Shown in pieces: positions 1 to 64,000 of a DNA stretch of 64,000 nucleotides (positions within the stretch are counted from its first letter, which is position 1; every line of letters starts with the position of its first letter). The position numbers were made by a program, and so were the translations under genes. The notes below the pieces were generated by a model. The model was not told where the DNA came from. It did not search any database and saw nothing but the letters and a program-made list of their open reading frames with translations. The DNA is from an uncultured Bdellovibrionales bacterium. GTDB taxonomy: Bacteria; Bdellovibrionota; Bdellovibrionia; Bdellovibrionales; Bdellovibrionaceae. The DNA lies in NCBI GenBank assembly GCA_903926205.1, contig CAIYID010000031.1, positions 124,001 to 188,000 of the forward strand, given 5' to 3'.

Positions 1-435
1 TAAATCTCTTTTGTTGTATTGGATCACAAGGGGAATTTCACGAATGTTGTAACCTTGAACCTCTAAATTTTTTTGTAAATTCCTCAAGGCCTCGAGATTT
101 TCATCCATTCTTTCTGACTGCGAATCTGCAACAAAAATAATTCCATCCAAACCTTTCAGAATTAGTTTTCGAGAGGCATCATAAACCACTTGTCCAGGAA
201 CTGAATACAAGTGGAAACGCGTCTTATAACCTCGAATATCACCAATATTGAGAGGCAAAAAATCAAAAAATAAAGTTCTTTCGATGTCAGTGTTAAGCGC
301 AATTAATTTTGATTTTTGATCGTCGGCAGTGTTTTGATAAACCCATTGCACATTGGTCGTTTTTCCTCCTAAAGAGGGACCATAATAAACAATCTTGCAG
401 TGAATTTCTTTTGCATTATGGTTAAAGAACGACAT
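1..435 (-). CDS. mglA: MglA-type Ras-like GTPase (C-terminus cut by window edge)
   Basis: The first 145 codons are present and the frame runs off the left edge. Small bacterial Ras-like GTPases of the MglA family set front/rear cell polarity and control gliding and type IV pilus activity. Visible motifs are the P-loop GPSLGGKTT (residues 19-27), the switch region with VPGQ followed by YDASRKLIL, FVADSQ in the core strand, and the base-recognition motif NKRD at the edge. The start ATG at 435 follows a GAGGA ribosome site about 6-8 bases upstream. It lies 42 bases downstream of recR on the same strand, so it may be co-transcribed with dnaX-ybaB-recR. The motif order matches myxobacterial MglA closely. 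The missing C-terminus cannot be judged. Confidence 0.93.
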   Translation of the reverse strand, partial: MSFFNHNAKEIHCKIVYYGPSLGGKTTNVQWVYQNTADDQKSKLIALNTDIERTLFFDFLPLNIGDIRGYKTRFHLYSVPGQVVYDASRKLILKGLDGIIFVADSQSERMDENLEALRNLQKNLEVQGYNIREIPLVIQYNKRDL

Positions 436-477
436 TTTTAATCCTCACAAGTTACAAAACTTTTTTTTGATTCAAAT

Positions 478-1116
478 CTAAAGCTGGATCCGATTCTCCA
501 GAGCCCGCCCCATGGTTCTATCATCAACATAGTCGATATCACTGCCAATGGGAACTCCATGAGCAATTCGGCTGATTCGAAGTCCAGTGTGCTCCAACTG
601 TTTTGCTAAATACAAAATAGTGGTGTCACCCTCTAGATCCGCGTCCAATGCCATAATAATTTCTTTCATTTTTGGCTTTTGTGAAACAGAAGTCTCCCCT
701 AGGCTTTGGTCGATACCTTGATTTAGTCGCGTCAGTAATTCTTGAATCTTCAAGTCTGACGGGCCAACACCATCCAAAGGACTAATCGTTCCATGTAATA
801 CATGGTAACGACCACGAAAAGCTCCAGAGGCCTCGATGCGCATAATATCTGAAGGTTCTTCGACCACACATAAAACTTCATCTGAACGATGGGGATCTTC
901 ACAATATCTGCAGATTTTACGGTCGGTGTAATTAAAACAAACGGGACAAGTTTTGATTTCAGTGCGAACTCGCTCAAGGGCTTCACCCAAGCGCATCGAA
1001 TACTCCGATGGGGAGCGAAGCACATAATAGGCTAAGCGCTGCGCCGTCTTTGGCCCAATTCCCGGAAGACGGGCTAATTCGTGAACTAGTTTTTCAAGAG
1101 CGGGAATGTTCAGCAT
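478..1116 (-). CDS. recR: Recombination mediator protein RecR
   Basis: RecR works with RecO (and RecF) to load RecA onto SSB-coated single-stranded DNA during gap repair. The 212-residue product has the helix-hairpin-helix LPGIGPKTAQR near residues 17-27, a four-cysteine zinc finger (Cys57, Cys60, Cys69, Cys72) and a Toprim domain starting near VLCVVEEPSD at residue 82. The second Toprim acidic loop reads ALDADLEGD. The protein is slightly longer than the usual ~200 residues because of a 15-20 residue insert around 133-150, just before that loop. It sits 6 bases after ybaB, in the dnaX-ybaB-recR order found in many bacteria, so co-transcription is likely. Confidence 0.97.
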   Translation of the reverse strand: MLNIPALEKLVHELARLPGIGPKTAQRLAYYVLRSPSEYSMRLGEALERVRTEIKTCPVCFNYTDRKICRYCEDPHRSDEVLCVVEEPSDIMRIEASGAFRGRYHVLHGTISPLDGVGPSDLKIQELLTRLNQGIDQSLGETSVSQKPKMKEIIMALDADLEGDTTILYLAKQLEHTGLRISRIAHGVPIGSDIDYVDDRTMGRALENRIQL

Positions 1117-1122
1117 TAAGAA

Positions 1123-1446
1123 CTAGAATAGTCCTGGAATATTCATTCCGCCACTGATCTTTTCCATTTCTTTGGCCATGGTTTCTTTAGCAACTTTAAT
1201 TGCATCATTAGAGGCCATGACAATCAGGTCCTGAAGCATTTCCGAGTCTCCAGACTTGATCAATTCAGGACTGATGACGACTGATTTCAAAAGATGGTCA
1301 CCGTTCACGGTGACTTTTACCGCTCCGCCACCAGCCGTGCCATCAAAGGCTTGCTGACCGATTTCCTCTTGCACCTTTTTCATTTTCAATTGCATTTGAT
1401 TTGCTTGTTTCATCAATTGCGCCATTCCGCCTGCAAAACCCTTCAT
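1123..1446 (-). CDS. ybaB: YbaB/EbfC family nucleoid-associated protein
   Basis: This 107-residue protein belongs to the YbaB/EbfC family of small dimeric DNA-binding, nucleoid-associated proteins. Seen in the sequence: a Met/Gln/Lys-rich N-terminal helix (MAQLMKQANQMQLKMKKVQEE), a GGGAVKVTVNGD turn-strand segment typical of the family, and a C-terminal helix ending GGMNIPGLF. Its start codon overlaps the dnaX stop (ATGA-type, 4 bases) and recR follows 6 bases later. It is therefore part of the dnaX-ybaB-recR unit and probably translationally coupled to dnaX. The precise role of the family is still debated. Confidence 0.95.
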   Translation of the reverse strand: MKGFAGGMAQLMKQANQMQLKMKKVQEEIGQQAFDGTAGGGAVKVTVNGDHLLKSVVISPELIKSGDSEMLQDLIVMASNDAIKVAKETMAKEMEKISGGMNIPGLF

Positions 1447-3068
1447 GTATTCTCCTTGATCGATTTGATTTGTCCCTTAAATGCCGTATTCGCGGCTATC
1501 ACTTTTGGATGAGCGGCCACTTGCTCAGCCATGCTTTTCTGCTTTTTATCTTCTTTGTCCAATTCATTAGCTCTAGCAGAAACGGCTTGTCCCTCTTTTT
1601 CCTTCGACTCTTGAGAGAATCCAAGGGTTAAAGAATAACCAGCTCCCCAATACTGATCAACAAAAGTCTGCATACGTTCACGCGTGGCGCGATCAGACAT
1701 TTGGTCTTTCAGAAAAGACATTTTCGTTGGCACCGCCAACTCAATCACTTTATTTTTTTCTGCTATAAATAAAAGATTTTCTATCTTCGCACCTAACAAA
1801 GAATCTGCGGACTTGATTGTTTGCACAAGCTCAAACCATCGATCTTGTGGGTTAAGCGAAAGTGGGCTCTTCTGTGGAGTCGGCCTCGTCGTCGGCAGCA
1901 CTGGCTTAGGAACCGTCATAGTTTTTGTCGTCGGCACCACCACCTGGCCAGACAAAAGGGCTTGCAAAGAGGCCACCCGAGGAGCAGAAGCCATCCGCAA
2001 AAGAATCATTTCCATCACGGTGCGAGGGTCCCCTGCGCGACTGATATCATTAGCACCTTTCAACATCATATCAAAAAGTAAATGAATATCTTCCTCACTG
2101 ACTTGCTGACCTAAATCTTGCAAAAACCGAATCTCAGAATCAGGAAGTTCAATTAAAGTGGTGTCGGTTTTTTCGCTAATTTTTATGAGTAAAAGATGGC
2201 GAATGTTTTCCAAAAGATCGCCCGCGAAAAGACTTGGTTCATAGCCCGCCAATGCTATTTTTTGTAAACTTAAAAGAATTCCCTGTGAATCACGGCTCAC
2301 CAATTCTGAAATTACTTCTAGCAAAAGACTGTGATCAGTGAGTCCCAAAATTTCAACAACATTCGATTTTGTCAAAGGACCATTAGCAAAAGTAATCACT
2401 TGATCTAACAAGCTTTGCGCATCCCTCATAGAGCCATCGCCCTGCCTGGCAATCATCCAGAGAGCCTCGGGCTCTGCAGAAATTTTATCAGAATCACAAA
2501 TCAACTTGAGTCGATCTGCAATCATTCGCGTAGCGATTCGGCGAAAATCAAATCGCTGACAGCGAGATAAAATTGTTTGAGGGATCTTGTGCACTTCCGT
2601 GGTCGCCATAATGAAAATGACATGGTCTGGCGGTTCTTCGAGGGTTTTTAACAACGCATTGAATGCACTCGTCGTGAGCATGTGAACTTCATCCACGATA
2701 TAGACTTTATATTTTCCAGAGGAAGGAGCATAAGCAACTGTATCGCGCAAATCGCGAATTGAATCGACTCCATTATTAGAAGCCCCATCAATTTCAGTAA
2801 CATTTGGACTTCGCGAAAGAGAAATCTCTTCACACTCTGAACATTTATTACATGGAATAAAATTTTGTGCATTCGGGCAGCGTAAGGCTTTTGCTAAAAT
2901 CCGTGCTGACGAAGTTTTCCCAGTTCCTCGCGGACCTGTGAATAACAGGGCATGCGGGAGGCGATTGTTTTTAAGCGCATTTTGTAATGTTGTTGTGACA
3001 TGAGTTTGACCAACCAATTGATCAAAACTTTGCGAGCGCCATTTTCGTGCTATCACCTGGTAGGACAA
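1443..3068 (-). CDS. dnaX: DNA polymerase III subunit gamma/tau
   Basis: DnaX is the ATPase core of the clamp loader and organises the replicative polymerase. I chose the TTG start at 3068, giving 541 residues. The product then begins with the family's usual SYQVIARKWR, a GAGGGG ribosome site lies upstream, and the longer reading to 3098 would run into the SRP RNA. With this start, Walker A is GPRGTGKT (residues 45-52), the zinc cysteines are 64, 73, 76 and 79, and Walker B/DEVH is near 126-129. A proline/threonine-rich linker near residue 400 precedes the C-terminal domain. A run of seven A (plus-strand T 1753-1759) forms a possible -1 slippery heptamer at codons 437-439, with an immediate -1 stop (see findings). 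SRP RNA is just upstream; ybaB overlaps the end. Confidence 0.96.
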   Translation of the reverse strand: MSYQVIARKWRSQSFDQLVGQTHVTTTLQNALKNNRLPHALLFTGPRGTGKTSSARILAKALRCPNAQNFIPCNKCSECEEISLSRSPNVTEIDGASNNGVDSIRDLRDTVAYAPSSGKYKVYIVDEVHMLTTSAFNALLKTLEEPPDHVIFIMATTEVHKIPQTILSRCQRFDFRRIATRMIADRLKLICDSDKISAEPEALWMIARQGDGSMRDAQSLLDQVITFANGPLTKSNVVEILGLTDHSLLLEVISELVSRDSQGILLSLQKIALAGYEPSLFAGDLLENIRHLLLIKISEKTDTTLIELPDSEIRFLQDLGQQVSEEDIHLLFDMMLKGANDISRAGDPRTVMEMILLRMASAPRVASLQALLSGQVVVPTTKTMTVPKPVLPTTRPTPQKSPLSLNPQDRWFELVQTIKSADSLLGAKIENLLFIAEKNKVIELAVPTKMSFLKDQMSDRATRERMQTFVDQYWGAGYSLTLGFSQESKEKEGQAVSARANELDKEDKKQKSMAEQVAAHPKVIAANTAFKGQIKSIKENT

Positions 3069-3081
3069 AAAAACCCCTCTT

Positions 3082-3188
3082 AAAAAGTGGCTGGGCACCC
3101 CCTGTCACAAAGTCCTCTGACTACCGTTGCTCCCTTCCGGGCCTAGCGGGATTTGGCAAAGGCGCAATTGCAGGGGACCCAGCCACTT
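3082..3188 (-). ncRNA. ffs: 4.5S signal recognition particle RNA
   Basis: The minus-strand transcript folds into the long rod of small bacterial SRP RNA. The 5' AAGTGGCTGGG pairs with the 3' CCCAGCCACTT, and the apical region contains the diagnostic GGCCCGGAAGGGAGCAACGG loop that binds Ffh. The length of about 107 nt fits the Ffs type without an Alu domain. The terminal stem followed by TTTTT may also act as a terminator. The gene sits immediately upstream of dnaX, with only about 13 bases between the RNA end and the dnaX TTG start. Ends are estimated from pairing, to within a few bases. Confidence 0.95.
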
Positions 3189-3196
3189 GGTTGTGT

Positions 3197-3227
3197 ATAA
3201 TAATATTGTCCGCTTTCCGATGACTAA
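3197..3227 (-). promoter_or_regulatory. Putative promoter of the SRP RNA
   Basis: A TATTAT -10 (3197-3202) lies about 7 bases before the expected 5' end of the SRP RNA, within a TATTATTATAC run. The best -35 candidate is TTAGTC (3222-3227) with 19-base spacing, which is weak. The call rests mainly on position, so confidence is modest. Confidence 0.35.
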
Positions 3228-3299
3228 CTTATCGCGTTAGCACCTTTGTTTGAGCTCGAGCGGCTTTTCGCAGAAGAATAGGGTATTATCAGACCTGGC

Positions 3300-4331
3300 T
3301 TATGAGAAAGACCAAATTATTTTTTCTAAAGCTTCAACTTCTTCCGCCCAATAATTATATTCTTTGAACAAGGGAAAAAGTCGAGGAAAGCTTGGGTCGC
3401 TCCAGCGTCTTGCTATCCATGCTGCGTAGTTAATAATTCGCAAACCACGAAGCAAAGGAATCCACTTCCATTGTTCGTGAGGGAATCTTCGCAAAGATTC
3501 ATAGCCCTTCATGAGGGAATCCTGTTCTTCTTTAAACTCAGCTGAAGAAAATAACATCCAAAAATCTTGGACCACTGGCCCTTGCATGCAATCGTCAAAA
3601 TCCACAAAGAAAAATATTCCATCCTGGCCAATTTGATCTCGATAAAGAATGTTGCCACGATGGCAGTCTCCATGAATCGCTTGAAAGCTTTCAAAATCGA
3701 TCGTTTGTTGAAGCGCAGAAAATAATTCCTCGGCGGCGTCAATGTATCGTTTTCGCATTTCAGGCGCGATCCAAGGAATAAGAAAGTCCAAATTACTCCA
3801 AGGATCGTGGGGTGTTTCCCCTAAAATTGGTCGCTGCTGAAAACGAATTTTAGCTCCAACATTATGAAGAATCGCGAGTTGTCGTCCGACCTGCTCCATA
3901 TCCTTAAGAGTCAACTCTTGCGGCATTCGCCCCAGCACTTTGGGAAAAAAGGCCACATGAATTCCTTGATGAGTTGAAAGAGTGGATTTGTTATTCTGCA
4001 TAAGAGGAGCTGCTACGTGAAGGCCCTCCGCTTGCAGACTAGCTAAAAAGCGGTGCTCTTCAAGAATGCATTCCTTTGTCCATCTGCCAGGCCGATAAAA
4101 CTTCGCAATAACTCGATCCGATTGATGATCCCTTGGCTCGTCTTTGCTCGCCTCTGCCTTTTTCTCTGCCGCTGTGCCCTCTGGCTCTAATCGAATATCA
4201 AATACGCGATTTTCATAAGAATTCAATTGGGTGAACTCCCCAGTGGGAGCCATTCCTGCAGATTCTGTTGCTTCTAACACGAGTTCCGGGTCTAAATGAA
4301 TGAATGAGTCTTTTTGATTTTTTTCGTGCAC
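3300..4331 (-). CDS. srkA: SrkA/RdoA (YihE)-like stress response serine/threonine kinase
   Basis: The protein belongs to the APH/choline-kinase-like fold, SrkA branch. In E. coli SrkA protects cells from stress-induced death and is linked to Cpx signalling. The 343-residue product carries the SrkA N-terminal signature LNSYENRVF (residues 37-45), the Lys-containing strand KFYRPGRW (77-84), the catalytic loop HGDCHRGN (220-227) and the metal-binding VDFDD (243-247). A charged insert (about residues 49-73, Glu/Lys/Asp-rich) lengthens it relative to the ~328-residue E. coli protein. Its first 28 bases overlap the divergent metallopeptidase reading frame. I favour this start because the N-terminus aligns well with SrkA, so the partner's start is the doubtful one. 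Confidence 0.9.
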   Translation of the reverse strand: MHEKNQKDSFIHLDPELVLEATESAGMAPTGEFTQLNSYENRVFDIRLEPEGTAAEKKAEASKDEPRDHQSDRVIAKFYRPGRWTKECILEEHRFLASLQAEGLHVAAPLMQNNKSTLSTHQGIHVAFFPKVLGRMPQELTLKDMEQVGRQLAILHNVGAKIRFQQRPILGETPHDPWSNLDFLIPWIAPEMRKRYIDAAEELFSALQQTIDFESFQAIHGDCHRGNILYRDQIGQDGIFFFVDFDDCMQGPVVQDFWMLFSSAEFKEEQDSLMKGYESLRRFPHEQWKWIPLLRGLRIINYAAWIARRWSDPSFPRLFPLFKEYNYWAEEVEALEKIIWSFS

Positions 4332-5059
4332 GCTCTACGGATAATCCAAAACCAGAGCTTTGGCAATTTAAGCATTGGCAAGTGCGAGTGATTCGCAGTC
4401 TGCGCCGAAAAACGCTTGGTCTGGAACTCAAGCCTCATCAGCCCATTATTGTCAGAACGAACAAAAGTACAACCCGAAACGAAATAGAAAAAATTTTAGA
4501 GCAAAAACAAAGATGGCTTGAAAAAAACTTGGAGAAACTTAACTCCTTACCAAGAACACAACGTCGTGAATTAAAAGAGGGTGAAAAAATTCATTTTCTT
4601 GGGGAAACCTTTTCTCTCCGTAAATCAGTGACCCCTTTGAAGTCTGCCTTTTTAGTCCGTACTGAAAGTCATATTAATTTTTTAATGCCGCAAGAGATGT
4701 TGCAAGAACCCTTAACCCCAAAAATGGTGCATCAAATTTTGCGACAATTTTATCTTCGAGAGGCACGAAAATACCTGCCTCTTCTTTTAAAAGAGATCGC
4801 ACAACAAACTGGCCTGCAGCCCAAAAAATTACGTGTTGGCTATATGAGTTCTCGCTGGGGGAGTTGTTCTTCCAAAGGTACAATCTCTCTAAATTCTAAA
4901 ATTATGGCCGCTCCATCCTGGGTGATCGAATCGGTTATTGTTCACGAACTCTGTCATTTACGTCACATGAATCACTCTAAAGAATACTGGAAATTGGCAA
5001 ACTCGCTATTTCCGCGACATCAAGAGGCAGATCAGTGGTTGCACGATCATTTGTCGTGA
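4304..5059 (+). CDS. YgjP-like (DUF45) zinc metallopeptidase
   Basis: This 251-residue protein is of the YgjP/WLM-type metallopeptidase family, whose substrates are mostly unknown. The zinc motif HELCHLRH (residues 214-221) is followed by HSKEYW, which supplies the third histidine (His224). The upstream SRWGSC (183-188) is a hallmark of the family. The first ~25 residues precede the conserved domain, and the start overlaps srkA divergently by 28 bases. True initiation may therefore lie downstream, for example near the GTG encoding residue 28. No ribosome site is obvious at 4304. No neighbour suggests a substrate. Confidence 0.87.
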   Translation: MSLFDFFRARSTDNPKPELWQFKHWQVRVIRSLRRKTLGLELKPHQPIIVRTNKSTTRNEIEKILEQKQRWLEKNLEKLNSLPRTQRRELKEGEKIHFLGETFSLRKSVTPLKSAFLVRTESHINFLMPQEMLQEPLTPKMVHQILRQFYLREARKYLPLLLKEIAQQTGLQPKKLRVGYMSSRWGSCSSKGTISLNSKIMAAPSWVIESVIVHELCHLRHMNHSKEYWKLANSLFPRHQEADQWLHDHLS

Positions 5060-5092
5060 AGGACTGAATGATGAAATTTTTTAAACTATAAA

Positions 5093-5608
5093 CTACAATT
5101 TTTCCGAAGTTAATACCTGTTGAGCCGATGGGGGAAGCTTATCAGCACTTAGAAGAAATTGACTCACCTGCCATATTTCGGTTTCTGATAAACTTTCGTC
5201 AAATCCAGGCATCCCAGTAAGTCGCATTCCATTTTTTACTGACCAAAAAACTTCGCCGATAGGATCTTCCGTTAATCCCTGGTTAGGCTCAAAAAACTGC
5301 GGTGGCCTAGGAAATAACCCTTTGGAAATAAAAGTGGGTTGATTTGCCGAAAGACCGTGGCAGACATCACAATGCTTCACATAAATTTTTGCGCCCGCGA
5401 GCAAGTTCATCTCATCACTGGAAAGCGGCGACCGCCTAGTAATGTCGTCTTTCATTGCTCTGTCTATAGCTAGTTTAGCAATAAAACGCTCCATTGGAAG
5501 AGGAACTCCCTTGGCTGCTACAGGCATACCGCCAGAAATAATAAAAATGTACCCACCGATTGGAGGAAGAAAAATTCCAATAACCATGCCCCAAAAAAAC
5601 TTTTTCAC
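5093..5608 (-). CDS. Monohaem c-type cytochrome, membrane-anchored or periplasmic
   Basis: The 171-residue product has an N-terminal hydrophobic segment (about residues 4-26) that could be an uncleaved anchor or a signal peptide. A single haem site CDVCH lies at residues 80-84, and the likely distal ligand is Met133 in GMPGF. A C-terminal helix with EIWQVSQFLLSAD is typical of class I cytochromes. It should carry electrons in the periplasm; its redox partner is not shown. The start is a GTG at 5608. The ribosome-binding GAGG lies in a 12-base unit that is perfectly duplicated upstream (5612-5635). No oxidase or maturation genes are adjacent. Confidence 0.87.
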   Translation of the reverse strand: MKKFFWGMVIGIFLPPIGGYIFIISGGMPVAAKGVPLPMERFIAKLAIDRAMKDDITRRSPLSSDEMNLLAGAKIYVKHCDVCHGLSANQPTFISKGLFPRPPQFFEPNQGLTEDPIGEVFWSVKNGMRLTGMPGFDESLSETEIWQVSQFLLSADKLPPSAQQVLTSEKL

Positions 5609-5611
5609 TTA

Positions 5612-5635
5612 ATATACCTCGGAATATACCTCGGA
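5612..5635 (-). repeat. Tandem 12-bp duplication containing the cytochrome ribosome-binding site
   Basis: The plus strand reads ATATACCTCGGA twice in immediate succession (5612-5623 and 5624-5635). On the minus strand each copy supplies CCGAGG, so the cytochrome GTG at 5608 is preceded by two identical ribosome-site-like GAGG motifs 12 bases apart. Only the proximal one has normal spacing. Confidence 0.85.
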
Positions 5636-5868
5636 TGTGGCTAGTCTATTTTAGCTTGAGCAAGATTGTCTATTGGCTCTTTAATTTCCGCCCTTATGAC
5701 CGGTAAGAAAAATAATGCAACATTTAAATTAATTGAAAAGCTATGTAACCAATTGAAATAAATATAAAATAGAATAACTCAACTTCATTTTTAATCAGTG
5801 TAACGATAAAATTGTATTTCTAGCCTTCGATTTCAATTTTTTGCTAGGACTTTGAACAAAAACAGGAT

Positions 5869-5900
5869 AAAAGGGCGATTAAGAATAAATAGTCCCTTTT
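5869..5900 (+). promoter_or_regulatory. Inverted repeat in the leader region of the RNA-binding protein gene
   Basis: AAAAGGG (5869-5875) and CCCTTTT (5894-5900) can form a 7-bp stem with an 18-base loop, about 70 bases before the RRM gene start. The 359-base region 5609-5967 has no other gene I can support. A structured leader would fit an autoregulated or cold-responsive RNA-binding protein, but that is inference. No convincing -35/-10 pair stands out. Confidence 0.3.
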
Positions 5901-5967
5901 GAGTGAAAAAGCGTTCGGCTCCTTTTCCCTTTAGCGGCGACCCTATTATCAATTCTAAGGAGGAATA

Positions 5968-6348
5968 ATGGGCAAAAAAGTATATGTAGGAAATCTTTCT
6001 TACGCAGTAAATGATCAATCTTTGGGCGACATGTTCGCTAACTTCGGTACTGTTGAATCAGCACGTATCGTTACTGATCGTGACTCTGGACGCAGCAAAG
6101 GCTTCGGTTTCGTTGAAATGTCAACAGACGAAGAAGCTCAAGCAGCTATCGAAAAATTGAACGGCACTGAGCAATCAGGTCGCGCAATCAACGTAAGCGA
6201 AGCTAAACCAATGGCACCTCGCGAAGGTGGCGGCGGCGGACGTGGCGGCTTCGGTGGTGGTGGAGGCGGCGGACGCGGCGGTGGCGGCGGACGTGGTGGT
6301 TTCGGCGGCGGCGGCGGACGCGGTGGTGGCGGCGGCGGACGTTACTAA
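5968..6348 (+). CDS. Glycine-rich RRM-domain RNA-binding protein
   Basis: The 126-residue protein has one RNA recognition motif with RNP2 VYVGNL (residues 5-10) and RNP1 KGFGFVEM (44-51). A C-terminal tail from about residue 86 is made almost entirely of Gly with spaced Arg (GGGGRGGF-type, RGG-like). Bacterial members bind RNA and are often cold- or stress-induced; targets here are unknown. A near-perfect AAGGAGG ribosome site (5957-5963) sits 4 bases before the ATG, and a strong intrinsic terminator follows at 6379-6414. This points to a highly expressed single-gene transcript. The GGN-rich tail creates a long alanine-rich shadow reading frame that is not a gene. Confidence 0.93.
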   Translation: MGKKVYVGNLSYAVNDQSLGDMFANFGTVESARIVTDRDSGRSKGFGFVEMSTDEEAQAAIEKLNGTEQSGRAINVSEAKPMAPREGGGGGRGGFGGGGGGGRGGGGGRGGFGGGGGRGGGGGGRY

Positions 6349-6378
6349 GAACTTCTCTATTATTATAAAATTATTTTA

Positions 6379-6414
6379 CCAAAAGCCGGCGACCTCGTCG
6401 GCTTTTGGTTTTTT
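6379..6414 (+). terminator. Intrinsic terminator after the RRM gene
   Basis: A CCAAAAGCCG ... CGGCTTTTGG stem is followed by TTTTTT. It lies 31 bases after the stop codon of the glycine-rich RRM gene. Confidence 0.92.
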
Positions 6415-6799
6415 ACGAGCTGTTTTTCGCTCACTGTCGACATCGTGAACAGGGATTTTACTATCAAACAGAGGTTATCTCATTTTGAGACTGGCTTAGT
6501 TTTAGCTTATATCCACCGAAAGATCGTTCTGCTGAACCCTAGACATTTGAACGATTGAATCTAATCGGTGAAAATTTTTGAAAAATTTCCTACGAAATAT
6601 TTAGACGAGAGCTGAGTAAGGTGTTGAGCCCGAAAAGTCATTTTGTCTGATTTTTAGACACTATCTTTTTTTATAACAGTTTTATTAGCGATATTTATTA
6701 GAGTATTTTCAGGCGGTTATCAGTTTATCTCAAAGAGGCACAATTCTAGCAAAAGCTCTTTGTAGGAAAGAAGCTGAGAACAAAACAGCGAGGTGAACT
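6415..6799. other. Intergenic region, no gene seen
   Basis: About 385 bases lie between the RRM terminator and the lipoprotein gene at 6800. A short hairpin TGTCT-GATTTTT-AGACA followed a few bases later by T7 (around 6645-6672) could be a weak terminator. The GAGGTGA ribosome site of the next gene is at the right end. I see no open frame with a ribosome site, and no tRNA. Confidence 0.6.
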
Positions 6800-7516
6800 A
6801 TGATTCGCGCAAAGGGAAAGCTAAATTTTGCATTGTACTCCTTAGTTACGACAACCATCATCGCTTGTAGCAACGCTCAATTTTCTACGACAGCAGCCTC
6901 AGCACCTCCTGGAGTAACGATAACTCCAACTCCGACACCTGGCCCAACGACAACGACAACACCAACCCCCACTCCAACGCCAATGGCTAGTTGTAGTTCC
7001 AATTCAACAGTTCCTCTTCATGTGAGTTATGCGGGATTATCCAATGCGAGTGCGAGCATAAATTTACACAATACTGGCGATGGGCATTACTATGGAAATG
7101 TTTCTCTGAATTACACCTCTGGAGGAAATCAATACTCCGCTAGCTACTCAGCACCATCAGGAAATAACATCACAATTCCTTCTTTGTATGACAATGGAAC
7201 ACAAACATCGACTTTTAACTCTTTTTATAACAACGGCCAAAAATTCAGTGGATTTTTCCAAAACAGCGTTGGTGCTGTTGTTGTATCGATAACCAGTGTT
7301 GATAGTGGTGGCTGTGCTTCAGGAAATATTTATTTCCAAAACTTCGTTCAAACCGGAGCCATTCAATCGCCATATCGCTACTGCTGGTTCATCTACAACG
7401 GACCTTTTAATTGTCGTGATAACAGCATCATTAACAAAACGTCCACTGTGCCTGGTAGCCCTTACACGGCAATCGGCTCTTTCAGTGGCTTGCCAATTAA
7501 TCAAGCTTTTCAATGA
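6800..7516 (+). CDS. Putative lipoprotein with Pro/Thr-rich linker, unknown function
   Basis: I do not recognise the family. The 238-residue product begins with a signal sequence ending in the lipobox-like IIAC, with the predicted lipidated Cys near residue 23. Then comes a Thr/Pro-repeat linker (PTPTPGPTTTTTPTPTPTP, about residues 42-60) and a Ser/Asn/Tyr/Gly-rich domain with several cysteines. The composition suggests an extracytoplasmic beta-rich domain held away from the membrane by the linker. A GAGGTGA ribosome site precedes the ATG. Its stop codon overlaps the ATG of a small downstream frame that encodes a secreted peptide after a frameshift (7513-7697), so the two may form a unit. Confidence 0.75.
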   Translation: MIRAKGKLNFALYSLVTTTIIACSNAQFSTTAASAPPGVTITPTPTPGPTTTTTPTPTPTPMASCSSNSTVPLHVSYAGLSNASASINLHNTGDGHYYGNVSLNYTSGGNQYSASYSAPSGNNITIPSLYDNGTQTSTFNSFYNNGQKFSGFFQNSVGAVVVSITSVDSGGCASGNIYFQNFVQTGAIQSPYRYCWFIYNGPFNCRDNSIINKTSTVPGSPYTAIGSFSGLPINQAFQ

Positions 7517-7697
7517 GGACACGTTTTTTTGCGGCTTGATTATTATCTTCTCAGGTCAGGCTTATGCGACAGTGCCATCAGTAAGCCCGGCACTTGCTAC
7601 GATATTCATAGCGAACTCTGCGTTGGCTCCTCAGCAATTGATCAAGATCGTGAAGGAAAAAAATTGTTGCAACAATCAAGGTCCATTGAATTGGTGA
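7513..7697 (+). pseudogene. Small secreted-protein ORF interrupted at a T7 tract (frameshift or slippage)
   Basis: An ATG overlapping the stop of the upstream lipoprotein gene (ATGA, 7513-7516) opens MRTRFFAA and then stops. If one base is gained, or the ribosome slips -1, at the T7 tract, the frame continues as a 61-residue protein. That product has a classical signal peptide (MRTRFF-CGLIIIFSGQAYA, cleavage after residue 19) and a 42-residue mature part containing a Cys-Cys pair, ending at the TGA at 7695-7697. In the ATG frame the tract reads T-TTT-TTT, a perfect slippery heptamer. Possible causes are a decayed gene, a phase-variable homopolymer, programmed frameshifting or a sequencing error. 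I do not know the function. Confidence 0.5.
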
Positions 7698-7835
7698 CCA
7701 ACTACTGATCCTCATTTGTAAAAAATTCTAGAAAAAATAAATTATCACCCTTGAAATCTAATACAAAGCCCAACGAACCCTCTTCTGTTCGGCCTAAATC
7801 TTGTATCTAGCTCATTTGGAAAAGTGGGGCATCAT

Positions 7836-9095
7836 ATGGAACTAACTGCAGACTCAAATCTAAGACCTCTGAAATTTTATGCACTTTCAAGCCTTGTTCA
7901 TGTCGTGCTTTTTTCTCTAGCTATTGTTGTCGGCGCACTTATGCCAAAGCCAGAAATCCCTCCCCTCACTGAAATCACAATTTTAGAGGGTGGCCTTCCC
8001 GCCATCGCAGTCGAAGCGGCAGGAAGCCTCAGTAAATCTGACGCTGCACAGGCTCCGCCAGCCTCTCGTGAAGAAATATCTGAAGCCAAAAAAGTAAGTC
8101 CAAATCCAGAAAAAGATGTCGTGATTATTCCAAAAAATAAAATGACCTCTACAAAAATTGCCAAAGCAAAACATCCAAAGAAAACTTTGGTGCCACATCA
8201 AGCAGCAGCTAAAGTAATCAAGTCAGTTAAGTCAAAAGCCTATTTTCAAGGACCAACTGTTCCTGTTTCGGAGGAGCTCGCTCCAGTTCTTGAAAGCGAA
8301 GATTTTGACCGAGTTTTAAAAGCAGACATGAACGTACCAATGAAACAACTTGATGAGAGCGATATTGCTGAAGACCTCGCCAAGGTTGATAAAGAACATT
8401 CTGCCAAAGTTGCTGCACTAAAAAAATCAATCGACGATGAAACCAATGGAGCGCTCACCGAAGAAGAAGAAAACTTAAAAACTATTCAAGCTGAAGCGGC
8501 TCAACGGGCCACTGTTATGGAAAGAAATGCAACTGCAATGAAAGCGGCAGATCAATCTCGCATTCAGCAAGCGCTGGCCTCAGAGAAAGCCTCCGCTCTT
8601 GCGGCCTCTCAAGCCGCGCGAGATGCCGCTGGTAAAGCCGCAGCAGCTCACCAAGCGGCACTAGCAAAAGCAGCTGGTGATAGAGCGGCTGCGAATCGGC
8701 TTGCGGCGGCACAAGCGGCCGCTGCGGAAGTTCACAATCGGCAGTTGGCCCTAGGGAACTCTTTAGGAGTCAACGCTCCCGTGAGAGAGCTTTCTGAAAT
8801 TAAACAATATCCTGGGAATATGCGTCCGATTTATGAAAACGAAGATCGCTTGGCTGGTCGGCAAGGTGAAGTTTCGTTTTTAGCCTATGTAACAAGTGAT
8901 GGAAAAATCTCTCAATTCAAGTTGGTGAAAAGCACCGGACATAGAACCCTTGATGCTCGTACTCTAAATGCAATTCACAATTGGAAATTCTATCCTGGTC
9001 AGGAAGGTTGGGTTGAAATCCCATTCCGCTGGGATCTCAAAGGCGGCCCTCAGGAATTGACGGCCACCTTGCGACGTAGTCTTAGTCAGAAATAA
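7836..9095 (+). CDS. TonB-family energy-transducing protein with long Ala-rich coiled coil
   Basis: TonB/TolA-type proteins span the periplasm and pass proton-motive force from inner-membrane motors to outer-membrane partners. The 419-residue product has an N-terminal membrane segment (about residues 14-33) that keeps the Ser-x3-His pair (Ser18, His22) used by TonB/TolA to contact ExbB/TolQ. A Lys/Pro/Ala region follows, then a TolA-like Ala/Glu-rich coiled coil (about 180-295), and a C-terminal TonB domain with YVTSDGKISQF and TGHRTLDARTLNAIHNWKF. I chose the ATG at 7836, six bases after GGGG, over the upstream GTG. No ExbB/ExbD or TolQ/TolR genes lie in the window, so the motor must be elsewhere. 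Whether it acts as TonB or TolA is open. Confidence 0.85.
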   Translation: MELTADSNLRPLKFYALSSLVHVVLFSLAIVVGALMPKPEIPPLTEITILEGGLPAIAVEAAGSLSKSDAAQAPPASREEISEAKKVSPNPEKDVVIIPKNKMTSTKIAKAKHPKKTLVPHQAAAKVIKSVKSKAYFQGPTVPVSEELAPVLESEDFDRVLKADMNVPMKQLDESDIAEDLAKVDKEHSAKVAALKKSIDDETNGALTEEEENLKTIQAEAAQRATVMERNATAMKAADQSRIQQALASEKASALAASQAARDAAGKAAAAHQAALAKAAGDRAAANRLAAAQAAAAEVHNRQLALGNSLGVNAPVRELSEIKQYPGNMRPIYENEDRLAGRQGEVSFLAYVTSDGKISQFKLVKSTGHRTLDARTLNAIHNWKFYPGQEGWVEIPFRWDLKGGPQELTATLRRSLSQK

Positions 9096-9151
9096 TATCA
9101 AAGTCGTCTGAAGGAAAAGTTTTTAAAAAACTCTTTCGAGCAGAAAGAAAA

Positions 9152-9280
9152 TCAATCTTTGAAAAGATCTTTTGCAGACTTAGTTGAACCCGTAGACTCA
9201 AGTTTATTTTTACGTTTTCTGCCTTGATTTTTATTTTTACGAAGTCTTTGAAGTTCTGTTTTTTTTGTTTTTGAAGCCAT
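9152..9280 (-). CDS. Small basic protein of unknown function
   Basis: A 42-residue Lys/Arg-rich peptide starts at an ATG at 9280, preceded by a strong CGAGGAGAG ribosome site. The product is predominantly hydrophilic, with KTKKTELQRLRKNKNQGRK in the first half, and ends KDLFKD. Size and charge suggest a nucleic-acid or ribosome-associated role, but that is only inference. It lies between the convergent TonB-like gene and the upstream outer-membrane protein gene on the same strand. The long N-terminal extension possible in this frame would include no ribosome site, so I use the short form. Confidence 0.6.
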   Translation of the reverse strand: MASKTKKTELQRLRKNKNQGRKRKNKLESTGSTKSAKDLFKD

Positions 9281-9344
9281 GATCTCTCCTCGTTTGATAC
9301 ACAAAACACTGCTCAGCGATATTTCTATTGCAGAGCAGAATGAA

Positions 9345-10175
9345 CTACCAAATAGGGATGGCCAAGTCAACAGCATGTCGATCAAGTTTATCTTGTTGAG
9401 GACTGCTTAGATATCCGTAGTGAAAGGCAAATTTGGGGCCCGCAAAGCCCACGCCAACTCCGTACTCGTCTATGTTCGTTTCCAGGGTCTTTCTCACTCC
9501 CATCCGAAAGAGCAACCACTGATTCCAATGACCTTCTAGACCGCCAGAAATAGCGGGCTCATTAAAAGAGTCATTGGAGGCGGTTTCCAGATCCAGACGA
9601 AAGCGAATCACTTTTTTATAATTGTAGTTAAGTCCTAAGCCAATTGCAGGGACCAATCGATAATCCATGGGAACTTCCGCATTAGTACCTAGTAAATTAT
9701 CTAAGACCAGAGCTAAGCCAATTTCAGAATTCAACGCGAAAATTGTACCCATCAATAAATTAGTTTGTCGATATTGAGTATTGAGAACAGAGTCTGTTTT
9801 ACTTCTCACCGTCATCCCAAAGGCTAAATTTTTCTTTATCAAATTCGCAAATTCTAATCGTAAATCTTGAGTCGTAAAATTTTGGTTGCGTAAAGATTTT
9901 CCATTTACTTGATTGTAAATAAATGCGGCAGGAACTACTGAATCTGGCATATTATCTGTCAATCCGACCGTAAATTCCTCTGTTCCTGACATCGTTGCAT
10001 AGTCGGAGGTAAAAAAGTAGCCGCGAGAAAATGGAATCGAAGCTGGATTTAGCACAGGAGATTCAGAGGGCTCCACTGTCGCACGACCTGAGCCCGCAGT
10101 TGCAGTGGAAATGGCGCCATATTGCGCTTGTGCTAAAGACGTTGCGAACATAATAAATAAAAATAGTTTTTGCAT
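9345..10175 (-). CDS. Predicted outer-membrane beta-barrel protein, unknown function
   Basis: The 276-residue product has a signal peptide (MQKLFLFIMFATSLAQA, cleavage near residue 17). The remainder alternates hydrophobic strands with short polar turns and ends in an aromatic residue (AIPIW), as outer-membrane barrels do. Features such as GSGRATVEPSESPVLNPAS near the mature N-terminus recall FadL/PorV-like proteins, but I cannot assign the family with certainty. It lies upstream of the small basic protein gene. A weak hairpin CTGCTC...GAGCAG (about 9310-9336) lies just after its stop. Confidence 0.7.
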   Translation of the reverse strand: MQKLFLFIMFATSLAQAQYGAISTATAGSGRATVEPSESPVLNPASIPFSRGYFFTSDYATMSGTEEFTVGLTDNMPDSVVPAAFIYNQVNGKSLRNQNFTTQDLRLEFANLIKKNLAFGMTVRSKTDSVLNTQYRQTNLLMGTIFALNSEIGLALVLDNLLGTNAEVPMDYRLVPAIGLGLNYNYKKVIRFRLDLETASNDSFNEPAISGGLEGHWNQWLLFRMGVRKTLETNIDEYGVGVGFAGPKFAFHYGYLSSPQQDKLDRHAVDLAIPIW

Positions 10176-10218
10176 AAGAAAAGGCTAACAGCTGAGTTTG
10201 ATCATTTGCAAAGTGAGA

Positions 10219-11925
10219 TTAGTGATAGCGCCAACAAAAGTTAACTTTTGCGGGGCATTCCGTCATTCCACTGCCACAAGTAGAGCCCGGAGTTCCATTG
10301 TACTGAATGTATTTTGTTTGATCATTATCACCTGAAGCATAACAGGAGCCCATCGCGGTTGTTGTGGCGGTTGGCACCGCACACATTGAACTCACATTCA
10401 CTTCCCATAAATTGGCCGGTAAAAATCGACGAATAATTCTTAACCGCTCAAGATTAACTGCAGACATGGCGGTTGGATCTTCTGGTGGACAAGGATGATA
10501 GGTTCCCCCGTCATAACCATTGGCCCCCATCATTAGGTTGACGGTCGGGGTCGATGGGATATTTGTGTTATATGTGGGACCTGGGCTTGTGGCCGGAGCG
10601 GTCATCGTCGCTGTCGGATGTTGTGCATTATAAGCCGCAACACCATCATTTTTAAAAACATTATAATCAACTTCTAAGTTGTACATAAAATAAGGAATTC
10701 CATTTGTTGTTGGCACAATGGCAAGATTTCCATCTTGGAAATAGTTCTCTTGCAAACTTGGGTTAGCTCGTCCCAAGGTATTCACATCCAAAGGATGTAC
10801 AGCATTCCCAGAAACAAATGGAGCTGTTACGGGAGTTCCAAGGAGTGAAGTCAAAAATGTACTTTGGGCATTGAGAGTGGCTGTTTTTACTGTCCAATAT
10901 TTTCGATCAATATCTCGCACCACAGTCAGCGCAAAACATTCCCATTGTTGATTGTTTTGCGTGGTTAAATTGATGGGATTAACTCCGGTGGAAGGATCAA
11001 GATCCCACTCATAAATATTGGCAACCGATGGATCATTATAATTAAACGCAAAGGTGTATCCTAAGCCAAAAAGTCGTCCAATCACTGAGCCATCCGGTCC
11101 TTGAAGGTTCTGAGTGATTCCTGAGGCATCCGTTGAGGTCGTCGGCGCAAAGCCTGCAAAAACATATTCATTCATCAGATTTGTTCTAAAATTAGACTCA
11201 TCAATAATTGACTGTCCCCAATTTAAAGAGCCAATGATTGCGTTCGAACCATTTGGTAGTGCCGGAAAATAACCCATCGGTGTTGTGCCGGACCCAGCAA
11301 TTTGATTCGCATTCACAAGAGAAGATACCAATGTTGTATTTGATAATGCCGTTAGCATCGTCGTCGCCAAGGCCGTCCACGAAACAGAGTAGGTGGTTCG
11401 GTACTGATTAATCAAAGCGACAACCGGCTGAGAATTGACAGTGTAAGGAGAGGTGCCAAGATAATTAGCAAGCATCTGAGAGGTAGGATTGGGGTTCACT
11501 GATCTCATGTAATTCATAGCAAATTGCGTAAAACTCAATCCACCAATACTATCGACTGTTTTTCCTGTTGAGGTTGGATCAATAAAATTATTTGCCGCTG
11601 AATTATCGAAGGAACCAAAGCGCAGTCGATAAAATGGATTTCCCAGTGGATCACCCATCGTTGAGTTGGTCGCCCCAGCCATTGGACATGACATGTAGGA
11701 AACCTCATTGAGTGAGAGACCAATAGGAATTGGTTTACTCGCGAGCAAGCTATTAGCTTTGCCGGCACCTATTGAGGCCAAGCCTCCGCTACTTGCTTTG
11801 CTACAATTCTGAAAAGAAGAAAGACCCACCGCTCCTGCAAGAACAAGCAAAAGTAATTTGAAAGACATCGGCCAGCGACCGGCAGATTTCTTTATGAAAA
11901 ATTGACGCCATTGGCGAAAATTCAT
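10219..11925 (-). CDS. Large putative lipoprotein, unknown function
   Basis: I do not recognise this 568-residue protein. A basic N-region (residues 1-22) is followed by a hydrophobic stretch (LLLLVLAGAVGL) and the lipobox-like SFQNC, placing the lipidated Cys near residue 42. The rest is Asn/Thr/Ser/Pro-rich, as in other exported proteins of this group, with several C-terminal cysteines (about 490-565) that may form disulphides. I kept the ATG at 11925 because GGGGGAG lies just upstream. The internal ATG directly before the hydrophobic stretch has no ribosome site. It is divergent from galU; the next gene on its strand begins 43 bases after its stop. Confidence 0.72.
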   Translation of the reverse strand: MNFRQWRQFFIKKSAGRWPMSFKLLLLVLAGAVGLSSFQNCSKASSGGLASIGAGKANSLLASKPIPIGLSLNEVSYMSCPMAGATNSTMGDPLGNPFYRLRFGSFDNSAANNFIDPTSTGKTVDSIGGLSFTQFAMNYMRSVNPNPTSQMLANYLGTSPYTVNSQPVVALINQYRTTYSVSWTALATTMLTALSNTTLVSSLVNANQIAGSGTTPMGYFPALPNGSNAIIGSLNWGQSIIDESNFRTNLMNEYVFAGFAPTTSTDASGITQNLQGPDGSVIGRLFGLGYTFAFNYNDPSVANIYEWDLDPSTGVNPINLTTQNNQQWECFALTVVRDIDRKYWTVKTATLNAQSTFLTSLLGTPVTAPFVSGNAVHPLDVNTLGRANPSLQENYFQDGNLAIVPTTNGIPYFMYNLEVDYNVFKNDGVAAYNAQHPTATMTAPATSPGPTYNTNIPSTPTVNLMMGANGYDGGTYHPCPPEDPTAMSAVNLERLRIIRRFLPANLWEVNVSSMCAVPTATTTAMGSCYASGDNDQTKYIQYNGTPGSTCGSGMTECPAKVNFCWRYH

Positions 11926-12057
11926 TTCTCCCCCAAAGTCATTGTAGCACAGGACTCCCTATATCATCGGCAGATTTAGAGAAAATATCGAGTGATCGTC
12001 TCAAAATAAGACAGAAATTATTTGCCACTCATGGCTCAGAATGAGAAAAATTCACCC

Positions 12058-12963
12058 ATGTCTAAAGTAAAAAAAGCCATTATTCCCGCCGCAGGTCTAG
12101 GAACTCGTTTTTTACCAGCTACTAAAACTGTTCCGAAAGAAATGCTCACCATTGTTGATGCTCCAATCATTTTCTACGTCGTCGAAGAAGCTCTCAATGC
12201 AGGCATCGAAGATATCATTTTAATTCAAGGGCGTGGCAAGTCAGCCATCGAAGATTTTTTTGATACGTCTTATGAGCTGGAAGATAAACTTGCCAAAGAT
12301 GGTAAGTTTCAATTGCTAGAACGCTTGAAACGAATTCGCGATATGGTCAATATTATTAGTATTCGTCAAAAGCAGCCTCTTGGCCTGGGCCATGCAGTTC
12401 TTTGTGGCCAAACGATCATTGGAAATTCTCCTTTTGCTGTATTACTAGGTGATGAAATCATGGTGCCCAACAGTGGTGGACCAAATACAACCGCTCAACT
12501 CTGTCGCCTCCATGAAGAACTAAACTCTTCAGTCGTGGCCGTCATGGAAGTTCCTCCCTCTGACGTTTCAAAATACGGAATCGCAGATGTCGTGCCATAC
12601 CGCGATGGTGTTTTTAAAGTGCAGTCTTTTGTAGAAAAACCCTCCAAAGAGCTTTCGCCAAGCCGCTGGGCTTTGCCTGGAAGATATGTTTTTGAGTCAA
12701 AGATATTTGAAGAACTAAAAAAAGGAAAACCAGGTGCTCTAGGGGAAATTCAGCTCACTGATTCCATGAACTCTCTTACGCAAAAACAAAATTTTTATGC
12801 TTCCACTTTTTCAGCTCAACGATTTGATGCTGGAGATAAATTTGGTTATTTGCGCGCCAATGTTGAGCTGGGTTTGATGAATTCTGAATTACGAAAAGAA
12901 TTTTCAAAATATCTCATCGAAGTGGGTCAACGCCTTCAAAAAGAAACAGGAAATCATTCATGA
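12058..12963 (+). CDS. galU: UTP-glucose-1-phosphate uridylyltransferase
   Basis: GalU makes UDP-glucose from UTP and glucose-1-phosphate, feeding polysaccharide and LPS synthesis. The 301-residue product opens with the nucleotide-binding PAAGLGTRFLPATK and keeps the family's PKEML, QPLGLGHAVLC, LLGDE and EKP motifs. I start at the ATG at 12058, where the GalU core begins. An in-frame ATG at 12031 and a TTG at 12022 would add 9-12 residues. None has a strong ribosome site, so the exact start is uncertain. The stop overlaps the start of the next gene (ATGA), suggesting translational coupling into the galU-12960-priA run. Confidence 0.95.
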   Translation: MSKVKKAIIPAAGLGTRFLPATKTVPKEMLTIVDAPIIFYVVEEALNAGIEDIILIQGRGKSAIEDFFDTSYELEDKLAKDGKFQLLERLKRIRDMVNIISIRQKQPLGLGHAVLCGQTIIGNSPFAVLLGDEIMVPNSGGPNTTAQLCRLHEELNSSVVAVMEVPPSDVSKYGIADVVPYRDGVFKVQSFVEKPSKELSPSRWALPGRYVFESKIFEELKKGKPGALGEIQLTDSMNSLTQKQNFYASTFSAQRFDAGDKFGYLRANVELGLMNSELRKEFSKYLIEVGQRLQKETGNHS

Positions 12964-13799
12964 TTTTTTTACGGCTTTTTCTTCCACTTCTGAGTTCGGC
13001 TTTTATTTTAAAACCAACGACCTTGATTCAAAAAATGATTGAAAATAGTGGCGGCGGTGTCTATCAAATTGAACAAGAAGTCCAATTTCCGTCCTTCAAT
13101 CCTTCCATGCAAGAAACCCTCACTCTGAAAGAAACTTGGCAAATTGAAGGTGAAAATAAATTACGCCTTACTGTCAACGGTACAAAAGATTTGGCGAGTA
13201 AAATTCATTGGGTCTTTATCTACGATAATGGTCAGCGCTTTTTTCAAGGACGCGAGGGCCGAATCACACAATCCCTTGGCGATGATTTTATAGAAAAATA
13301 TTTTCACTTTCGAAAAGCCGATCACTTTCAAGCAACTCTTGTAAGAATGAAAATTGTGCCCGCCTCTTTATTTACAAAAAAACAATTCAAATTGGGCAAA
13401 GAGCCCGACGTGGTCTCCGATCCTCATCTTCGATTAACGCGAATCGGCGGCGTCATTGCTTATGGCCTTGGGCTTGCGACTGATGCAGACGCGGAGCCAA
13501 CTCCGGCTTTTTATATTGAGCAAGATCAGTTTGTCATTCGAAAATTTCGTTTACCCTCCCAGGTCGAAGTTAATGCTGAGAATTTTTCTACTTTCACCAA
13601 GGGCCTTAATTTTCCTCGGCACCGATCCATTCGGTGGGGTGATCAAATGGACAAACTTGTCACGATTCAAACAATTCGAGTGCAATCTAAACCAGAAAAA
13701 ACTTTATCAATGACCTTGGAGCCCAGCACTTCCTTGGAAGTTCCTGAGCTCGGCACTTCTAAAAGTCTCGTGGAGGAGTTCTACAAGAGGTTCCGATGA
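12960..13799 (+). CDS. Exported protein of unknown function
   Basis: The 279-residue product begins with a hydrophobic segment (residues 2-17) that could be a signal peptide or anchor. The rest is beta-rich and hydrophilic, with repeated patterns such as ETWQIEGENKLRLTV and WVFIYDNGQRFF. These loosely recall proteins of the LolA/outer-membrane lipoprotein-sorting fold, but I cannot assign it. It overlaps galU upstream and priA downstream, each by four bases (ATGA), so it is expressed as part of that unit. Neither neighbour explains its role. Confidence 0.72.
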   Translation: MIFLRLFLPLLSSAFILKPTTLIQKMIENSGGGVYQIEQEVQFPSFNPSMQETLTLKETWQIEGENKLRLTVNGTKDLASKIHWVFIYDNGQRFFQGREGRITQSLGDDFIEKYFHFRKADHFQATLVRMKIVPASLFTKKQFKLGKEPDVVSDPHLRLTRIGGVIAYGLGLATDADAEPTPAFYIEQDQFVIRKFRLPSQVEVNAENFSTFTKGLNFPRHRSIRWGDQMDKLVTIQTIRVQSKPEKTLSMTLEPSTSLEVPELGTSKSLVEEFYKRFR

Positions 13800-15829
13800 G
13801 CCGCTTTTGGAGCGTAGCAGTTGATGCGCCAATAGATGAGGCTCTTACTTATCTTGCCCCGCCCTCTTTTGAAGGTCTTCTTCGGCGAGGACAAGCGGTC
13901 GACGTTCCTTTAGGAAAAAGAATCGCTCGAGGTGTTTTGCTCGGTCCTAAAACTGAGGCGCCGAGTTTTTCTTTAAAAGAAATTACAAAAATAATTGATG
14001 AATACCCCTTGCTGCCGGAGCCTTTTTTAAAATGGCTGGAGTGGGTCGCTCAATACTATTTTCATCCTGTTGGTTCAGTGACAAGCCTTGCCTTTCCTCC
14101 CTTAAAAAAAATGATAGCTCCGCGGGCTTCCAAGCGAGCGGCCGTCATTAAGGCCTCTGGCCCTAGTCAAGCCCCCGTCTTGACAGCAGAACAACGAAAA
14201 ACTGTTGATGGAGTTTTAGCTCATAAAGGTTTTTCGACACATTTAGTTTTCGGTGTGACGGGCTCAGGGAAAACCGAAATCTATATGCACCTGTTGCAGG
14301 AAATTTTAGCCAAAGGTCAACGCGGATTGGTTTTGGTGCCAGAAATTTCTCTCACGCCCCAACTAATTCAAAGATTTGCAGCTCGATTTGGGGATCAAAT
14401 TGCCGTGCTTCATAGCCAACTTACTCCTCGCGAGCGAACAAATCAGTGGTGGGAAATTGTCGACGGGAAAAAAAATATTTTGATCGGTGCACGCTCGGCT
14501 CTTTTTTGTCCAATTGATAATTTGGGGATGGTGATTGTCGATGAAGAGCACGAACCTAGTTTTAAACAAGAAGAAAAGTTGAAGTATCACGGACGCGATT
14601 GTGCTGTGATGTTAGGAAAGTTTTTTCAATGTCCGGTCGTGCTTGGCTCAGCAACTCCCAGTTTGGAGTCGTGGAAAAACTCACAAGAGGGACGCTATCA
14701 CTTGCATCGTTTATTCGAACGCGTGGAGGGTCGCTCGCTCCCAAATATAGAAATCATCGACATGCGTGAACTTAAACAACAGCGTTCTCTTTCAGAAGTT
14801 AAGTCAGATTTACCCTCCTGGCTAAGCCCTCAACTCTTTTCGGCCATGAAAGAAAATCTCGACCGTAAAAAACAAGTCGCTTTGTTTCTGAATCGACGAG
14901 GCATGGCGCCAATGGTGCTTTGCCCTGATTGTGGTTACATCCATGAGTGTCCTAATTGCGATATCTCTCTGACTCTTCACGGCTCTTCTCATTTGGTTTG
15001 TCACTATTGCGATTACCATGAAAACTTTAAAGAACTGTGTCCTGATTGCAAGCAAGGAGTTATGACTCCGCTTGGCCTTGGCACGGAAATGCTTGAGCAG
15101 GAAATCGCAAAACTTTTTCCTGCGGCACGAATTGCTCGTGCGGATCGTGATGAAATTACGTCTCGTGCAGACTTAGAAGACCTTATTGAAAGAATGGAGA
15201 CCGGTGAAATTGATATTTTGATTGGAACTCAAATGATCGCCAAAGGTTTGGATTTTACTCAGCTTAATTTGGTCGGTTTGGTCCTCGCAGATGTTGGCTT
15301 TAACATTCCTGATTTCCGTTCGCCTGAACGAAGTTTTCAATTAGTGACTCAAGTGAGTGGGCGAGCCGGCCGTCATGTGAAGATCGACGAAGAGCCCGGA
15401 CGTGTTATTGTACAGACCTATAATCCTTCGCATCCCAGCTTAGTTTTTTCGCAACAAAATGATTTCGTCGGCTTTGCTCAGCAAGAACTCGTACACCGAG
15501 AGGCTCTTCTTTACCCACCTTTTGGCCGTTTGATTTCCTTGCGACTACAAGGAACTGATCTAGAAAAAGTCCAGGCGACGTCCCAGCAAATTGCTGAAAT
15601 GGCCACTCAGCTTAAGGAAAAATTTCTGTCTTATGAAAAAATTGAGGTCCTTGGTCCAGCGCAAGCTCCTCTTAGCCGTGTTCGGGGAAAATTTCGCTAC
15701 CACTTACTACTCAAAGGTCCTGAAATGAAAGACCTTAACAAGCTTTGCAGGCACCTGCTGGGGAACGAAAAACTTTTTCCTTCGGGCGTTCGCATTTTTG
15801 CCGATGTTGACCCGCTGAATCTTCTTTAA
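13796..15829 (+). CDS. priA: Primosomal protein N', replication restart helicase PriA
   Basis: PriA recognises stalled forks and reloads the replisome. The 677-residue protein has the N-terminal DNA-binding domain, Walker A GVTGSGKTE near residue 155, the DEEH helicase box (VDEEHEPSF), and the zinc-binding insert with CPDC, CPNC, CHYC and CPDC pairs around residues 380-420. The helicase C-terminal motifs GTQMIAKGLDF and QVSGRAGR follow. Length is slightly below E. coli PriA (732). The ATG overlaps the previous gene's TGA, so it is probably translationally coupled. A zinc-ribbon protein gene follows 13 bases downstream. Confidence 0.97.
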   Translation: MSRFWSVAVDAPIDEALTYLAPPSFEGLLRRGQAVDVPLGKRIARGVLLGPKTEAPSFSLKEITKIIDEYPLLPEPFLKWLEWVAQYYFHPVGSVTSLAFPPLKKMIAPRASKRAAVIKASGPSQAPVLTAEQRKTVDGVLAHKGFSTHLVFGVTGSGKTEIYMHLLQEILAKGQRGLVLVPEISLTPQLIQRFAARFGDQIAVLHSQLTPRERTNQWWEIVDGKKNILIGARSALFCPIDNLGMVIVDEEHEPSFKQEEKLKYHGRDCAVMLGKFFQCPVVLGSATPSLESWKNSQEGRYHLHRLFERVEGRSLPNIEIIDMRELKQQRSLSEVKSDLPSWLSPQLFSAMKENLDRKKQVALFLNRRGMAPMVLCPDCGYIHECPNCDISLTLHGSSHLVCHYCDYHENFKELCPDCKQGVMTPLGLGTEMLEQEIAKLFPAARIARADRDEITSRADLEDLIERMETGEIDILIGTQMIAKGLDFTQLNLVGLVLADVGFNIPDFRSPERSFQLVTQVSGRAGRHVKIDEEPGRVIVQTYNPSHPSLVFSQQNDFVGFAQQELVHREALLYPPFGRLISLRLQGTDLEKVQATSQQIAEMATQLKEKFLSYEKIEVLGPAQAPLSRVRGKFRYHLLLKGPEMKDLNKLCRHLLGNEKLFPSGVRIFADVDPLNLL

Positions 15830-15842
15830 CAAAATAAGTTCT

Positions 15843-16685
15843 ATGAGCGAAATGCAATGTCCGCGTTGTGGAAAGAATGCCGCCGGACTTCAAAACATAG
15901 ACAGCCCACTTACGACCAAGCTTCGTGAGTATGGTAACACTGAAAAACTTCCTGAGCAGGTTTGTTTGAATTGCTACACGCAACTATCAGAATCTGTAGG
16001 AAAAGGTTCTTTTCGTAATAGCGTTGGCAAAGCCAGAGAGCAACGTAAGTTAACCTTGTGGAAAAGTCGTGTGAATTTAATCAAAGCCGCTCGCTCTCAC
16101 ATGAATAGCAAAGCTTTTTCAGATGCTGCTGTTCAATATGAAAAATACATTAAAGTTTTAGAAATGGTTTTTGATGTAAAGCCCGGCGAGTTAACACCAG
16201 AACACTTCAAAGACTCTGCTCGGACACAAGAACTCACTGTGGTCGCCGGAGTCTATTGGGATCTTTTGCGCATCTACGATACCAATGAAAAATATGGTGA
16301 TCGTATGAAAATGGCGGCCGTCAAATTAAGTTCCTTTTTACGCTACACTCCTGTCTTTCCTGATATCGTTCGCAAAGGAGAAGCTTTTGCAAAATCCGCA
16401 AATAATCCTTCCATCGTAAGACTTTTTTTAAAGAGCGCGAAAGAATCAAAGGGTCGTTGTTTTATCGCGACCGCCGCTTTTTCTTCTTGTTACGCACCTG
16501 AAGTGATTATTCTTCAAGAATGGCGTGATCATGTGCTTTTACAATCCCGAGCAGGGCGTGCTTTTGTGCGCTTATATTATGCAGTTTCACCGCCTATTGC
16601 CGGCTTGATTGACTTCATGCCCATGCTTAAGGCACCAGTCCGAGCGATTTTGCGCTTGTTGATAGATCGCGCTATCCGTCATTGA
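15843..16685 (+). CDS. Zinc-ribbon protein with CFIATAA domain, unknown function
   Basis: The 280-residue protein has an N-terminal four-cysteine zinc ribbon (Cys6, Cys9, Cys41, Cys44), a helical middle (about residues 70-200, with tetratricopeptide-like spacing) and a C-terminal segment with CFIATAAFSS and EVIILQEWRDHVL. That segment is the CFIATAA-type domain seen at the end of many otherwise unrelated bacterial proteins. A final hydrophobic stretch (about 250-275) may touch the membrane. The domain's function is not known to me. It follows priA by 13 bases and overlaps or abuts the next frame, so it is likely co-transcribed with priA. Confidence 0.75.
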   Translation: MSEMQCPRCGKNAAGLQNIDSPLTTKLREYGNTEKLPEQVCLNCYTQLSESVGKGSFRNSVGKAREQRKLTLWKSRVNLIKAARSHMNSKAFSDAAVQYEKYIKVLEMVFDVKPGELTPEHFKDSARTQELTVVAGVYWDLLRIYDTNEKYGDRMKMAAVKLSSFLRYTPVFPDIVRKGEAFAKSANNPSIVRLFLKSAKESKGRCFIATAAFSSCYAPEVIILQEWRDHVLLQSRAGRAFVRLYYAVSPPIAGLIDFMPMLKAPVRAILRLLIDRAIRH

Positions 16686-16729
16686 GCTTTGCTCTTGCAA
16701 TCAAGTCCAGGTCTTGGAACTCTTTTTCT

Positions 16730-17929
16730 ATGAACATAAATCCGAAAAAATCTTCTCTTCACGTTTACGATTATGTTGTGGTCGGCTCAGGCCTTAGCGG
16801 CCTTTTGATGACTGCAGCTCTTTCCCGCGTCACTCAAAATGTCCTTTTGCTTGAGGCCGCGGATACTTTTGGCGGTGTCAATCAAAAACAAGAGACTGCC
16901 GTCGGCACGATCAATAATGGATTTAGGTTTTTACCTGACACTGATTTATCTCGAAAATCCATGGCTTTTTTATCAGCCCTTTTTGGGGAGTCCATGGAAT
17001 TTCGCTCAGTAGAAAATGCTCCTGTGACTTACGAATCAGGTGGTCTGCGTCCCTTCGTAGGTTTTGGAAACACTCCTCCGACTTTTTATGAAGAGTTTTC
17101 TTATTTTTTATCACAACAACGACTTCAATGTGAGACCCACCCTTACCAGTGGGTCGAACAGCTCTTCGAAAAATCACAAGCTGATTTTATTCCTCGCTCT
17201 TATGTCACTAAATTTGTCGAAGAGGGCGGGAAAATAACTCGAGCGCTTATTAACGGACAGAAAAATATTTTGGGACACAATTTTATTTATTGCGGACCAA
17301 TTCAAAGTCTCTCGATTCTCTTACCTGAGTCCGGCTTATCTGTGCGCCATCGACAAAAATTATCCAAAGCTAAGTATTGGACAGCTCTTTGCTTGGATTT
17401 AGTTCACTCTCAACTCGTCGCTGAGCCAGAAAAATTGCATATTCTCAATGGAACAACTCAAGATGACGTTGGACCTTGCGTGGGTCAATTTTCTGCAATG
17501 GTGACCTCCTCGCCTACAGCAGAAAACCCCAACGAAGAGAAGCTTCAGTTGTCTCAGTGGGTTTCTTTCATCGATAACGAGTCTGCAGAAGATGCTGAGC
17601 AAATAGCTCTCACTCTCAAAAAAATCAAACGACAGATCAAGCGTGCCTACCCAACTGCATTGGATAATTTGAAATCAGAGAGAATTTTAGTTACACCATC
17701 AATTGGTGGCAATGGAGAAATTAAGCTGAATGCGAATCAATCTTTGCCGAATTTGCCAAATTTCTGGATTGCCAGCGGAACACTTTCGACTCAAAAAAAT
17801 CTGTTGGGATGTTTACAGCAAGTAGAGCTCGTCTGCGGTGCTCTTGGTTTCCACCCAGCCGGTATAGAGCTTGCTCTTCCGAATGAAAGAGACCTCAGCG
17901 AAGATCTCGGTGATGAAGCGGCACTCTAA
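16730..17929 (+). CDS. FAD-dependent oxidoreductase (Rossmann fold, amine oxidase/desaturase-like)
   Basis: The 399-residue protein opens with a dinucleotide-binding motif VVGSGLSGLLMTAALS and an acidic residue ending strand 2 (LLLEAADTFGG), the pattern of FAD-binding amine-oxidase/phytoene-desaturase-like proteins. A C-terminal PNFWIASGTLS segment is in the place of the family's second FAD contact. The substrate is unknown. I use the ATG at 16730; an upstream TTG (16682) would overlap the preceding gene by four bases and add 16 residues not expected in the family. Neighbours give no substrate hint. Confidence 0.75.
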   Translation: MNINPKKSSLHVYDYVVVGSGLSGLLMTAALSRVTQNVLLLEAADTFGGVNQKQETAVGTINNGFRFLPDTDLSRKSMAFLSALFGESMEFRSVENAPVTYESGGLRPFVGFGNTPPTFYEEFSYFLSQQRLQCETHPYQWVEQLFEKSQADFIPRSYVTKFVEEGGKITRALINGQKNILGHNFIYCGPIQSLSILLPESGLSVRHRQKLSKAKYWTALCLDLVHSQLVAEPEKLHILNGTTQDDVGPCVGQFSAMVTSSPTAENPNEEKLQLSQWVSFIDNESAEDAEQIALTLKKIKRQIKRAYPTALDNLKSERILVTPSIGGNGEIKLNANQSLPNLPNFWIASGTLSTQKNLLGCLQQVELVCGALGFHPAGIELALPNERDLSEDLGDEAAL

Positions 17930-18001
17930 GTCGTTTTTAGTGATTTTGCAGAAATTTGAATTCGCTTCACTCACGATTTATATGGCAAAATTTTCTTCGC
18001 A

Positions 18002-18706
18002 CTAAAAATAGTAGGTGGCTCCAAAAGCTCCCGTGAGTACATTCTGAAAATTAGAAAGACTTAAAAGCATCATGACTTCGGCATAAAGACTGGTGCCCAC
18101 ATAGGGTCCATTCAGCATGTTGTACTGAAGACCAACAGAGGGTGTTAAGATATTAACGGCGAACTTTCCTGTTTGTTTATCACTATCGCTCAAAAATTTT
18201 TGGCCCAAAAAACTTGGTGTCGTATTCCCAATTGAGCCTCCGGTTTCAGAATTATTATACCAGCGGGCAAAAGCGGCCCCAGCATAAGGAGCCAGAATTC
18301 TTCCACCGAAAACGTGACGCCAACCCATTTCAAAGGTCGAATATTGAGGCCCGCCACCAAAACCAATCAACGCAGAATCATCGAGTGAAAAATTAAGCTC
18401 TGCGCTCACACCAAGAAGTCCAAGTTTTCCAGCAAGCTCTACGCCAACACCAACACGTCGGTCAGCTCTCATGGAATAAGTGGAATCGTATTCTGAAGTG
18501 AAAACTTCGGCAATGGCGCGTTTTTCGCGCAAAAAAGAGCCCCTCTTTGTCTCGATTTTTTGTTCAACTTTTCTTCCAAGTCGAACAGCGCTGTCTTTTG
18601 CCTCAACCGCATCTTCCTTAAAGTCTTCAATCAACACTGCCTTTTGAGCCAAGGCATTCAGTTCAAACAAACATCCAAAAATAAATATTAATAGACACAA
18701 ACGCAT
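18002..18706 (-). CDS. Predicted outer-membrane beta-barrel protein, unknown function
   Basis: The 234-residue product has a signal peptide (cleavage near ALA at residue 20) and a charged Glu/Lys/Arg stretch (about 25-65) that may be helical. It is followed by amphipathic beta strands rich in Gly and aromatic residues, ending in ATYYF. The terminal Phe and strand pattern fit an OmpA/OmpW-type barrel. It lies 13 bases after mlaD on the same strand, so it could be the last gene of the lipid-transport operon and an outer-membrane partner. That link is inferred from position only. Confidence 0.7.
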   Translation of the reverse strand: MRLCLLIFIFGCLFELNALAQKAVLIEDFKEDAVEAKDSAVRLGRKVEQKIETKRGSFLREKRAIAEVFTSEYDSTYSMRADRRVGVGVELAGKLGLLGVSAELNFSLDDSALIGFGGGPQYSTFEMGWRHVFGGRILAPYAGAAFARWYNNSETGGSIGNTTPSFLGQKFLSDSDKQTGKFAVNILTPSVGLQYNMLNGPYVGTSLYAEVMMLLSLSNFQNVLTGAFGATYYF

Positions 18707-18719
18707 TTATCGACTCCCC

Positions 18720-19499
18720 TCAAAAGGAAATTTTAGCTTTCACACCCTCTTCTTGAAAAAACTTTTTAATCGCGGGTCCGTCCAAGGGCTCTAAACGAAA
18801 CAAAAGTTTCTGTACCAAAGCGTAGGTGTCTTCTGCCTTTTTACTTCGAAGATTTCCTGTTAAATAAGCCACATCATCACTGATCTTAATGGCATTATCA
18901 AGAAGACGTGCCATATCTTTATTCTTCGAGGTTTTATCAAGCAAGATAAGTGTTTTATTAAAATTTGTGGTTAATTTATCTAACTGCGCTATTACGTTTG
19001 AAATTGAGCCTTCATTTTTATTGACTAGCTCGATAATTTTTCCAGCCAATCCATAGGACTGAGAAATCAACTGATCGATTCGCGGCGGATCTTCACCTCT
19101 TACGCTATCGCCAGAACTAAATTCTTCAGCATTAGTAGAGCCAGGAGATATTTCTAAAAATTTCTCTCCAATAACACCCGCTAAATTGATAAAAAACTTT
19201 GAGTCTTTTCGAATGCTGGCCCAAGCCTTCTTTTCCACATCAATTTCCACACGCAATTTTACTTCTTCATCATTTTTGGTCTTAAATCCGGGCTCAAACT
19301 CAATCCTACGGACTTTACCTACTTTGATACCCATGACTCGAACTGGAGAACCCTCTTCCAATCCGCCGGCGTAGTTATAACGAACATTCAATGATTTATT
19401 GTTAGAAAACGGGGTGATAATTCCCATTACGTAAGCAAAACCCACCACCAAAATCAGTGAGCCGAGAAAAAGCAATCCAACCTTGGCTTCTGCCTTCAT
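18720..19499 (-). CDS. mlaD: MCE-family lipid transport protein (MlaD-like)
   Basis: MlaD-type proteins form periplasmic MCE rings on an ABC permease and shuttle phospholipids across the envelope. The 259-residue product has an N-terminal membrane anchor (about residues 6-25), an MCE domain (about 37-115, with VRYNYAGGLEEGSPVRVMGIKVG) and a helical C-terminal half (120-240). The C-terminal part is longer than in E. coli MlaD (183 residues), which may extend the channel. It is the fifth gene of the ATPase-ATPase-permease-permease-MCE order. A 129-base gap with three TTTCAG repeats separates it from the second permease. Confidence 0.92.
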   Translation of the reverse strand: MKAEAKVGLLFLGSLILVVGFAYVMGIITPFSNNKSLNVRYNYAGGLEEGSPVRVMGIKVGKVRRIEFEPGFKTKNDEEVKLRVEIDVEKKAWASIRKDSKFFINLAGVIGEKFLEISPGSTNAEEFSSGDSVRGEDPPRIDQLISQSYGLAGKIIELVNKNEGSISNVIAQLDKLTTNFNKTLILLDKTSKNKDMARLLDNAIKISDDVAYLTGNLRSKKAEDTYALVQKLLFRLEPLDGPAIKKFFQEEGVKAKISF

Positions 19500-19554
19500 T
19501 TCAAATCCTTTTATTTCTTAAAATTATTTCTTTTTTTAATTTCATTCTATTCTT

Positions 19555-19572
19555 TTTCAGTTTCAGTTTCAG
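19555..19572. repeat. Triple TTTCAG hexamer repeat upstream of mlaD
   Basis: Three perfect tandem TTTCAG units (CTGAAA on the coding strand) lie in the 129-base gap between the second permease and mlaD. The surrounding sequence is A/T-rich. No terminator-like stem is evident. Confidence 0.7.
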
Positions 19573-19628
19573 TAATCTTTTTGTTAACTCTTACAAAAAA
19601 ATATTCAATCTTTCTGCTTTTACTTATT

Positions 19629-20366
19629 CTAGAAATGAGTGAATAGATATGACAACACAAAGTCGATAATAATGATAACAATTGATGAAGTAACGACACT
19701 GTTTGTTGTTGCCAAGCCAACTCCTTCTGCTCCGGATTTGCATCGAAAGCCGAAATGACAACTCACCAAAGGAATTACGACTCCAAAAGAGGCCCCTTTT
19801 ATCACAGAAAAAATGAGATCCTTGAAATGCACAAATCTTCTCATTCCGCTAATAAACATGGCTGGCGAAAAGCCTAAATACATATCACTCACCAGCATCG
19901 CACTATAAATACAGACCAAATCGGCAACAATAGTGAGGATCATTCCACCAAAAATACAGGCAAAAAGTCTTGGTAAAACTAAATATTGTACAGGATCAAT
20001 TCCCAGCATTTTTAATGCATCAATCTGCTCTGTTGTTTGCATAAGACCAACCTCCGCAGCTATTCCTGCGCCAACTCTTGACGTGAGTAAAAGGGCCGTC
20101 ACCACAGCGCCGAGCTCTCGAAGAATCAGCATTGCGGCAAATCCAGGCACCATGGAATCATTCTGAACGACGAGTCTCATATGAAAAGAACTTTCCAAGA
20201 TCGTCACCATAGCCGCAAAACACACACAAAAAACGATGATAATTAAGCTTTGATTGGCCACAAAATAGAGCTGTTGAAAAGATTCTTTAATGCGCACAGG
20301 AGGCCTGAAGGCAGAAAAAATTGCATGAGTCGTCATCTCGGTGAAAGAAACAAAGTGCTCAAACAT
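19629..20366 (-). CDS. mlaE: MlaE-family ABC permease, second paralogue
   Basis: The 245-residue membrane protein has the MlaE signature LILRELGAVVTALLLTSRVG followed by EVGLMQTTEQIDALKMLGID, and about five membrane segments. It starts at the base where the first permease ends (1-base overlap). It diverges from the first permease in loops (for example a basic SCHFGFRCKSGAEG near residue 205), so the transmembrane core is probably an E1-E2 heterodimer matching the two unequal ATPases. That pairing is inference. In E. coli Mla the permease is a homodimer. Confidence 0.9.
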   Translation of the reverse strand: MFEHFVSFTEMTTHAIFSAFRPPVRIKESFQQLYFVANQSLIIIVFCVCFAAMVTILESSFHMRLVVQNDSMVPGFAAMLILRELGAVVTALLLTSRVGAGIAAEVGLMQTTEQIDALKMLGIDPVQYLVLPRLFACIFGGMILTIVADLVCIYSAMLVSDMYLGFSPAMFISGMRRFVHFKDLIFSVIKGASFGVVIPLVSCHFGFRCKSGAEGVGLATTNSVVTSSIVIIIIDFVLSYLFTHF

Positions 20367-21130
20367 TATGTCCCCAAGACCGCTCTTAAAGTTATATCCG
20401 CCAAAAGACTCGTGACCCAGTCAGCAATAACTATAGTCACCATTGTTCCAACCGCTGTTTTTACTACCGCTAGACCGACTCCTTTAGCGCCACCAGTCGT
20501 CGTATAACCACGATAGGTGCAAATCACTGCTAATACCACAGCAAATATAAAGCATTTAAATAAACCAGTTAATATTGAAGGTAAACTAACGATGGTTGGA
20601 ATATGGCGAAGATATTCCTCAAAGCTTACTCCGGAAAAAACTTCTCCTAATAAAATGCCGCCAAAAATCGACAGCAACAGCCCTAGTCCTAACAAGAAAA
20701 AAGAGGAAATGACAATCGCTATAAAACGCGGAAGCACTAATTCTTGAATGGGATCTGCTCCAAGGCAGCGGATTGCATCAATTTGTTCCGTCACTCGCAT
20801 TGTGCCTAGTTCTGCCGAAGTGAACGCCCCAACTTTTCCAGCCAGCATAAAGGCAATGAGCAAAGGACCTACTTCGCGAATGGTGGTGCTTGTGGCGAGA
20901 CCCCCCAAGTATCCTAATGCTCCAAAATCTTTCATTTGCATCGTGAATTGGATCGTCATAATAGCGCCAACAAAAAAACCGGCCATGCCCGTGGTGAGCG
21001 CGCTTTGCATGGTCACTTTCCAGATTTGCTCAAACATCAGCTGACTAGAAATTGATTTTCTTTTCCAGACTCCTAATATTCGAAAAAAGAAAATAACTAC
21101 TTTTCCTGCGTCAGAAATGACTCCCATCAT
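20366..21130 (-). CDS. mlaE: MlaE-family ABC permease, first paralogue
   Basis: The 254-residue permease carries the family signature REVGPLLIAFMLAGKVGAF then AELGTMRVTEQIDAIRCLGAD. It has an N-terminal amphipathic helix and five to six membrane segments, and its C-terminus contains TYRGYTTTGGAKGVGLAVV, as in MlaE. The start overlaps the end of the second ATPase gene by four bases. With four ABC components and one MCE protein in a row, it should be one half of the membrane core of a phospholipid transporter. No STAS protein (MlaB) or periplasmic MlaC is encoded nearby. Confidence 0.92.
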   Translation of the reverse strand: MMGVISDAGKVVIFFFRILGVWKRKSISSQLMFEQIWKVTMQSALTTGMAGFFVGAIMTIQFTMQMKDFGALGYLGGLATSTTIREVGPLLIAFMLAGKVGAFTSAELGTMRVTEQIDAIRCLGADPIQELVLPRFIAIVISSFFLLGLGLLLSIFGGILLGEVFSGVSFEEYLRHIPTIVSLPSILTGLFKCFIFAVVLAVICTYRGYTTTGGAKGVGLAVVKTAVGTMVTIVIADWVTSLLADITLRAVLGT

Positions 21131-21870
21131 TGGCGCGCCTCTTTCTCAAGAACCTCAGAAAGAAAGTCTTTGACCAATGAAACTTGTGATTTTTTTAATT
21201 CTTCCGGTGTTCCAATTTCAATAATACTTCCTTGATCCATAACTATTATTCGATCCGCAATATCCAAAGCACAACGCATGTCATGACTAACAACAATCGA
21301 AGTCGTTTTTAAATTTCTGGAAAGCTCTAAGATAAGTTGATTAATCGCGCTTGTGGTGACGGGGTCAAGACCTGTTGTTGGCTCATCAAAAAGCAAAACT
21401 TTTGGCTCTAACGCAATTGTGCGAGCCAAACTCACGCGTTTTTGCATTCCATATGAAAGCTGAGACGGAAATTTATTTTCAATATTTTTCAAATGAACTA
21501 AACCTAGTGCTTTGGTCACTTTTTTCTGAATTTCTTGTTCACTGTCTTTTGTATGACGACGAATTCCAAATGCAATATTTTCAAACACCGTTAATGAGTC
21601 AAAAAGTGCTGGTTGCTGAAAGACCAATCCACATTTTCTTCGGATCGGTAAATATTGCTCCTCTGAAAAACTGGAGACCTCTTCACCTTCAATCCAAATT
21701 TGACCCGCATCGGGTTTCATTAATCCCATCAGATTCTTCAGTAAAACCGATTTTCCCGTACCAGACGTTCCAAGAATAAAGAGAATTTCTCCTTTTTGAA
21801 CCGACAAATTCAAGCCCTTCAAAACGATTCGGTCACCGAATTTTTTAACTAAGCCTTTGAACTGAATCAC
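21127..21870 (-). CDS. mlaF: MlaF-family ABC ATPase, catalytically canonical half
   Basis: The 247-residue ATPase powers the MCE transporter. Walker A is GTSGTGKS (residues 34-41), Walker B ends in FDEP with the catalytic Glu163, and the switch histidine is His196 (VVSHD). Its signature motif, however, reads LSYGM (138-142) rather than LSGG-. It overlaps the first ATPase gene by four bases and the first permease by four. If it dimerises with the first ATPase, the active ATP site would use this protein's Walker motifs and the partner's normal ISGGM. Its own unusual signature would face the partner's defective Walker B. Confidence 0.94.
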   Translation of the reverse strand: MIQFKGLVKKFGDRIVLKGLNLSVQKGEILFILGTSGTGKSVLLKNLMGLMKPDAGQIWIEGEEVSSFSEEQYLPIRRKCGLVFQQPALFDSLTVFENIAFGIRRHTKDSEQEIQKKVTKALGLVHLKNIENKFPSQLSYGMQKRVSLARTIALEPKVLLFDEPTTGLDPVTTSAINQLILELSRNLKTTSIVVSHDMRCALDIADRIIVMDQGSIIEIGTPEELKKSQVSLVKDFLSEVLEKEARQ

Positions 21871-22643
21871 TCGCCCCCCGCCATCGAAGTTAGAGGGCCA
21901 TTGATTTCACCACTAATAAATTGGCGAATGCGCGGATCTTTGTGCTGCTTGGTCTGCTCCACAGTTCCAGCATCAATCACCTGTTGATCAACCACCATCC
22001 AAATTCGATCGGCGAGTTGATAAGCCCGATTCATGTCATTCGTGACTGCAATCAGAGTTGATGTGTTTTTACTCTTTAAATGAAGAATCAAATCGATAAT
22101 TTTCCGGCTGGTGATTGGATCTAAGCCTGCCGTCGGGTCGTCGTAAAAAATAAGTTCCGGATGAAGAGCTAAAGCTCTAGCAATACCTAGCCTTTTTTGC
22201 ATCCCACCACTGATCTCGTCTGGGTATAAGTTTTTTGCATGACCGATACCTACTGCCGCTAAAAACTCTTCGGAAATTTTCTGAATTTCTTTCTCTGACA
22301 ACTCTGTCACTTCGCGCAATGGAAAGGCGATATTCTCTCCGCAGGTCAAAGAGTCGAACAAGGCATTCTTTTGGAATAACATTCCAATCTTATTGATAAG
22401 CTTTTGTCGTCTTGCGCCAGAAATTTCAAAAAGATTTTCGCCTCGAACCAGGACTTTTCCCTTGGTTGGTGGCACCAAACCGGCCATCAATTTCAAAAGA
22501 ATACTCTTCCCTTGGCCGCTCGGGCCAATGATTGCCACAGACTCGCCCTCGGTCACATTAAGGCTTACATTATGAAGAACGGTATTCCCCTCGAAGGAGA
22601 TACTGACTTCGCTCAAATTTATGGCAGCTAACGCCACGCCCAA
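21867..22643 (-). CDS. mlaF: MlaF-family ABC ATPase with altered catalytic residues
   Basis: The first gene of the MCE operon encodes a 258-residue ATPase with a normal Walker A (GPSGQGKS, residues 40-47) and a normal signature ISGGM (144-148). The residue after Walker B Asp168 is Asp169 instead of the catalytic Glu, and the switch position is Asn202 (VTNDM) instead of His. Both substitutions are the kind found in degenerate halves of heterodimeric ABC transporters. The gene is divergent from mdh across an 82-base gap that must hold both promoters. I infer an asymmetric transporter with one active and one binding-only ATP site. Confidence 0.93.
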   Translation of the reverse strand: MGVALAAINLSEVSISFEGNTVLHNVSLNVTEGESVAIIGPSGQGKSILLKLMAGLVPPTKGKVLVRGENLFEISGARRQKLINKIGMLFQKNALFDSLTCGENIAFPLREVTELSEKEIQKISEEFLAAVGIGHAKNLYPDEISGGMQKRLGIARALALHPELIFYDDPTAGLDPITSRKIIDLILHLKSKNTSTLIAVTNDMNRAYQLADRIWMVVDQQVIDAGTVEQTKQHKDPRIRQFISGEINGPLTSMAGGE

Positions 22644-22671
22644 CCTCAGTCTAAAAAAGATGGACCACGAC

Positions 22672-22701
22672 TTGTCTAACTAATTGATTTAAGTTTGAAT
22701 A
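22672..22701 (+). promoter_or_regulatory. Putative mdh promoter
   Basis: TTGTCT (22672-22677) and TGAATA (22696-22701) are separated by 18 bases and lie about 25 bases before the mdh start, in the only gap between mdh and the divergent MCE operon. The match to consensus is moderate. Confidence 0.35.
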
Positions 22702-22725
22702 AGCCGTCAAACGCAAGGAGAAAGA

Positions 22726-23670
22726 ATGACTCACAAAAGAAAAAAAATTGGTGTGATCGGAGCAGGCTTCGTCGGTTCAACTGCAGCCCATTGGGCCGCT
22801 CAAAAAGAATTGGGCGATGTTGTTTTGCTTGATATTAACGAGGGCGCCGCAAAAGGAAAAGCTTTAGATCTTTTCGAATCTTCACCGGTTGAACAATTTG
22901 ATTCACATGTGACCGGAACCGCGAACTACGCAGATCTTACGGATGCGGATGTGATTATCCTCACTGCAGGAATTCCGCGAAAACCCGGAATGAGTCGCGA
23001 TGATCTTTTGGCAACTAATGCAAAGATCGTTAAAACTTGTTGCGAAGGAATTAAACAATATGCACCAAACTCTGTGGTGATTGTTGTCTCAAATCCTTTG
23101 GATGCCATGTGTACTGTAGCGAAGCAAGTTCTAGGTTTTCCACGCGAGCGCGTGATCGGAATGGCCGGAATCTTAGACAGTGCTCGTTACCGCTCATTTA
23201 TTGCTGAGGCACTCGATGTTTCTGTGAAAGATGTTCAAGGTTTTACTTTGGGTGGACATGGAGACACTATGGTACCAATGCCTCGCTACACTTTTGTTGG
23301 AGGAATTCCTCTTGCGGAACTTCTACCTCAAGATAAAATAGATGCCATCGTTCAGCGCGCGGTCAATGGCGGAGCAGAAATTGTTAAACTTCTGCAAACG
23401 GGCTCAGCCTATTACGCTCCTTCCGCGTCAGCGGTACAAATGGCAGAGGCGATTTTGAAAGATCAAAAACGAATTCTTCCTTGTGCGGCGGAATTGAATG
23501 GCGAGTATGGCATGAAAGGCCTTTTCATCGGAGTTCTTTGCAAACTTGGTGGTAAAGGTGTCGAGCAAGTCATGGAACTAAAACTGAATGACTCTGAACG
23601 TGCTGGCTTAGAAAAATCAGCGGGCGCGGTTCGTGAGCTCGTGGAAGCTTTAAAAAAACTTCAATACTAA
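22726..23670 (+). CDS. mdh: Malate dehydrogenase (LDH-like type)
   Basis: The enzyme interconverts malate and oxaloacetate with NAD in the TCA cycle. The 314-residue protein has the NAD-binding [27 protein letters not shown] (an acidic residue favouring NAD), [27 protein letters not shown] and the catalytic GGHGDTMVP. The arginine-containing substrate loop identifies the LDH-like malate dehydrogenase group. AAGGAGAAAGA precedes the ATG. It heads the mdh-sucC-sucD-ndk-rlmD run, with 32 bases to sucC, so TCA enzymes are probably co-expressed. Confidence 0.96.
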
Positions 23671-23702
23671 AAAATTAACGAAAAAATACAAAGGATTGAT
23701 CA

Positions 23703-24869
23703 ATGAATATTCATGAGTTTCAGGCGAAGGAAGTCCTTCGCCGCTTTGGAGTTGCAACTCTCAAAGGAAAAGTAGCCTCGACTCCCGATGAAGCGGTCGC
23801 AGCAGCAAAAGATGTTGGTGGCAGTCTTTGGGTTGTTAAAGCGCAGATTCATGCCGGTGGACGTGGCAAAGGTGGCGGCGTTAAAATTGCAAAATCTTTG
23901 GACGAGGTTAAAGATCTCTCAAAGAAAATTATTGGAATGCAACTCATCACCCATCAAACAGGTCCAGAAGGTAAAAAAGTAAATCGAGTCTTTATTGAGC
24001 AAGGCTGTAATATTCAGAAAGAGTATTACGTTGCCGCACTGGTTGATCGCGCCACTGGACGAGTCACCATGATGGCTTCTTCTGAAGGCGGAATGGACAT
24101 CGAAGAAGTGGCCGCAAAAAATCCGCAAGCCATTATCAAAGTTGATATCGATCCAGCGACTGGTTTAATCCCTTTCCAGGCTCGAGAGCTTGCTTTTGGA
24201 ATTGGAATGCCCGCTGAAGTTGTGAATAAAGCGACGAGCTTTATGATGGGTCTTTACAAAGCTTTTGTGGAGTGTGATTGCGCCATTGCCGAAATCAACC
24301 CAATGGTTGTGACCAAAGACGGTGATGTTTTGGCTTTGGATGCAAAAATGAATTTTGACTCAAATGCCTTGTATCGCCACAAAGACATCATGGAATATCG
24401 CGATCTCACTGAAGAAGAACCGACAGAAATCGAAGCGAGTAAATATGATCTTGCTTTTATTAAACTCGATGGAAACATTGGTTGTTTGGTGAATGGAGCC
24501 GGTCTTGCGATGGCCACTCTGGACATTATTAAGCTCCACGGGGAACATCCGGCCAACTTTTTAGATGTCGGCGGTGGTGCTAACAAAGAAAAAGTCACTG
24601 CGGCTTTCAAAATTATTTTGCAAGACAAAAACGTGAAAGGAATCTTGGTTAATATCTTTGGCGGAATTATGAAATGTGATGTGATCGCTGAAGGCGTGAT
24701 CGCCGCTTCTAAAGAGGTTGGCTTAAAAGTTCCATTAGTCGTTCGATTAGAAGGAACCAATGTTGAGTTAGGGAAAAAACTTTTAAAAGAAAGTGGCCTC
24801 GACATTCAGCCTGGCGACGACTTAGAAGATGCAGCTAGAAAAATTTCAGCTGCTGTGAAGGGGAAATAA
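23703..24869 (+). CDS. sucC: Succinyl-CoA synthetase subunit beta
   Basis: SucC binds nucleotide and succinate and, with SucD, converts succinyl-CoA to succinate while making ATP or GTP. The 388-residue product has the ATP-grasp start [36 protein letters not shown] and the C-terminal [12 protein letters not shown] and [10 protein letters not shown] motifs, at the usual family length. It follows mdh by 32 bases and precedes sucD by 2 bases. Confidence 0.97.
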
Positions 24870-24871
24870 TT

Positions 24872-25741
24872 ATGTCAATTTTAATTGATAAAAACACTCG
24901 CGTGATCACTCAAGGTATCACTGGAGCACAAGGATCCTTTCACACCGAGCAATGTTTGGCTTACGGAAGTAAATTTGTCGGCGGTGTGACTCCCGGAAAA
25001 GGTGGAACAAAGCACTTGAATCTACCTGTTTTCAACACGGTCAAAGAGGCCAAAAAATTGGTTGAAGCCAATGTTTCTATGATTTTCGTGCCACCACCAT
25101 TTGCGGCGGATTCAATTATGGAGGCCGTTGATGCGGACTTGGATTTAGTGGTTTGTATCACTGAAGGAATTCCCGTTTTAGACATGGTGAGAGTCAAAAA
25201 ATTCATGGAAGGAAAGCGCACTCGCTTGATCGGACCAAACTGTCCTGGTGTTATCACTCCTGGACAATGTAAAATTGGAATTATGCCTGGCCATATTCAT
25301 AAACCAGGTCGAATTGGTGTAGTTTCACGCTCTGGTACTTTGACTTATGAAGCCGTTTTCCAGTTAGGACAAGTGGGCTTAGGGCAATCTTCTTGTGTGG
25401 GAATCGGAGGCGATCCAATCAATGGCACTAACTTTATCGACGTTTTAAGACTTTTTAACGCAGATAATGAAACTGATGCTGTGATCATGATCGGAGAAAT
25501 CGGTGGCTCGGCAGAAGAAGAAGCAGCAGAATACATCAAAAAAGAATTTAAAAAACCGGTAACAGCTTTTATTGCTGGAGCTTCGGCACCAAAAGGTAAA
25601 AGAATGGGACATGCTGGCGCCATCATTAGCGGCGGAAAAGGCACTGCAGAAGCAAAATTCGCTGCCCTTGAAGCGGCAGGTTGCAAAATTGCAAGATCTC
25701 CGGCAGACCTAGGCAAAACCTTAAAGTCACAACTAAAATAA
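24872..25741 (+). CDS. sucD: Succinyl-CoA synthetase subunit alpha
   Basis: SucD binds CoA and carries the phosphorylated histidine. The 289-residue product has the N-terminal [12 protein letters not shown], the GPNCPGVI loop and [14 protein letters not shown], in which the histidine is the phospho-acceptor. The length matches the family. It starts 2 bases after the sucC stop, and ndk follows 27 bases later, so the energy-producing step and nucleotide balancing are probably expressed together. Confidence 0.97.
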
Positions 25742-25768
25742 AATAGAAAAATAAAAAGGAATATTAAA

Positions 25769-26194
25769 ATGACAATTGAAAAAACTTTCTCAATCATTAA
25801 ACCAAACGCTGTGAAAAAAAATGCGATTGGCGATATTATTCACCACTTTGAACAAAACGGTCTTCACATTGCTGCACTGAAGTTAACGACGATCTCAAAA
25901 GAAAAATGCGAGCTCTTTTATGCTGAACATAAAGAGCGCCCTTTTTTCGGCGAACTTGTTAGCTTCATGACTTCTGGACCTGTGGTTTTACTGTGTTTGT
26001 CTGGTGAAAACGCCGTATTAAAAAATCGCGAATTAATGGGCGCAACAGATCCGAAAAAAGCGGCTCCTGGCTCCATTCGAGCGAAACATGGTGATAGCAT
26101 GGGAGAAAATGCAGTTCATGGCTCTGACAGCCTCGCTTCAGCTACTCGCGAACTTGCTATTTTCTTTGATAAACACGAATTTGTGAATGTCTAA
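25769..26194 (+). CDS. ndk: Nucleoside diphosphate kinase
   Basis: Ndk transfers gamma-phosphate between nucleotides through a phosphohistidine. The 141-residue product begins [16 protein letters not shown] and has the active-site histidine in NAVHGSDS near the C-terminus. The stretch normally RGDFG reads RAKHG. It overlaps rlmD by 8 bases. Its place after sucCD is common and fits a link between succinyl-CoA synthetase ATP/GTP output and nucleotide pools. Confidence 0.96.
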
Positions 26195-27362
26195 TTTCCC
26201 ATTTCAAATCGGCGAGCTTCTTGAGGTTAAAATCGAGAAGCTCTCATTTGGTGGAAGTGGAATCGCAAGATTTTCAGGCGTCGTTATTTTCATTCCCTTT
26301 AGTGCTCCTGGCGATTTGCTACAAATCAAAATCACCCAAATAAAAAAACGTCATGCTGAGGGTGAGATCCTAAAACTTATAGACGCTGGCCCAGATCGGG
26401 CGACACCCCCTTGTGTCGCTTATGGGCACTGCGGGGGTTGCAACTGGCAGCACCTTTCCTATGAGTCTCAGCTTCGATTTAAACAAGAAATTGTAACTGA
26501 TTTTTTGAACAAATTTATTTCCTCTTCACCAACTACGAAAATCCTACCAATTGTTCCAAGCACGAAACCTTTTCATTATCGAAATAGAGCGCAACTTAAA
26601 TTTAAAGATAACCTGCTCGGGTTTTTTAAAAAAAACACTCATGATGTCGTCGACATCGAAGCTTGTTGGCTTTTAGAAGAAGGTCTTTCAGAGAAAATTC
26701 CGTCTTTAAAAATTGATTTAATTCGTCAAAAGTTGGCAAAATCAGAATTAAAATCCGTAGAGCTTTCTCTGTTTTCAGAAACACCAGATCTCTCCGAAGA
26801 AGGCTTTTCGCAAGTAAATCGTTTTCAAAATGAAAATCTTATTCAGGCTGTCCTCAGCGCACTTTCTGCTACGCCAAAGGATGAGGGCTCTCCATCAACC
26901 CTTTTTGACCTTTACGCAGGTTCTGGTAATTTCACCTTTCCGCTGATTAAAATTGCCGGCAAACGCCGAGTTGTCGGTGTCGAACTACACTCAGGTGCCG
27001 CAAAGCTTGCGCAAGATAAATTAAAAAAATTGAAACTCTCGCCAAAGTTGACGGAATTCTATAATGCCGATGTTGAAATCTTTTTACGGCGGTTTCCAAT
27101 CAGCGCTAAAGACATTGTTTTATTAGATCCCCCTCGTGTTGGTTGCTCGGAAGAGGTTATTTCAATTTTAGCGAAGAGCGCGCCCCATCGCATTTTATAC
27201 ATCAGTTGTGATCCTGCCTCCTTAGCAAGAGATCTTGATCGTTTGTGGCTTAAATCTGAGGGAAAATATCATCTTCATCAGGTCCAGTGTTTCGATATGT
27301 TTCCTCAAACTCATCATGTTGAAACTCTCGTTGAGATCAGTACCACTCAATCCCTCAATTGA
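26187..27362 (+). CDS. rlmD: 23S rRNA (uracil-5-)-methyltransferase, RlmD/TrmA family
   Basis: The 391-residue enzyme methylates uracil C5 in rRNA (or tRNA). It has an N-terminal TRAM domain (about 1-60), a cysteine cluster ([12 protein letters not shown] near residue 73, with a later Cys in ACWLLEE) for a [4Fe-4S] cluster, the SAM loop LYAGSGNF, the acidic LLDPPR motif and the catalytic cysteine in [12 protein letters not shown]. The iron-sulphur cysteines favour RlmC/RlmD over TrmA, but the exact target U is not decided by sequence. It overlaps ndk by 8 bases. Confidence 0.9.
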
Positions 27363-27400
27363 CGAATTGACACTTCAGCCACCTTTGATAACCTTTTAAC

Positions 27401-28153
27401 ATGATGTGGATATTAGCTTTTCTATCTGGATTAACCTTACTCTCAGCTTGCGGCTCTTTTTCTTCTTCCGATAGGGAATCTGCGCAAATGCATCTACAAG
27501 TTGGCACCAGCCAACTTCAAAGCGGCGCTTATCCGCAGGCCTTGGCAACTCTTTTGAAAGCAGAAAGTTTAGATCCAGACAGCGCCATCATCCAAAATAA
27601 TTTGGGCTTGGCTTATTTTGTTCGAGAACATTACACTGATGCCGAAAAACATCTAAAAAAAGCAATTGATTTAAAAGAAGATTACTCAGACGCACACAAT
27701 AATCTGGGGCGCACCTTGATTGAACTCGGAAATTATCCTCAAGCAATCAAAGAATTAGAACTTCCGGCGAAGGACTTAACCTACACCGCTCCAGATAAAC
27801 CTCTTTTAAATTTAGGTATTGCTTATTTTAAAATGAAAAAATTTGAAACGGCAGCTTCTTATTTTAGTCGCTCGATTGATATTCAAAGAGACAATTGTTT
27901 GGCGCATTCTTATTTAGGTCGATCTTATTTTGAATTAAAAAATTTCATTAAAGCCTCATTAGAGCTTGATCGGGCGACCTCTTTTTGCCAACGAAGTCAA
28001 TTTGATGAGCCCATTTACTATGCGGGTTTAAGTTATTATCAACAGGGTCAAAGAGAACTTGCAATTGGTCGACTCGATGATTTGCTGAAACTCTACCCCA
28101 ACGGAAAATACAGAGACCGAGCCAAATCCATGCTCGAAGTAATGAGAAGGTAG
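27401..28153 (+). CDS. TPR lipoprotein, PilF/PilW-like
   Basis: The 250-residue product has a lipoprotein signal (LTLLSAC, Cys near residue 17) and then tandem tetratricopeptide repeats (about residues 30-245; LDPDSAIIQNNLGLAYF is a clear example). Outer-membrane TPR lipoproteins of the PilF/PilW type act as pilotins for the type IV pilus secretin. Adjacency to rodZ (6 bases) resembles the pilF-rodZ pair of gammaproteobacteria, and pilT lies elsewhere in the window. The specific pilotin role is inferred; TPR lipoproteins serve many complexes. Confidence 0.78.
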   Translation: MMWILAFLSGLTLLSACGSFSSSDRESAQMHLQVGTSQLQSGAYPQALATLLKAESLDPDSAIIQNNLGLAYFVREHYTDAEKHLKKAIDLKEDYSDAHNNLGRTLIELGNYPQAIKELELPAKDLTYTAPDKPLLNLGIAYFKMKKFETAASYFSRSIDIQRDNCLAHSYLGRSYFELKNFIKASLELDRATSFCQRSQFDEPIYYAGLSYYQQGQRELAIGRLDDLLKLYPNGKYRDRAKSMLEVMRR

Positions 28154-28159
28154 GAATCT

Positions 28160-29320
28160 ATGAAGCAAACAGGTGAGCTACTAAAGTCCGCCAGAGAAAA
28201 TAAAAAACTAACTTTGCATGAAATTGGAATGTCTCTAAAGATCAATCCAAAAACTCTTCAAGCTATGGAAGATGGTGAGACCGAAAAACTTCCTCAACGT
28301 ACCTTTTTGCGTGGTTTTGTAAAAAGCTATGCTCAGTACTTGAAACTCGATGTAAAGCACACTATGGCTACGTTTGACTACGAACTCAATGGCGGAACAC
28401 CGCCAATATTGTTAACACCCGCGCCACTTCCGTCACAAAAAACGATTGAAGAAAAAGCAATGCCCATCTCTACAACACCAGAGCTCACTATCGCTACTGC
28501 AGCTCCTACCGAAGCAACAGTTACTTCAGAAACAACACCAACACCTATTGTTGTCGCAACCCCTATAATTCCTATACGTTCAGCGCCAAAACTTTCTGAA
28601 CGAGCGCCAAATCATCTTGACCGATCACAAGAAGCTCGAACACAGCGACTTTTACTTTTTATAGGAGGACTTTTACTCGTCGCAATCATTGTCATTGTGG
28701 CAAAACTTGTAAATAAATATCAAAAAGAACGCAGTAATAATTTTTCAAAAATTGAAGTTGCTCGCTTGCAAGACACAACAACTCCAGCGACAGTAACAGA
28801 GATGACAGCCCCAACTTCTGCTCCTACTTTGGTCGAGGAGTCTTTGACTCCACCACCGATCACGCCCGTCAACTCTATTGACGTCAAAGCTCCCCCACAA
28901 ACACCGACCTCTCCTTTAATTGAAAAAATGACTACGCTTTTGCCTTCGGATAAAAAAGACAGTACTAATCAAAAAACCGTAACGGCTCCGACGGTTGTAG
29001 AGACTGAAGCTTCAAAAACAACTAAAGCTGCAGAAAAATCAGTTGAGAAAACTGAAACAGAGACTAATACCTTATTGATTGGAAAACCCCAGGAGGTTAT
29101 TGTCGAAACTTTGGCTAAGGTGACAATTTCCTATCAATTAGATGACGGAAAACTCCAAAGAATAGAATTGAACGCAGATGAGATGCACACCTTTAAAGGT
29201 AAAAATATCATTAAACTCGACGTCAGTGACGGCGGCGCAGTTAACCTCATTGTTAACGGCAGAGAAAAGGGCTCGCCCGGTAGAGCCGGGACTCCTGTGA
29301 AGCTGAGTTATCCAAAGTGA
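28160..29320 (+). CDS. rodZ: RodZ-like cytoskeletal membrane protein
   Basis: RodZ links MreB filaments to the cell-wall machinery to keep rod shape. The 386-residue protein has an N-terminal cytoplasmic helix-turn-helix domain (about 5-70, ending FLRGFVKSYAQYLKLD), a Pro/Thr-rich linker, and a single membrane segment near residues 160-182 (LLLFIGGLLLVAIIVIV). A long Thr/Pro/Ala periplasmic stretch and a final beta domain of about 80 residues follow (DUF4115-like). It overlaps the glycosyltransferase gene downstream by 4 bases. Confidence 0.85.
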   Translation: MKQTGELLKSARENKKLTLHEIGMSLKINPKTLQAMEDGETEKLPQRTFLRGFVKSYAQYLKLDVKHTMATFDYELNGGTPPILLTPAPLPSQKTIEEKAMPISTTPELTIATAAPTEATVTSETTPTPIVVATPIIPIRSAPKLSERAPNHLDRSQEARTQRLLLFIGGLLLVAIIVIVAKLVNKYQKERSNNFSKIEVARLQDTTTPATVTEMTAPTSAPTLVEESLTPPPITPVNSIDVKAPPQTPTSPLIEKMTTLLPSDKKDSTNQKTVTAPTVVETEASKTTKAAEKSVEKTETETNTLLIGKPQEVIVETLAKVTISYQLDDGKLQRIELNADEMHTFKGKNIIKLDVSDGGAVNLIVNGREKGSPGRAGTPVKLSYPK

Positions 29321-30645
29321 AATCCCTGATGAAAATTTGGTGGATTGCCTTAGTCATTAAACTGACTTTGTCCGCCATTTTTCCACTGAGTCAAGACGAG
29401 GCCTATTATTGGGTTTGGTCAAAATATCTACAACTGAGTTATTTTGATCACCCAGGAATGGTCGCTTGGCTTTTTTGGTTGGGACATTTTTTGGAGTCTT
29501 TCGGTCAAGCTGTTCGCTGGCCCTCTGTTATTTTAGGTCATCTTACCTTGCTAGTTTGGATTTTTATTTTAGATGAAATTATTCCTAAAGATAAATTAAA
29601 AGAAAAATCTCGTTTTTGGCTTTGGTTAGCTCTTAGCTCTCCAATGCTGGGCTTTGGCTCTCTCTTGTCGACTCCAGATGTTCCGGTTGTCTTTTTTTGG
29701 TCACTCTCGGCTTGGCTCATTGGAAAAATTTTATCTGAACAAAAAATTCGTGATTATATCTTTCTCGGCATAGCCTTGGGATTAGGCTTTTGTTCAAAAT
29801 ATCATATTGTTCTTTTCGTCTTTTCACTTTTAATTTGGCTCATCTTCGAAAGGCGTTGGAAAGCTCTTTCGACCAAAGGAATTTTTCTCACCACTTTTTT
29901 TGGATTTCTTTTTTCTTTGCCGGTTCTCATTTGGAATTTTCAAAATGGTTTTCAAAGCTTTCGTTTTCAGTTAGACCATGGATTAGGTTCTAATCAGTGG
30001 GAACCCTTCTGGACTTACAGTTATTTGTTAGCACAACTACTCCTTCTTGCTCCTGTGACGATTTGGTCTGCCTTTCGAGCTCAACTTCCATCAAAGTTTT
30101 CTTTTCTTCGATATCTTGCCTGGGTACCTTTTGTCTTTTTCTTATTTTCTAGCCTTAAGGGTGTTGTTGAAGTGAATTGGCCAATTGTGGCCTTTCCTGC
30201 TATGTACGCGTTGGCCGTTTTGGGAGCCTCTCCCTTGCGGCAACTCTGGTGGTCTATTCTACCTTGGGCCGCAATTGCTCTTTTTGTAACAGCGCAAACG
30301 CTCTATCCCTTCACTGACAATCTACCGGAGCGAATTCAAGAAACCCACTACTTTGATCCTATTCTCCTTTTACCAAAAACTTATTCTCCGATGTATTACG
30401 GAAGTTATCAAATGGCCTCTCGAGTTTGGTGGGCTCAAAAAACTCCGACAAAAAAATTATTCCAATGCAATCGGCATGATTTTTTTGACGAAATACAAGG
30501 TGTCCCCGCTGAAGAAAAACATTTTTATGTCGCCAAAGAAACCTGGGTGGACTGGCCTAAATGGCTTATGAATTCTCAATATCAACTGTCAAAAATTCAA
30601 GACGTACCCCCCAAATTTGAACTTTACGAGGTAACAAAAAAATGA
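29317..30645 (+). CDS. ArnT/PMT-like membrane glycosyltransferase (GT39/GT83 type)
   Basis: The 442-residue protein has around ten hydrophobic membrane segments. Near the N-terminus it carries SQDEAYYWVWSKYLQLSYFD, with the acidic pair and Tyr-Tyr-Trp typical of ArnT and related lipid-linked sugar transferases, which move a sugar from polyprenyl phosphate to lipid or protein on the outer face of the inner membrane. The acceptor is unknown. The GTG at 29317 overlaps the rodZ stop (GTGA); an ATG 12 bases later is an alternative. It overlaps the PHP-like gene by 4 bases, so both are coupled. Confidence 0.85.
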   Translation: MKSLMKIWWIALVIKLTLSAIFPLSQDEAYYWVWSKYLQLSYFDHPGMVAWLFWLGHFLESFGQAVRWPSVILGHLTLLVWIFILDEIIPKDKLKEKSRFWLWLALSSPMLGFGSLLSTPDVPVVFFWSLSAWLIGKILSEQKIRDYIFLGIALGLGFCSKYHIVLFVFSLLIWLIFERRWKALSTKGIFLTTFFGFLFSLPVLIWNFQNGFQSFRFQLDHGLGSNQWEPFWTYSYLLAQLLLLAPVTIWSAFRAQLPSKFSFLRYLAWVPFVFFLFSSLKGVVEVNWPIVAFPAMYALAVLGASPLRQLWWSILPWAAIALFVTAQTLYPFTDNLPERIQETHYFDPILLLPKTYSPMYYGSYQMASRVWWAQKTPTKKLFQCNRHDFFDEIQGVPAEEKHFYVAKETWVDWPKWLMNSQYQLSKIQDVPPKFELYEVTKK

Positions 30646-31847
30646 GGGCTTTAGTTGTACTCATTGCATTAGTGATTTTTTATTTCATCTACGGATTTTA
30701 TATTTCACAATTTGATTTTGAAATGACTGCTCACGGGCTTAAGCATGAAAATCCTCGTGGCTTTTATGATTATCATGGCGTCACGAATGTTCACACGGAT
30801 TTAAGCACAGGCTCACTGGATCCCGCTGGCGTTGTTGCTGAAGCCAAAAGAGCAGGTTTGGATTTTCTGATTCTTACAGATATTAATCAAAATGAAAAAA
30901 TTGAAACCACGGAAGGTTATCACGGCAACATGCTTGTGATGGTGGAGTTTGAATACACTTATTTAGATATGCGCTTACTGCATTACACGGGAGCAAAAAG
31001 TGCCGCTCCAATTGACGCTAGCGAAGCTCGAATGTATTTCACCGATCAGTTGTCCCAAGCAAATACTCAAGGAAGAGAAAATCTTCTTGTACTTGCACAT
31101 CCTTTTAATAATGGTCCCACTTGGACCGGAGATTTTCCGGTGGGCCTTGATGGAATTGAAATCCTAAACCCAAAAAGCGTGTCTTCGCGAGCCTGGGCGA
31201 ATAGCAAGCTCAATGTTTTTTGGAGTTTAGTCACTTATCCCTTCAACCCCAATCTAGCCTTTCTTCGGCTATTTCAAGAGCCCTCCGACGAAACTGAATT
31301 ATGGGACAAACTGTTGGCCGATAGGAAAATTTATGGCTATTCAGGAGCTGATGCGTCTGCCCGCGCTATTCCATTTGCAAGTTATTTGATTAATTTTCCT
31401 TCTTATCAAAAATCTTTTGAGATAACGACCAACCACATTCTTATTGAGGCCGAACTTAACGGAAATTTTGAATCTGATCGAAAAAAAATCATGCGTGCTT
31501 TCAAACAAGGACAGTTTTATTTTAGCCTAGATCTTCTCGGTGACCCCAAAGGTTTCAATGCCTATATCGAAGATAAAGATAAAATTCATTTGATCGGCTC
31601 AACAACAAAGTACAACAAACATCTTCGCTTGGTTTCAAAACTTCCTTTTGCTCCAAATGATTTCTATGAAATTATTGTTTTTAAAAATGGTGAGCGGGAT
31701 TTAACTGCCAATCAACCCGAGATTAATTATGAAATCAAAGGCCCGGGTGTTTATCGTATTGCTGTCCGAGTGAGTACCTTTCTACCTCCGCCCGATGGAA
31801 AAAAATGGGCCACTTGGATTTACACGAATCCATTTTTTGTCCAATAA
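30642..31847 (+). CDS. Membrane-anchored PHP-like protein with missing metal ligands
   Basis: The 401-residue product has an N-terminal anchor (about residues 3-22) and a PHP phosphoesterase-like fold that should sit outside the cytoplasm. The usual HxH-T of PHP is here N49-V-H51-T; TDH is T-D80-I81; the conserved AHP is kept (His153); and the late DAH motif is D237-A-S239. At least three expected metal ligands are thus replaced, so catalysis is doubtful or altered. It overlaps the glycosyltransferase gene, suggesting a shared role in surface glycan or lipid modification. The activity is unknown. Confidence 0.7.
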   Translation: MRALVVLIALVIFYFIYGFYISQFDFEMTAHGLKHENPRGFYDYHGVTNVHTDLSTGSLDPAGVVAEAKRAGLDFLILTDINQNEKIETTEGYHGNMLVMVEFEYTYLDMRLLHYTGAKSAAPIDASEARMYFTDQLSQANTQGRENLLVLAHPFNNGPTWTGDFPVGLDGIEILNPKSVSSRAWANSKLNVFWSLVTYPFNPNLAFLRLFQEPSDETELWDKLLADRKIYGYSGADASARAIPFASYLINFPSYQKSFEITTNHILIEAELNGNFESDRKKIMRAFKQGQFYFSLDLLGDPKGFNAYIEDKDKIHLIGSTTKYNKHLRLVSKLPFAPNDFYEIIVFKNGERDLTANQPEINYEIKGPGVYRIAVRVSTFLPPPDGKKWATWIYTNPFFVQ

Positions 31848-31987
31848 TTCAGACATGTTCAACTCCTCGAGTCATCGAGAATCATTAGTCCTTAATATCA
31901 CCCAGGTTTTCACGCCATCCTAATTTCAAATACCGTTTCTTATTTTCCCTGCTTGAATCTTTCTTTTCCTCTGTGTATCAATTTTTT

Positions 31988-32605
31988 ATGAAATTTATAG
32001 CATTCGACTTAGAAACTACTGGCACGGTTCCTGGTGTTGATCAAATTGTTGAAATCGGAGCTGTTCGCTTTATCAATGGTCAGCCTGAAGCTGTTTTTGC
32101 AACTTTGATTGACCCAAAAATGCCCATTCCTCCAGGGGCAAGCAACGTGAATAAAATTTACGACAACATGGTCAAAGGTAAACCGACCATCGATACTTTG
32201 CTTGAGTCTTTCACGGAATTTTGCGGAGAGGACATCTTAGTTGCGCACAATGCTCCTTTTGATACTCAGTTTATTCTGGCAGATTATAAGCGCCACGAGC
32301 TTCCTACTCCTCGCGGAATCATTCTGGACACTCTGCCTATAGCAAGAAAAGTATTCCCAGGACTCGCTAATTATAAATTGGGCACTTTAGTTCAGCATTT
32401 AAAAATTCCAACTTCAGGCTTTCACAGAGCCGAAGAAGATGCTTCTTATGCTGGCCTGTTGTTTTTAGAAATGACAAAAAGAATTATGGTGAATGGACAG
32501 GCTCCTGCCGTTAGCAATTTAATTGCTCTCACTGGAAAACCAGAGCAAAAATTTCCGGTCATTGAAAAAAAACCAAAGCAACTTGATCTCTTAAGTCTCT
32601 TCTAA
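31988..32605 (+). CDS. DnaQ-like 3'-5' exonuclease (DEDDh)
   Basis: The 205-residue protein has the exonuclease motifs FDLETTG (Asp and Glu ligands, residues 5-11), HNAPFDTQF (second Asp) and HRAEEDA (catalytic His and last Asp). It resembles DNA polymerase III epsilon-type proofreading exonucleases or RNase T-like enzymes. With no polymerase-binding tail recognisable, it may not be the replicase subunit itself. I use the ATG at 31988; an upstream GTG (31973) adds five residues. No strong ribosome site is seen for either. Confidence 0.88.
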   Translation: MKFIAFDLETTGTVPGVDQIVEIGAVRFINGQPEAVFATLIDPKMPIPPGASNVNKIYDNMVKGKPTIDTLLESFTEFCGEDILVAHNAPFDTQFILADYKRHELPTPRGIILDTLPIARKVFPGLANYKLGTLVQHLKIPTSGFHRAEEDASYAGLLFLEMTKRIMVNGQAPAVSNLIALTGKPEQKFPVIEKKPKQLDLLSLF

Positions 32606-32607
32606 AT

Positions 32608-34224
32608 TTATTTATTGAGCTGATAGGCAATAGGGTATCGGCGCCCTCGCCCAAAGGAGTGTCGACTCACTTTAAGAATCGGAGCGCCTTGCCAACGTTT
32701 AAATTCCGTCTTCAATAAAACTGGTAATAACCATTTATCTGTTTCCGAAGTTGCTCGACCACATTTTTCTACCAATTGAATAACCGACTTATCCAATAAA
32801 TCATATTCTGGAAGACTGTCTTGATCTTTTTGGTTTGGACGGAGCTCTGCTGATGGTGCGCGATCAATGATTTCCTGTGGTATGAGTTCACGCTCTTGAT
32901 TGTAAAATTTAGCCAAGGCGTAAACTTGTTGCTTGGTAAGATCCCCAATAGGCACAAGTCCGCCACACATATCTCCATAAAGAGTGGAGTATCCTGTGGC
33001 AAATTCACTTTTGTTACTGGTCGACAATAATAGTGAGTTCTCTGCATTCGTAAGAGCCATCAAATACAAACCTCTTAAACGAGCTTGTAAATTTTCATGA
33101 ACAAAAGAAAAATCCTTTAGCTTTAACGACTCATCAATTTTGCTTTTTACAAATTGATAACTCTCCTCAATGGGCATTAACAACCAACGCACGTTTAAGT
33201 TCTTCGCTAATTTCTCTGCAAGAGCACAAGAAGCCTTCGCACTAAAAGGCCCTGGCATCGCCACAGCTGTCACTCGCCCGGGTCCCAGAGCATCCACAGC
33301 CAAACAAGCAACAACGGCGGAGTCGATTCCTCCACTGAGCCCAAGATGGACTTTTTTCATCCCTGTTTTTTCGCAAAAATCACGAAGACCTAAAACTAAA
33401 GCTTGATGGATTTCCTGAATTTCCGAAAACTTTTGAGGACGCGAGCCTCCCTCTAAAGTTGTGAGATCCAATACATTTAGATCCTCGTTGAACTTGACGC
33501 ATTCGAGGATCTGCTTTCCATTTTTATCCACGGCGAAACTTGCTCCGTCAAAAATAATTTCATCTTGTGCTCCAACCAAGTTGACGTAAATCATGGGAGC
33601 TCGAAAATGTTTCGCCGTGAGAGCCACTAATTCTTTACGTCTTTTAATTTTATTTGGATAATACGGAGACGCACTCACGTTGACGACAAGATCTACTTTG
33701 TCTTTAATTTTTACTAAAGGATTTTCCAAATAGGGACTCGTTCCGTCTTTTTCTGGCCAAGCCCAAATATCTTCGCAGATTGTAAGTAGAATTTTTTTAT
33801 TTTTTATACGTAAAAAATTATCTTTTATTCGACCACTTTCAACAAAACGAGCTTCATCAAAGACATCCCCAGTAGGCAAAAGTTGTTTGTGAAAATATTT
33901 TGTCTTTTTATTTTTTTCTATGACCGCGACTGAGTTGTAATAAGGTCGTCCTTTTTTGCTAGGATTTTTGGTAATTATGCCGATCATTGCAACAATGCCG
34001 TGGGGAATTTTTTTTTCTATCTGTGCAAGCTCCTTCATCTGGTGCTCTACGACGTCCGTCCGCTCTAAAAGATCGAAAGGATGATATCCAAAAAGAGTCG
34101 CTTCAGGAAAAACAATCAGATCACAATGCCTATCAATAGCTCTTTGAATATAGGTCTGAATTTTTTCTCGATTGGCCTTAAAATTTCCGAGCGTGGAATT
34201 GATTTGCGCGAGGGCGAGTCTCAT
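32608..34224 (-). CDS. nadE: Glutamine-dependent NAD+ synthetase
   Basis: The 538-residue enzyme forms NAD+ from nicotinate adenine dinucleotide, taking ammonia from glutamine. The N-terminal nitrilase-like amidase (about 1-260) has the catalytic Glu in FPEATLF, Lys in HKQLLPTGDVFDE and Cys in TICEDIW. The C-terminal synthetase (about 280-538) has the ATP-binding SGGIDSAVVACLAVD and STSNKSEFATGYSTLYGD. It is convergent with the exonuclease gene (2 bases between stops) and follows the DUF2203 gene by 3 bases. The fused nadD of the same pathway also lies in this window. Confidence 0.96.
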   Translation of the reverse strand: MRLALAQINSTLGNFKANREKIQTYIQRAIDRHCDLIVFPEATLFGYHPFDLLERTDVVEHQMKELAQIEKKIPHGIVAMIGIITKNPSKKGRPYYNSVAVIEKNKKTKYFHKQLLPTGDVFDEARFVESGRIKDNFLRIKNKKILLTICEDIWAWPEKDGTSPYLENPLVKIKDKVDLVVNVSASPYYPNKIKRRKELVALTAKHFRAPMIYVNLVGAQDEIIFDGASFAVDKNGKQILECVKFNEDLNVLDLTTLEGGSRPQKFSEIQEIHQALVLGLRDFCEKTGMKKVHLGLSGGIDSAVVACLAVDALGPGRVTAVAMPGPFSAKASCALAEKLAKNLNVRWLLMPIEESYQFVKSKIDESLKLKDFSFVHENLQARLRGLYLMALTNAENSLLLSTSNKSEFATGYSTLYGDMCGGLVPIGDLTKQQVYALAKFYNQERELIPQEIIDRAPSAELRPNQKDQDSLPEYDLLDKSVIQLVEKCGRATSETDKWLLPVLLKTEFKRWQGAPILKVSRHSFGRGRRYPIAYQLNK

Positions 34225-34227
34225 ACC

Positions 34228-34596
34228 TTATTGAATCTCAATTCTACCAGAAAAGCCATCTTGATAACCATGAAAATAACGAATGTCAGTCTCAGGAAAT
34301 TTCCAGCAATAAAAGTTAGACCCATTATCAAAATCAGCGAGCCACATACCCTTAGGTGTGATCCCGAGTCGATTGAGCTTATTTTGCCATTTTTCCATTT
34401 CCTTAGAAATTTCTTCTTCAATGTCATTGGCCAAAAGAACATTTTTCCCTTTTACGGCTTCCAATCGATTGAGTAATTTTTTAACTCTAAGATGAGCAAG
34501 CTCGGTGATGTGATAAATCAAAGGCAAAAGAGCCCGTGCTTCACTGATATCAAAGATACGCTTCTTTAATGACGGAACAATTTGCTCAATGCTCAT
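34228..34596 (-). CDS. DUF2203 family protein
   Basis: The 122-residue protein matches the DUF2203 pattern: an N-terminal FDISEARALLPLIYHI helix, a charged helical middle and the conserved C-terminal GMWLADFDNGSNFYCWKFPE then YFHGYQDGFSGRI. The function of the family is unknown to me. It lies 3 bases upstream of nadE on the same strand, so the two are probably co-transcribed. The charged helices suggest a soluble cytoplasmic oligomer. Confidence 0.85.
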   Translation of the reverse strand: MSIEQIVPSLKKRIFDISEARALLPLIYHITELAHLRVKKLLNRLEAVKGKNVLLANDIEEEISKEMEKWQNKLNRLGITPKGMWLADFDNGSNFYCWKFPETDIRYFHGYQDGFSGRIEIQ

Positions 34597-34767
34597 AGTC
34601 TCTCATTGCTAATATTCTGTTGTAGAGTCGCCCTTTTCAACGACTGGAGACAAAGTTTCAAGCTTAAAAAAATGACTTTGAAAAAAAGAAAATATCGTTT
34701 TTTGATTATAATGCGCGTTAAAACCGCTCACTGACGCTTTTTAAAAGAAGGATTCTTCGGCGTGCTA

Positions 34768-35598
34768 TCAATTCATGCTTTTCGAAATCGAGTTCACTTG
34801 AATACCCACCACATAAATAACAGCTACAATAATTAGCGACATCATGAACATCCTGAATAAGCTTCCAAAGCTGAATTTATTATCTTGTTCATCCGAGCCA
34901 AAAATACTCTTTGGAGGCGGAGCATGGATTAGAAATTTTTTTGACTGCTTGCCAGGAAGGTCTGAATCAGAGCGAATTACGCGAACGTCCCCAGACCGGG
35001 CAATTTTTTCAAGTTCATCACCGCCAATCCCAGCAATACCCCTTGCTCGTATTCTTTGATCTTCATGTCGACTCCATCTTGAATTCCGTCCATAACGTCC
35101 AAGTGGTTCTGAAGTCCTCACGATGCTGGTGTTATTCTCTCCAGTGCTAGACTCTCCTGTGCCTTGATTTCCACCAAAATCCACTTTTTGGCCGCGTTGG
35201 TTGACAACGCTATTGGCTCTTGCATTTCCGCGAGCACCCCGGCGGTGAGCCGCAGAATTTGCACGATCCGCTTCTGCTGCGGCAGCCGCTTTCTTGGCAG
35301 CATCATCGCTGGAGGCATTATTAGAACCGCTACTCGCACCATTTCCAAACTGGCCACTGCCTGCCATCCCAGCTTGTATGGCCTGCTTCTGACATTCAGA
35401 GACTCCTCCGCCCGAATTGCCAGGCAACACTCCATAATCCAACAAACACGTGACATAAGTTCCAAGAAAAAAATCAGTCCATTTTTTTATTGGAGTGAAG
35501 AGAGCCCCGCTCACCGCAATAACAATGGCAACGGATAACACCGTCAATAAAACGTACTCAACGGCCGCCTGGCCCTTCTGATTTAGTCTTGGCTTCAT
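34768..35598 (-). CDS. Flp/TadE-like pseudopilin with extended C-terminal region
   Basis: The 276-residue protein starts with a short basic leader and GQAAVEYVLL. Cleavage after Gly9 would place Glu at +5 and Tyr at +6, exactly as in Flp and TadE pilins, followed by a hydrophobic helix. Unlike Flp pilins (~50-80 residues), it continues with a Gly/Ser/Asn/Ala-rich low-complexity stretch, an Arg-rich segment, and a second membrane segment near the C-terminus (MFMMSLIIVAVIYVVGIQV, about 248-266). It is divergent from a TPR gene 28 bases away. No tad assembly genes are in view, so secretion or pilus use is inferred. Confidence 0.7.
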   Translation of the reverse strand: MKPRLNQKGQAAVEYVLLTVLSVAIVIAVSGALFTPIKKWTDFFLGTYVTCLLDYGVLPGNSGGGVSECQKQAIQAGMAGSGQFGNGASSGSNNASSDDAAKKAAAAAEADRANSAAHRRGARGNARANSVVNQRGQKVDFGGNQGTGESSTGENNTSIVRTSEPLGRYGRNSRWSRHEDQRIRARGIAGIGGDELEKIARSGDVRVIRSDSDLPGKQSKKFLIHAPPPKSIFGSDEQDNKFSFGSLFRMFMMSLIIVAVIYVVGIQVNSISKSMN

Positions 35599-35626
35599 AG
35601 AGTTTCCCTATGTAAGATAATACCAT

Positions 35627-36700
35627 ATGAGACTTTTTTTCGGCTCACTCTTAATGATTCAGACCCTTATCCTCGTACCAATATTGGACTTTTTTCCGGA
35701 AAAAACCTGGGCTATAGACAAGGAAAAGGCGCCCGCTAAGGCTGAAGCCTCCTCTAATTCCACTTCTTCTTCACTTTCACCGGAAGAGGAGGCTCTTTTA
35801 AGTCAGGGAAAATTTCAAGAAATCGTGGATTCTTTGGCTCCAAAACTTTCCGACTTAGAGGCTTCAAAATTAAAGCTTTTAGGTCGCGCCTATAGTGGTT
35901 TGAAAAATTCAGCCGCCGCAATAAAAACACTGAGCTTGGTTCTTGGAAAAAACCCCAAAGACGCAGAGGCCAGTACGCTCATCGGCCTTGAACTTATGTC
36001 TCAGGGTAAAGATCGTGAAGCCATGATTTCTTTTCGCGAGGCTTTGAAAAATGATCCGAAATTTGAGCCCGGATATTTTGCTATTGAAAAAATTTACATT
36101 AAAAAAAAAAATAAGTACGAACTCCGTATGCTTTATTCTGATATGATTGAACTTCTTGGAGAGCAGCCCAATTACGTGAGTCGACTTTGTGAAATTTATA
36201 CTTCCAGCGGGTTGTTTGAAGATGCAAAAAAAACCTGTCGTCGCGGAATCGCTCTAAGTAAAGACGATCCAAAAAGCTATTTATCTTTAGCTATGACCTT
36301 GAGGGATACTGGAGAAAAAGAAGAGGCGATTAAGCTCTTTCGTCAAACGGCCGATGATTTCAAAAAATCGGATGAAGCACAGTTAGTGTTTGCTCAGTTT
36401 CTGGACGGAGAAAAAAATTTTATTGAATCGAACAAATATTATAAAAATGCCACGGAGGCTAATCCCAACTCTCTTCGCGGTTGGGTTGGTTTAGGTCTCT
36501 CCTCCCTTGAACTACAAAAATACCAAATCACTCTCGAGGCCTTAACTACAGCCTGTAAACTTGATCGCAGGGCAATTAAAGAGGTGCGACGTGCGATGGG
36601 TATTTTGCGCACGATGAAAGAAGAAAAATGGATCGAAAAATTTTCCCTCTTGGCGGAAAAATGCGGATTGCCAACTTATGATTCAAAATCGACAAAATGA
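35627..36700 (+). CDS. Exported TPR-repeat protein
   Basis: The 357-residue product has a hydrophobic N-terminus (about residues 4-22, likely a signal peptide), then a low-complexity Ala/Ser linker, then at least six tetratricopeptide repeats (about 60-340). Such proteins scaffold complexes in the periplasm or at the membrane; the partner here is unknown. The start lies 28 bases from the divergent Flp-like gene, so the two may share a regulatory region and function together. Its last 25 bases overlap the convergent gene at 36676. Confidence 0.8.
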   Translation: MRLFFGSLLMIQTLILVPILDFFPEKTWAIDKEKAPAKAEASSNSTSSSLSPEEEALLSQGKFQEIVDSLAPKLSDLEASKLKLLGRAYSGLKNSAAAIKTLSLVLGKNPKDAEASTLIGLELMSQGKDREAMISFREALKNDPKFEPGYFAIEKIYIKKKNKYELRMLYSDMIELLGEQPNYVSRLCEIYTSSGLFEDAKKTCRRGIALSKDDPKSYLSLAMTLRDTGEKEEAIKLFRQTADDFKKSDEAQLVFAQFLDGEKNFIESNKYYKNATEANPNSLRGWVGLGLSSLELQKYQITLEALTTACKLDRRAIKEVRRAMGILRTMKEEKWIEKFSLLAEKCGLPTYDSKSTK

Positions 36701-37212
36701 CGAAAGCCCTCTGATAAGTTTGAGATCAAAGTTATATTCCGAAATTGGCGCGAAAGTTGTGACCGCTGCTCGGCAATCCAAGTTTTGGCTTCATCCAAAT
36801 CATTTCCTGTCATTGTTAAATATCCAGTACTCTGAACTGATCGAAAGACTCTAAAATCAATCGTTGAGAGCCCTCGCTTTTTTAACTCAACTGCAGCCGC
36901 AAATAAATCTCCTGAAAATCTCGCTTCGACGATCAAGGTAAACTCTTGGAGTTTCGTATTTTCCAAGCTCAGATAAGAGCGCAAAATTTTCTCATCAAAA
37001 TTTTCTAAACAGAGAGAGCGCTCAATACTTTCTATACGTAACTCTTTAATGAATTTATTTGTTATTTTTTTTTCGCCGAGAACCAGAAGTTGCGAAGACT
37101 CCCCCAGTGGCGCAAACTCCAAAATTTCCAACCCGAAGCTCCGGCCGGCCATATTGAGTGCCGAGTATCCCGCACCAACTGATTTGAATAAAATAATTCC
37201 TAATGATTGCAT
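36676..37212 (-). CDS. Uncharacterised protein, possibly two BMC-like repeats
   Basis: I do not recognise this 178-residue protein with confidence. It seems to contain two alpha/beta halves: SLGIILFKSVGAGYSALNMA with LEILEFAPLG in the first, and LIVEARFSGDLFAAAVELKK with a following strand-helix (YLTMTGNDLDEAKTWI) in the second. The spacing of strand, Gly/Ala-rich helix and strand loosely resembles bacterial microcompartment shell (BMC) domains, but no shell or encapsulated-enzyme genes are nearby and key residues differ. It lies 11 bases after rimO and is probably co-transcribed with it. Confidence 0.6.
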   Translation of the reverse strand: MQSLGIILFKSVGAGYSALNMAGRSFGLEILEFAPLGESSQLLVLGEKKITNKFIKELRIESIERSLCLENFDEKILRSYLSLENTKLQEFTLIVEARFSGDLFAAAVELKKRGLSTIDFRVFRSVQSTGYLTMTGNDLDEAKTWIAEQRSQLSRQFRNITLISNLSEGFRHFVDFES

Positions 37213-37223
37213 TAAATCTTCCT

Positions 37224-38603
37224 TTAACTCTGTATATGACCGATCAAATCATATTCCATGCTCTCGGTAATAACCACTTTCACCATTTCACCCACCGCGG
37301 CTGTTCCATCATTGATCAAAACGACGCCATCAATATCAGGAGCTTGTCCGGAAAACCGACCCTGTAAAAGTAATTCAGTTTCTTCGCTTGGGCCCTCAAC
37401 AATCACCTCCAAGGTTTGGCCAATAAAGGCTTCATGTTTTTCTTTGGAAATCTCTTGTTGGGCTTGCATCACAGCATCAAAGCGCGCTTGCTTTAGTTCT
37501 TCCTCCACCTGATCAAGCATTTTTCCTGCTGGAGTATTTTCCTCGGGTGAATATTTAAAACAACCTACTCGATCAAATTTTTGTTCTTCAATAAACGTCA
37601 AGAGCTCTTCGAATTGCTCTTGGGTTTCTCCTGGATAGCCGACAATAAATTGCGTGCGAATAACAGCCTCTGGAATTTCAGCGCGCAGATTTTCCAACAC
37701 GGTTTCGATTTCACTTCGAGTCATTTTACGGTTCATCTTTTTTAAAACCGCATCACTGACATGTTGAAGTGGCATATCAAAATATTTAAGAATTTTTTTA
37801 CTCTTCTTAATGAACTTGATCATCTCCAATGAAATACCATCCGGATATAAGTACATGAGCCGAATCCACTGAGCGCCTTCTACTTGATCCAAAGCTTTCA
37901 AGAGTTCTAATGGACTTTCTTTCGCCTCTGGGTTTTTTCGTCGAAGATCCCAGCCATAATCCGTAAAATCATGGCTTATAATGATGAGCTCTTTGACTCC
38001 CTGACTCACCAACTCTTTTGCTTCTTTCACTATATTTTCGATTGTGCGAGATTGTAAGTTCCCGCGAATCAGCGGAATGGCACAAAAAGCGCAGCGCTTT
38101 AAACAGCCTTCGGCAATTTTCAAATAAGCACGATGTGCAGGCTGTGAGTTAACTCGCGGAGTGGATTCTTCCTGAAGGTAAGTGGGTAAATTAAAAAATG
38201 TCTTTTGTGTTTCTCCGGCTTCCTGGCTTTTTAAAATTTTTGCGATGTTTTGAAATTCTCCAGAACCTACAAACAGATCTGCCTCTGGCAAACCCTCAAC
38301 TAAGTCGCCTTTATATCGTTGAGTTAAACATCCTGCGACCACCAATTGTTTCACGGTATTTTTTCGCTTTAACTCACCCATTTCTAAAATTTTTTGAATG
38401 GATTCCTTTTTACTATCCTCGATAAAGCCGCAAGTATTTACGATCACCGTGTCGGCCTCTTCTGGATCACCAACCACCCGATAGCCTTCTTTCATCAAAG
38501 TACCGGCCATGATTTCACTATCCACTAAGTTTTTTGGGCAACCCAAGCTCACGAAGTGCACAGATTTATTTTTTAGAGTTATCCCATTTTTTTTACTTGT
38601 CAT
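37224..38603 (-). CDS. rimO: Ribosomal protein S12 methylthiotransferase RimO
   Basis: RimO is a radical-SAM enzyme that adds a methylthio group to an aspartate of ribosomal protein S12. The 459-residue protein has the N-terminal UPF0004 domain with cysteines in SLGCPKNLVDSE, VNTCGFIE and AGCLTQRY, the radical-SAM CAFCAIPLIRG, and a C-terminal TRAM domain. SLGCPKNLVDSE is typical of RimO rather than MiaB. It follows lolA by 149 bases and ends 11 bases before the next gene. Confidence 0.95.
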   Translation of the reverse strand: MTSKKNGITLKNKSVHFVSLGCPKNLVDSEIMAGTLMKEGYRVVGDPEEADTVIVNTCGFIEDSKKESIQKILEMGELKRKNTVKQLVVAGCLTQRYKGDLVEGLPEADLFVGSGEFQNIAKILKSQEAGETQKTFFNLPTYLQEESTPRVNSQPAHRAYLKIAEGCLKRCAFCAIPLIRGNLQSRTIENIVKEAKELVSQGVKELIIISHDFTDYGWDLRRKNPEAKESPLELLKALDQVEGAQWIRLMYLYPDGISLEMIKFIKKSKKILKYFDMPLQHVSDAVLKKMNRKMTRSEIETVLENLRAEIPEAVIRTQFIVGYPGETQEQFEELLTFIEEQKFDRVGCFKYSPEENTPAGKMLDQVEEELKQARFDAVMQAQQEISKEKHEAFIGQTLEVIVEGPSEETELLLQGRFSGQAPDIDGVVLINDGTAAVGEMVKVVITESMEYDLIGHIQS

Positions 38604-38752
38604 GCCATTACCTTTATTATCTTCGCCATTCTTATTTTTATTCTAATTTTAAAGCTGATCATTCTTCTTTTTTAATCTGGTCTTCTCTCTGCTCTTTAAT
38701 TGTCTGTCCTTTAATTCTCTACACTTCGATGCTCTTCTCTCTGGTACTTCTA

Positions 38753-39520
38753 TTATAAATGAGACACTTGATCTTTTGACGGATCGGGTTTGTATTTAAA
38801 TAACTTTTCTTTTCCGTTTTTTTGAAAAATAGGGGTTGCTAGGATTATTTTTATACCATTTCCAATATCATCTTTGAACGAAACTTCTTTAAAGATTTTC
38901 GCCTCTTTCACGATAACAACTTCTATATTTGAAAAACCTGATTTTTTCTTTGGTTGTAAAGTCATGGTCACTTCGGCCTCATTCGCCTTATGATCCAACT
39001 TGTTTTTAATTAAAAAAAGTTCTGACGGATTTTTTGAGTCCAAAAGATCGAGCAACAAAAATTGAGCCTTGTTCTCTTTTTCCACCTTGGTGGCAATCAC
39101 CTTATTTTTACTGCCAGGAAAATCCTCGGAGGCAAATTCTATGTTCCACCAGGTTTTTCCATCGTAAATGGTCCAATTTTTTTCCGGCACTTCGATTTCC
39201 CAACGGATTTTTCCGTGGGAGTAAAACATTTTCCCTTTTGAAATATCTACTTTTGGCTTCCACTCATAGGAAATTTGTTTTTCCACTGAGATTTCCACAA
39301 GCGCTGCTTTACGATAAGCAGAAGTTACCTCTGCCAATAGTTTTGCCTCTTCTGAAGACTCTGTAACCTTAGTCGCAGGGGCCTCTAATGCTGGCCTGGC
39401 GGAAGCTTCAATAGACCAGGTGATTGTTTGCGTAAAAATTAGCGCTAAGAACGGCATTATCATCAAACTCATAGCCTGAGTTGAGGTGAAAATAAGCGTC
39501 TTTAAAAGAATTTTAAACAT
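38753..39520 (-). CDS. lolA: LolA-like outer-membrane lipoprotein carrier
   Basis: LolA carries lipoproteins across the periplasm to the outer membrane. The 255-residue product has an N-terminal hydrophobic signal region (two candidate starts; the second, Met17, gives a more usual signal peptide), then a beta-rich domain with GKMFYSHGKIRWEIEVPEKNW and the WWNIEF and TLQPKKKSGFSNIEV strands typical of the LolA fold. The many predicted lipoproteins in this window need such a carrier. It follows comF by about 10 bases. Neither start has a strong ribosome site. Confidence 0.82.
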   Translation of the reverse strand: MFKILLKTLIFTSTQAMSLMIMPFLALIFTQTITWSIEASARPALEAPATKVTESSEEAKLLAEVTSAYRKAALVEISVEKQISYEWKPKVDISKGKMFYSHGKIRWEIEVPEKNWTIYDGKTWWNIEFASEDFPGSKNKVIATKVEKENKAQFLLLDLLDSKNPSELFLIKNKLDHKANEAEVTMTLQPKKKSGFSNIEVVIVKEAKIFKEVSFKDDIGNGIKIILATPIFQKNGKEKLFKYKPDPSKDQVSHL

Positions 39521-39529
39521 GGCCGATGT

Positions 39530-40183
39530 TTATAACAGAGCCCTCTGGGCCAGGCACCATATTTCATGACTCTTCATAGGGGAAAGTGCCCCTAAGGAGG
39601 CGGCCGCAGTTCCACCCGTCGTGAGAACATCGTCAACGAAGATGACCTTATAATCCTGCAGATATAATTGCGAAAAATTTTCACGTTTTTTTACTTGTAG
39701 CAGTTCTCGCTGGGATTTTGAACGGCCTCGCTGATGTTCTTTTCGTAAACTAAAGGAACATTTTTCTAAGGCCGGCAGCACCTGAATATCTAAAATTTTT
39801 CCGATGGCTAGCGCCAGCTGAAAGGCATGATCTTCCTTCGGCTTTCGAACAGAAGGCGCCGGAACAATGATGCTTTGCTGAGTCCATTCAAGGCTTAGTT
39901 TGAATCGCTGTTGAATTAAGAGCCGCGCCAAGGCCTCCCACTCCTCTGGGCCGCCCCATCCCTTCAGCGCACTAAGATAGGACGAGAGCGCATTGTTCTT
40001 GTCGGGCACCCAATCCCAAAGGACCACCGCTTCATAGTTTTTTCTGTTGATTTGCCTTCGAACCCTCTTTTTTGCCTGGTCAGTCAACGCCTGAGCCCAA
40101 CAAAGGCGACACAGAAATCTGTTTTTTAGCGGAAAGAGTGAACCGCAATTCAGACAACATCGAAAGTAATGACTGATTCCCAT
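39530..40183 (-). CDS. ComF family phosphoribosyltransferase-like protein
   Basis: ComF-type proteins have a phosphoribosyltransferase fold and are involved in DNA uptake in several bacteria; in others the role is unknown. The 217-residue form starts at the ATG at 40183, preceded by TGAGGT about 8 bases away. It has an N-terminal zinc-finger-like Cys set (CCLNCG ... CRLC) and the PRPP-binding loop VIFVDDVLTTGGTAAAS. A longer start (40243) adds 20 residues with no ribosome site. It sits between rlmH and lolA. Confidence 0.88.
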   Translation of the reverse strand: MGISHYFRCCLNCGSLFPLKNRFLCRLCWAQALTDQAKKRVRRQINRKNYEAVVLWDWVPDKNNALSSYLSALKGWGGPEEWEALARLLIQQRFKLSLEWTQQSIIVPAPSVRKPKEDHAFQLALAIGKILDIQVLPALEKCSFSLRKEHQRGRSKSQRELLQVKKRENFSQLYLQDYKVIFVDDVLTTGGTAAASLGALSPMKSHEIWCLAQRALL

Positions 40184-40282
40184 AAGCAATGACCTCACGA
40201 CGAAAGCACTGCAAATTTTGAACTCAGCCAGAATTGAAATCATTTTGAAATACTGTGGTTCTTTTTAGGCGTAATTACTTAC

Positions 40283-40753
40283 CTATGCGTTGTGGTAAGG
40301 CAGTCCCTTCAGAAGGGTGAAGGCACGATAAATTTGCTCCAGCGCAACAACTTGTGCCACCTGATGATTTAGAACAAATGGAGCTAAACTTAATTTCACT
40401 TGAGCTCGTTTTTTCAGTTCTTCAGAAACGCCAAAAGCACCGCCAATAATCCATACGCAGCGTTTTTTTCCACTCATAAGGATTTTTTGAACCACTTCCG
40501 CAAATTGCTCGCTGCTTGCAGCTTTTCCTTTTTCATCAAAAAGAATAACAAAGTCGTCAGGTTCCAAAAAATTGAGAATCTCTTCACTTTCAAGCTGAAG
40601 CTTCGCGGAAGCTTCAGCTCTGGCTAATTTTTTCGAAGAAATTGTCGTCATCTCGAATGGTGTAAAATGTTTTATTTTTTGCGAGTAAAGGGTCGTCGCT
40701 TCTTCACACCATTTTTCTTTTGAGGAACTCACGTGAAGGAAAATAAACTTCAT
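40283..40753 (-). CDS. rlmH: 23S rRNA (pseudouridine-1915-N3)-methyltransferase RlmH
   Basis: RlmH is a SPOUT-fold methyltransferase acting on pseudouridine 1915 of 23S rRNA. The 156-residue product starts MKFIFLHVSS and carries the knotted SAM-binding IIGGAFGVSEEL and the conserved C-terminal HQVAQVVALEQIYRAF and YHN end. The ATG overlaps the nadD/rsfS stop (ATGA). The rsfS-rlmH order is common. I use the short start; a longer frame upstream lies inside the rsfS part. Confidence 0.96.
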   Translation of the reverse strand: MKFIFLHVSSSKEKWCEEATTLYSQKIKHFTPFEMTTISSKKLARAEASAKLQLESEEILNFLEPDDFVILFDEKGKAASSEQFAEVVQKILMSGKKRCVWIIGGAFGVSEELKKRAQVKLSLAPFVLNHQVAQVVALEQIYRAFTLLKGLPYHNA

Positions 40754-41787
40754 TTTGTCGTGTCTTTGAAGCCCATGTCTTTGGCCTGCTGCCAAAGTTT
40801 TTCGATGCTGTATTCTTGACGAACAAAATCATAAAACACATGCACAATCAAAGAGCCATAATCAATCACAACCCAACGACCTTCATCCAAACCCTCAAGG
40901 CCTTGCGGATAAAGGTTGTACTCTTCCTTCACTGCTTGCATCAAATTTTCAGCCAGCGAAGAAGCGTGACGGGTGCTCGTTCCTGACGTGACGAGCGAGA
41001 ATTCAGCAGGCGCCGAAATCATGCGAAGATCAAATCCTCTGACGGCAATTGATTTTTTAGACATCAAAAATTCAGCACAAAATTTGGTGAAAGCCTCATA
41101 ATCGCCGACCTTTTCCTTGGAGGGCTTGTAAAGACCTTGTTTTTTTATGTAACCCTCAACCGCCAGAGGAATATATTTTTCTACACTTTTTCCGGTGCGA
41201 ATCCATTTTCGGATTTCCGAGGCCGATGCTTCAATGTCTTTCAATCGAATGAATTGAACATTACGTCCTGTTTTTAGCTCGATAAAATTAAAATCAAATT
41301 CTTCAACCTGCGAGCGCAAGGTTTTTGGTAATTCTTCAGGAGATTCTGGAAAACTAAAGCCTGGACGCGAAGTCACAATTAAATTGGCCTCAGTTATAAT
41401 CCCGGCTAGATCTTTCCACTCTTCTAGCTCTTCTAATTTATCCATACCGATAATTAAATAGAGATCCTCCGCTGCAACGGTTTTACGAAGATTTTTTATT
41501 GTGTCGATGGTGTAAGACTTACCACCACGACGAATTTCTTGGTCATCGACGACAAATTCTTCACCGACAGCAGACGAGCCAGATGAAATCGCCAATCTGG
41601 TCATTTCCAGCCGTTGTTCCGGAGTTGGTCCCTCAAGGGGAGCCTTCAAAGGGCTTTGAGCCGCTGGTAAAACGTGAATTTTTGAAAGACCGGCTTTTTT
41701 GTAAACCTCTTGTAATAAACCCAAATGCCCCATGTGAGGGGGATTGAAGGAGCCGCCAAATATTCCGATTCTTTTTCCTGTTTTCAT
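40750..41787 (-). CDS. nadD: NadD-RsfS fusion: nicotinate-nucleotide adenylyltransferase and ribosomal silencing factor
   Basis: A single frame encodes two proteins usually made separately. Residues about 1-220 are NadD, with GGSFNPPHMGH, the strand-loop IIGMDKLEELEEW and SASEIRKWI, making nicotinate adenine dinucleotide in NAD synthesis. Residues about 228-332 are RsfS, with IAVRGFDLRMISAPAEF, VTSGTSTRH, GRWVVIDYGSLIVHVFYD and EKLW, which binds L14 to block subunit joining under starvation. The joint carries YIKKQGLYKPSKEK, so no stop or start separates them. I use the ATG at 41787 with GGGTGAT upstream. It is in the order obgE-nadD/rsfS-rlmH, overlapping rlmH. Confidence 0.93.
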   Translation of the reverse strand: MKTGKRIGIFGGSFNPPHMGHLGLLQEVYKKAGLSKIHVLPAAQSPLKAPLEGPTPEQRLEMTRLAISSGSSAVGEEFVVDDQEIRRGGKSYTIDTIKNLRKTVAAEDLYLIIGMDKLEELEEWKDLAGIITEANLIVTSRPGFSFPESPEELPKTLRSQVEEFDFNFIELKTGRNVQFIRLKDIEASASEIRKWIRTGKSVEKYIPLAVEGYIKKQGLYKPSKEKVGDYEAFTKFCAEFLMSKKSIAVRGFDLRMISAPAEFSLVTSGTSTRHASSLAENLMQAVKEEYNLYPQGLEGLDEGRWVVIDYGSLIVHVFYDFVRQEYSIEKLWQQAKDMGFKDTTK

Positions 41788-41893
41788 CTTATCACCCAAT
41801 ATTTTTCAAATTCACTCTTAGGTACTTTTTAATTTCTAGTCCTCATGACCAACCGTTTTTCCTCTTGGCCGCGACTCTTACTCTTGTCTGAAA

Positions 41894-42928
41894 CTATTCG
41901 TTCTCTTTTTCGGCAAAGACTAATTTTGCTAACTCGTTCACCAATTGATCGACATTTTTTCCAGTGACCGCAGAAATCAACATCGGAGTGACTTTGGTCT
42001 CTGTTTTAAATCTCTTTACCAGCCGCTCAAGTTCATCGACCGGAACGCTATCGATTTTGTTAAAAACCACCACCTGCGGACGAGACGAGAGCGGAAAAAA
42101 TCCTTCCTTTTCCTTGTTCGTCTGATCGTAGGCCTCAAGCTCATAATTAATATCTTTATAGTCCTGTAACGGATCGCCAGAGGCCACGCCTGTGGCATCA
42201 ATCATATGAACAAACAAACGCGTTCGCTCAATGTGTTTCAAAAACTGAATTCCTAAACCTGCGCCGGCTGAGGCACCTTTTATCAAGCCCGGAATATCTG
42301 CTACGACTAGACTTCTAAAGTCCCCGGTCTTCACCACTCCTAAATGTGGAGTGAGTGTCGTGAATGGATAATCAGCAATTTTCGGTTTTGCCGCTGAAAT
42401 GCGAGAGATCAAAGTGGATTTTCCTGCATTTGGAAATCCAATAATCCCAACGTCAGCGATTAATTTAAGCTCAAGAAAAACTTCTTCTTCTTTTCCAGGT
42501 TCGCCCGGTTGAGCATTCTCTGGAGCTTGGTTCACTGAGTTTTTGAAAAACCAATTTCCTTTTCCGCCGCGACCACCTTTAAGTAACATGAACTCATCAA
42601 TACCTGTCATGTCGACGATGATTTCACCTTCTGGATTGCGTACAATTGTTCCAGGAGGAACCTGCAAATAATAATCTGAGCCATCCGCGCCGGTTTGGTT
42701 TTGCCCACCACCCGCGTCGCCGTTGCGACCCGCGTATCGTTTGTTCGTTTTAAAATCGACAAGGGAATTCAAGCTTCGATTCACTTTAAGTATGACATCG
42801 CCACCACGGCCACCATCGCCACCATCTGGACCGCCCCGAGGCTGCATTGACTCTCGACGAAAGGAAACTTTTCCAGGTCCGCCATGTCCACTCGCAATTT
42901 TTATTCTTACTTCATCAATAAATTTCAT
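41894..42928 (-). CDS. obgE: Obg GTPase
   Basis: ObgE/CgtA is an essential GTPase for late 50S ribosome assembly and stress signalling. The 344-residue protein has the glycine-rich Obg fold (about 1-155, with GGPDGGDGGRGGDV), the P-loop GFPNAGKST, the G3 DIPGL and the G4 NKID motif. The C-terminus is short, without the long acidic tail of some homologues. It follows rpmA after a hairpin terminator, in the conserved rplU-rpmA-obgE order. Confidence 0.97.
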   Translation of the reverse strand: MKFIDEVRIKIASGHGGPGKVSFRRESMQPRGGPDGGDGGRGGDVILKVNRSLNSLVDFKTNKRYAGRNGDAGGGQNQTGADGSDYYLQVPPGTIVRNPEGEIIVDMTGIDEFMLLKGGRGGKGNWFFKNSVNQAPENAQPGEPGKEEEVFLELKLIADVGIIGFPNAGKSTLISRISAAKPKIADYPFTTLTPHLGVVKTGDFRSLVVADIPGLIKGASAGAGLGIQFLKHIERTRLFVHMIDATGVASGDPLQDYKDINYELEAYDQTNKEKEGFFPLSSRPQVVVFNKIDSVPVDELERLVKRFKTETKVTPMLISAVTGKNVDQLVNELAKLVFAEKENE

Positions 42929-42990
42929 AAATTGATTCTGCTCTTTGCTTTTATATTTTCACTTTTCACTTTTCCAAAGTGGCTGGATAT

Positions 42991-43025
42991 GAAAAATAAA
43001 AAAGGAGCCCGCTAAAGGACTCCTT
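42991..43025 (-). terminator. Intrinsic terminator after rpmA
   Basis: On the minus strand AAGGAG-TCC ... GGG-CTCCTT forms a stem followed by TTTTTTATTTTT. It lies 48 bases after the rpmA stop and before obgE. It may reduce, rather than abolish, read-through into obgE. Confidence 0.8.
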
Positions 43026-43072
43026 GTTTTAAGTAAACGATTTCCTGCTTGGTGTTTAAACCGAGCCTGAAA

Positions 43073-43330
43073 TTATACTTTTGGATAAACGCTGATTTTA
43101 AATCTTTCTTTAGAGAATCGCTCGAATTTAACCAAGCCTTCTACCAAAGAGAAAATTGTATGATCGCGACCAATTCCTACGTTATTGCCAGTTTGGAATA
43201 CAGTTCCACGCTGACGAACCAGAATTGTTCCTGCTTTTACAAGTTGTCCACCAAAACGCTTTACACCCAATCTCTTACTGTGTGAATCGCGTCCATTCTT
43301 GGTCGAGCCACCGGCCTTCTTACTTGCCAT
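43073..43330 (-). CDS. rpmA: Ribosomal protein bL27
   Basis: The 85-residue large-subunit protein reaches the peptidyl-transferase centre. It begins [20 protein letters not shown], the usual mature L27 N-terminus, and contains [19 protein letters not shown]. No N-terminal extension requiring proteolytic removal is present. It follows rplU by 96 bases, is ended by an intrinsic terminator, and precedes obgE, the standard arrangement. Confidence 0.98.
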
Positions 43331-43426
43331 AATTTCACCTCACCGAATTGGAATCACCCCGAAAGATGATTCACTAATATTAAATTTTATATCAAAACCA
43401 CCCTGTTAGACAAGATGGACTTACAA

Positions 43427-43990
43427 TTATGCTTTTTTACCCGCTGCTTTTTTTGCTCCAGTTTTAGCCTTCTTCGCGCCAGCTTTTTTATTCGCTGTTT
43501 TTGAAGCCGGTTTTTTCGCCACTTTAGGAGCAGGTTTAGCTTTAACAGCTTTTTTTGCTTCTTTTACTAAAGTCTTGCCTGGAGTTTTTTCAATTTTCAC
43601 TGAACGCTCTGCAATACGGTCAATGCGTGCTTGCGCTACATCAACTACTTTTGCTTGTGCATCAGTTTTCTCAGTTTTTCCATCCAAAGAAATCGCTTTC
43701 ACGAAAAGCTCTGTAAATGGTTGACGATGAGTTTTGAAACGACGGTAACCTTGACGACGTTTCTTTTTGAAAATGATCACTTTACGATCTTTGGTCTGCT
43801 TAGTTACTACAACAGTAACTGCTGCATTTTTAACTGTGGGTTGACCCAATACTGGAGTCTCTCCACCGACCATCAAAATATCAGTAACATCAAACTCTGA
43901 ACCAAGTTTTTGTTCCAATTTTTCAACTCGGATAACATCACCCGGTTGAACTCGATATTGCTTACCGCCTGTGCGAATAATGGCGTACAT
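43427..43990 (-). CDS. rplU: Ribosomal protein bL21 with long Lys/Ala-rich tail
   Basis: The first ~103 residues are normal L21 (MYAIIRTGGKQYRVQPGDVI, then IIFKKKRRQGYRRFKTHRQP), a large-subunit protein. Residues about 104-187 are an added tail, rising in Lys, Ala and Pro (AKKAVKAKPAPKVAKKPA, then GAKKAKTGAKKAAGKKA), like the tail of histone H1-type proteins. It nearly doubles the protein and could bind rRNA or DNA; that is inference. The gene heads the rplU-rpmA-obgE run and has a TTGACA-type promoter about 70-105 bases upstream. Confidence 0.96.
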   Translation of the reverse strand: MYAIIRTGGKQYRVQPGDVIRVEKLEQKLGSEFDVTDILMVGGETPVLGQPTVKNAAVTVVVTKQTKDRKVIIFKKKRRQGYRRFKTHRQPFTELFVKAISLDGKTEKTDAQAKVVDVAQARIDRIAERSVKIEKTPGKTLVKEAKKAVKAKPAPKVAKKPASKTANKKAGAKKAKTGAKKAAGKKA

Positions 43991-44062
43991 GTAGGACCTC
44001 CGCTAGAAATAAAACCACCTCGCCATACGAGATAGCACTTGTGAAACTGCTTACAAGACTCG

Positions 44063-44093
44063 GATATGTGCCATTCTGCAGCGCACTTGTCAA
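44063..44093 (-). promoter_or_regulatory. Putative promoter of rplU
   Basis: A perfect TTGACA -35 (44088-44093, minus strand) is followed by ACATAT/CATATC (44063-44069) with 18-19 base spacing. The leader of about 65 bases to the rplU ATG contains AGGTCC-type ribosome-site sequence. The -10 is imperfect. Confidence 0.5.
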
Positions 44094-44347
44094 CAGAAGG
44101 CATAAATAATATTTGACGCCGTAAAAAATGACGAATTTTCTTTCTCGACAACTCGCTGAAGTAGCTATCGATGTGTTTTCAGACCCCTTAAGATGACTTT
44201 GTCCATAATCTTGTTAGTTACTAAAATCATTAAGGAATTTGTGACTTAACTCTCAAAAAAATCACTCCGCATCAGCCTGAGTTTCAATTGTCCAAAAATG
44301 CAAAAAGCTAATTCTGGCTTCACTATCTCGCTTTAAAGTGGGGCCTG

Positions 44348-44447
44348 CCTCCGTTTAACCGAAGGAGGTCCGTATGACGAATTTTCTCTTGCGGTTGCTC
44401 CATCGTGTTACACAGATTTTTAACTAAACCACGGAGTCGGTCCCTCC
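44348..44447 (+). promoter_or_regulatory. Putative two-state RNA element around a micro-ORF
   Basis: The GGAGG ribosome site (44364-44368) can pair with CCTCC upstream (about 44349-44353), which would hide it, or with CCTCC downstream (44443-44447). TCCGT (44369-44373) is complementary to ACGGA (44431-44435), adding to the downstream pairing around the micro-ORF at 44374-44427. Alternative pairings of a ribosome site around a short ORF resemble attenuator or leader-peptide elements. The pairing is visible, but the regulatory role is inference and no regulated gene lies directly downstream. Confidence 0.35.
44374..44427 (+). CDS. Possible 17-residue micro-ORF with strong ribosome site
   Basis: ATG at 44374 follows AGGAGG by five bases, the best ribosome site in the 700-base gap between rplU and the porin. 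It encodes MTNFLLRLLHRVTQIFN, ending TAA. The peptide is short, amphipathic and basic, like leader peptides or small membrane-active peptides; I recognise no family. A shared hairpin terminator lies at 44609-44637. Because no coding gene follows on this strand, it could be a stand-alone small transcript. Existence as a gene is uncertain. Confidence 0.4.
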   Translation: MTNFLLRLLHRVTQIFN

Positions 44448-44485
44448 AAATCTGAGTTGGTGTTGCCACTTTTCAAGCTGACAAC

Positions 44486-44521
44486 TTTTTTGGCTTGTTT
44501 TTTGGCTTGTTTTTTGACTTG
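44486..44521. repeat. Three tandem 12-bp repeats
   Basis: TTTTTTGGCTTG occurs at 44486-44497 and 44498-44509, with a third copy carrying one G-to-A change at 44510-44521. It lies between the micro-ORF and the shared terminator. Function unknown; likely replication slippage. Confidence 0.8.
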
Positions 44522-44608
44522 GCGAACTTATTCACTTCAAACGCGTTTTTCTGTTAAGTCGTGATTTTGGAAAAGCAGAACATACAAAATTTGAAGTTTT
44601 CAAAAAAC

Positions 44609-44637
44609 AAAAACCCCAGCTTGTGGCTGGGGTTTTT
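44609..44637. terminator. Bidirectional intrinsic terminator
   Basis: AAAAACCCCAGC-TTGTG-GCTGGGGTTTTT forms a perfect GC-rich 7-bp core stem, extended by A/T pairs. The flanking A and T runs allow it to end transcription in both directions. It terminates the porin gene (stop at 44692, minus strand) and any plus-strand transcript of the micro-ORF region. Confidence 0.93.
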
Positions 44638-44691
44638 ATATTTTGTATTTCAAAAAATACCTTTTAAATCACGCGAAGCGCGACTTATCAA

Positions 44692-45792
44692 TTATTTCAA
44701 GAAATCACCCATGTAACGGATGCCTGCATAAGCATATGCGCCAGTGACTGACGCATTAGTAACGCCAGCTTGTGTAGCATAAGTAGTTGAACCACTTACG
44801 TAAGCCAATTCATAACGGAATGGATCAGCAGCATTCTTTTTATATTCGCCAGCAATAGAAAAGTTTGTTGCTGTGTCTGTAACGTCTGCTCCAGCCGTTT
44901 GGTAACCTTGACGAGATGAAGATTCAATTTTCACCCATGGAGACCAGTGACCCAGGTCATAGCGAGCTGTTCCAACAATTGAGCTAAGAGTTTGGCCATT
45001 GCCAGAAACTGCGGAATTAGTAATTGTTTGAGCGTCGTAATCCAACTCAAATTTCCAGTCGTCCATTTTGTAAGACACACCAACATTGAGTGGTTGTTGG
45101 TTGATATCTTTTGTTCCACTCACGCCTTGAGCAAGGCTGTGGTAGCTAGCTCGAACACCGAAGTTGCCAAAAGTACCGAAGTACCAAAGACCAACACTTG
45201 GACGTGTTTGATCAGTTGCCGCATTATTGTTTAAGAATGCAAAACCCATTTTTTGGTTGTCTGCAAGAGTGTAAATCAATTGTGCGCCAGTGAAGTATTT
45301 ATTCGCCAAATAGCTTTGGGAAGTGAAATACATATCGCCACCACTGTATTGTCCTTCAAAACCAGAAAATCCAACATCAGCCAATTTACCCGCTTGCCAA
45401 TTTAGACCTTCAAAAATTGAAGACTCTGCGTATGCGAAATCGACTAAGTCATTAGGTTGATATGAAGGTTGCCCGCTAAGAAGAAGCCCGGTCGCCGCTG
45501 TAGCAACAGGAACACTTTTTGCTGTGTTCCCATTCATTCCATCAGATACCGTTTGTGTTACTGCACCAAAGTTCAAAAAGTTCAAACGAGTTTTAAAATT
45601 CACTTCACCAGCTTGTCCTGCGCCAGCAAGTCTTAATCGGCTGAATTGAAAAGCACTGAGGCCTGTTGATGTGGATGTTGTTTTGCTGTTCGACGTTGCA
45701 GACACGTAGTCGTAACGAGTGTCCAAAGACAGACCCGCAAATGCTGGTGTTGCCATTGCAACTACCACTGCTGTTGCTAAAAATTTTCTCAT
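44692..45792 (-). CDS. Porin-like outer-membrane beta-barrel protein
   Basis: The 366-residue product has a signal peptide (MRKFLATAVVVAMATPAFA, cleavage after residue 19), followed by many alternating-hydrophobicity beta strands with Gly/Tyr/Asn turns. The end is GIRYMGDFLK, not the usual terminal Phe. Composition and size fit a 14-16-strand porin. A perfect GGAGGAGG ribosome site precedes the ATG, and a strong terminator follows, which suggests high expression. The upstream 166 bases contain a TCTAGG-TT-CCTAGA palindrome (about 45834-45848). Confidence 0.82.
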   Translation of the reverse strand: MRKFLATAVVVAMATPAFAGLSLDTRYDYVSATSNSKTTSTSTGLSAFQFSRLRLAGAGQAGEVNFKTRLNFLNFGAVTQTVSDGMNGNTAKSVPVATAATGLLLSGQPSYQPNDLVDFAYAESSIFEGLNWQAGKLADVGFSGFEGQYSGGDMYFTSQSYLANKYFTGAQLIYTLADNQKMGFAFLNNNAATDQTRPSVGLWYFGTFGNFGVRASYHSLAQGVSGTKDINQQPLNVGVSYKMDDWKFELDYDAQTITNSAVSGNGQTLSSIVGTARYDLGHWSPWVKIESSSRQGYQTAGADVTDTATNFSIAGEYKKNAADPFRYELAYVSGSTTYATQAGVTNASVTGAYAYAGIRYMGDFLK

Positions 45793-45958
45793 GATGCCTC
45801 CTCCATTTTTTAAATGGGCATATTTATGTTTATCTAGGTTCCTAGACTTTTGTTAACAGACTGATTTAATCAACAAGGTCTAGGCGAAGCCAAGCCTTCT
45901 TTTTTAATTAGAATTATTCTGATTATACGCGTTAGTGTCTTATGTTACGTTGCGCGCT

Positions 45959-47470
45959 CTATGTGATGAAAATTTCGTATTGCTCGATGTGGTAGGTGGG
46001 CTCCATCTTAAATTGTATGGAGCGACCGAGCTTCGCTTCTGTAAATGCTAACATTTCAGCATCGACTTCATAAATCCAATCCACCAAATCCGTGTGGCAG
46101 TGAACATTGATTACAGATTTTTTGTTTTCTAGTTGAGGCAAATCGCGTTCAAGTTCGCGGAAAATTTCATTCGCAACCGTGGACTTCCTCTTTATATAGC
46201 CTTTTCCTTCGCAGTAAGAGCAGGGCTCACAAAGAGTTTTACTCAAGCTTGGGCGGATTCTTTTCCGAGTCATCTCCACAAGGCCAAGGGTCGACATCGA
46301 GACCACATTGGTGCGCGCACGATCGCGCTCTAACTCTTCGGCTAAAACAGTGAGAACTTTTTCCCGGTGCAATTCTTTTTCCATATCGATAAAATCGATA
46401 ATGATGATTCCACCGATATTGCGAATCCTCATTTGATGAGCAATTTCCTTCACGGCCTCAAGATTTGTTTTTAAAATGGTCTCTTCCAGATCTTTTTTGC
46501 CAACATAGCGACCGGTGTTCACATCAATGACAACCAAAGCTTCGGCCTCATCGATGACAATAGAGCCCCCCGACTTCAGCCAAACTTTCCGATCCATGGA
46601 GCGCGAAATTTCCATTTCAATATCGTAAAGGTCAAAAAGGGGTTTTTTTTCATCATAATAGATGATGTTTTGTTTATATTTGGGCATCAGCTGCGCGACA
46701 AAGTTTTTCACTTTGCGGTGGACCTCAGGATCATCCACCCAAACCGCCGTCACAGATTCATTCATCATGTCGCGAAGAGCCCGCTGCTCCACATCTAACT
46801 CCGCATGAATCATTCCTATGGTTTTTTTCTTCTCATAGGCTTTCATGATGTCCTGACTGAGTCGCTCCAAATAATCGATGTCAGTTTTTAATTGCTCGTC
46901 AGTCGCGCCCTCCCCTGCGGTGCGCACAATCACACCACCGGAGTGACTGATTTTTTGCACAGCCAGACGTAGTCGCTCGCGCTCTTCTTCGTTTTCAATG
47001 CGACGACTGATTCCCAAGTGCCGCACACTTGGCATAAAAACAACAAAGCGCCCTGGCAGAGAAAGATGAGTTGTGATCCGCGCCCCTTTGGTACCAAGAG
47101 GATCTTTTGCAACTTGCACTAAAATGTACTGGCCTTCTTTGATCAAGTCTTGAATAGGCACCTTGGAGTTGTCGGCAATTTTTTCGGAAGTGGGCTCCTC
47201 AAGATTTTTATCTTCTTCTTCGTCCTCAAAACTATCATCCACTTCATCCCGAATATCGCCGACATAAAGAAAAGCCGCTTTTTCTAATCCGATATCCACA
47301 AAGGCCGCCTGCATCCCGGGCAGAACTCGAATGACTTTGCCCCGATGAATGGAGCCAACTAAAGTCGGGGAACTTTTTGTTTCAATTTTTAAGTCGGTAA
47401 TAACTCCGCCGTCCAAATAAGCGACGCGTGTTTCCTGAGGTCGAACATTAATTAAAATTTCTGCTGCCAT
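45959..47470 (-). CDS. rng: Ribonuclease E/G family endoribonuclease (RNase G-like)
   Basis: The 503-residue enzyme has the RNase E/G catalytic core without the long degradosome-scaffold tail of RNase E. Seen in order: MAAEILINVRPQETRVAYLD, an S1 domain (VGSIHRGKVIRVLPGMQAAF) interrupted by an acidic insert (about residues 75-102), the catalytic Asp pair in VVIDVNTG and IIIDFIDM, and the zinc-link cysteines in CEPCSYCEGKG. It processes and degrades RNA from 5' monophosphate ends. It is divergent from pilT across 117 bases. Confidence 0.94.
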   Translation of the reverse strand: MAAEILINVRPQETRVAYLDGGVITDLKIETKSSPTLVGSIHRGKVIRVLPGMQAAFVDIGLEKAAFLYVGDIRDEVDDSFEDEEEDKNLEEPTSEKIADNSKVPIQDLIKEGQYILVQVAKDPLGTKGARITTHLSLPGRFVVFMPSVRHLGISRRIENEEERERLRLAVQKISHSGGVIVRTAGEGATDEQLKTDIDYLERLSQDIMKAYEKKKTIGMIHAELDVEQRALRDMMNESVTAVWVDDPEVHRKVKNFVAQLMPKYKQNIIYYDEKKPLFDLYDIEMEISRSMDRKVWLKSGGSIVIDEAEALVVIDVNTGRYVGKKDLEETILKTNLEAVKEIAHQMRIRNIGGIIIIDFIDMEKELHREKVLTVLAEELERDRARTNVVSMSTLGLVEMTRKRIRPSLSKTLCEPCSYCEGKGYIKRKSTVANEIFRELERDLPQLENKKSVINVHCHTDLVDWIYEVDAEMLAFTEAKLGRSIQFKMEPTYHIEQYEIFIT

Positions 47471-47587
47471 GAGCGCTCCTCATTCTCGACCAAAGTTTTG
47501 GTGAGGTGTTGATCCGGTCTTTAAAATTGTCCAACCACTTAATGTTGTTCGATCCCCTGCCGATAAGAGTGTACGTAGGAGTTCATT

Positions 47588-48658
47588 ATGGCAAGTGTTG
47601 ATGATCTGTTTAAAATTATGATTGCACAAGGAGCTTCTGATCTTCATATCACTAGTGGTGCTCCCCCCTATTTGCGTTTGCATGGACACATGCTGCCAAT
47701 GAACTTTAAAACCCTCTCGAATCAAGAGGTTCAGGGTTTAATCTTTGAGATTTTATCAGAAAAACAAAAAAAACAATTTATTGAACGCTGGGAGCTTGAT
47801 TTTGCCTACCTCGCGGAGGGTGGCCTAGGCCGCTTTCGTTGCAACGTCTTTATGCAGCGAAAAGGTTTGGGCGCAGTGTTTCGAACCATTCCTGAAAAAA
47901 TTAAAACGCCACAAGAATTAAATTTACCACAAGCCATTATGGATCTCATTGAGGTGGAAAAAGGCTTGATTCTTGTTACGGGCCCCACGGGCTCTGGTAA
48001 ATCGACAACTCTGGCCGCTTTGATTCATCATATAAATATGGTCAAAGAGGCCCACATTATCACGGTCGAAGATCCTATCGAGTTTGTGCATCAAAATAAT
48101 AAATGTTTGATCAATCAACGGGAAGTGGGCTCTCACACAAAATCTTTTGCCAATGCTTTAAAAAGTGCTCTTCGCGAAGACCCGGATATTTTGCTGGTGG
48201 GTGAGCTTCGTGATTTGGAAACGATTTCTCTGGCTCTGACGGCGGCAGAAACTGGCCACTTGGTTTTTGCCACTCTTCATACGAACTCTTGCGCCAAAAC
48301 GATTGACCGAATCATCGATGTTTTCCCGGAAGGGCAACAGGCGCAAATTCGATCGATGTTGGCGGACTCGCTTCGTGGCGTGGTCGCGCAAACACTCTTT
48401 TCACGAGCTGATGGCGAGGGGCGCGTTGCTGCTTTTGAAATTATGCGAAACACGCGCGCGATTGCGAACTTGATTCGTGAAGGAAAAAATCATCAAATCA
48501 ATTCGTCCATTCAAACGGGAGCCAAGAACGGCATGGTCTTGTTTGAAAAATTCATCGATGATTTGGTTAAAAGAGGCAAGGTTTCAAAAGTTGATGCCAT
48601 GAGCTTTCTTGGCGGAGAAGAAAACACCTCTGGAATTATGGAAAAGAAAGCGATCTGA
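47588..48658 (+). CDS. pilT: Type IV pilus retraction ATPase PilT
   Basis: PilT is the hexameric motor that depolymerises type IV pili, driving twitching and DNA or prey contact. The 356-residue protein has the N-terminal PAS-like domain (ASDLHITSGAPPYLRLHG), Walker A GPTGSGKST near residue 135, the Asp box VEDPIEFVH, Walker B LREDPDILLVGELRD, the His box GHLVFATLHTNS and the C-terminal IMRNTRAIANLIREGK loop, a PilT rather than PilU signature. It stands alone between rng (divergent) and a small exported gene. MglA in the same window belongs to a pathway that controls such motors. Confidence 0.96.
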   Translation: MASVDDLFKIMIAQGASDLHITSGAPPYLRLHGHMLPMNFKTLSNQEVQGLIFEILSEKQKKQFIERWELDFAYLAEGGLGRFRCNVFMQRKGLGAVFRTIPEKIKTPQELNLPQAIMDLIEVEKGLILVTGPTGSGKSTTLAALIHHINMVKEAHIITVEDPIEFVHQNNKCLINQREVGSHTKSFANALKSALREDPDILLVGELRDLETISLALTAAETGHLVFATLHTNSCAKTIDRIIDVFPEGQQAQIRSMLADSLRGVVAQTLFSRADGEGRVAAFEIMRNTRAIANLIREGKNHQINSSIQTGAKNGMVLFEKFIDDLVKRGKVSKVDAMSFLGGEENTSGIMEKKAI

Positions 48659-48702
48659 GCGGTTTGATCATTACCACTTAAATTGAACTATTTCGCTCAA
48701 AC

Positions 48703-49080
48703 TTAAAATTCCCAAGACCAGGCAAGGCTTGGTCTTGGATTTCTATTTTTCTGCGCTAACTCCTTGATCGGATCTAATGCGTTAAACCCCAAGGATGATT
48801 CTGTGGCTTGTGTTGTCACATAAACGGTTCCGCCGATAAGCCCTAACGCAAAGCCTGAAGTGATATTTCCAATATGGTTTTGCGGATCACCGTAAAAACT
48901 CAAAGTGCTAATTCCAAGAACCGCACCACCGACTCCGCAAAAAATAATGGTTGCAATATTTCGTCGAACACTCCCCGTGCTTGTCATCGTCGCTTGTGCT
49001 TGGCTCTGTACAGGAATTAGAATGGTCGATAAAACCATCAATAATTGGATAAAAAATGTGATCACCTTCATTTTTGACAT
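48703..49080 (-). CDS. Small exported membrane-associated protein, unknown function
   Basis: The 125-residue product has a signal peptide (cleavage near SQAQA at residue 29), then two hydrophobic Gly-rich segments (about 42-60 and 74-92) and a polar C-terminus ending SLAWSWEF. The paired Gly-rich segments suggest a small membrane protein. No family is recognised. It is convergent with pilT and divergent from the thymidine phosphorylase gene. Confidence 0.65.
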   Translation of the reverse strand: MSKMKVITFFIQLLMVLSTILIPVQSQAQATMTSTGSVRRNIATIIFCGVGGAVLGISTLSFYGDPQNHIGNITSGFALGLIGGTVYVTTQATESSLGFNALDPIKELAQKNRNPRPSLAWSWEF

Positions 49081-49172
49081 TTAAAACTCCGGTTGCTAGC
49101 CTCTTCTGAATCCTAGGTTAAGGAGCCGCGTAGTGCAAGGCAGAAAAAACCGGAAAAAAGACAGGAAAAATA

Positions 49173-50477
49173 ATGATTGCCTCTGAAGTGATTAAAAAAA
49201 AACGGGATGGCGGTTCGCTTTCGGAGTCTGAAATCTCAGAATTCATTAACGCTTATACCGAAGGAAGTTTACCTGATTATCAAATGTCCGCGCTCTTAAT
49301 GGCGATTTTTTTGCGTGGAATGGAAGAGCCTGAAACTCTTGCCCTGACTCGCACCATGCTTCATTCAGGAGTGGTCTTAGATTTTTCAGATATTCCGGTC
49401 GCCAAAGTCGATAAACACAGCACGGGCGGCGTGGGCGACAAAACAAGTTTAATTTTAGGTCCGATTGTTGCTGCTTGCGGTTTAGCGGTACCCATGATTT
49501 CGGGTCGCGGACTTGGACACACTGGCGGCACTCTAGATAAATTAGAAGCCATTCCTGGTTTTAATGTTGAGCTCTCGCTGGAACAATTTAAAGCTGCAAT
49601 TAAAAAACATCACATCGCCTTTATCGGTCAGACGAAAGAAATTTGTCCAGCGGACAAAAAAATCTACGCATTACGTGATGTCACTGGAACCGTGGAAAGT
49701 CTTCCGCTTATTTGTGCCTCTATTATGTCCAAAAAATTAGCCGAGGGGATCGATGCTTTAGTTTTAGATGTTAAATTTGGTTCTGGAGCTTTTATGAAAA
49801 GTCCTGCTGATGCGGAAAAACTAGCTCGAAGTCTTTGCGCCATTGCGCGCGGCTATGGAAAAAAAGTTTCTGCGCTATTAACAAATATGGATCAACCCTT
49901 AGGACAATTTGCCGGTAACTCCCTCGAAGTTGATGAATGTTTAGAAATCCTGAAGAACGAGGCCTCCCCTCATAATAAAAAAATACAGGCGAACACTCGG
50001 GAGCTTTCTTTGCAACTATCTGCACAGATGCTTTTATTAGGTGGTGCGGTCGTTAATTTAGCTGAAGGCTATAAAAAAGCTGAGGCCGCACTTTTGAGCG
50101 GCAAAGCATTTGAAAAATTTGAAGAGCTTTGCCTCATTCACAATGGTCGCTTGCGTGAGCTACCAAAACCCAAACACCGCTTGGAAATTAAAGCCAAAGA
50201 CGCTGGTTTTGTACAAAGTTTTGAAACGGAAAAAATCGGGCTTGTCGGAATTAAAATCAGAGCGGGCCGATCAGTTACAAAAGATGTGATTGAACCCACG
50301 GCTGGAATTGAATTTCATCAAAAAATTGGCGACAAGATTCAGCGTGGCGATTTGCTGTTTACCTTGTTTGGAGCTGATTTAGAATTACTCCAACGAACTG
50401 AAAATGACTTAGCCTCAACAATCACTCTCGGCGCCTCTCTAAAAACTTCGCCGGATCTTATCTGGAAGGAAATATAA
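49173..50477 (+). CDS. deoA: Thymidine/pyrimidine-nucleoside phosphorylase
   Basis: The 434-residue enzyme splits thymidine (and possibly uridine) into base and (deoxy)ribose-1-phosphate. It has DKHSTGGVGDKTSL with the phosphate loop, ISGRGLGHTGGTLDKLEAI, and the C-terminal swapped domain. The family is thymidine phosphorylase type II/Pdp; uridine use cannot be told from sequence. It precedes the purine phosphorylase by 4 bases, forming a nucleoside-salvage pair suitable for using prey nucleosides. Confidence 0.94.
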   Translation: MIASEVIKKKRDGGSLSESEISEFINAYTEGSLPDYQMSALLMAIFLRGMEEPETLALTRTMLHSGVVLDFSDIPVAKVDKHSTGGVGDKTSLILGPIVAACGLAVPMISGRGLGHTGGTLDKLEAIPGFNVELSLEQFKAAIKKHHIAFIGQTKEICPADKKIYALRDVTGTVESLPLICASIMSKKLAEGIDALVLDVKFGSGAFMKSPADAEKLARSLCAIARGYGKKVSALLTNMDQPLGQFAGNSLEVDECLEILKNEASPHNKKIQANTRELSLQLSAQMLLLGGAVVNLAEGYKKAEAALLSGKAFEKFEELCLIHNGRLRELPKPKHRLEIKAKDAGFVQSFETEKIGLVGIKIRAGRSVTKDVIEPTAGIEFHQKIGDKIQRGDLLFTLFGADLELLQRTENDLASTITLGASLKTSPDLIWKEI

Positions 50478-50481
50478 ATTT

Positions 50482-51315
50482 ATGGAAAATTTTTCGAACA
50501 CCGCTCACAAACTTCAAGAGACCGTCCAATATCTTCGCACTAAAACTCAAGCCAAACCCAGTATTGGAATTGTTTTAGGTTCAGGACTTGGAGCCTTCGT
50601 GAACGAAATTCAAGTCGACACGAGGCTTCCTTTTCATGAAATTCCTCATTTTATGCCAACGACCGTTGAGGGCCATCAAGGAAATATGATCTTTGGAAAA
50701 GTCGGCGAGCAACAAGTGGTGGCTCTTCAGGGACGCAATCATTTTTACGAGGGACATTCCATGGACACCGTGGTTTTCCCCACTCGCGTTCTTGCTCTTT
50801 TAGGAATTCAGGTTTTGATTTTGACAAATTCCGCTGGCGGAATGGCTGATGGAATGCAAGCTGGAGATTTTATGATCATCGATGATCATATTAATTTTGC
50901 GGGCACCAATCCTTTGATTGGCCCAAATATTAAAGAGTTTGGACCTCGTTTTCCCGATATGTCGGAAGCTTATGATCGAAAACTTACCGATTTACTAGAG
51001 GCGACGATGAAAAAAAATAAAGTTCGTTACCATCGAGGTGTTTACGGTGGCTTAACTGGTCCTACCTACGAAACTCCTGCGGAGGTTCGCTTTTTAAAAA
51101 TTGCTGGCTGTTCGGCGGTAGGAATGAGTACCGTTTCTGAGTGTATCGCCGCCAATCATATGGGTTTGCGCGTCTCTGCAATCAGCTGCATTTCTAATTT
51201 AGCGGCTGGAATTTCAAAAAATAAATTAACTCATGCCGAAGTCACTGAAACCGGGCGCCTAGTGGAAAAAGATTTCACCCGTGTTTTGAAGGAATTTGTT
51301 ATTTCGATCAGCTAG
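50482..51315 (+). CDS. punA: Purine-nucleoside phosphorylase (trimeric type)
   Basis: The 277-residue enzyme phosphorolyses inosine and guanosine. It has the phosphate-binding VLGSGLGAF, GRNHFYEGH, TNSAGGM, the nucleoside loop GDFMIIDDHINFAGTNPLIGPN, and ETPAEVRFLKIAGCSAVGMSTV. These match the PNP/MTAP family (PunA/XapA-like) of trimeric enzymes. It is co-transcribed with the pyrimidine phosphorylase 4 bases upstream. A T-rich GAGGGT...ACCCTC stem near 51330-51355 may end transcription. Confidence 0.94.
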   Translation: MENFSNTAHKLQETVQYLRTKTQAKPSIGIVLGSGLGAFVNEIQVDTRLPFHEIPHFMPTTVEGHQGNMIFGKVGEQQVVALQGRNHFYEGHSMDTVVFPTRVLALLGIQVLILTNSAGGMADGMQAGDFMIIDDHINFAGTNPLIGPNIKEFGPRFPDMSEAYDRKLTDLLEATMKKNKVRYHRGVYGGLTGPTYETPAEVRFLKIAGCSAVGMSTVSECIAANHMGLRVSAISCISNLAAGISKNKLTHAEVTETGRLVEKDFTRVLKEFVISIS

Positions 51316-51340
51316 TTTTTTCAAAACATCAGAGGGTTTT

Positions 51341-52777
51341 TTAATCAAACACCCTCGGACAAAATAGATGATCAAAAAAATGAGATAAAGGATCCGTCCT
51401 TAGTGACGATTTACTTTCCGCTGATACCGCTTGAGCGGCACGGTGCTGTGCTTCGCGTTTTTTCTCAATAAAGGTTAAAAGTCTTTGATAAACTCGAACT
51501 TCGTTTGGCCCTGCAGTTTGACTTGTTGTGCGAATTCTCTCTAAAAAATCTTTGGCCGCAATAAGATTATAGCTTTCGAGATGGGTCAACAATTCAATGA
51601 CTTTTTTGTTATAAAGCGGCGAAATTGGTATCAGATCAAAATACTCATTAAGACTTTTAATTCGTTTTTCTATGGAAGGGTTTTTTAAATTTGATCCCTT
51701 CATGAAATCTGCAAGTTCTGCCTGTTGAATGGGACGCGGAATTAATTCTTTGAAATCCTTATACTTAAGCCCGACCTCTTCCACATAAATAAAAAATCTT
51801 GTAAGTAATTCCGATGGGGAAAAAGTGGTGCGATCTGAGGCTGTGTAAACGATGGGAGTTTTTATTTTTTTTAAATACTTGATTCTGCCCTCAATGAGTC
51901 GAGCGATCAAATTGAATTCATTTTGACTGCTTTGTATCCAAACGGCTCGCAATTCCATTGGTGCGTCGTGGTTGAGATAGAACGGGGTTTTTTCTAAATA
52001 TTTTATTCCGAGGGCTTGGTTATGTTTAGCGCCCCGATCTTGGCTATAGGTTTGAGTATAAACTTTGCTTAAAATCCCGTTTGCTACATTCCATATCCCT
52101 TTATAATCTTTATTCATCGTTTTCTCGATAACTTCCTGTAAAGCTGAACGCTGCTCAATTCCTAAAACAGATAAGGGTGGACCATTTGATATATCCTGAC
52201 CAAGGCTCCCCAGGGCTAAATCTGGATGATTAGCGTAATCAACAAAAAAACGTAAAAATTGTATGGGGTCATCTCCGAATGCTGATCGTGCCCCTATATT
52301 AAAATGGGTGTTTTCACCTGGTTTAACATAAAGCTTTATCTCATTGGCATTTTTAAAAATTTGATCATTGATAAACGTCGCCTTTTGCTCAAGCGTTTTT
52401 AATGTCGATGGTTTAAATGTGATCTCCACACAGGAAGGATCATAACTAATTTTAAACCACCAGCCATCAGAATATTCTACTTTATAGTCTGCATCCTCTT
52501 TCCATTTTCCAGGAACCTCCATCACCGTGCAGTCTGCAATCAAACAACGCTCTCGCATATGTTCAACAAATCTCATCTGGGCTTTTTTTTCCTCGGTCGT
52601 TCTGGGGTCTACCACATCAAAATCTTGAGACCCAGGGACAAAAAATTCGTACTCAGCACCATAGGTGAATTCAGATTCCAACTCCACAGCCCCGGCGGCA
52701 GAAAAAGGAAGTACGAAAAAGCAGATCATCAATAGACGTGCCAAAAGTTGCGAAACAGCTGTATTAAAGTTAGTCAT
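51341..52777 (-). CDS. Exported amidoligase-like (ATP-dependent ligase fold) protein
   Basis: The 478-residue product starts at the ATG at 52777, preceded by AGAGAGAAG; an upstream start (52837) adds 20 residues without a better site. It has a signal peptide (to about SAAGA) followed by FTYGAEYEFF, then FKISYDPSCVEITF and HFNIGA. The order of an acidic pair (E-x-E), a substrate strand with a conserved E, and H-x-N-x-G resembles amidoligase/glutamine-synthetase-like active sites. Export to the periplasm is unusual for an ATP-using enzyme, so the match may be structural only. Function unknown. Confidence 0.6.
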   Translation of the reverse strand: MTNFNTAVSQLLARLLMICFFVLPFSAAGAVELESEFTYGAEYEFFVPGSQDFDVVDPRTTEEKKAQMRFVEHMRERCLIADCTVMEVPGKWKEDADYKVEYSDGWWFKISYDPSCVEITFKPSTLKTLEQKATFINDQIFKNANEIKLYVKPGENTHFNIGARSAFGDDPIQFLRFFVDYANHPDLALGSLGQDISNGPPLSVLGIEQRSALQEVIEKTMNKDYKGIWNVANGILSKVYTQTYSQDRGAKHNQALGIKYLEKTPFYLNHDAPMELRAVWIQSSQNEFNLIARLIEGRIKYLKKIKTPIVYTASDRTTFSPSELLTRFFIYVEEVGLKYKDFKELIPRPIQQAELADFMKGSNLKNPSIEKRIKSLNEYFDLIPISPLYNKKVIELLTHLESYNLIAAKDFLERIRTTSQTAGPNEVRVYQRLLTFIEKKREAQHRAAQAVSAESKSSLRTDPLSHFFDHLFCPRVFD

Positions 52778-52919
52778 GATCTTCTCTCTGTAGTTCTGAT
52801 AAACTCGTGATCTATTTGTTGGTTCTGTATAGTTCAAATCTCAAGCCAAACCCGACGCGCAAGACGCTAGGACCTTAATCTAGGCTAGTTTTAATTCCTC
52901 GACTCAATATAAGACAGAT

Positions 52920-52993
52920 TCTCCCCGAAGAGCTAACCGGTGCCTATTCACCACGGCGTCTCACTGAAGAGACTGGCCCCCGGGAAAGGGAGA
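52920..52993 (+). promoter_or_regulatory. Structured 5' leader of the subtilisin-like gene
   Basis: TCTCCC (52920-52925) can pair with GGGAGA (52988-52993), enclosing hairpins GGTG-CACC (52939-52942/52949-52952) and GTCTC-ACTGAA-GAGAC (52958-52973). The closing 3' strand is also the ribosome-binding region before the ATG at 52998, and the CCCC at 52977-52980 can compete for it. This looks like a switchable leader. I match it to no known riboswitch class. Confidence 0.4.
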
Positions 52994-52997
52994 CAAG

Positions 52998-54254
52998 ATG
53001 TTGGTTCGAAGGATTGAACTTCTGTTAATCATTGTCACGAGCTTGTATTTGGGCGCTTGCGCCAATAAAACTTTGGATGGGGTTTTTCCCGGCACGCAAC
53101 AAGGTACTGGCGTGGGAAGTGATGCTTGTACCAGCGCCTCTTTGCTACAAAATCAATTCATCGTTCAATGGGAAGACGGACACACGAGCGTGGAAACTTC
53201 CGAAAATGCTGAACTCTTTAAACAAAAGTTTATCCTACCGCAACTTGGAAAAATCTCGCATGTTGAGTTCGATCAAAAATTAGAATTACATTCTGCTCCT
53301 GCCGTGAGAGTTTCTGCTGTTGGAAGTTCTACTGCTTGGGGGCAAAACACTGTTTTTGCTTCTTCAGCTTGGAACGCAGGAATTAATGGTCAAGGCGTTT
53401 TAGTCGGCGTTGTTGATGCCGCTGTCGATTACACTCATCCGCAAATTCAGCCGCGTTTGGCTCCCAATCAGGCGGAAATCAATGGACGAGCTGGAATTGA
53501 TGATGATGGCAATGGCTTCGTTGATGATTTCTATGGCTGGGATTTTCAGCAAAATCAAAATAATCCTGCAAATATTGTAAGTGCAACCAATGATCATGGA
53601 ACTCATGTCTCTGGCATTATCGCCGCCGATCATTCCAGAGGCTCTATGCAAGGCGTGGCTCCGCAGGCACAAATCGTTCCTGCGAACTTTATGGATGCCT
53701 CTGGAAGTGGTTCTTTGGGTGCGGCAATTCAGGCGATTCAATATGTATCTATGCGTGGCGTGAAAGTGATTAACGCCTCTTGGGGTGGTCCAGTTTGCTC
53801 GCAAACATTGAAGGCGGTGGTGAATAACTTGGCGTCTCAAAATATTCTTTTTGTTGTCGCTAGCGGCAATGATGGTGTTGATCTTGATTCCGTATCGGAC
53901 TATCCAGCAAGTTTTAATTTTCCGAACCAAGTCACCGTTGCGGCCAGTAACTCCAGCGATTTTTTAACAAGCTGGTCTAACACAAGCTTTAACATTGTTC
54001 ACTTAGGAGCCCCTGGTGACTCAATTTATAGCACCGTTCCTGGAGGTTATGCCTATATGAGCGGAACGAGCATGGCGACGCCTTTTGTGACCGGTACTGC
54101 GGCCCTTTTATGGAGTCTTCGCCCTGCTGCGACTTATGCTCAAATCAAGCAAGCTCTTCTTGCCGGAGTGGATAACAAAGGCTTTCGAGTTAAAACTCAA
54201 GGTCGTTTGAATATTTCCAATTCAATCAACGCTTTGAAACAAATCCTTCCTTAA
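52998..54254 (+). CDS. Subtilisin-like serine protease, predicted lipoprotein
   Basis: The 418-residue protein has a lipoprotein signal (SLYLGAC, lipidated Cys21), a pro-region (about 22-105), and an S8 peptidase domain with the catalytic Asp in GVVDAAVDYTHP, His in NDHGTHVSGI and Ser in SGTSMATPFV. A Ca-binding-like DDDGNGFVDDFYGWDF follows the Asp motif. It should be surface- or periplasm-anchored; a role in prey or envelope protein cleavage is inference. A structured leader precedes it and a terminator follows. Confidence 0.92.
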   Translation: MLVRRIELLLIIVTSLYLGACANKTLDGVFPGTQQGTGVGSDACTSASLLQNQFIVQWEDGHTSVETSENAELFKQKFILPQLGKISHVEFDQKLELHSAPAVRVSAVGSSTAWGQNTVFASSAWNAGINGQGVLVGVVDAAVDYTHPQIQPRLAPNQAEINGRAGIDDDGNGFVDDFYGWDFQQNQNNPANIVSATNDHGTHVSGIIAADHSRGSMQGVAPQAQIVPANFMDASGSGSLGAAIQAIQYVSMRGVKVINASWGGPVCSQTLKAVVNNLASQNILFVVASGNDGVDLDSVSDYPASFNFPNQVTVAASNSSDFLTSWSNTSFNIVHLGAPGDSIYSTVPGGYAYMSGTSMATPFVTGTAALLWSLRPAATYAQIKQALLAGVDNKGFRVKTQGRLNISNSINALKQILP

Positions 54255-54292
54255 AAATTGCCGCACGGCCTCGCGGCAATTTTGCTCTTTTT
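54255..54292 (+). terminator. Intrinsic terminator after the subtilisin-like gene
   Basis: AAATTGCCGC (54255-54264) pairs perfectly with GCGGCAATTT (54273-54282) around an 8-base loop, followed by a T-rich tail. It begins one base after the stop codon of the protease gene. Confidence 0.9.
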
Positions 54293-54308
54293 CACGTGAT
54301 GACACGTG
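54293..54308. repeat. Palindrome CACGTG-ATGA-CACGTG
   Basis: Two CACGTG hexamers are separated by ATGA between the protease terminator and asnS. As each hexamer is itself palindromic, the element could be a dimeric protein-binding site or a short hairpin. Role unknown. Confidence 0.5.
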
Positions 54309-54401
54309 TTGTCTCATGATACCAATTTTCTTTATTTATCGAATCACGAGCGGAAGAATCTCTCTGAGAGCTTCAGCTTGTTTCAGAGTAAAGGAATTTT
54401 C

Positions 54402-55691
54402 ATGAGATATTATATTTCTGACCTCAAAAATTACGTCGGACAAAAAGTTGAATTGAAGGGCTGGGCGTATAACACCCGCTCCTCCGGCAAAGTAAAATTT
54501 CTTGAATTGCGTGACGGCACTGGGGTTGTTTCCTGTGTTTTCTTCAAAGGCGAATGTGACGAGTCCGCTTTTGATACTTTCGAAAAAATCACTCAAGAGT
54601 GCTCGGTCCAAGTTGTTGGCCTTGTTCGTAAGCATCCAAAACACGAAAATGTTTTTGAAATTGGCGCCCAATCTTTCGAGGTCATTGGTGAGGCGCCCAA
54701 TTATCCCATTTCTCCAAAGGAGCACGGCACTGATTTTTTAATGGAAAATCGCCACCTTTGGCTCCGTTCAAAAAGACAGTTGGCCATTATGCATCTTCGC
54801 CATGAAATTATTTCTGCGATTCGCGATTTTTTTGATGGTCGTGGTTTCACTCTCACCGATGCGCCAATTTTTACCCCCAGCGCTTGCGAGGGAACCAGTA
54901 ATCTTTTTGAAACAAAATTTTTCGATGAGAAAATGTATTTATCACAAAGCGGCCAACTCTACATGGAAGCCACGGCTGCGGCTCTTGGAAAAGTGTATTG
55001 CTTTGGCCCAACTTTCCGAGCAGAAAAGTCAAAAACACGCCGACATTTAATTGAATTTTGGATGGTGGAGCCCGAAGTCGCCTTCAATGACATGTATGAT
55101 AACATGGATCTTTCTGAGGAGTTCGTCGAATACATCGTTCAGCGCTGTCTCACCAATCGTGCCGAAGAATTGCGTGTATTAGAACGTGATGTTTCAAAAC
55201 TGGCTCCAGTGAAAAAACCATTTCCGCGTGTACACTATCGCGAAGCGGTGGATATGATCTTAAAAGAAAATCCAAATTTTATTAATGGCGACGATTTCGG
55301 AGCGCCTGATGAGGCGATTGTCTCTTCAAAATTTGATCGACCCGTTTTTGTTCATCACTTTCCCGCCGCAGTGAAAGCTTTTTACATGAAAGAAGACCCT
55401 AAAGATCGTGGCTTTGCGATGGGTAGTGATTTGCTTGCCAGCGAAGGTTACGGCGAAATCATCGGTGGCGGTCAGCGCGAAGATAACCTCGATATTTTGC
55501 AAAAGAAAATTCACGAGCACGGTCTTAAAGAAGAAGATTTTAAATGGTATTTAGATTTGCGACGCTATGGAACTTTCCAACACTCGGGCTTTGGCTTGGG
55601 TATTGAGCGTACTGTTGCTTGGATTGGTGGCCTTCAGCACGTCCGTGAAACAATTCCATTTCCTCGACTTTATGGAAGAAGCTATCCATAA
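54402..55691 (+). CDS. asnS: Asparaginyl-tRNA synthetase
   Basis: AsnRS charges tRNA-Asn. The 429-residue protein has the N-terminal anticodon-binding OB fold ([20 protein letters not shown]) and the class IIb catalytic core with [40 protein letters not shown] and the motif 3 region [11 protein letters not shown]. The ATG at 54402 with AGGA upstream gives the usual start; a TTG at 54306 would add 32 poorly conserved residues. It precedes the acyl-CoA carboxylase genes by 66 bases. Confidence 0.95.
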
Positions 55692-55757
55692 GCCCGATTA
55701 AAAAAGTTCACGCTCAGATCAAATCTCGATTTAGTCAATGACGGTAGGAGACGATAA

Positions 55758-57320
55758 ATGGATGCAGAAATTTCAACTCAGGCAAGATTGCAAGATCTTG
55801 AAAAACGTAATGAACAGGCGATGCAAGGTGGTGGTACCGCAAGAATTACAAAGCACAAGCAAGGTGAACGCCTAACGGCGCGTGAGCGAGTTGATGTTTT
55901 GCTTGATCCTGGAAGTTTTGTGGAAATGGATCGTTTCGTTACTCATCGCTGTGAAAACTTCGGCATGGGGGAGAATAAAGTTCCTGGCGATGGCGTGGTG
56001 ACAGGTTATGGCCGTGTGAATGGAAAATTAGTTTACTTGTTTGCACAAGACTTCACTGTGATCGGTGGGTCGATGTCTCGTACTCAGGCAAATAAAATTT
56101 GTAAAGTGATGGATTTAGCACTTAAAAATGGCGCTCCAATTGTTGGACTGAATGATTCTGGCGGAGCACGAATTCAAGAGGGCGTTGAGTCTCTTGGTGG
56201 CTACGCAGATATTTTCACTCGCAATGTGATGGCGAGCGGAGTTATTCCACAGATCACCAGCATTATGGGACCCTGTGCTGGCGGTGCTGTTTACAGCCCA
56301 AGCATCACTGATTTTATTTTCATGGTGAAAAACTCAAGCTATATGTTCGTTACCGGTCCTGAAGTGATCAAAGCCGTGACCCATGAAGAGGTGACCAAAG
56401 AAGCACTGGGCGGAGCAACCACTCACGCGAGCAAATCAGGTGTTGCGCACTTCGCTTGCGAAAATGACAAACATCAGTTGTTACTTATCCGAGAACTCTT
56501 AAGTTTCTTGCCCTCTAATAATTTGGATGATCCACCGACTTTACCGACGGCAGATCGGCCTGATAGAATTTGTGAAACGCTCAACGCTTTGATTCCTGAT
56601 AGTCCGAAAAAACCTTACGATATGTTGGCTCTTATTACTGAAGTTGTTGATGAGCATTACTTCTTAGAAGTTCATAAACATTTTGCTCAAAATATTGTGA
56701 TCGGCTTTGCTCGCTTAAATGGTCGTAGCGTTGGCATTGTGGCAAATCAGCCACAAATTCTTGCTGGTTGTTTAAATATCGAAGCCAGTCGAAAAGCGGC
56801 ACGATTTATTCGCTTTTGTGATGCTTTCAATATACCGATTGTTTCTTTTGTCGATGTCCCCGGCTTTTTGCCTGGAACTGAGCAAGAGTGGAACGCCATC
56901 ATCACTCACGGTTCAAAATTACTGTATGCCTACGCAGAAGCCACTGTTCCTAAAATTACTTTGGTCACACGAAAAGCTTACGGCGGCGCCTACATTGTGA
57001 TGGGTTCAAAGCTTTTGCGCTCAGATATCAATCTTGCTTATCCTACCGCCGAAATTGCTGTGATGGGAGCTGATGGCGCCGTGAATGTTATTTTTCGAGA
57101 GCAAATTTCTAAAGCCAAAGATCCCGTGGCAGAGCGGCAACGCCTCATCAAAGATTACGAAGAAAAGTTTGGAAATCCTTATTTATCCGCAGAGCTTGGC
57201 TATACGGATGAAGTGATTGAGCCGGCGATGACTCGTAAGCGTCTGATTGATTCTCTTGAAATGTTGAAAAACAAACGCGATACAAATCCGGCAAAAAAAC
57301 ACGGGAATATTCCGCTTTAA
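55758..57320 (+). CDS. pccB: Acyl-CoA carboxylase, carboxyltransferase subunit (PccB-like)
   Basis: The 520-residue subunit transfers CO2 from carboxybiotin to propionyl-CoA or acetyl-CoA. It has the crotonase-like N domain with [32 protein letters not shown], and a C domain with [18 protein letters not shown] and [14 protein letters not shown]. This resembles PccB/AccD5 rather than the E. coli AccD type, as it fuses both halves. The exact acyl-CoA cannot be settled from sequence. Genes for biotin carboxylase and carrier follow, so the three form one carboxylase. Confidence 0.93.
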
Positions 57321-57362
57321 AAAAACGAATTGAGCGAGTTTTAATTCAAGTAAGGAATTTAT

Positions 57363-58859
57363 ATGTTTAAAAAAATATTAATAGCCAACCGAGGGGAAAT
57401 TGCCATCCGCGTGGTTCGCGCTTGTCGCGAACTGGGAATTAGATCCGTGGCCGTTTTTTCTGATGCTGATAGAGACAGCCTTCATGTTTTTCTTGCCGAT
57501 GAGGCTTACAATATTGGTCCCGCACCAAGCAAAGAGTCCTATTTAAATATTGATAAAATTATCCAAGTGGCAAAGCAGGCCTCCTGCGATGCTATTCATC
57601 CTGGCTATGGATTTTTATCTGAAAACACAAATTTTGCTCGCGCCTGCATGAAAAATGGCATCGTTTTTATCGGACCAACACCAGAAAATATTGAAGCCAT
57701 GGGCGATAAGCTTTCTGCTAAAGCGCTCATGAAGAAGGCGAAGGTTCCGACTGTACCGGGAAGTGACGGTCCTATTGAGACTGCGGCGGAGGCTCTAACA
57801 ATTTCCCAAAAAATTGGTTTTCCAATTATTATTAAAGCTTCCGCTGGCGGAGGTGGAAAAGGAATGCGCGTGGTTCGACAAGCTTCCGAAGTGGAGAGCG
57901 CTTTCCGAGCTTGTCAGTCTGAAGGTCAAAATTACTTCGCTGATAAAACGGTCTATATCGAGAAATTCATCAACGATCCAAAGCATATTGAAATTCAGGT
58001 TTTCGGAGACACGCACGGAAATGTTGTTCATTTGTTCGAGCGAGAATGTTCTGTTCAACGTCGACATCAAAAACTCATTGAAGAAGCGCCCAGCCCTTCC
58101 GTTCCACAAGATGTTCGCTTAAAAATGGGAGACGCCGCCGTTCGCGCAGCAAAACAAATTAACTATATTGGCGCGGGAACGATCGAATTTATTTTTGACA
58201 ACTCGACAAAAGAATTTTTCTTTATGGAGATGAACACTCGACTGCAGGTTGAGCATCCGGTCACCGAAATCACCACGCGAACAGATTTAGTGAAAGAGCA
58301 AATATTTGTAGCCCTAGGTCGACCTCTCTCTTTCAAACAATCTGATCTAAAACAAACAGGCCATGCAATTGAAGTTCGAGTTTGCGCTGAAGATCCAGAA
58401 ACTTATAAACCAAGTCCTGGCTTGATTCGCGCCTGTCGTCATCCTCAAGGTCCCTTTGTTCGGGTGGATTCTTATGCCTACCCAGGTTACGAAGTTCCCA
58501 TTTACTATGACCCAATGATTGCCAAAGTGATCACTTGGGGTGAAACGCGACATGAAGCAATCGAAAGAATGCAACGAGCACTCACAGAGTTTATCCTTTC
58601 TGGGATTAAATCAAATATCGCTCTCCATAAATCGATCTTGAAGCACGAAAAATTTCAAGATGGAACTTACACGACTCAGTTTCTTGAAAAAAACTTCGAG
58701 ATGCTTGAACCTGAACTCTTTTCCGAAGTCGATGATCATGTCTTTTTAATTGCAGCCGCAATCACGGCCTATAACGACCGTCGTTCAAAAGACGTTAGAA
58801 GTTTAAATATTATCTCCAATTGGAAAAAAATTGGTCGACGAATGATGATGAGGACCTAG
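57363..58859 (+). CDS. accC: Biotin carboxylase subunit of acyl-CoA carboxylase
   Basis: The 498-residue ATP-grasp enzyme carboxylates biotin with bicarbonate and ATP. It has ILIANRGEIAIRVVRACREL, the GYGFLSEN loop, the Gly-rich KASAGGGGKGMR and FMEMNTRLQVEHPVTE motifs. The C-terminus (residues about 450-498) extends beyond the core but lacks a biotinyl domain. A separate carrier gene begins 2 bases after its stop, so this is a split alpha subunit. It follows pccB by 42 bases. Confidence 0.94.
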   Translation: MFKKILIANRGEIAIRVVRACRELGIRSVAVFSDADRDSLHVFLADEAYNIGPAPSKESYLNIDKIIQVAKQASCDAIHPGYGFLSENTNFARACMKNGIVFIGPTPENIEAMGDKLSAKALMKKAKVPTVPGSDGPIETAAEALTISQKIGFPIIIKASAGGGGKGMRVVRQASEVESAFRACQSEGQNYFADKTVYIEKFINDPKHIEIQVFGDTHGNVVHLFERECSVQRRHQKLIEEAPSPSVPQDVRLKMGDAAVRAAKQINYIGAGTIEFIFDNSTKEFFFMEMNTRLQVEHPVTEITTRTDLVKEQIFVALGRPLSFKQSDLKQTGHAIEVRVCAEDPETYKPSPGLIRACRHPQGPFVRVDSYAYPGYEVPIYYDPMIAKVITWGETRHEAIERMQRALTEFILSGIKSNIALHKSILKHEKFQDGTYTTQFLEKNFEMLEPELFSEVDDHVFLIAAAITAYNDRRSKDVRSLNIISNWKKIGRRMMMRT

Positions 58860-58861
58860 CC

Positions 58862-59389
58862 ATGTATTTTGAAGCAGAGCTAAAAAATAGTCGTTATAAA
58901 GTGGATGTGTCTGAAGGTCGGCATCAATGGAAAATCTCCATTCAAAAAGAGAATGAAGCCTGGATTCATTATGAAATTCTCAAATCTGACTACCGAAGAA
59001 CTGAATCCTATTTTAGTTTTTTATTTAAGGGTGTCAGTTACATGATGGATGTGGTTGGAAAAGACACTCTTTATACCGTGTTTACGCGCAATTCTTTCCG
59101 CACTGTGAAAATCTACAATGATGAAATGATTCTTCATGAATCTTTAAAGCGCGGTGGTGGCTTCGGTGGCGATATGGAACTAAAAGCAGGAATGCCAGGA
59201 AAAATTATCGAAATTTTCGTTAAGCCTGGTGATATTGTTAAAGCCAACAAGCCGCTTTTAATCATGGAAGCGATGAAAATGGAAAATGAAATGCGCGCCA
59301 CAAGTGATGTGAAAATCAAAGAAATTTGCATCAAACAAGGCGACAGTGTTGACTCCGGCGCCTTGTTGATTAAATTTGAAAAACCCTAG
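58862..59389 (+). CDS. Biotin carboxyl carrier protein
   Basis: The 175-residue protein starts at the ATG at 58862, two bases after the biotin carboxylase stop. Its N-terminal half (about 1-95) is beta-rich and resembles the linker domain (BT-like) of fused acyl-CoA carboxylase alpha chains. The C-terminal biotinyl domain has LLIMEAMKMENEM with the biotinylated Lys139. It connects the carboxylase and carboxyltransferase, so pccB, accC and this gene encode one enzyme. An earlier in-frame start would overlap accC and is not needed. Confidence 0.92.
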   Translation: MYFEAELKNSRYKVDVSEGRHQWKISIQKENEAWIHYEILKSDYRRTESYFSFLFKGVSYMMDVVGKDTLYTVFTRNSFRTVKIYNDEMILHESLKRGGGFGGDMELKAGMPGKIIEIFVKPGDIVKANKPLLIMEAMKMENEMRATSDVKIKEICIKQGDSVDSGALLIKFEKP

Positions 59390-59392
59390 GTG

Positions 59393-59411
59393 GCGATTAA
59401 CAACTAATCGC
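59393..59411 (-). terminator. Possible intrinsic terminator between convergent genes
   Basis: GCGATTA-ACAAC-TAATCGC forms a perfect 7-bp stem, overlapping the stop of the exported-protein gene at 59404. On the minus strand it is followed, after about ten bases, by GGGTTTTT. The T-run is not immediately adjacent, so efficiency is uncertain. Confidence 0.45.
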
Positions 59412-59829
59412 GAACATCGCGGGTCAAGCTACATTGAATTTGAACTGATTGGACATTGCCCTTAGCTGATACAGGAATGACCGCACTCACGTTGGTAATT
59501 TCATCCAAACGGTAATCCTTGAAGATAGATGTTTCTTGGCCTTCAGAATCCACCCAAGCCGAAATTGTCCCTGAATTTTGATTGTAATTAGCAACAACTT
59601 TTCCTGCCACTGTGTAAAGAACAACGGCGGCTTCGCAATTTGCAGGATCAAAAGGCTCTGGTTGTAAATCCGTTACGAGGCCATCGCCAAAGGGTCCTGC
59701 TACGGTTTTTTGACTAGCTAAGTTGTAAGTAGCTACACACGCTAAATCATGAGTCTGATCGCATTTTCCGTAGCCAGCAAAGGCTGATGTTCCTGCTAAG
59801 AGTAGAGCACAAACAATAAAACTTTTCAT
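59404..59829 (-). CDS. Exported protein of unknown function
   Basis: The 141-residue product has a signal peptide (MKSFIVCALLLAGTSAFA, cleavage after residue 18), followed by a small soluble domain with four cysteines (CDQTHDLACVA, NCEA and QCSLT) that can form disulphides and many beta-forming segments. The family is not recognised. It is convergent with the carboxylase operon and shares a hairpin at the boundary. Confidence 0.72.
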   Translation of the reverse strand: MKSFIVCALLLAGTSAFAGYGKCDQTHDLACVATYNLASQKTVAGPFGDGLVTDLQPEPFDPANCEAAVVLYTVAGKVVANYNQNSGTISAWVDSEGQETSIFKDYRLDEITNVSAVIPVSAKGNVQSVQIQCSLTRDVRD

Positions 59830-59961
59830 AAGGGGCTCCTTGTTTAAGAATCAAAACTGATTTGTCTTCGCAGAGTAGAATACTCGATTCGTCTGGGCAT
59901 TTCCACTGTTAAAATTTTAGATATGTAAAAAAGTAAAAACAAACCGTAGTTATTTGTTTTG

Positions 59962-60723
59962 CTATTCAATTCCCTGATTCTTTTGCTTACGTTTTCTTTC
60001 AAAAAAGCCCACAAGAATGACAGATAATTCATACAAAAGAATCATAGGAACTAACATCATCAACATACTGAGGAGATCTGGTGGTGTTAAAATCGCGGAT
60101 AAAACGGCCAATCCAACGATAGCATATCTTCTTTTTTCTTTGAGCGTTTGCTGGCTGATTAAGTCCATCATTCCCAAAATAACCAAAATAAGTGGTAATT
60201 CGAAAGACGCTCCAAAGGCCAGAGCTGTTGTCGTTACAAATGAAAGGTAGTGATCAATCGTGATCATCGGCTTGTCGGCCGTACCACCAAAAGTCATCAA
60301 AAATTTAAAGGCCATTGGAAAAACAATAAAATAAGCAAAACTTACGCCCAAAGAAAACAGCGCTGTCCCAGAAAAAATAAAACCGACGGCATATTTTTTT
60401 TCTTTTGAGTACAAGCCAGGCGCAACAAATTTCCAAATTTGGTAAATCCAAAACGGCGAAGATAAAATCACTCCGGCAAAAAGAGAAATTCGTATGTGAG
60501 CCAAAAACTTATCCATCGGCGCTGTGAAATAGAGGCCGCCTGAAGGTAAATACTTGGCAATCGGCGCCCGAATCACATCAAATATTTTTTCACTCACGGA
60601 CCAGCAAGCAATCATTCCCGCTAAAACTCCATAGAGAATTTTAATAAGGCGATCTCTTAGCTCGACCAGGTGCTCAATCATGGACTGATATCTTAAATCT
60701 GATTCCTCAGGAGTTTGATTCAT
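59962..60723 (-). CDS. tatC: Twin-arginine translocase subunit TatC
   Basis: TatC is the six-helix receptor of the folded-protein export system. The 253-residue protein contains MIEHLVELRDRLIK at the start, with about six membrane segments, and motifs such as GLYSKEKKYAVGFI and PPDLLSMLMMLVP. It overlaps the TatA/B-like gene by 17 bases. Together they form a minimal Tat gene pair; another TatA gene may lie elsewhere. The Tat system serves redox proteins such as those with bound cofactors. Confidence 0.95.
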   Translation of the reverse strand: MNQTPEESDLRYQSMIEHLVELRDRLIKILYGVLAGMIACWSVSEKIFDVIRAPIAKYLPSGGLYFTAPMDKFLAHIRISLFAGVILSSPFWIYQIWKFVAPGLYSKEKKYAVGFIFSGTALFSLGVSFAYFIVFPMAFKFLMTFGGTADKPMITIDHYLSFVTTTALAFGASFELPLILVILGMMDLISQQTLKEKRRYAIVGLAVLSAILTPPDLLSMLMMLVPMILLYELSVILVGFFERKRKQKNQGIE

Positions 60724-60988
60724 CTTTATTCTTCGTTATGGTTTTTGTAGCATTTAATACTTCACTCAGAGTTGTGTTTTTTTCTGCACTTTTTTCGGTG
60801 TTCTTTTCCGTTACGTTGGGTTGGATTTTTATTTGTGGTTTTTTCAACTCTGCAAACAAAGTATCACTTGCTCGACGAAATTCATTCAAAAGTCTTCCAA
60901 TGTTACGGGCTACTTCTGGTAATTGCCTCGGTCCGATTAAAATCAAAGCTAAAACTGCTATAAAAATAATTTCAGAAAAATTAAACAT
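60707..60988 (-). CDS. tatB: TatA/TatB-family translocase protein
   Basis: The 93-residue protein has an N-terminal membrane helix (MFNFSEIIFIAVLALILIGP), the hinge GPRQLPEVARNIG, an amphipathic helix (about 28-47), and a charged Lys/Glu/Thr-rich tail. The IGPRQLPE hinge suits TatB; with a single copy here it may serve as TatA or TatB. It overlaps tatC by 17 bases on the same strand. Confidence 0.88.
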   Translation of the reverse strand: MFNFSEIIFIAVLALILIGPRQLPEVARNIGRLLNEFRRASDTLFAELKKPQIKIQPNVTEKNTEKSAEKNTTLSEVLNATKTITKNKDESNS

Positions 60989-61068
60989 GGATTTTCAACA
61001 TAGACGAGTCCTTCTTTATGGTCAACGGCAAGAAAAGCCTCTGGGTTTATACGCTACCAACAAAGGAA

Positions 61069-61683
61069 TTAGTCTTGTTTTCCGAGTTTCATTTGATCAG
61101 CGGGCAATGGCAAAATACCCATTTGCACGAGCTTTTCCTGTGCGGAAGCCGAGCCCGTACGTAGGTAGCGATCATAAAGGCGCAAAAGGCTTTGATCGGT
61201 CTGAATCATTGACTCGTGACTTATGTAAGTTAAAACCTCAACAAAATCCAAAAATTGCCGGGAAAAAATTCGATAAACTGCCGCTGATGTGTCCTCTTGA
61301 ACGCAGTCTGCAAGGCTGGCGTAAGCCGCGCCGCCCATATTTGCGTAATAGTCTATGTCCACAATTTTTCGTGATAAGGAGTCTCCAAAAAAACCAGAAA
61401 TATATAGGGATTTATCTCCTAGTTTCTTTAGCATTCCTTGTTTTTCAAGAGCTGGAGATTGCGTTGCTAGTAAAAACTGCTCGGCCAAAGTATCATATTT
61501 TCGACCACTGATTTCGAAGGCTTGATCCTCAAAAAGATTTTTTGCGTCCAAGTAATATTCCAACACTTGAACTAAATAGAATTTAACGCTCGGATGGGTT
61601 TTGATTTTTCTTTTATTAAACCCCTGCTCCACCATTTCGGCAAAAAAAGCTCGGGGTGTTACGAAAAACTCTGTCTTCTCCAT
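61069..61683 (-). CDS. Conserved-looking protein of unknown function
   Basis: The 204-residue product begins MEKTEFFVTPRAFFAEMVEQGF at an ATG preceded by AAGAGGG; a longer frame starts with a GTG at 61734. It is a soluble, largely helical protein with LVQVLEYYLDAKNLF and FLDFVEVLTYISHESMI and shows no signal peptide or recognised motif. It lies upstream of tatB by 80 bases and may share a promoter with it, but no link is evident. Confidence 0.7.
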   Translation of the reverse strand: MEKTEFFVTPRAFFAEMVEQGFNKRKIKTHPSVKFYLVQVLEYYLDAKNLFEDQAFEISGRKYDTLAEQFLLATQSPALEKQGMLKKLGDKSLYISGFFGDSLSRKIVDIDYYANMGGAAYASLADCVQEDTSAAVYRIFSRQFLDFVEVLTYISHESMIQTDQSLLRLYDRYLRTGSASAQEKLVQMGILPLPADQMKLGKQD

Positions 61684-61842
61684 GTCCCTCTTATCGGTTG
61701 GATATCTCTTTGAATTTACCAAAAGATGTCTCACTATGAGTCACTTTTCGAAATTTCTAGCCCGATATCTAGGTTAAGCATAAAAAATTTATCTATTTTC
61801 CGTGCTTCCAATAAAGTTCGTTATGCCAACTATAATGAGGTG

Positions 61843-64000
61843 TTAAAATGGGTTTTGTGGACCTACCGCTGAAATCACATATTTTTGAGAGAACAATTCT
61901 TGCGCAAGAGCACGAACATCGTTTGCCGTGACTGAAAAATATTTTTCAGCACAAGTAAAGACCTCATTGTAATCAATGCCATAAATATCATTATAAAGAA
62001 TTGAGGCCGCAACGGAACTTGTTCGTTGTAAATCAATATCATGACGACCAACTAAATATCTTTGCGCACGTTTCAATTCAGCCTCAGGCACAATGTTATT
62101 TGCAAGAAGATCAAACTGCTCTTTCATCATTGCTAAAGCCTTCGTCACCTTTTCTGGCGAACATCCAATGTGGGCACCAAAATAACCTGCATCAATTCCT
62201 TCCATTCTCATCGGCGCTACGGAATAGGCTAGCGAGTTTTTATCGCGAAGCTCGATAAACAATCGTCCGCCTTGACCAGCGAGAATCGACTGAATGATAT
62301 GCAAGGTGTATCGCTTTTCATCTGTCAGAGAAAGTCCACGGAAACCATAGATCACATGACTTTGTTCTTTTTTGCTTTTTTCAAATCCAGATATATTTTC
62401 TTTCAGCTCGGCCAATTTAAATTGAGAAAGCTGTCTTTGACCTGTTGGAATTTTTTCTGTTTCTTCTTCTATTTTTTCTAGCCATAACTTTTTATCAAAA
62501 TTTCCACAAAGCGAGATCGTGAGATTTTTTGAGCCACAAGTTTTTTCCCAATAATTTGTCAAACTCTTATGATCGTGAGCTCTTATTGACTCTTCCGTTC
62601 CTAGCATGTCTTTACTGTAAGGGTGTCCAGAAAAAATATCTTTTAAAAATAGGCGAGAACAACATTGCCCTGGGTTATCCGCTTTACTTTTGATTTGCTC
62701 TAATTGTACGAGTTTTTCTCTTTCGACCGCTTCGGTTGGAAAAATGGGGTTAAGCAACACGTCCAAAAAAAGTTCTGACCCACGTTTTTGAAATCCCGCC
62801 AAAATATCCTGGCCAAGTCCAATGGAGTTTCTACCAACGATGGGGCCAATGCCGGAAGCCATTGATTCAATTTCAGCTGAAATTTCTTCTTCGCTTCTAT
62901 TTTTTGTTCCGCAGCTCCAAGTTCGTCCCAATAATTCCGTGAGACCGGCTTGCTGATCAGGTTCAATACGCACACCACCCAAGAAAGCGGCTTTTGCTGA
63001 AATAACCTCTGTCTCTGAAGATGGTCGCAAAAGAACCGTCACTCCATTCTTCAGAATCACTTTTTCAGTTTCATTTTGAGCGGCATTTTTTCCGAGAGCT
63101 TTTATCTTTTCATGTGAAACTTTTTTATTTTTAAATTTCACCGGTGTGGATTTCTTTAGGCTCATTAAAAATTGCTTTTGCCACGTAAGAATTTCTTTTT
63201 CCACTTTTTTTACTTCATCATTAGTAACCACACTAATGGATAAGGTTTGTGGAATAAGATATTTTCTTGCGACTTTTATTATGTCCTGCGAGGTGAGTTT
63301 TCTGAGAGCTCGTATGTATTTGTCTTGGGCCGTTAAATCTTTAAAATAAAATTCCAAAGATCCCATTCGGCGCGAAAGTCCATCGACAGTTTCCATTCCG
63401 TAGAATTCTTCGCTCTCCAAATTAAGAACGGCTTTTTGAATTTCTGCTGCCACCACGGGCTGGCTTAAAATTTCCAGTAAAACCTCTTGAATTCCGTTCA
63501 GCGCCGTTAAAAGTTTTTCTTTATTATAGCCAATAGAAACAGCAAAAAGGCCATCATCCATCGGAGTGTAAGAACTTGCGCCGACGGAATTAACCACGGC
63601 GGATTGAATTCGCAATTTTTGGACTAGGCGCGAACTTTCCCCCTGACCTAAAATAAACCCCAAGACATCGAGCGCTGGAATGTCCTTATGTTTAATGGAC
63701 GGAATCTTCCAAGATAAATAGGCAATCGATTGCTCAAAGGCGCCTTTTTCAACAGAAAGCCTGGGTTTTGTTTGCTTGGGCTCTTTCGTGCGACTGACTT
63801 TTTTAATTTTGTAGTCTTTAATCTCACCAAAATACTGGTTTGCTTTTTTCTTCATCTCCACAGAGTTGAAGTCGCCTGAAATCAATAAAAACATATTTTT
63901 CGGGGCATACCGAGAATTATAAAATTGGACGATTTTTTTTGCGCTCATTTGATTAATATTTTTTTCATAACCGATCACAGGAATCCCATAGGGATGCTTC
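61843..64000 (-). CDS. M16-family zinc peptidase-like protein (N-terminus cut by window edge)
   Basis: The frame enters from the right edge with KHPYGIPVIGYEKNI, a typical M16 (insulinase/PQQL-like) sequence downstream of the active site. The remaining 718 residues hold the second half of the first M16 domain, and a second domain pair with GVRIEPDQQAGLTELL, RLFIELRDKNSLAYSVAP and the C-terminal SVAASILYNDIYGID. The zinc motif (HxxEH) would be just beyond the window, so activity cannot be judged. The likely role is degradation or processing of peptides in the periplasm or at the surface. Confidence 0.9.
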   Translation of the reverse strand, partial: KHPYGIPVIGYEKNINQMSAKKIVQFYNSRYAPKNMFLLISGDFNSVEMKKKANQYFGEIKDYKIKKVSRTKEPKQTKPRLSVEKGAFEQSIAYLSWKIPSIKHKDIPALDVLGFILGQGESSRLVQKLRIQSAVVNSVGASSYTPMDDGLFAVSIGYNKEKLLTALNGIQEVLLEILSQPVVAAEIQKAVLNLESEEFYGMETVDGLSRRMGSLEFYFKDLTAQDKYIRALRKLTSQDIIKVARKYLIPQTLSISVVTNDEVKKVEKEILTWQKQFLMSLKKSTPVKFKNKKVSHEKIKALGKNAAQNETEKVILKNGVTVLLRPSSETEVISAKAAFLGGVRIEPDQQAGLTELLGRTWSCGTKNRSEEEISAEIESMASGIGPIVGRNSIGLGQDILAGFQKRGSELFLDVLLNPIFPTEAVEREKLVQLEQIKSKADNPGQCCSRLFLKDIFSGHPYSKDMLGTEESIRAHDHKSLTNYWEKTCGSKNLTISLCGNFDKKLWLEKIEEETEKIPTGQRQLSQFKLAELKENISGFEKSKKEQSHVIYGFRGLSLTDEKRYTLHIIQSILAGQGGRLFIELRDKNSLAYSVAPMRMEGIDAGYFGAHIGCSPEKVTKALAMMKEQFDLLANNIVPEAELKRAQRYLVGRHDIDLQRTSSVAASILYNDIYGIDYNEVFTCAEKYFSVTANDVRALAQELFSQKYVISAVGPQNPF

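Follow-up and report, generated by a model that had tools for sequence, protein, structure and literature searches.

Does the MCE-type gene cluster of this uncultured Bdellovibrionales bacterium encode a lipid transporter powered by two unequal ATPases, with one ATP site degenerate and the other intact, and is the arrangement peculiar to one genome or shared by its relatives? The question was raised by an earlier note on the DNA analysed here, a stretch of 64,000 nucleotides (the window).

The gene cluster and its products

Six open reading frames occupy positions 18002-22643 of the window on the minus strand, in the order F1, F2, E1, E2, MCE gene and barrel gene (Table 1). The earlier note had read a set of two MlaF-type ATPases (F1, F2), two MlaE-type permeases (E1, E2) and one MCE protein at 18720-22643, and all five genes were recovered where it had placed them. 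From F1 to E2 successive genes overlap by 1-4 nt, unlike the MCE gene, which is separated from E2 by 129 nt; the barrel gene starts 13 nt past the MCE stop codon, confirming the spacing given before. The start codon of F1 as called is TTG, and an internal start is possible. Upstream of F1 lie divergent genes that by sequence encode malate dehydrogenase and succinyl-CoA synthetase subunits and are apparently unrelated to the cluster.

Table 1. Genes of the cluster and diagnostic codons of its two ATPases, in coordinates of the window.
Feature	Position	Strand	Basis
F1, MlaF-type ATPase, degenerate Walker B and switch, intact signature ISGGM	21867..22643	-	Pfam ABC_tran; NCBIfam MlaF best, below cut-off; best PDB match E. 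coli MlaF
F1 Asp169, Walker B	codon 22137-22139	-	
F1 Asn202, switch	codon 22038-22040	-	
F1 Gly146, signature	codon 22206-22208	-	
F2, MlaF-type ATPase, canonical Glu163 and His196, altered signature LSYGM	21127..21870	-	Pfam ABC_tran
F2 Glu163, Walker B	codon 21382-21384	-	
F2 His196, switch	codon 21283-21285	-	
F2 Tyr140, signature	codon 21451-21453	-	
E1, MlaE-type permease	20366..21130	-	PF02405, 207 bits; own clade
E2, MlaE-type permease	19629..20366	-	PF02405, 215 bits; own clade
Single-MCE-domain protein (MlaD-like), N-terminal membrane helix, helical C-terminal region	18720..19499	-	PF02470, residues 35-120
Predicted 8-strand outer-membrane beta-barrel protein, conserved C-terminal aromatic (YYF)	18002..18706	-	Structure model and Foldseek

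A Pfam profile search of the six ORFs returned ABC_tran twice, MlaE twice and MlaD, and the barrel ORF had no match in Pfam or NCBIfam. The membrane subunits belong to the MlaE family (both above the PF02405 cut-off of 22.5 bits) and carry no Type I ABC exporter membrane domain. Among PDB entries F1 is nearest to E. coli MlaF, and F1 and F2 both match the NCBIfam MlaF model below its equivalog cut-off. The MCE protein (PF02470, 64 bits) was modelled with an N-terminal membrane helix at residues 3-28, the MCE strands and C-terminal helices, with low confidence after residue 140.

The model of the barrel protein has eight strands, mostly with pLDDT >90, in agreement with the outer-membrane barrel predicted in the earlier note, and Foldseek ranked the OprF N-terminal barrel (4rlc) first, followed by Ail and OmpA. 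The gene was recognised together with the MCE gene in only 50 of 73 loci, and its product is more variable than the other parts of the system (mean identity 33% versus 55-64%). Where the barrel and MCE genes have moved away from E2 (L172, L175), they still adjoin each other.

The lack of MlaB and MlaC, previously remarked on for the operon, extends to the genome: profile models for MlaA, MlaB (MlaB-type STAS) and MlaC, which detect the E. coli proteins, had no match in the whole 99.96%-complete genome, which holds four MCE proteins and five MlaE permeases. With MlaA, MlaB and MlaC absent, and with neither ATPase nor permease encoded by one gene, the cluster does not correspond to the canonical Mla pathway (MlaABCDEF). 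F1 keeps the GPL element that opens the C-terminal extension of E. coli MlaF and ends shortly after it, and F2 is without such a tail; in E. coli this extension reaches around the partner subunit and touches MlaB (PMC7367683).

Composite ATP sites and their conservation

Re-reading of the translations gave exactly the residues reported before: Lys46, Gln91, Gly146 (within ISGGM), Asp169 and Asn202 in F1, and Lys40, Gln85, Tyr140 (within LSYGM), Glu163 and His196 in F2. Each ATP site of an ABC dimer draws its Walker A, Walker B, Q-loop and switch from one subunit and its signature from the partner (PMC7756269). Because each site combines two subunits, Asp169 and Asn202 of F1 share one site with Tyr140 of F2 in an F1-F2 dimer, and Glu163 and His196 of F2 form the other with Gly146 of F1. 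The site architecture thus bears out the proposal that the defective Walker B and switch fall in the same composite site as the odd signature. A homodimer of either F1 or F2 would contain no fully canonical site, and pairing of F1 with F2 alone yields one.

The conservation of these residues was surveyed in two sets of relatives. The near set consisted of the 60 nearest genomes, gathered with the E2 permease as bait and with no ATPase motif used in the selection. Here, F1 had Asp in Walker B and SGG in the signature in 39 of 39 sequences, with Asn at the switch in 38 and His in one, and F2 had the Walker B Glu in 44 of 44, the switch His wherever it was readable, and SYG or SFG, never SGG. In the near-set genomes, the MlaF paralogues of operons with a single ATPase were all canonical (14 of 14). 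For the wide set, the E2 bait was used across the class and other classes of the phylum, and the motifs of 106 F1 and 107 F2 sequences were read from one alignment. The E2-marked cluster was present in 94 of 144 class genomes and also in other classes of the phylum. Two ATPases at L052 were excluded as F1/F2, their motifs (DEPTTALDV, FSGGQRQR) being those of an oligopeptide-type ABC operon.

Across the wide set, Walker B of F1 had Asp in 80 sequences, Glu in 25 and Ser in one, the switch was Asn in 85, Ser in 15, His in three, Thr in two and Gly in one, and the signature was SGG throughout (106/106). F2 had the Walker B Glu in 107/107 and the switch His in 106/106 readable sequences (one was unreadable), and the first glycine of its signature was replaced by Tyr (86), Phe (17) or His (2), with two sequences unreadable and Gly in none. 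The Walker B Glu, the switch His or both were replaced in every F1 (106/106), and the three F1 proteins that keep the His all lack the Glu (Asp in L088 and L142, Ser in L189). Relatives with normal residues in both ATPases, which would contradict the asymmetry, were sought across the phylum: the Walker B Glu and the switch His did not occur together in any F1 (0/106), and no symmetric pair was found among the 106 F1 and 107 F2 sequences. Every loss falls in one composite site, and the other, formed by the Glu and His of F2 and the SGG of F1, is canonical and never damaged. The 21 MlaF proteins used as controls, E. coli MlaF and 20 homodimer-type paralogues of the same phylum, were all canonical, so the asymmetry does not reflect a general drift of ATPase motifs in the lineage; its retention in more than 100 relatives shows that it is not due to chance.

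The Walker B change has a narrower distribution than the others. Outside the class, the 11 F1 loci L136-L146 came from a search with a DD motif and are biased for the Walker B residue, whereas the 32 F1 sequences selected through E2 (L177-L211) are free of that bias; in the latter, Walker B was Glu in 25, Asp in six and Ser in one, and the switch was His in one. The expected co-occurrence of E-to-D, H-to-N and LSYGM thus stood in the near set, but for E-to-D it did not extend to most F1 proteins of the other classes. The constant pair is the F1 switch change (to Asn, Ser, Thr or Gly) with the F2 signature change (to SYG, SFG or SHG). This pair is the older, general asymmetry and Walker B Glu-to-Asp a later and repeated change, because most E2-selected F1 proteins outside the class retain the Glu. 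All class members read have Asp, and outside the class it has arisen several times, the F1 tree showing eight Walker B changes. Some relatives have independently acquired changes like those of CFTR. The CFTR signature has a His change, and His is found in the F2 signature of L203 and L208; the F1 of L189 has Ser in Walker B. Walker B of CFTR likewise has a serine (PMC7756269).

Trees resolved F2 as one group (support 96) and E1 and E2 as one group each (support 100 each). F1 also formed one group, with a modest support of 67 on the F1-only branch and of 99 when solo F1 paralogues were included; these solo F1-like proteins occur without nearby permeases. F2 lies nearer than F1 to one group of canonical ATPases, and F1 and F2 are not placed as simple sister duplicates, so the tree does not show a simple tandem duplication.

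A proposed asymmetric motor and its alternatives

We consider it very probable that the cluster encodes an MCE/Mla-type (type VIII) lipid ABC transporter in which an obligate F1-F2 heterodimer sits on an E1-E2 heterodimer and has one degenerate and one working ATP site. Lipid transport is expected from the family to which the proteins belong, and we infer assembly of the F1-F2 heterodimer from the complementarity of the two ATPases, their co-occurrence and one gene fusion. The fusion, in G119 (L168), joins F2 and E1 in a single 570-aa ORF with a linker and is evidence for an intimate pairing of these two subunits. The two ATPases form separate groups, as do the two permeases, and all four are conserved together. 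Observed directly are the genes, their residues, and the conservation and co-occurrence of these; how the subunits pair, which nucleotides the sites would hold and how fast they would hydrolyse them, and what would be carried in which direction, are predicted here from sequence.

A heterodimer could also hydrolyse ATP at both sites, with Asp, Asn and Tyr tolerated and the asymmetry serving mainly to match each ATPase with its own permease. The F2-E1 fusion suggests specific docking, most F1 proteins of other classes keep the Glu, and sites with Glu-to-Asp in known transporters can still hydrolyse ATP slowly (PMC7756269). However, docking specificity would be expected to alter surface residues and not catalytic motifs. 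That every F1 has given up Glu, His or both, and every F2 its SGG, speaks for selection on catalysis, making activity at both sites very improbable.

The genomic arrangement bears on whether F1 and F2 work together at all. F1 adjoins F2 (<=60 nt) in 56 of 73 loci; elsewhere it lies farther away with foreign genes between, in some cases on separate contigs, and in G018 F1-F2-E1 is found at one place and E2-MCE at another. Such separation, like the existence of solo F1-like paralogues, would be compatible with separate F1 and F2 homodimers that take turns at E1-E2 (or at different permeases), in which case F1 would be a weak or regulatory ATPase. We judge this very unlikely: an F1 dimer would be impaired at Walker B and switch on both sides and an F2 dimer would bring together two altered signatures, leaving their complementary conservation unexplained, and F1 is almost missing where E2 is absent. 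A DNA search for the YDDPTAGLDP motif of F1 succeeded in 86 of the 94 class genomes that carry E2 and in 1 of the 50 that do not, and four of the eight E2 genomes that miss the motif have LNDD, LCDD or FFDD. Even at 0.5-3.6 kb from F2, or when encoded on a different contig, F1 keeps its residue pattern. That F1 is a spare copy drifting neutrally towards loss is scarcely credible: it does evolve somewhat faster than F2 (mean identity 55% versus 64% at the same 28 loci), but its Walker A, Q-loop, SGG, Walker B Asp and D-loop are intact phylum-wide, whereas a decaying copy would lose those motifs and be missing from many clusters.

According to the model of an obligate F1-F2 heterodimer, site 1 (Walker A, Walker B and switch of F1 with the SYG of F2) would be degenerate and would bind ATP with slow or no hydrolysis, and the ATP held there would keep F1 and F2 together. 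Site 2 (Walker A, Walker B and switch of F2 with the SGG of F1) would be canonical and do the work, hydrolysing one ATP per cycle. Events at E1 and E2, and the hand-over of lipid to the MCE channel, would follow a fixed left-right order. The MCE ring would stand above E1-E2, with the small outer-membrane barrel probably its partner. Outside the class, site 1 may hydrolyse ATP, because F1 keeps the Walker B Glu in most relatives there. More tentatively, it is quite possible that the cluster represents a phylum-wide class of MCE transporter with a permanently ATP-loaded site and one active site, which would run a fixed one-ATP asymmetric cycle on E1-E2, would use one MCE ring, without MlaA, MlaB or MlaC, as the lipid route between inner membrane and outer-membrane barrel, and would be an independent origin of a CFTR/TAP-like motor in a lipid-bridge system.

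There is dispute over how MCE systems use ATP to move lipids and over which way the lipids go. The sites of a homodimer cannot be mutated separately, making their order and stoichiometry hard to test; here the two sites are split into two genes, so that each could be mutated alone. If the proposed asymmetry is true, a one-sided motor would exist on a second, unrelated membrane fold, and degenerate ATP sites would be a solution reached more than once, not something peculiar to exporters.

Relation to known transporters

In line with the earlier note, which knew of no such layout in MCE systems, no description of ATPase asymmetry or of paired unequal MlaF ATPases in an MCE system was found in the open-licence papers searched, those on Bdellovibrio Mla/MCE included. 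Two-permease MCE transporters (Mce1, with a homodimeric ATPase; PMC9882608) and minimal Mla systems with a barrel and without MlaA and MlaC (Veillonella; PMC10665443) are already known. What appears to be new is the pairing of unequal MlaF-type ATPases with one degenerate site, conserved in sequence across Bdellovibrionota and not an oddity of one genome.

The cluster resembles E. coli MlaFEDB (a type VIII ABC transporter) in its MlaE permeases, MlaF-type ATPases and MCE-domain protein. It differs in having two ATPase and two permease genes, whereas E. coli has one homodimeric ATPase, one permease gene and, in addition, MlaA, MlaB and MlaC; moreover, both ATP sites of E. coli MlaF are canonical. 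Bacterial importers with two different ATPase subunits include ECF transporters (EcfA-EcfA') and OppD-OppF, which have other membrane subunits and substrates and are not MCE systems.

The contrast with single homodimeric genes drawn in the earlier note is correct for E. coli, but that organisation is not the sole known state. The mycobacterial Mce1 system (YrbE1A-YrbE1B-MceG) has two different permeases, as here, and an MCE ring with a helical extension (PMC9882608). It differs from the present cluster in that its MceG ATPase is a homodimer and its MCE ring is heteromeric (PMC9882608), whereas here the ATPases are unequal and there is one MCE gene. The minimal MlaEFD of Veillonella parvula likewise has no MlaA or MlaC, and its MCE function is tied to an outer-membrane beta-barrel (PMC10665443). 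That barrel, however, has 10 strands and is the C-terminal domain of MlaD, alongside single MlaE and MlaF genes (PMC10665443), whereas the barrel here is a separate gene with eight predicted strands; the main text of the Veillonella paper does not mention Bdellovibrionota.

In their site changes the ATPases resemble TM287/288, BmrCD, TAP, MRP1 and CFTR, in which a Walker B change from Glu to Asp (or Ser), often an H-loop change and a changed signature in the partner fall in one composite site and the other is intact (PMC7756269). In human degenerate sites the signature is changed in every case, followed by Walker B Glu-to-Asp and the H-loop, often together (PMC7756269). The likeness to asymmetric heterodimeric exporters proposed from the single locus therefore holds for the pattern of site changes. 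These proteins are exporters or a channel with another membrane fold, unlike the MlaE-type permeases and MCE protein of the present cluster, and the resemblance is that of the ATPase domain only.

Distribution of the cluster among relatives

With the E2 permease as bait, no orthologue was detected in genus g3 (G003, G022, G027, G031, G034, G079-G087), which appears to be without the entire cluster, and the cluster is also missing from several members of the order that have small genomes (1.2-2 Mb). Record CALQIT020000001.1 (locus L042) is titled as a Streptomyces griseus MAG yet holds the Bdellovibrionota cluster; the title appears to be wrong.

Solo and fused ATPases

The solo F1-like ATPases found at four loci form a single clade, in which a Walker B aspartate is combined with a switch histidine and an SGG signature. 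No MlaE permease was present near these genes in the 12-13 kb fetched, and their candidate partner is possibly F2 or another MlaE. One of them is followed by a large ORF that has the appearance of a P-type ATPase. In a single genome, F2 and E1 are joined in one ORF.

Coordinates of the additional MCE-related features
Feature	Location	Genome
Solo F1-like ATPase	L151:5748-6503	
Solo F1-like ATPase	L152:5312-6130	
Solo F1-like ATPase	L153:6371-7126	
Solo F1-like ATPase	L155:5633-6424	
F2-E1 fusion ORF, 570 aa	L168:3639-5348	G119
Further divergent MCE operon (L048)	G000:C73:4500-13320	Window genome

An additional MCE operon

Compared with the window cluster, the further operon of the same genome encodes a permease that is 28% identical and an ATPase that is 26% identical.
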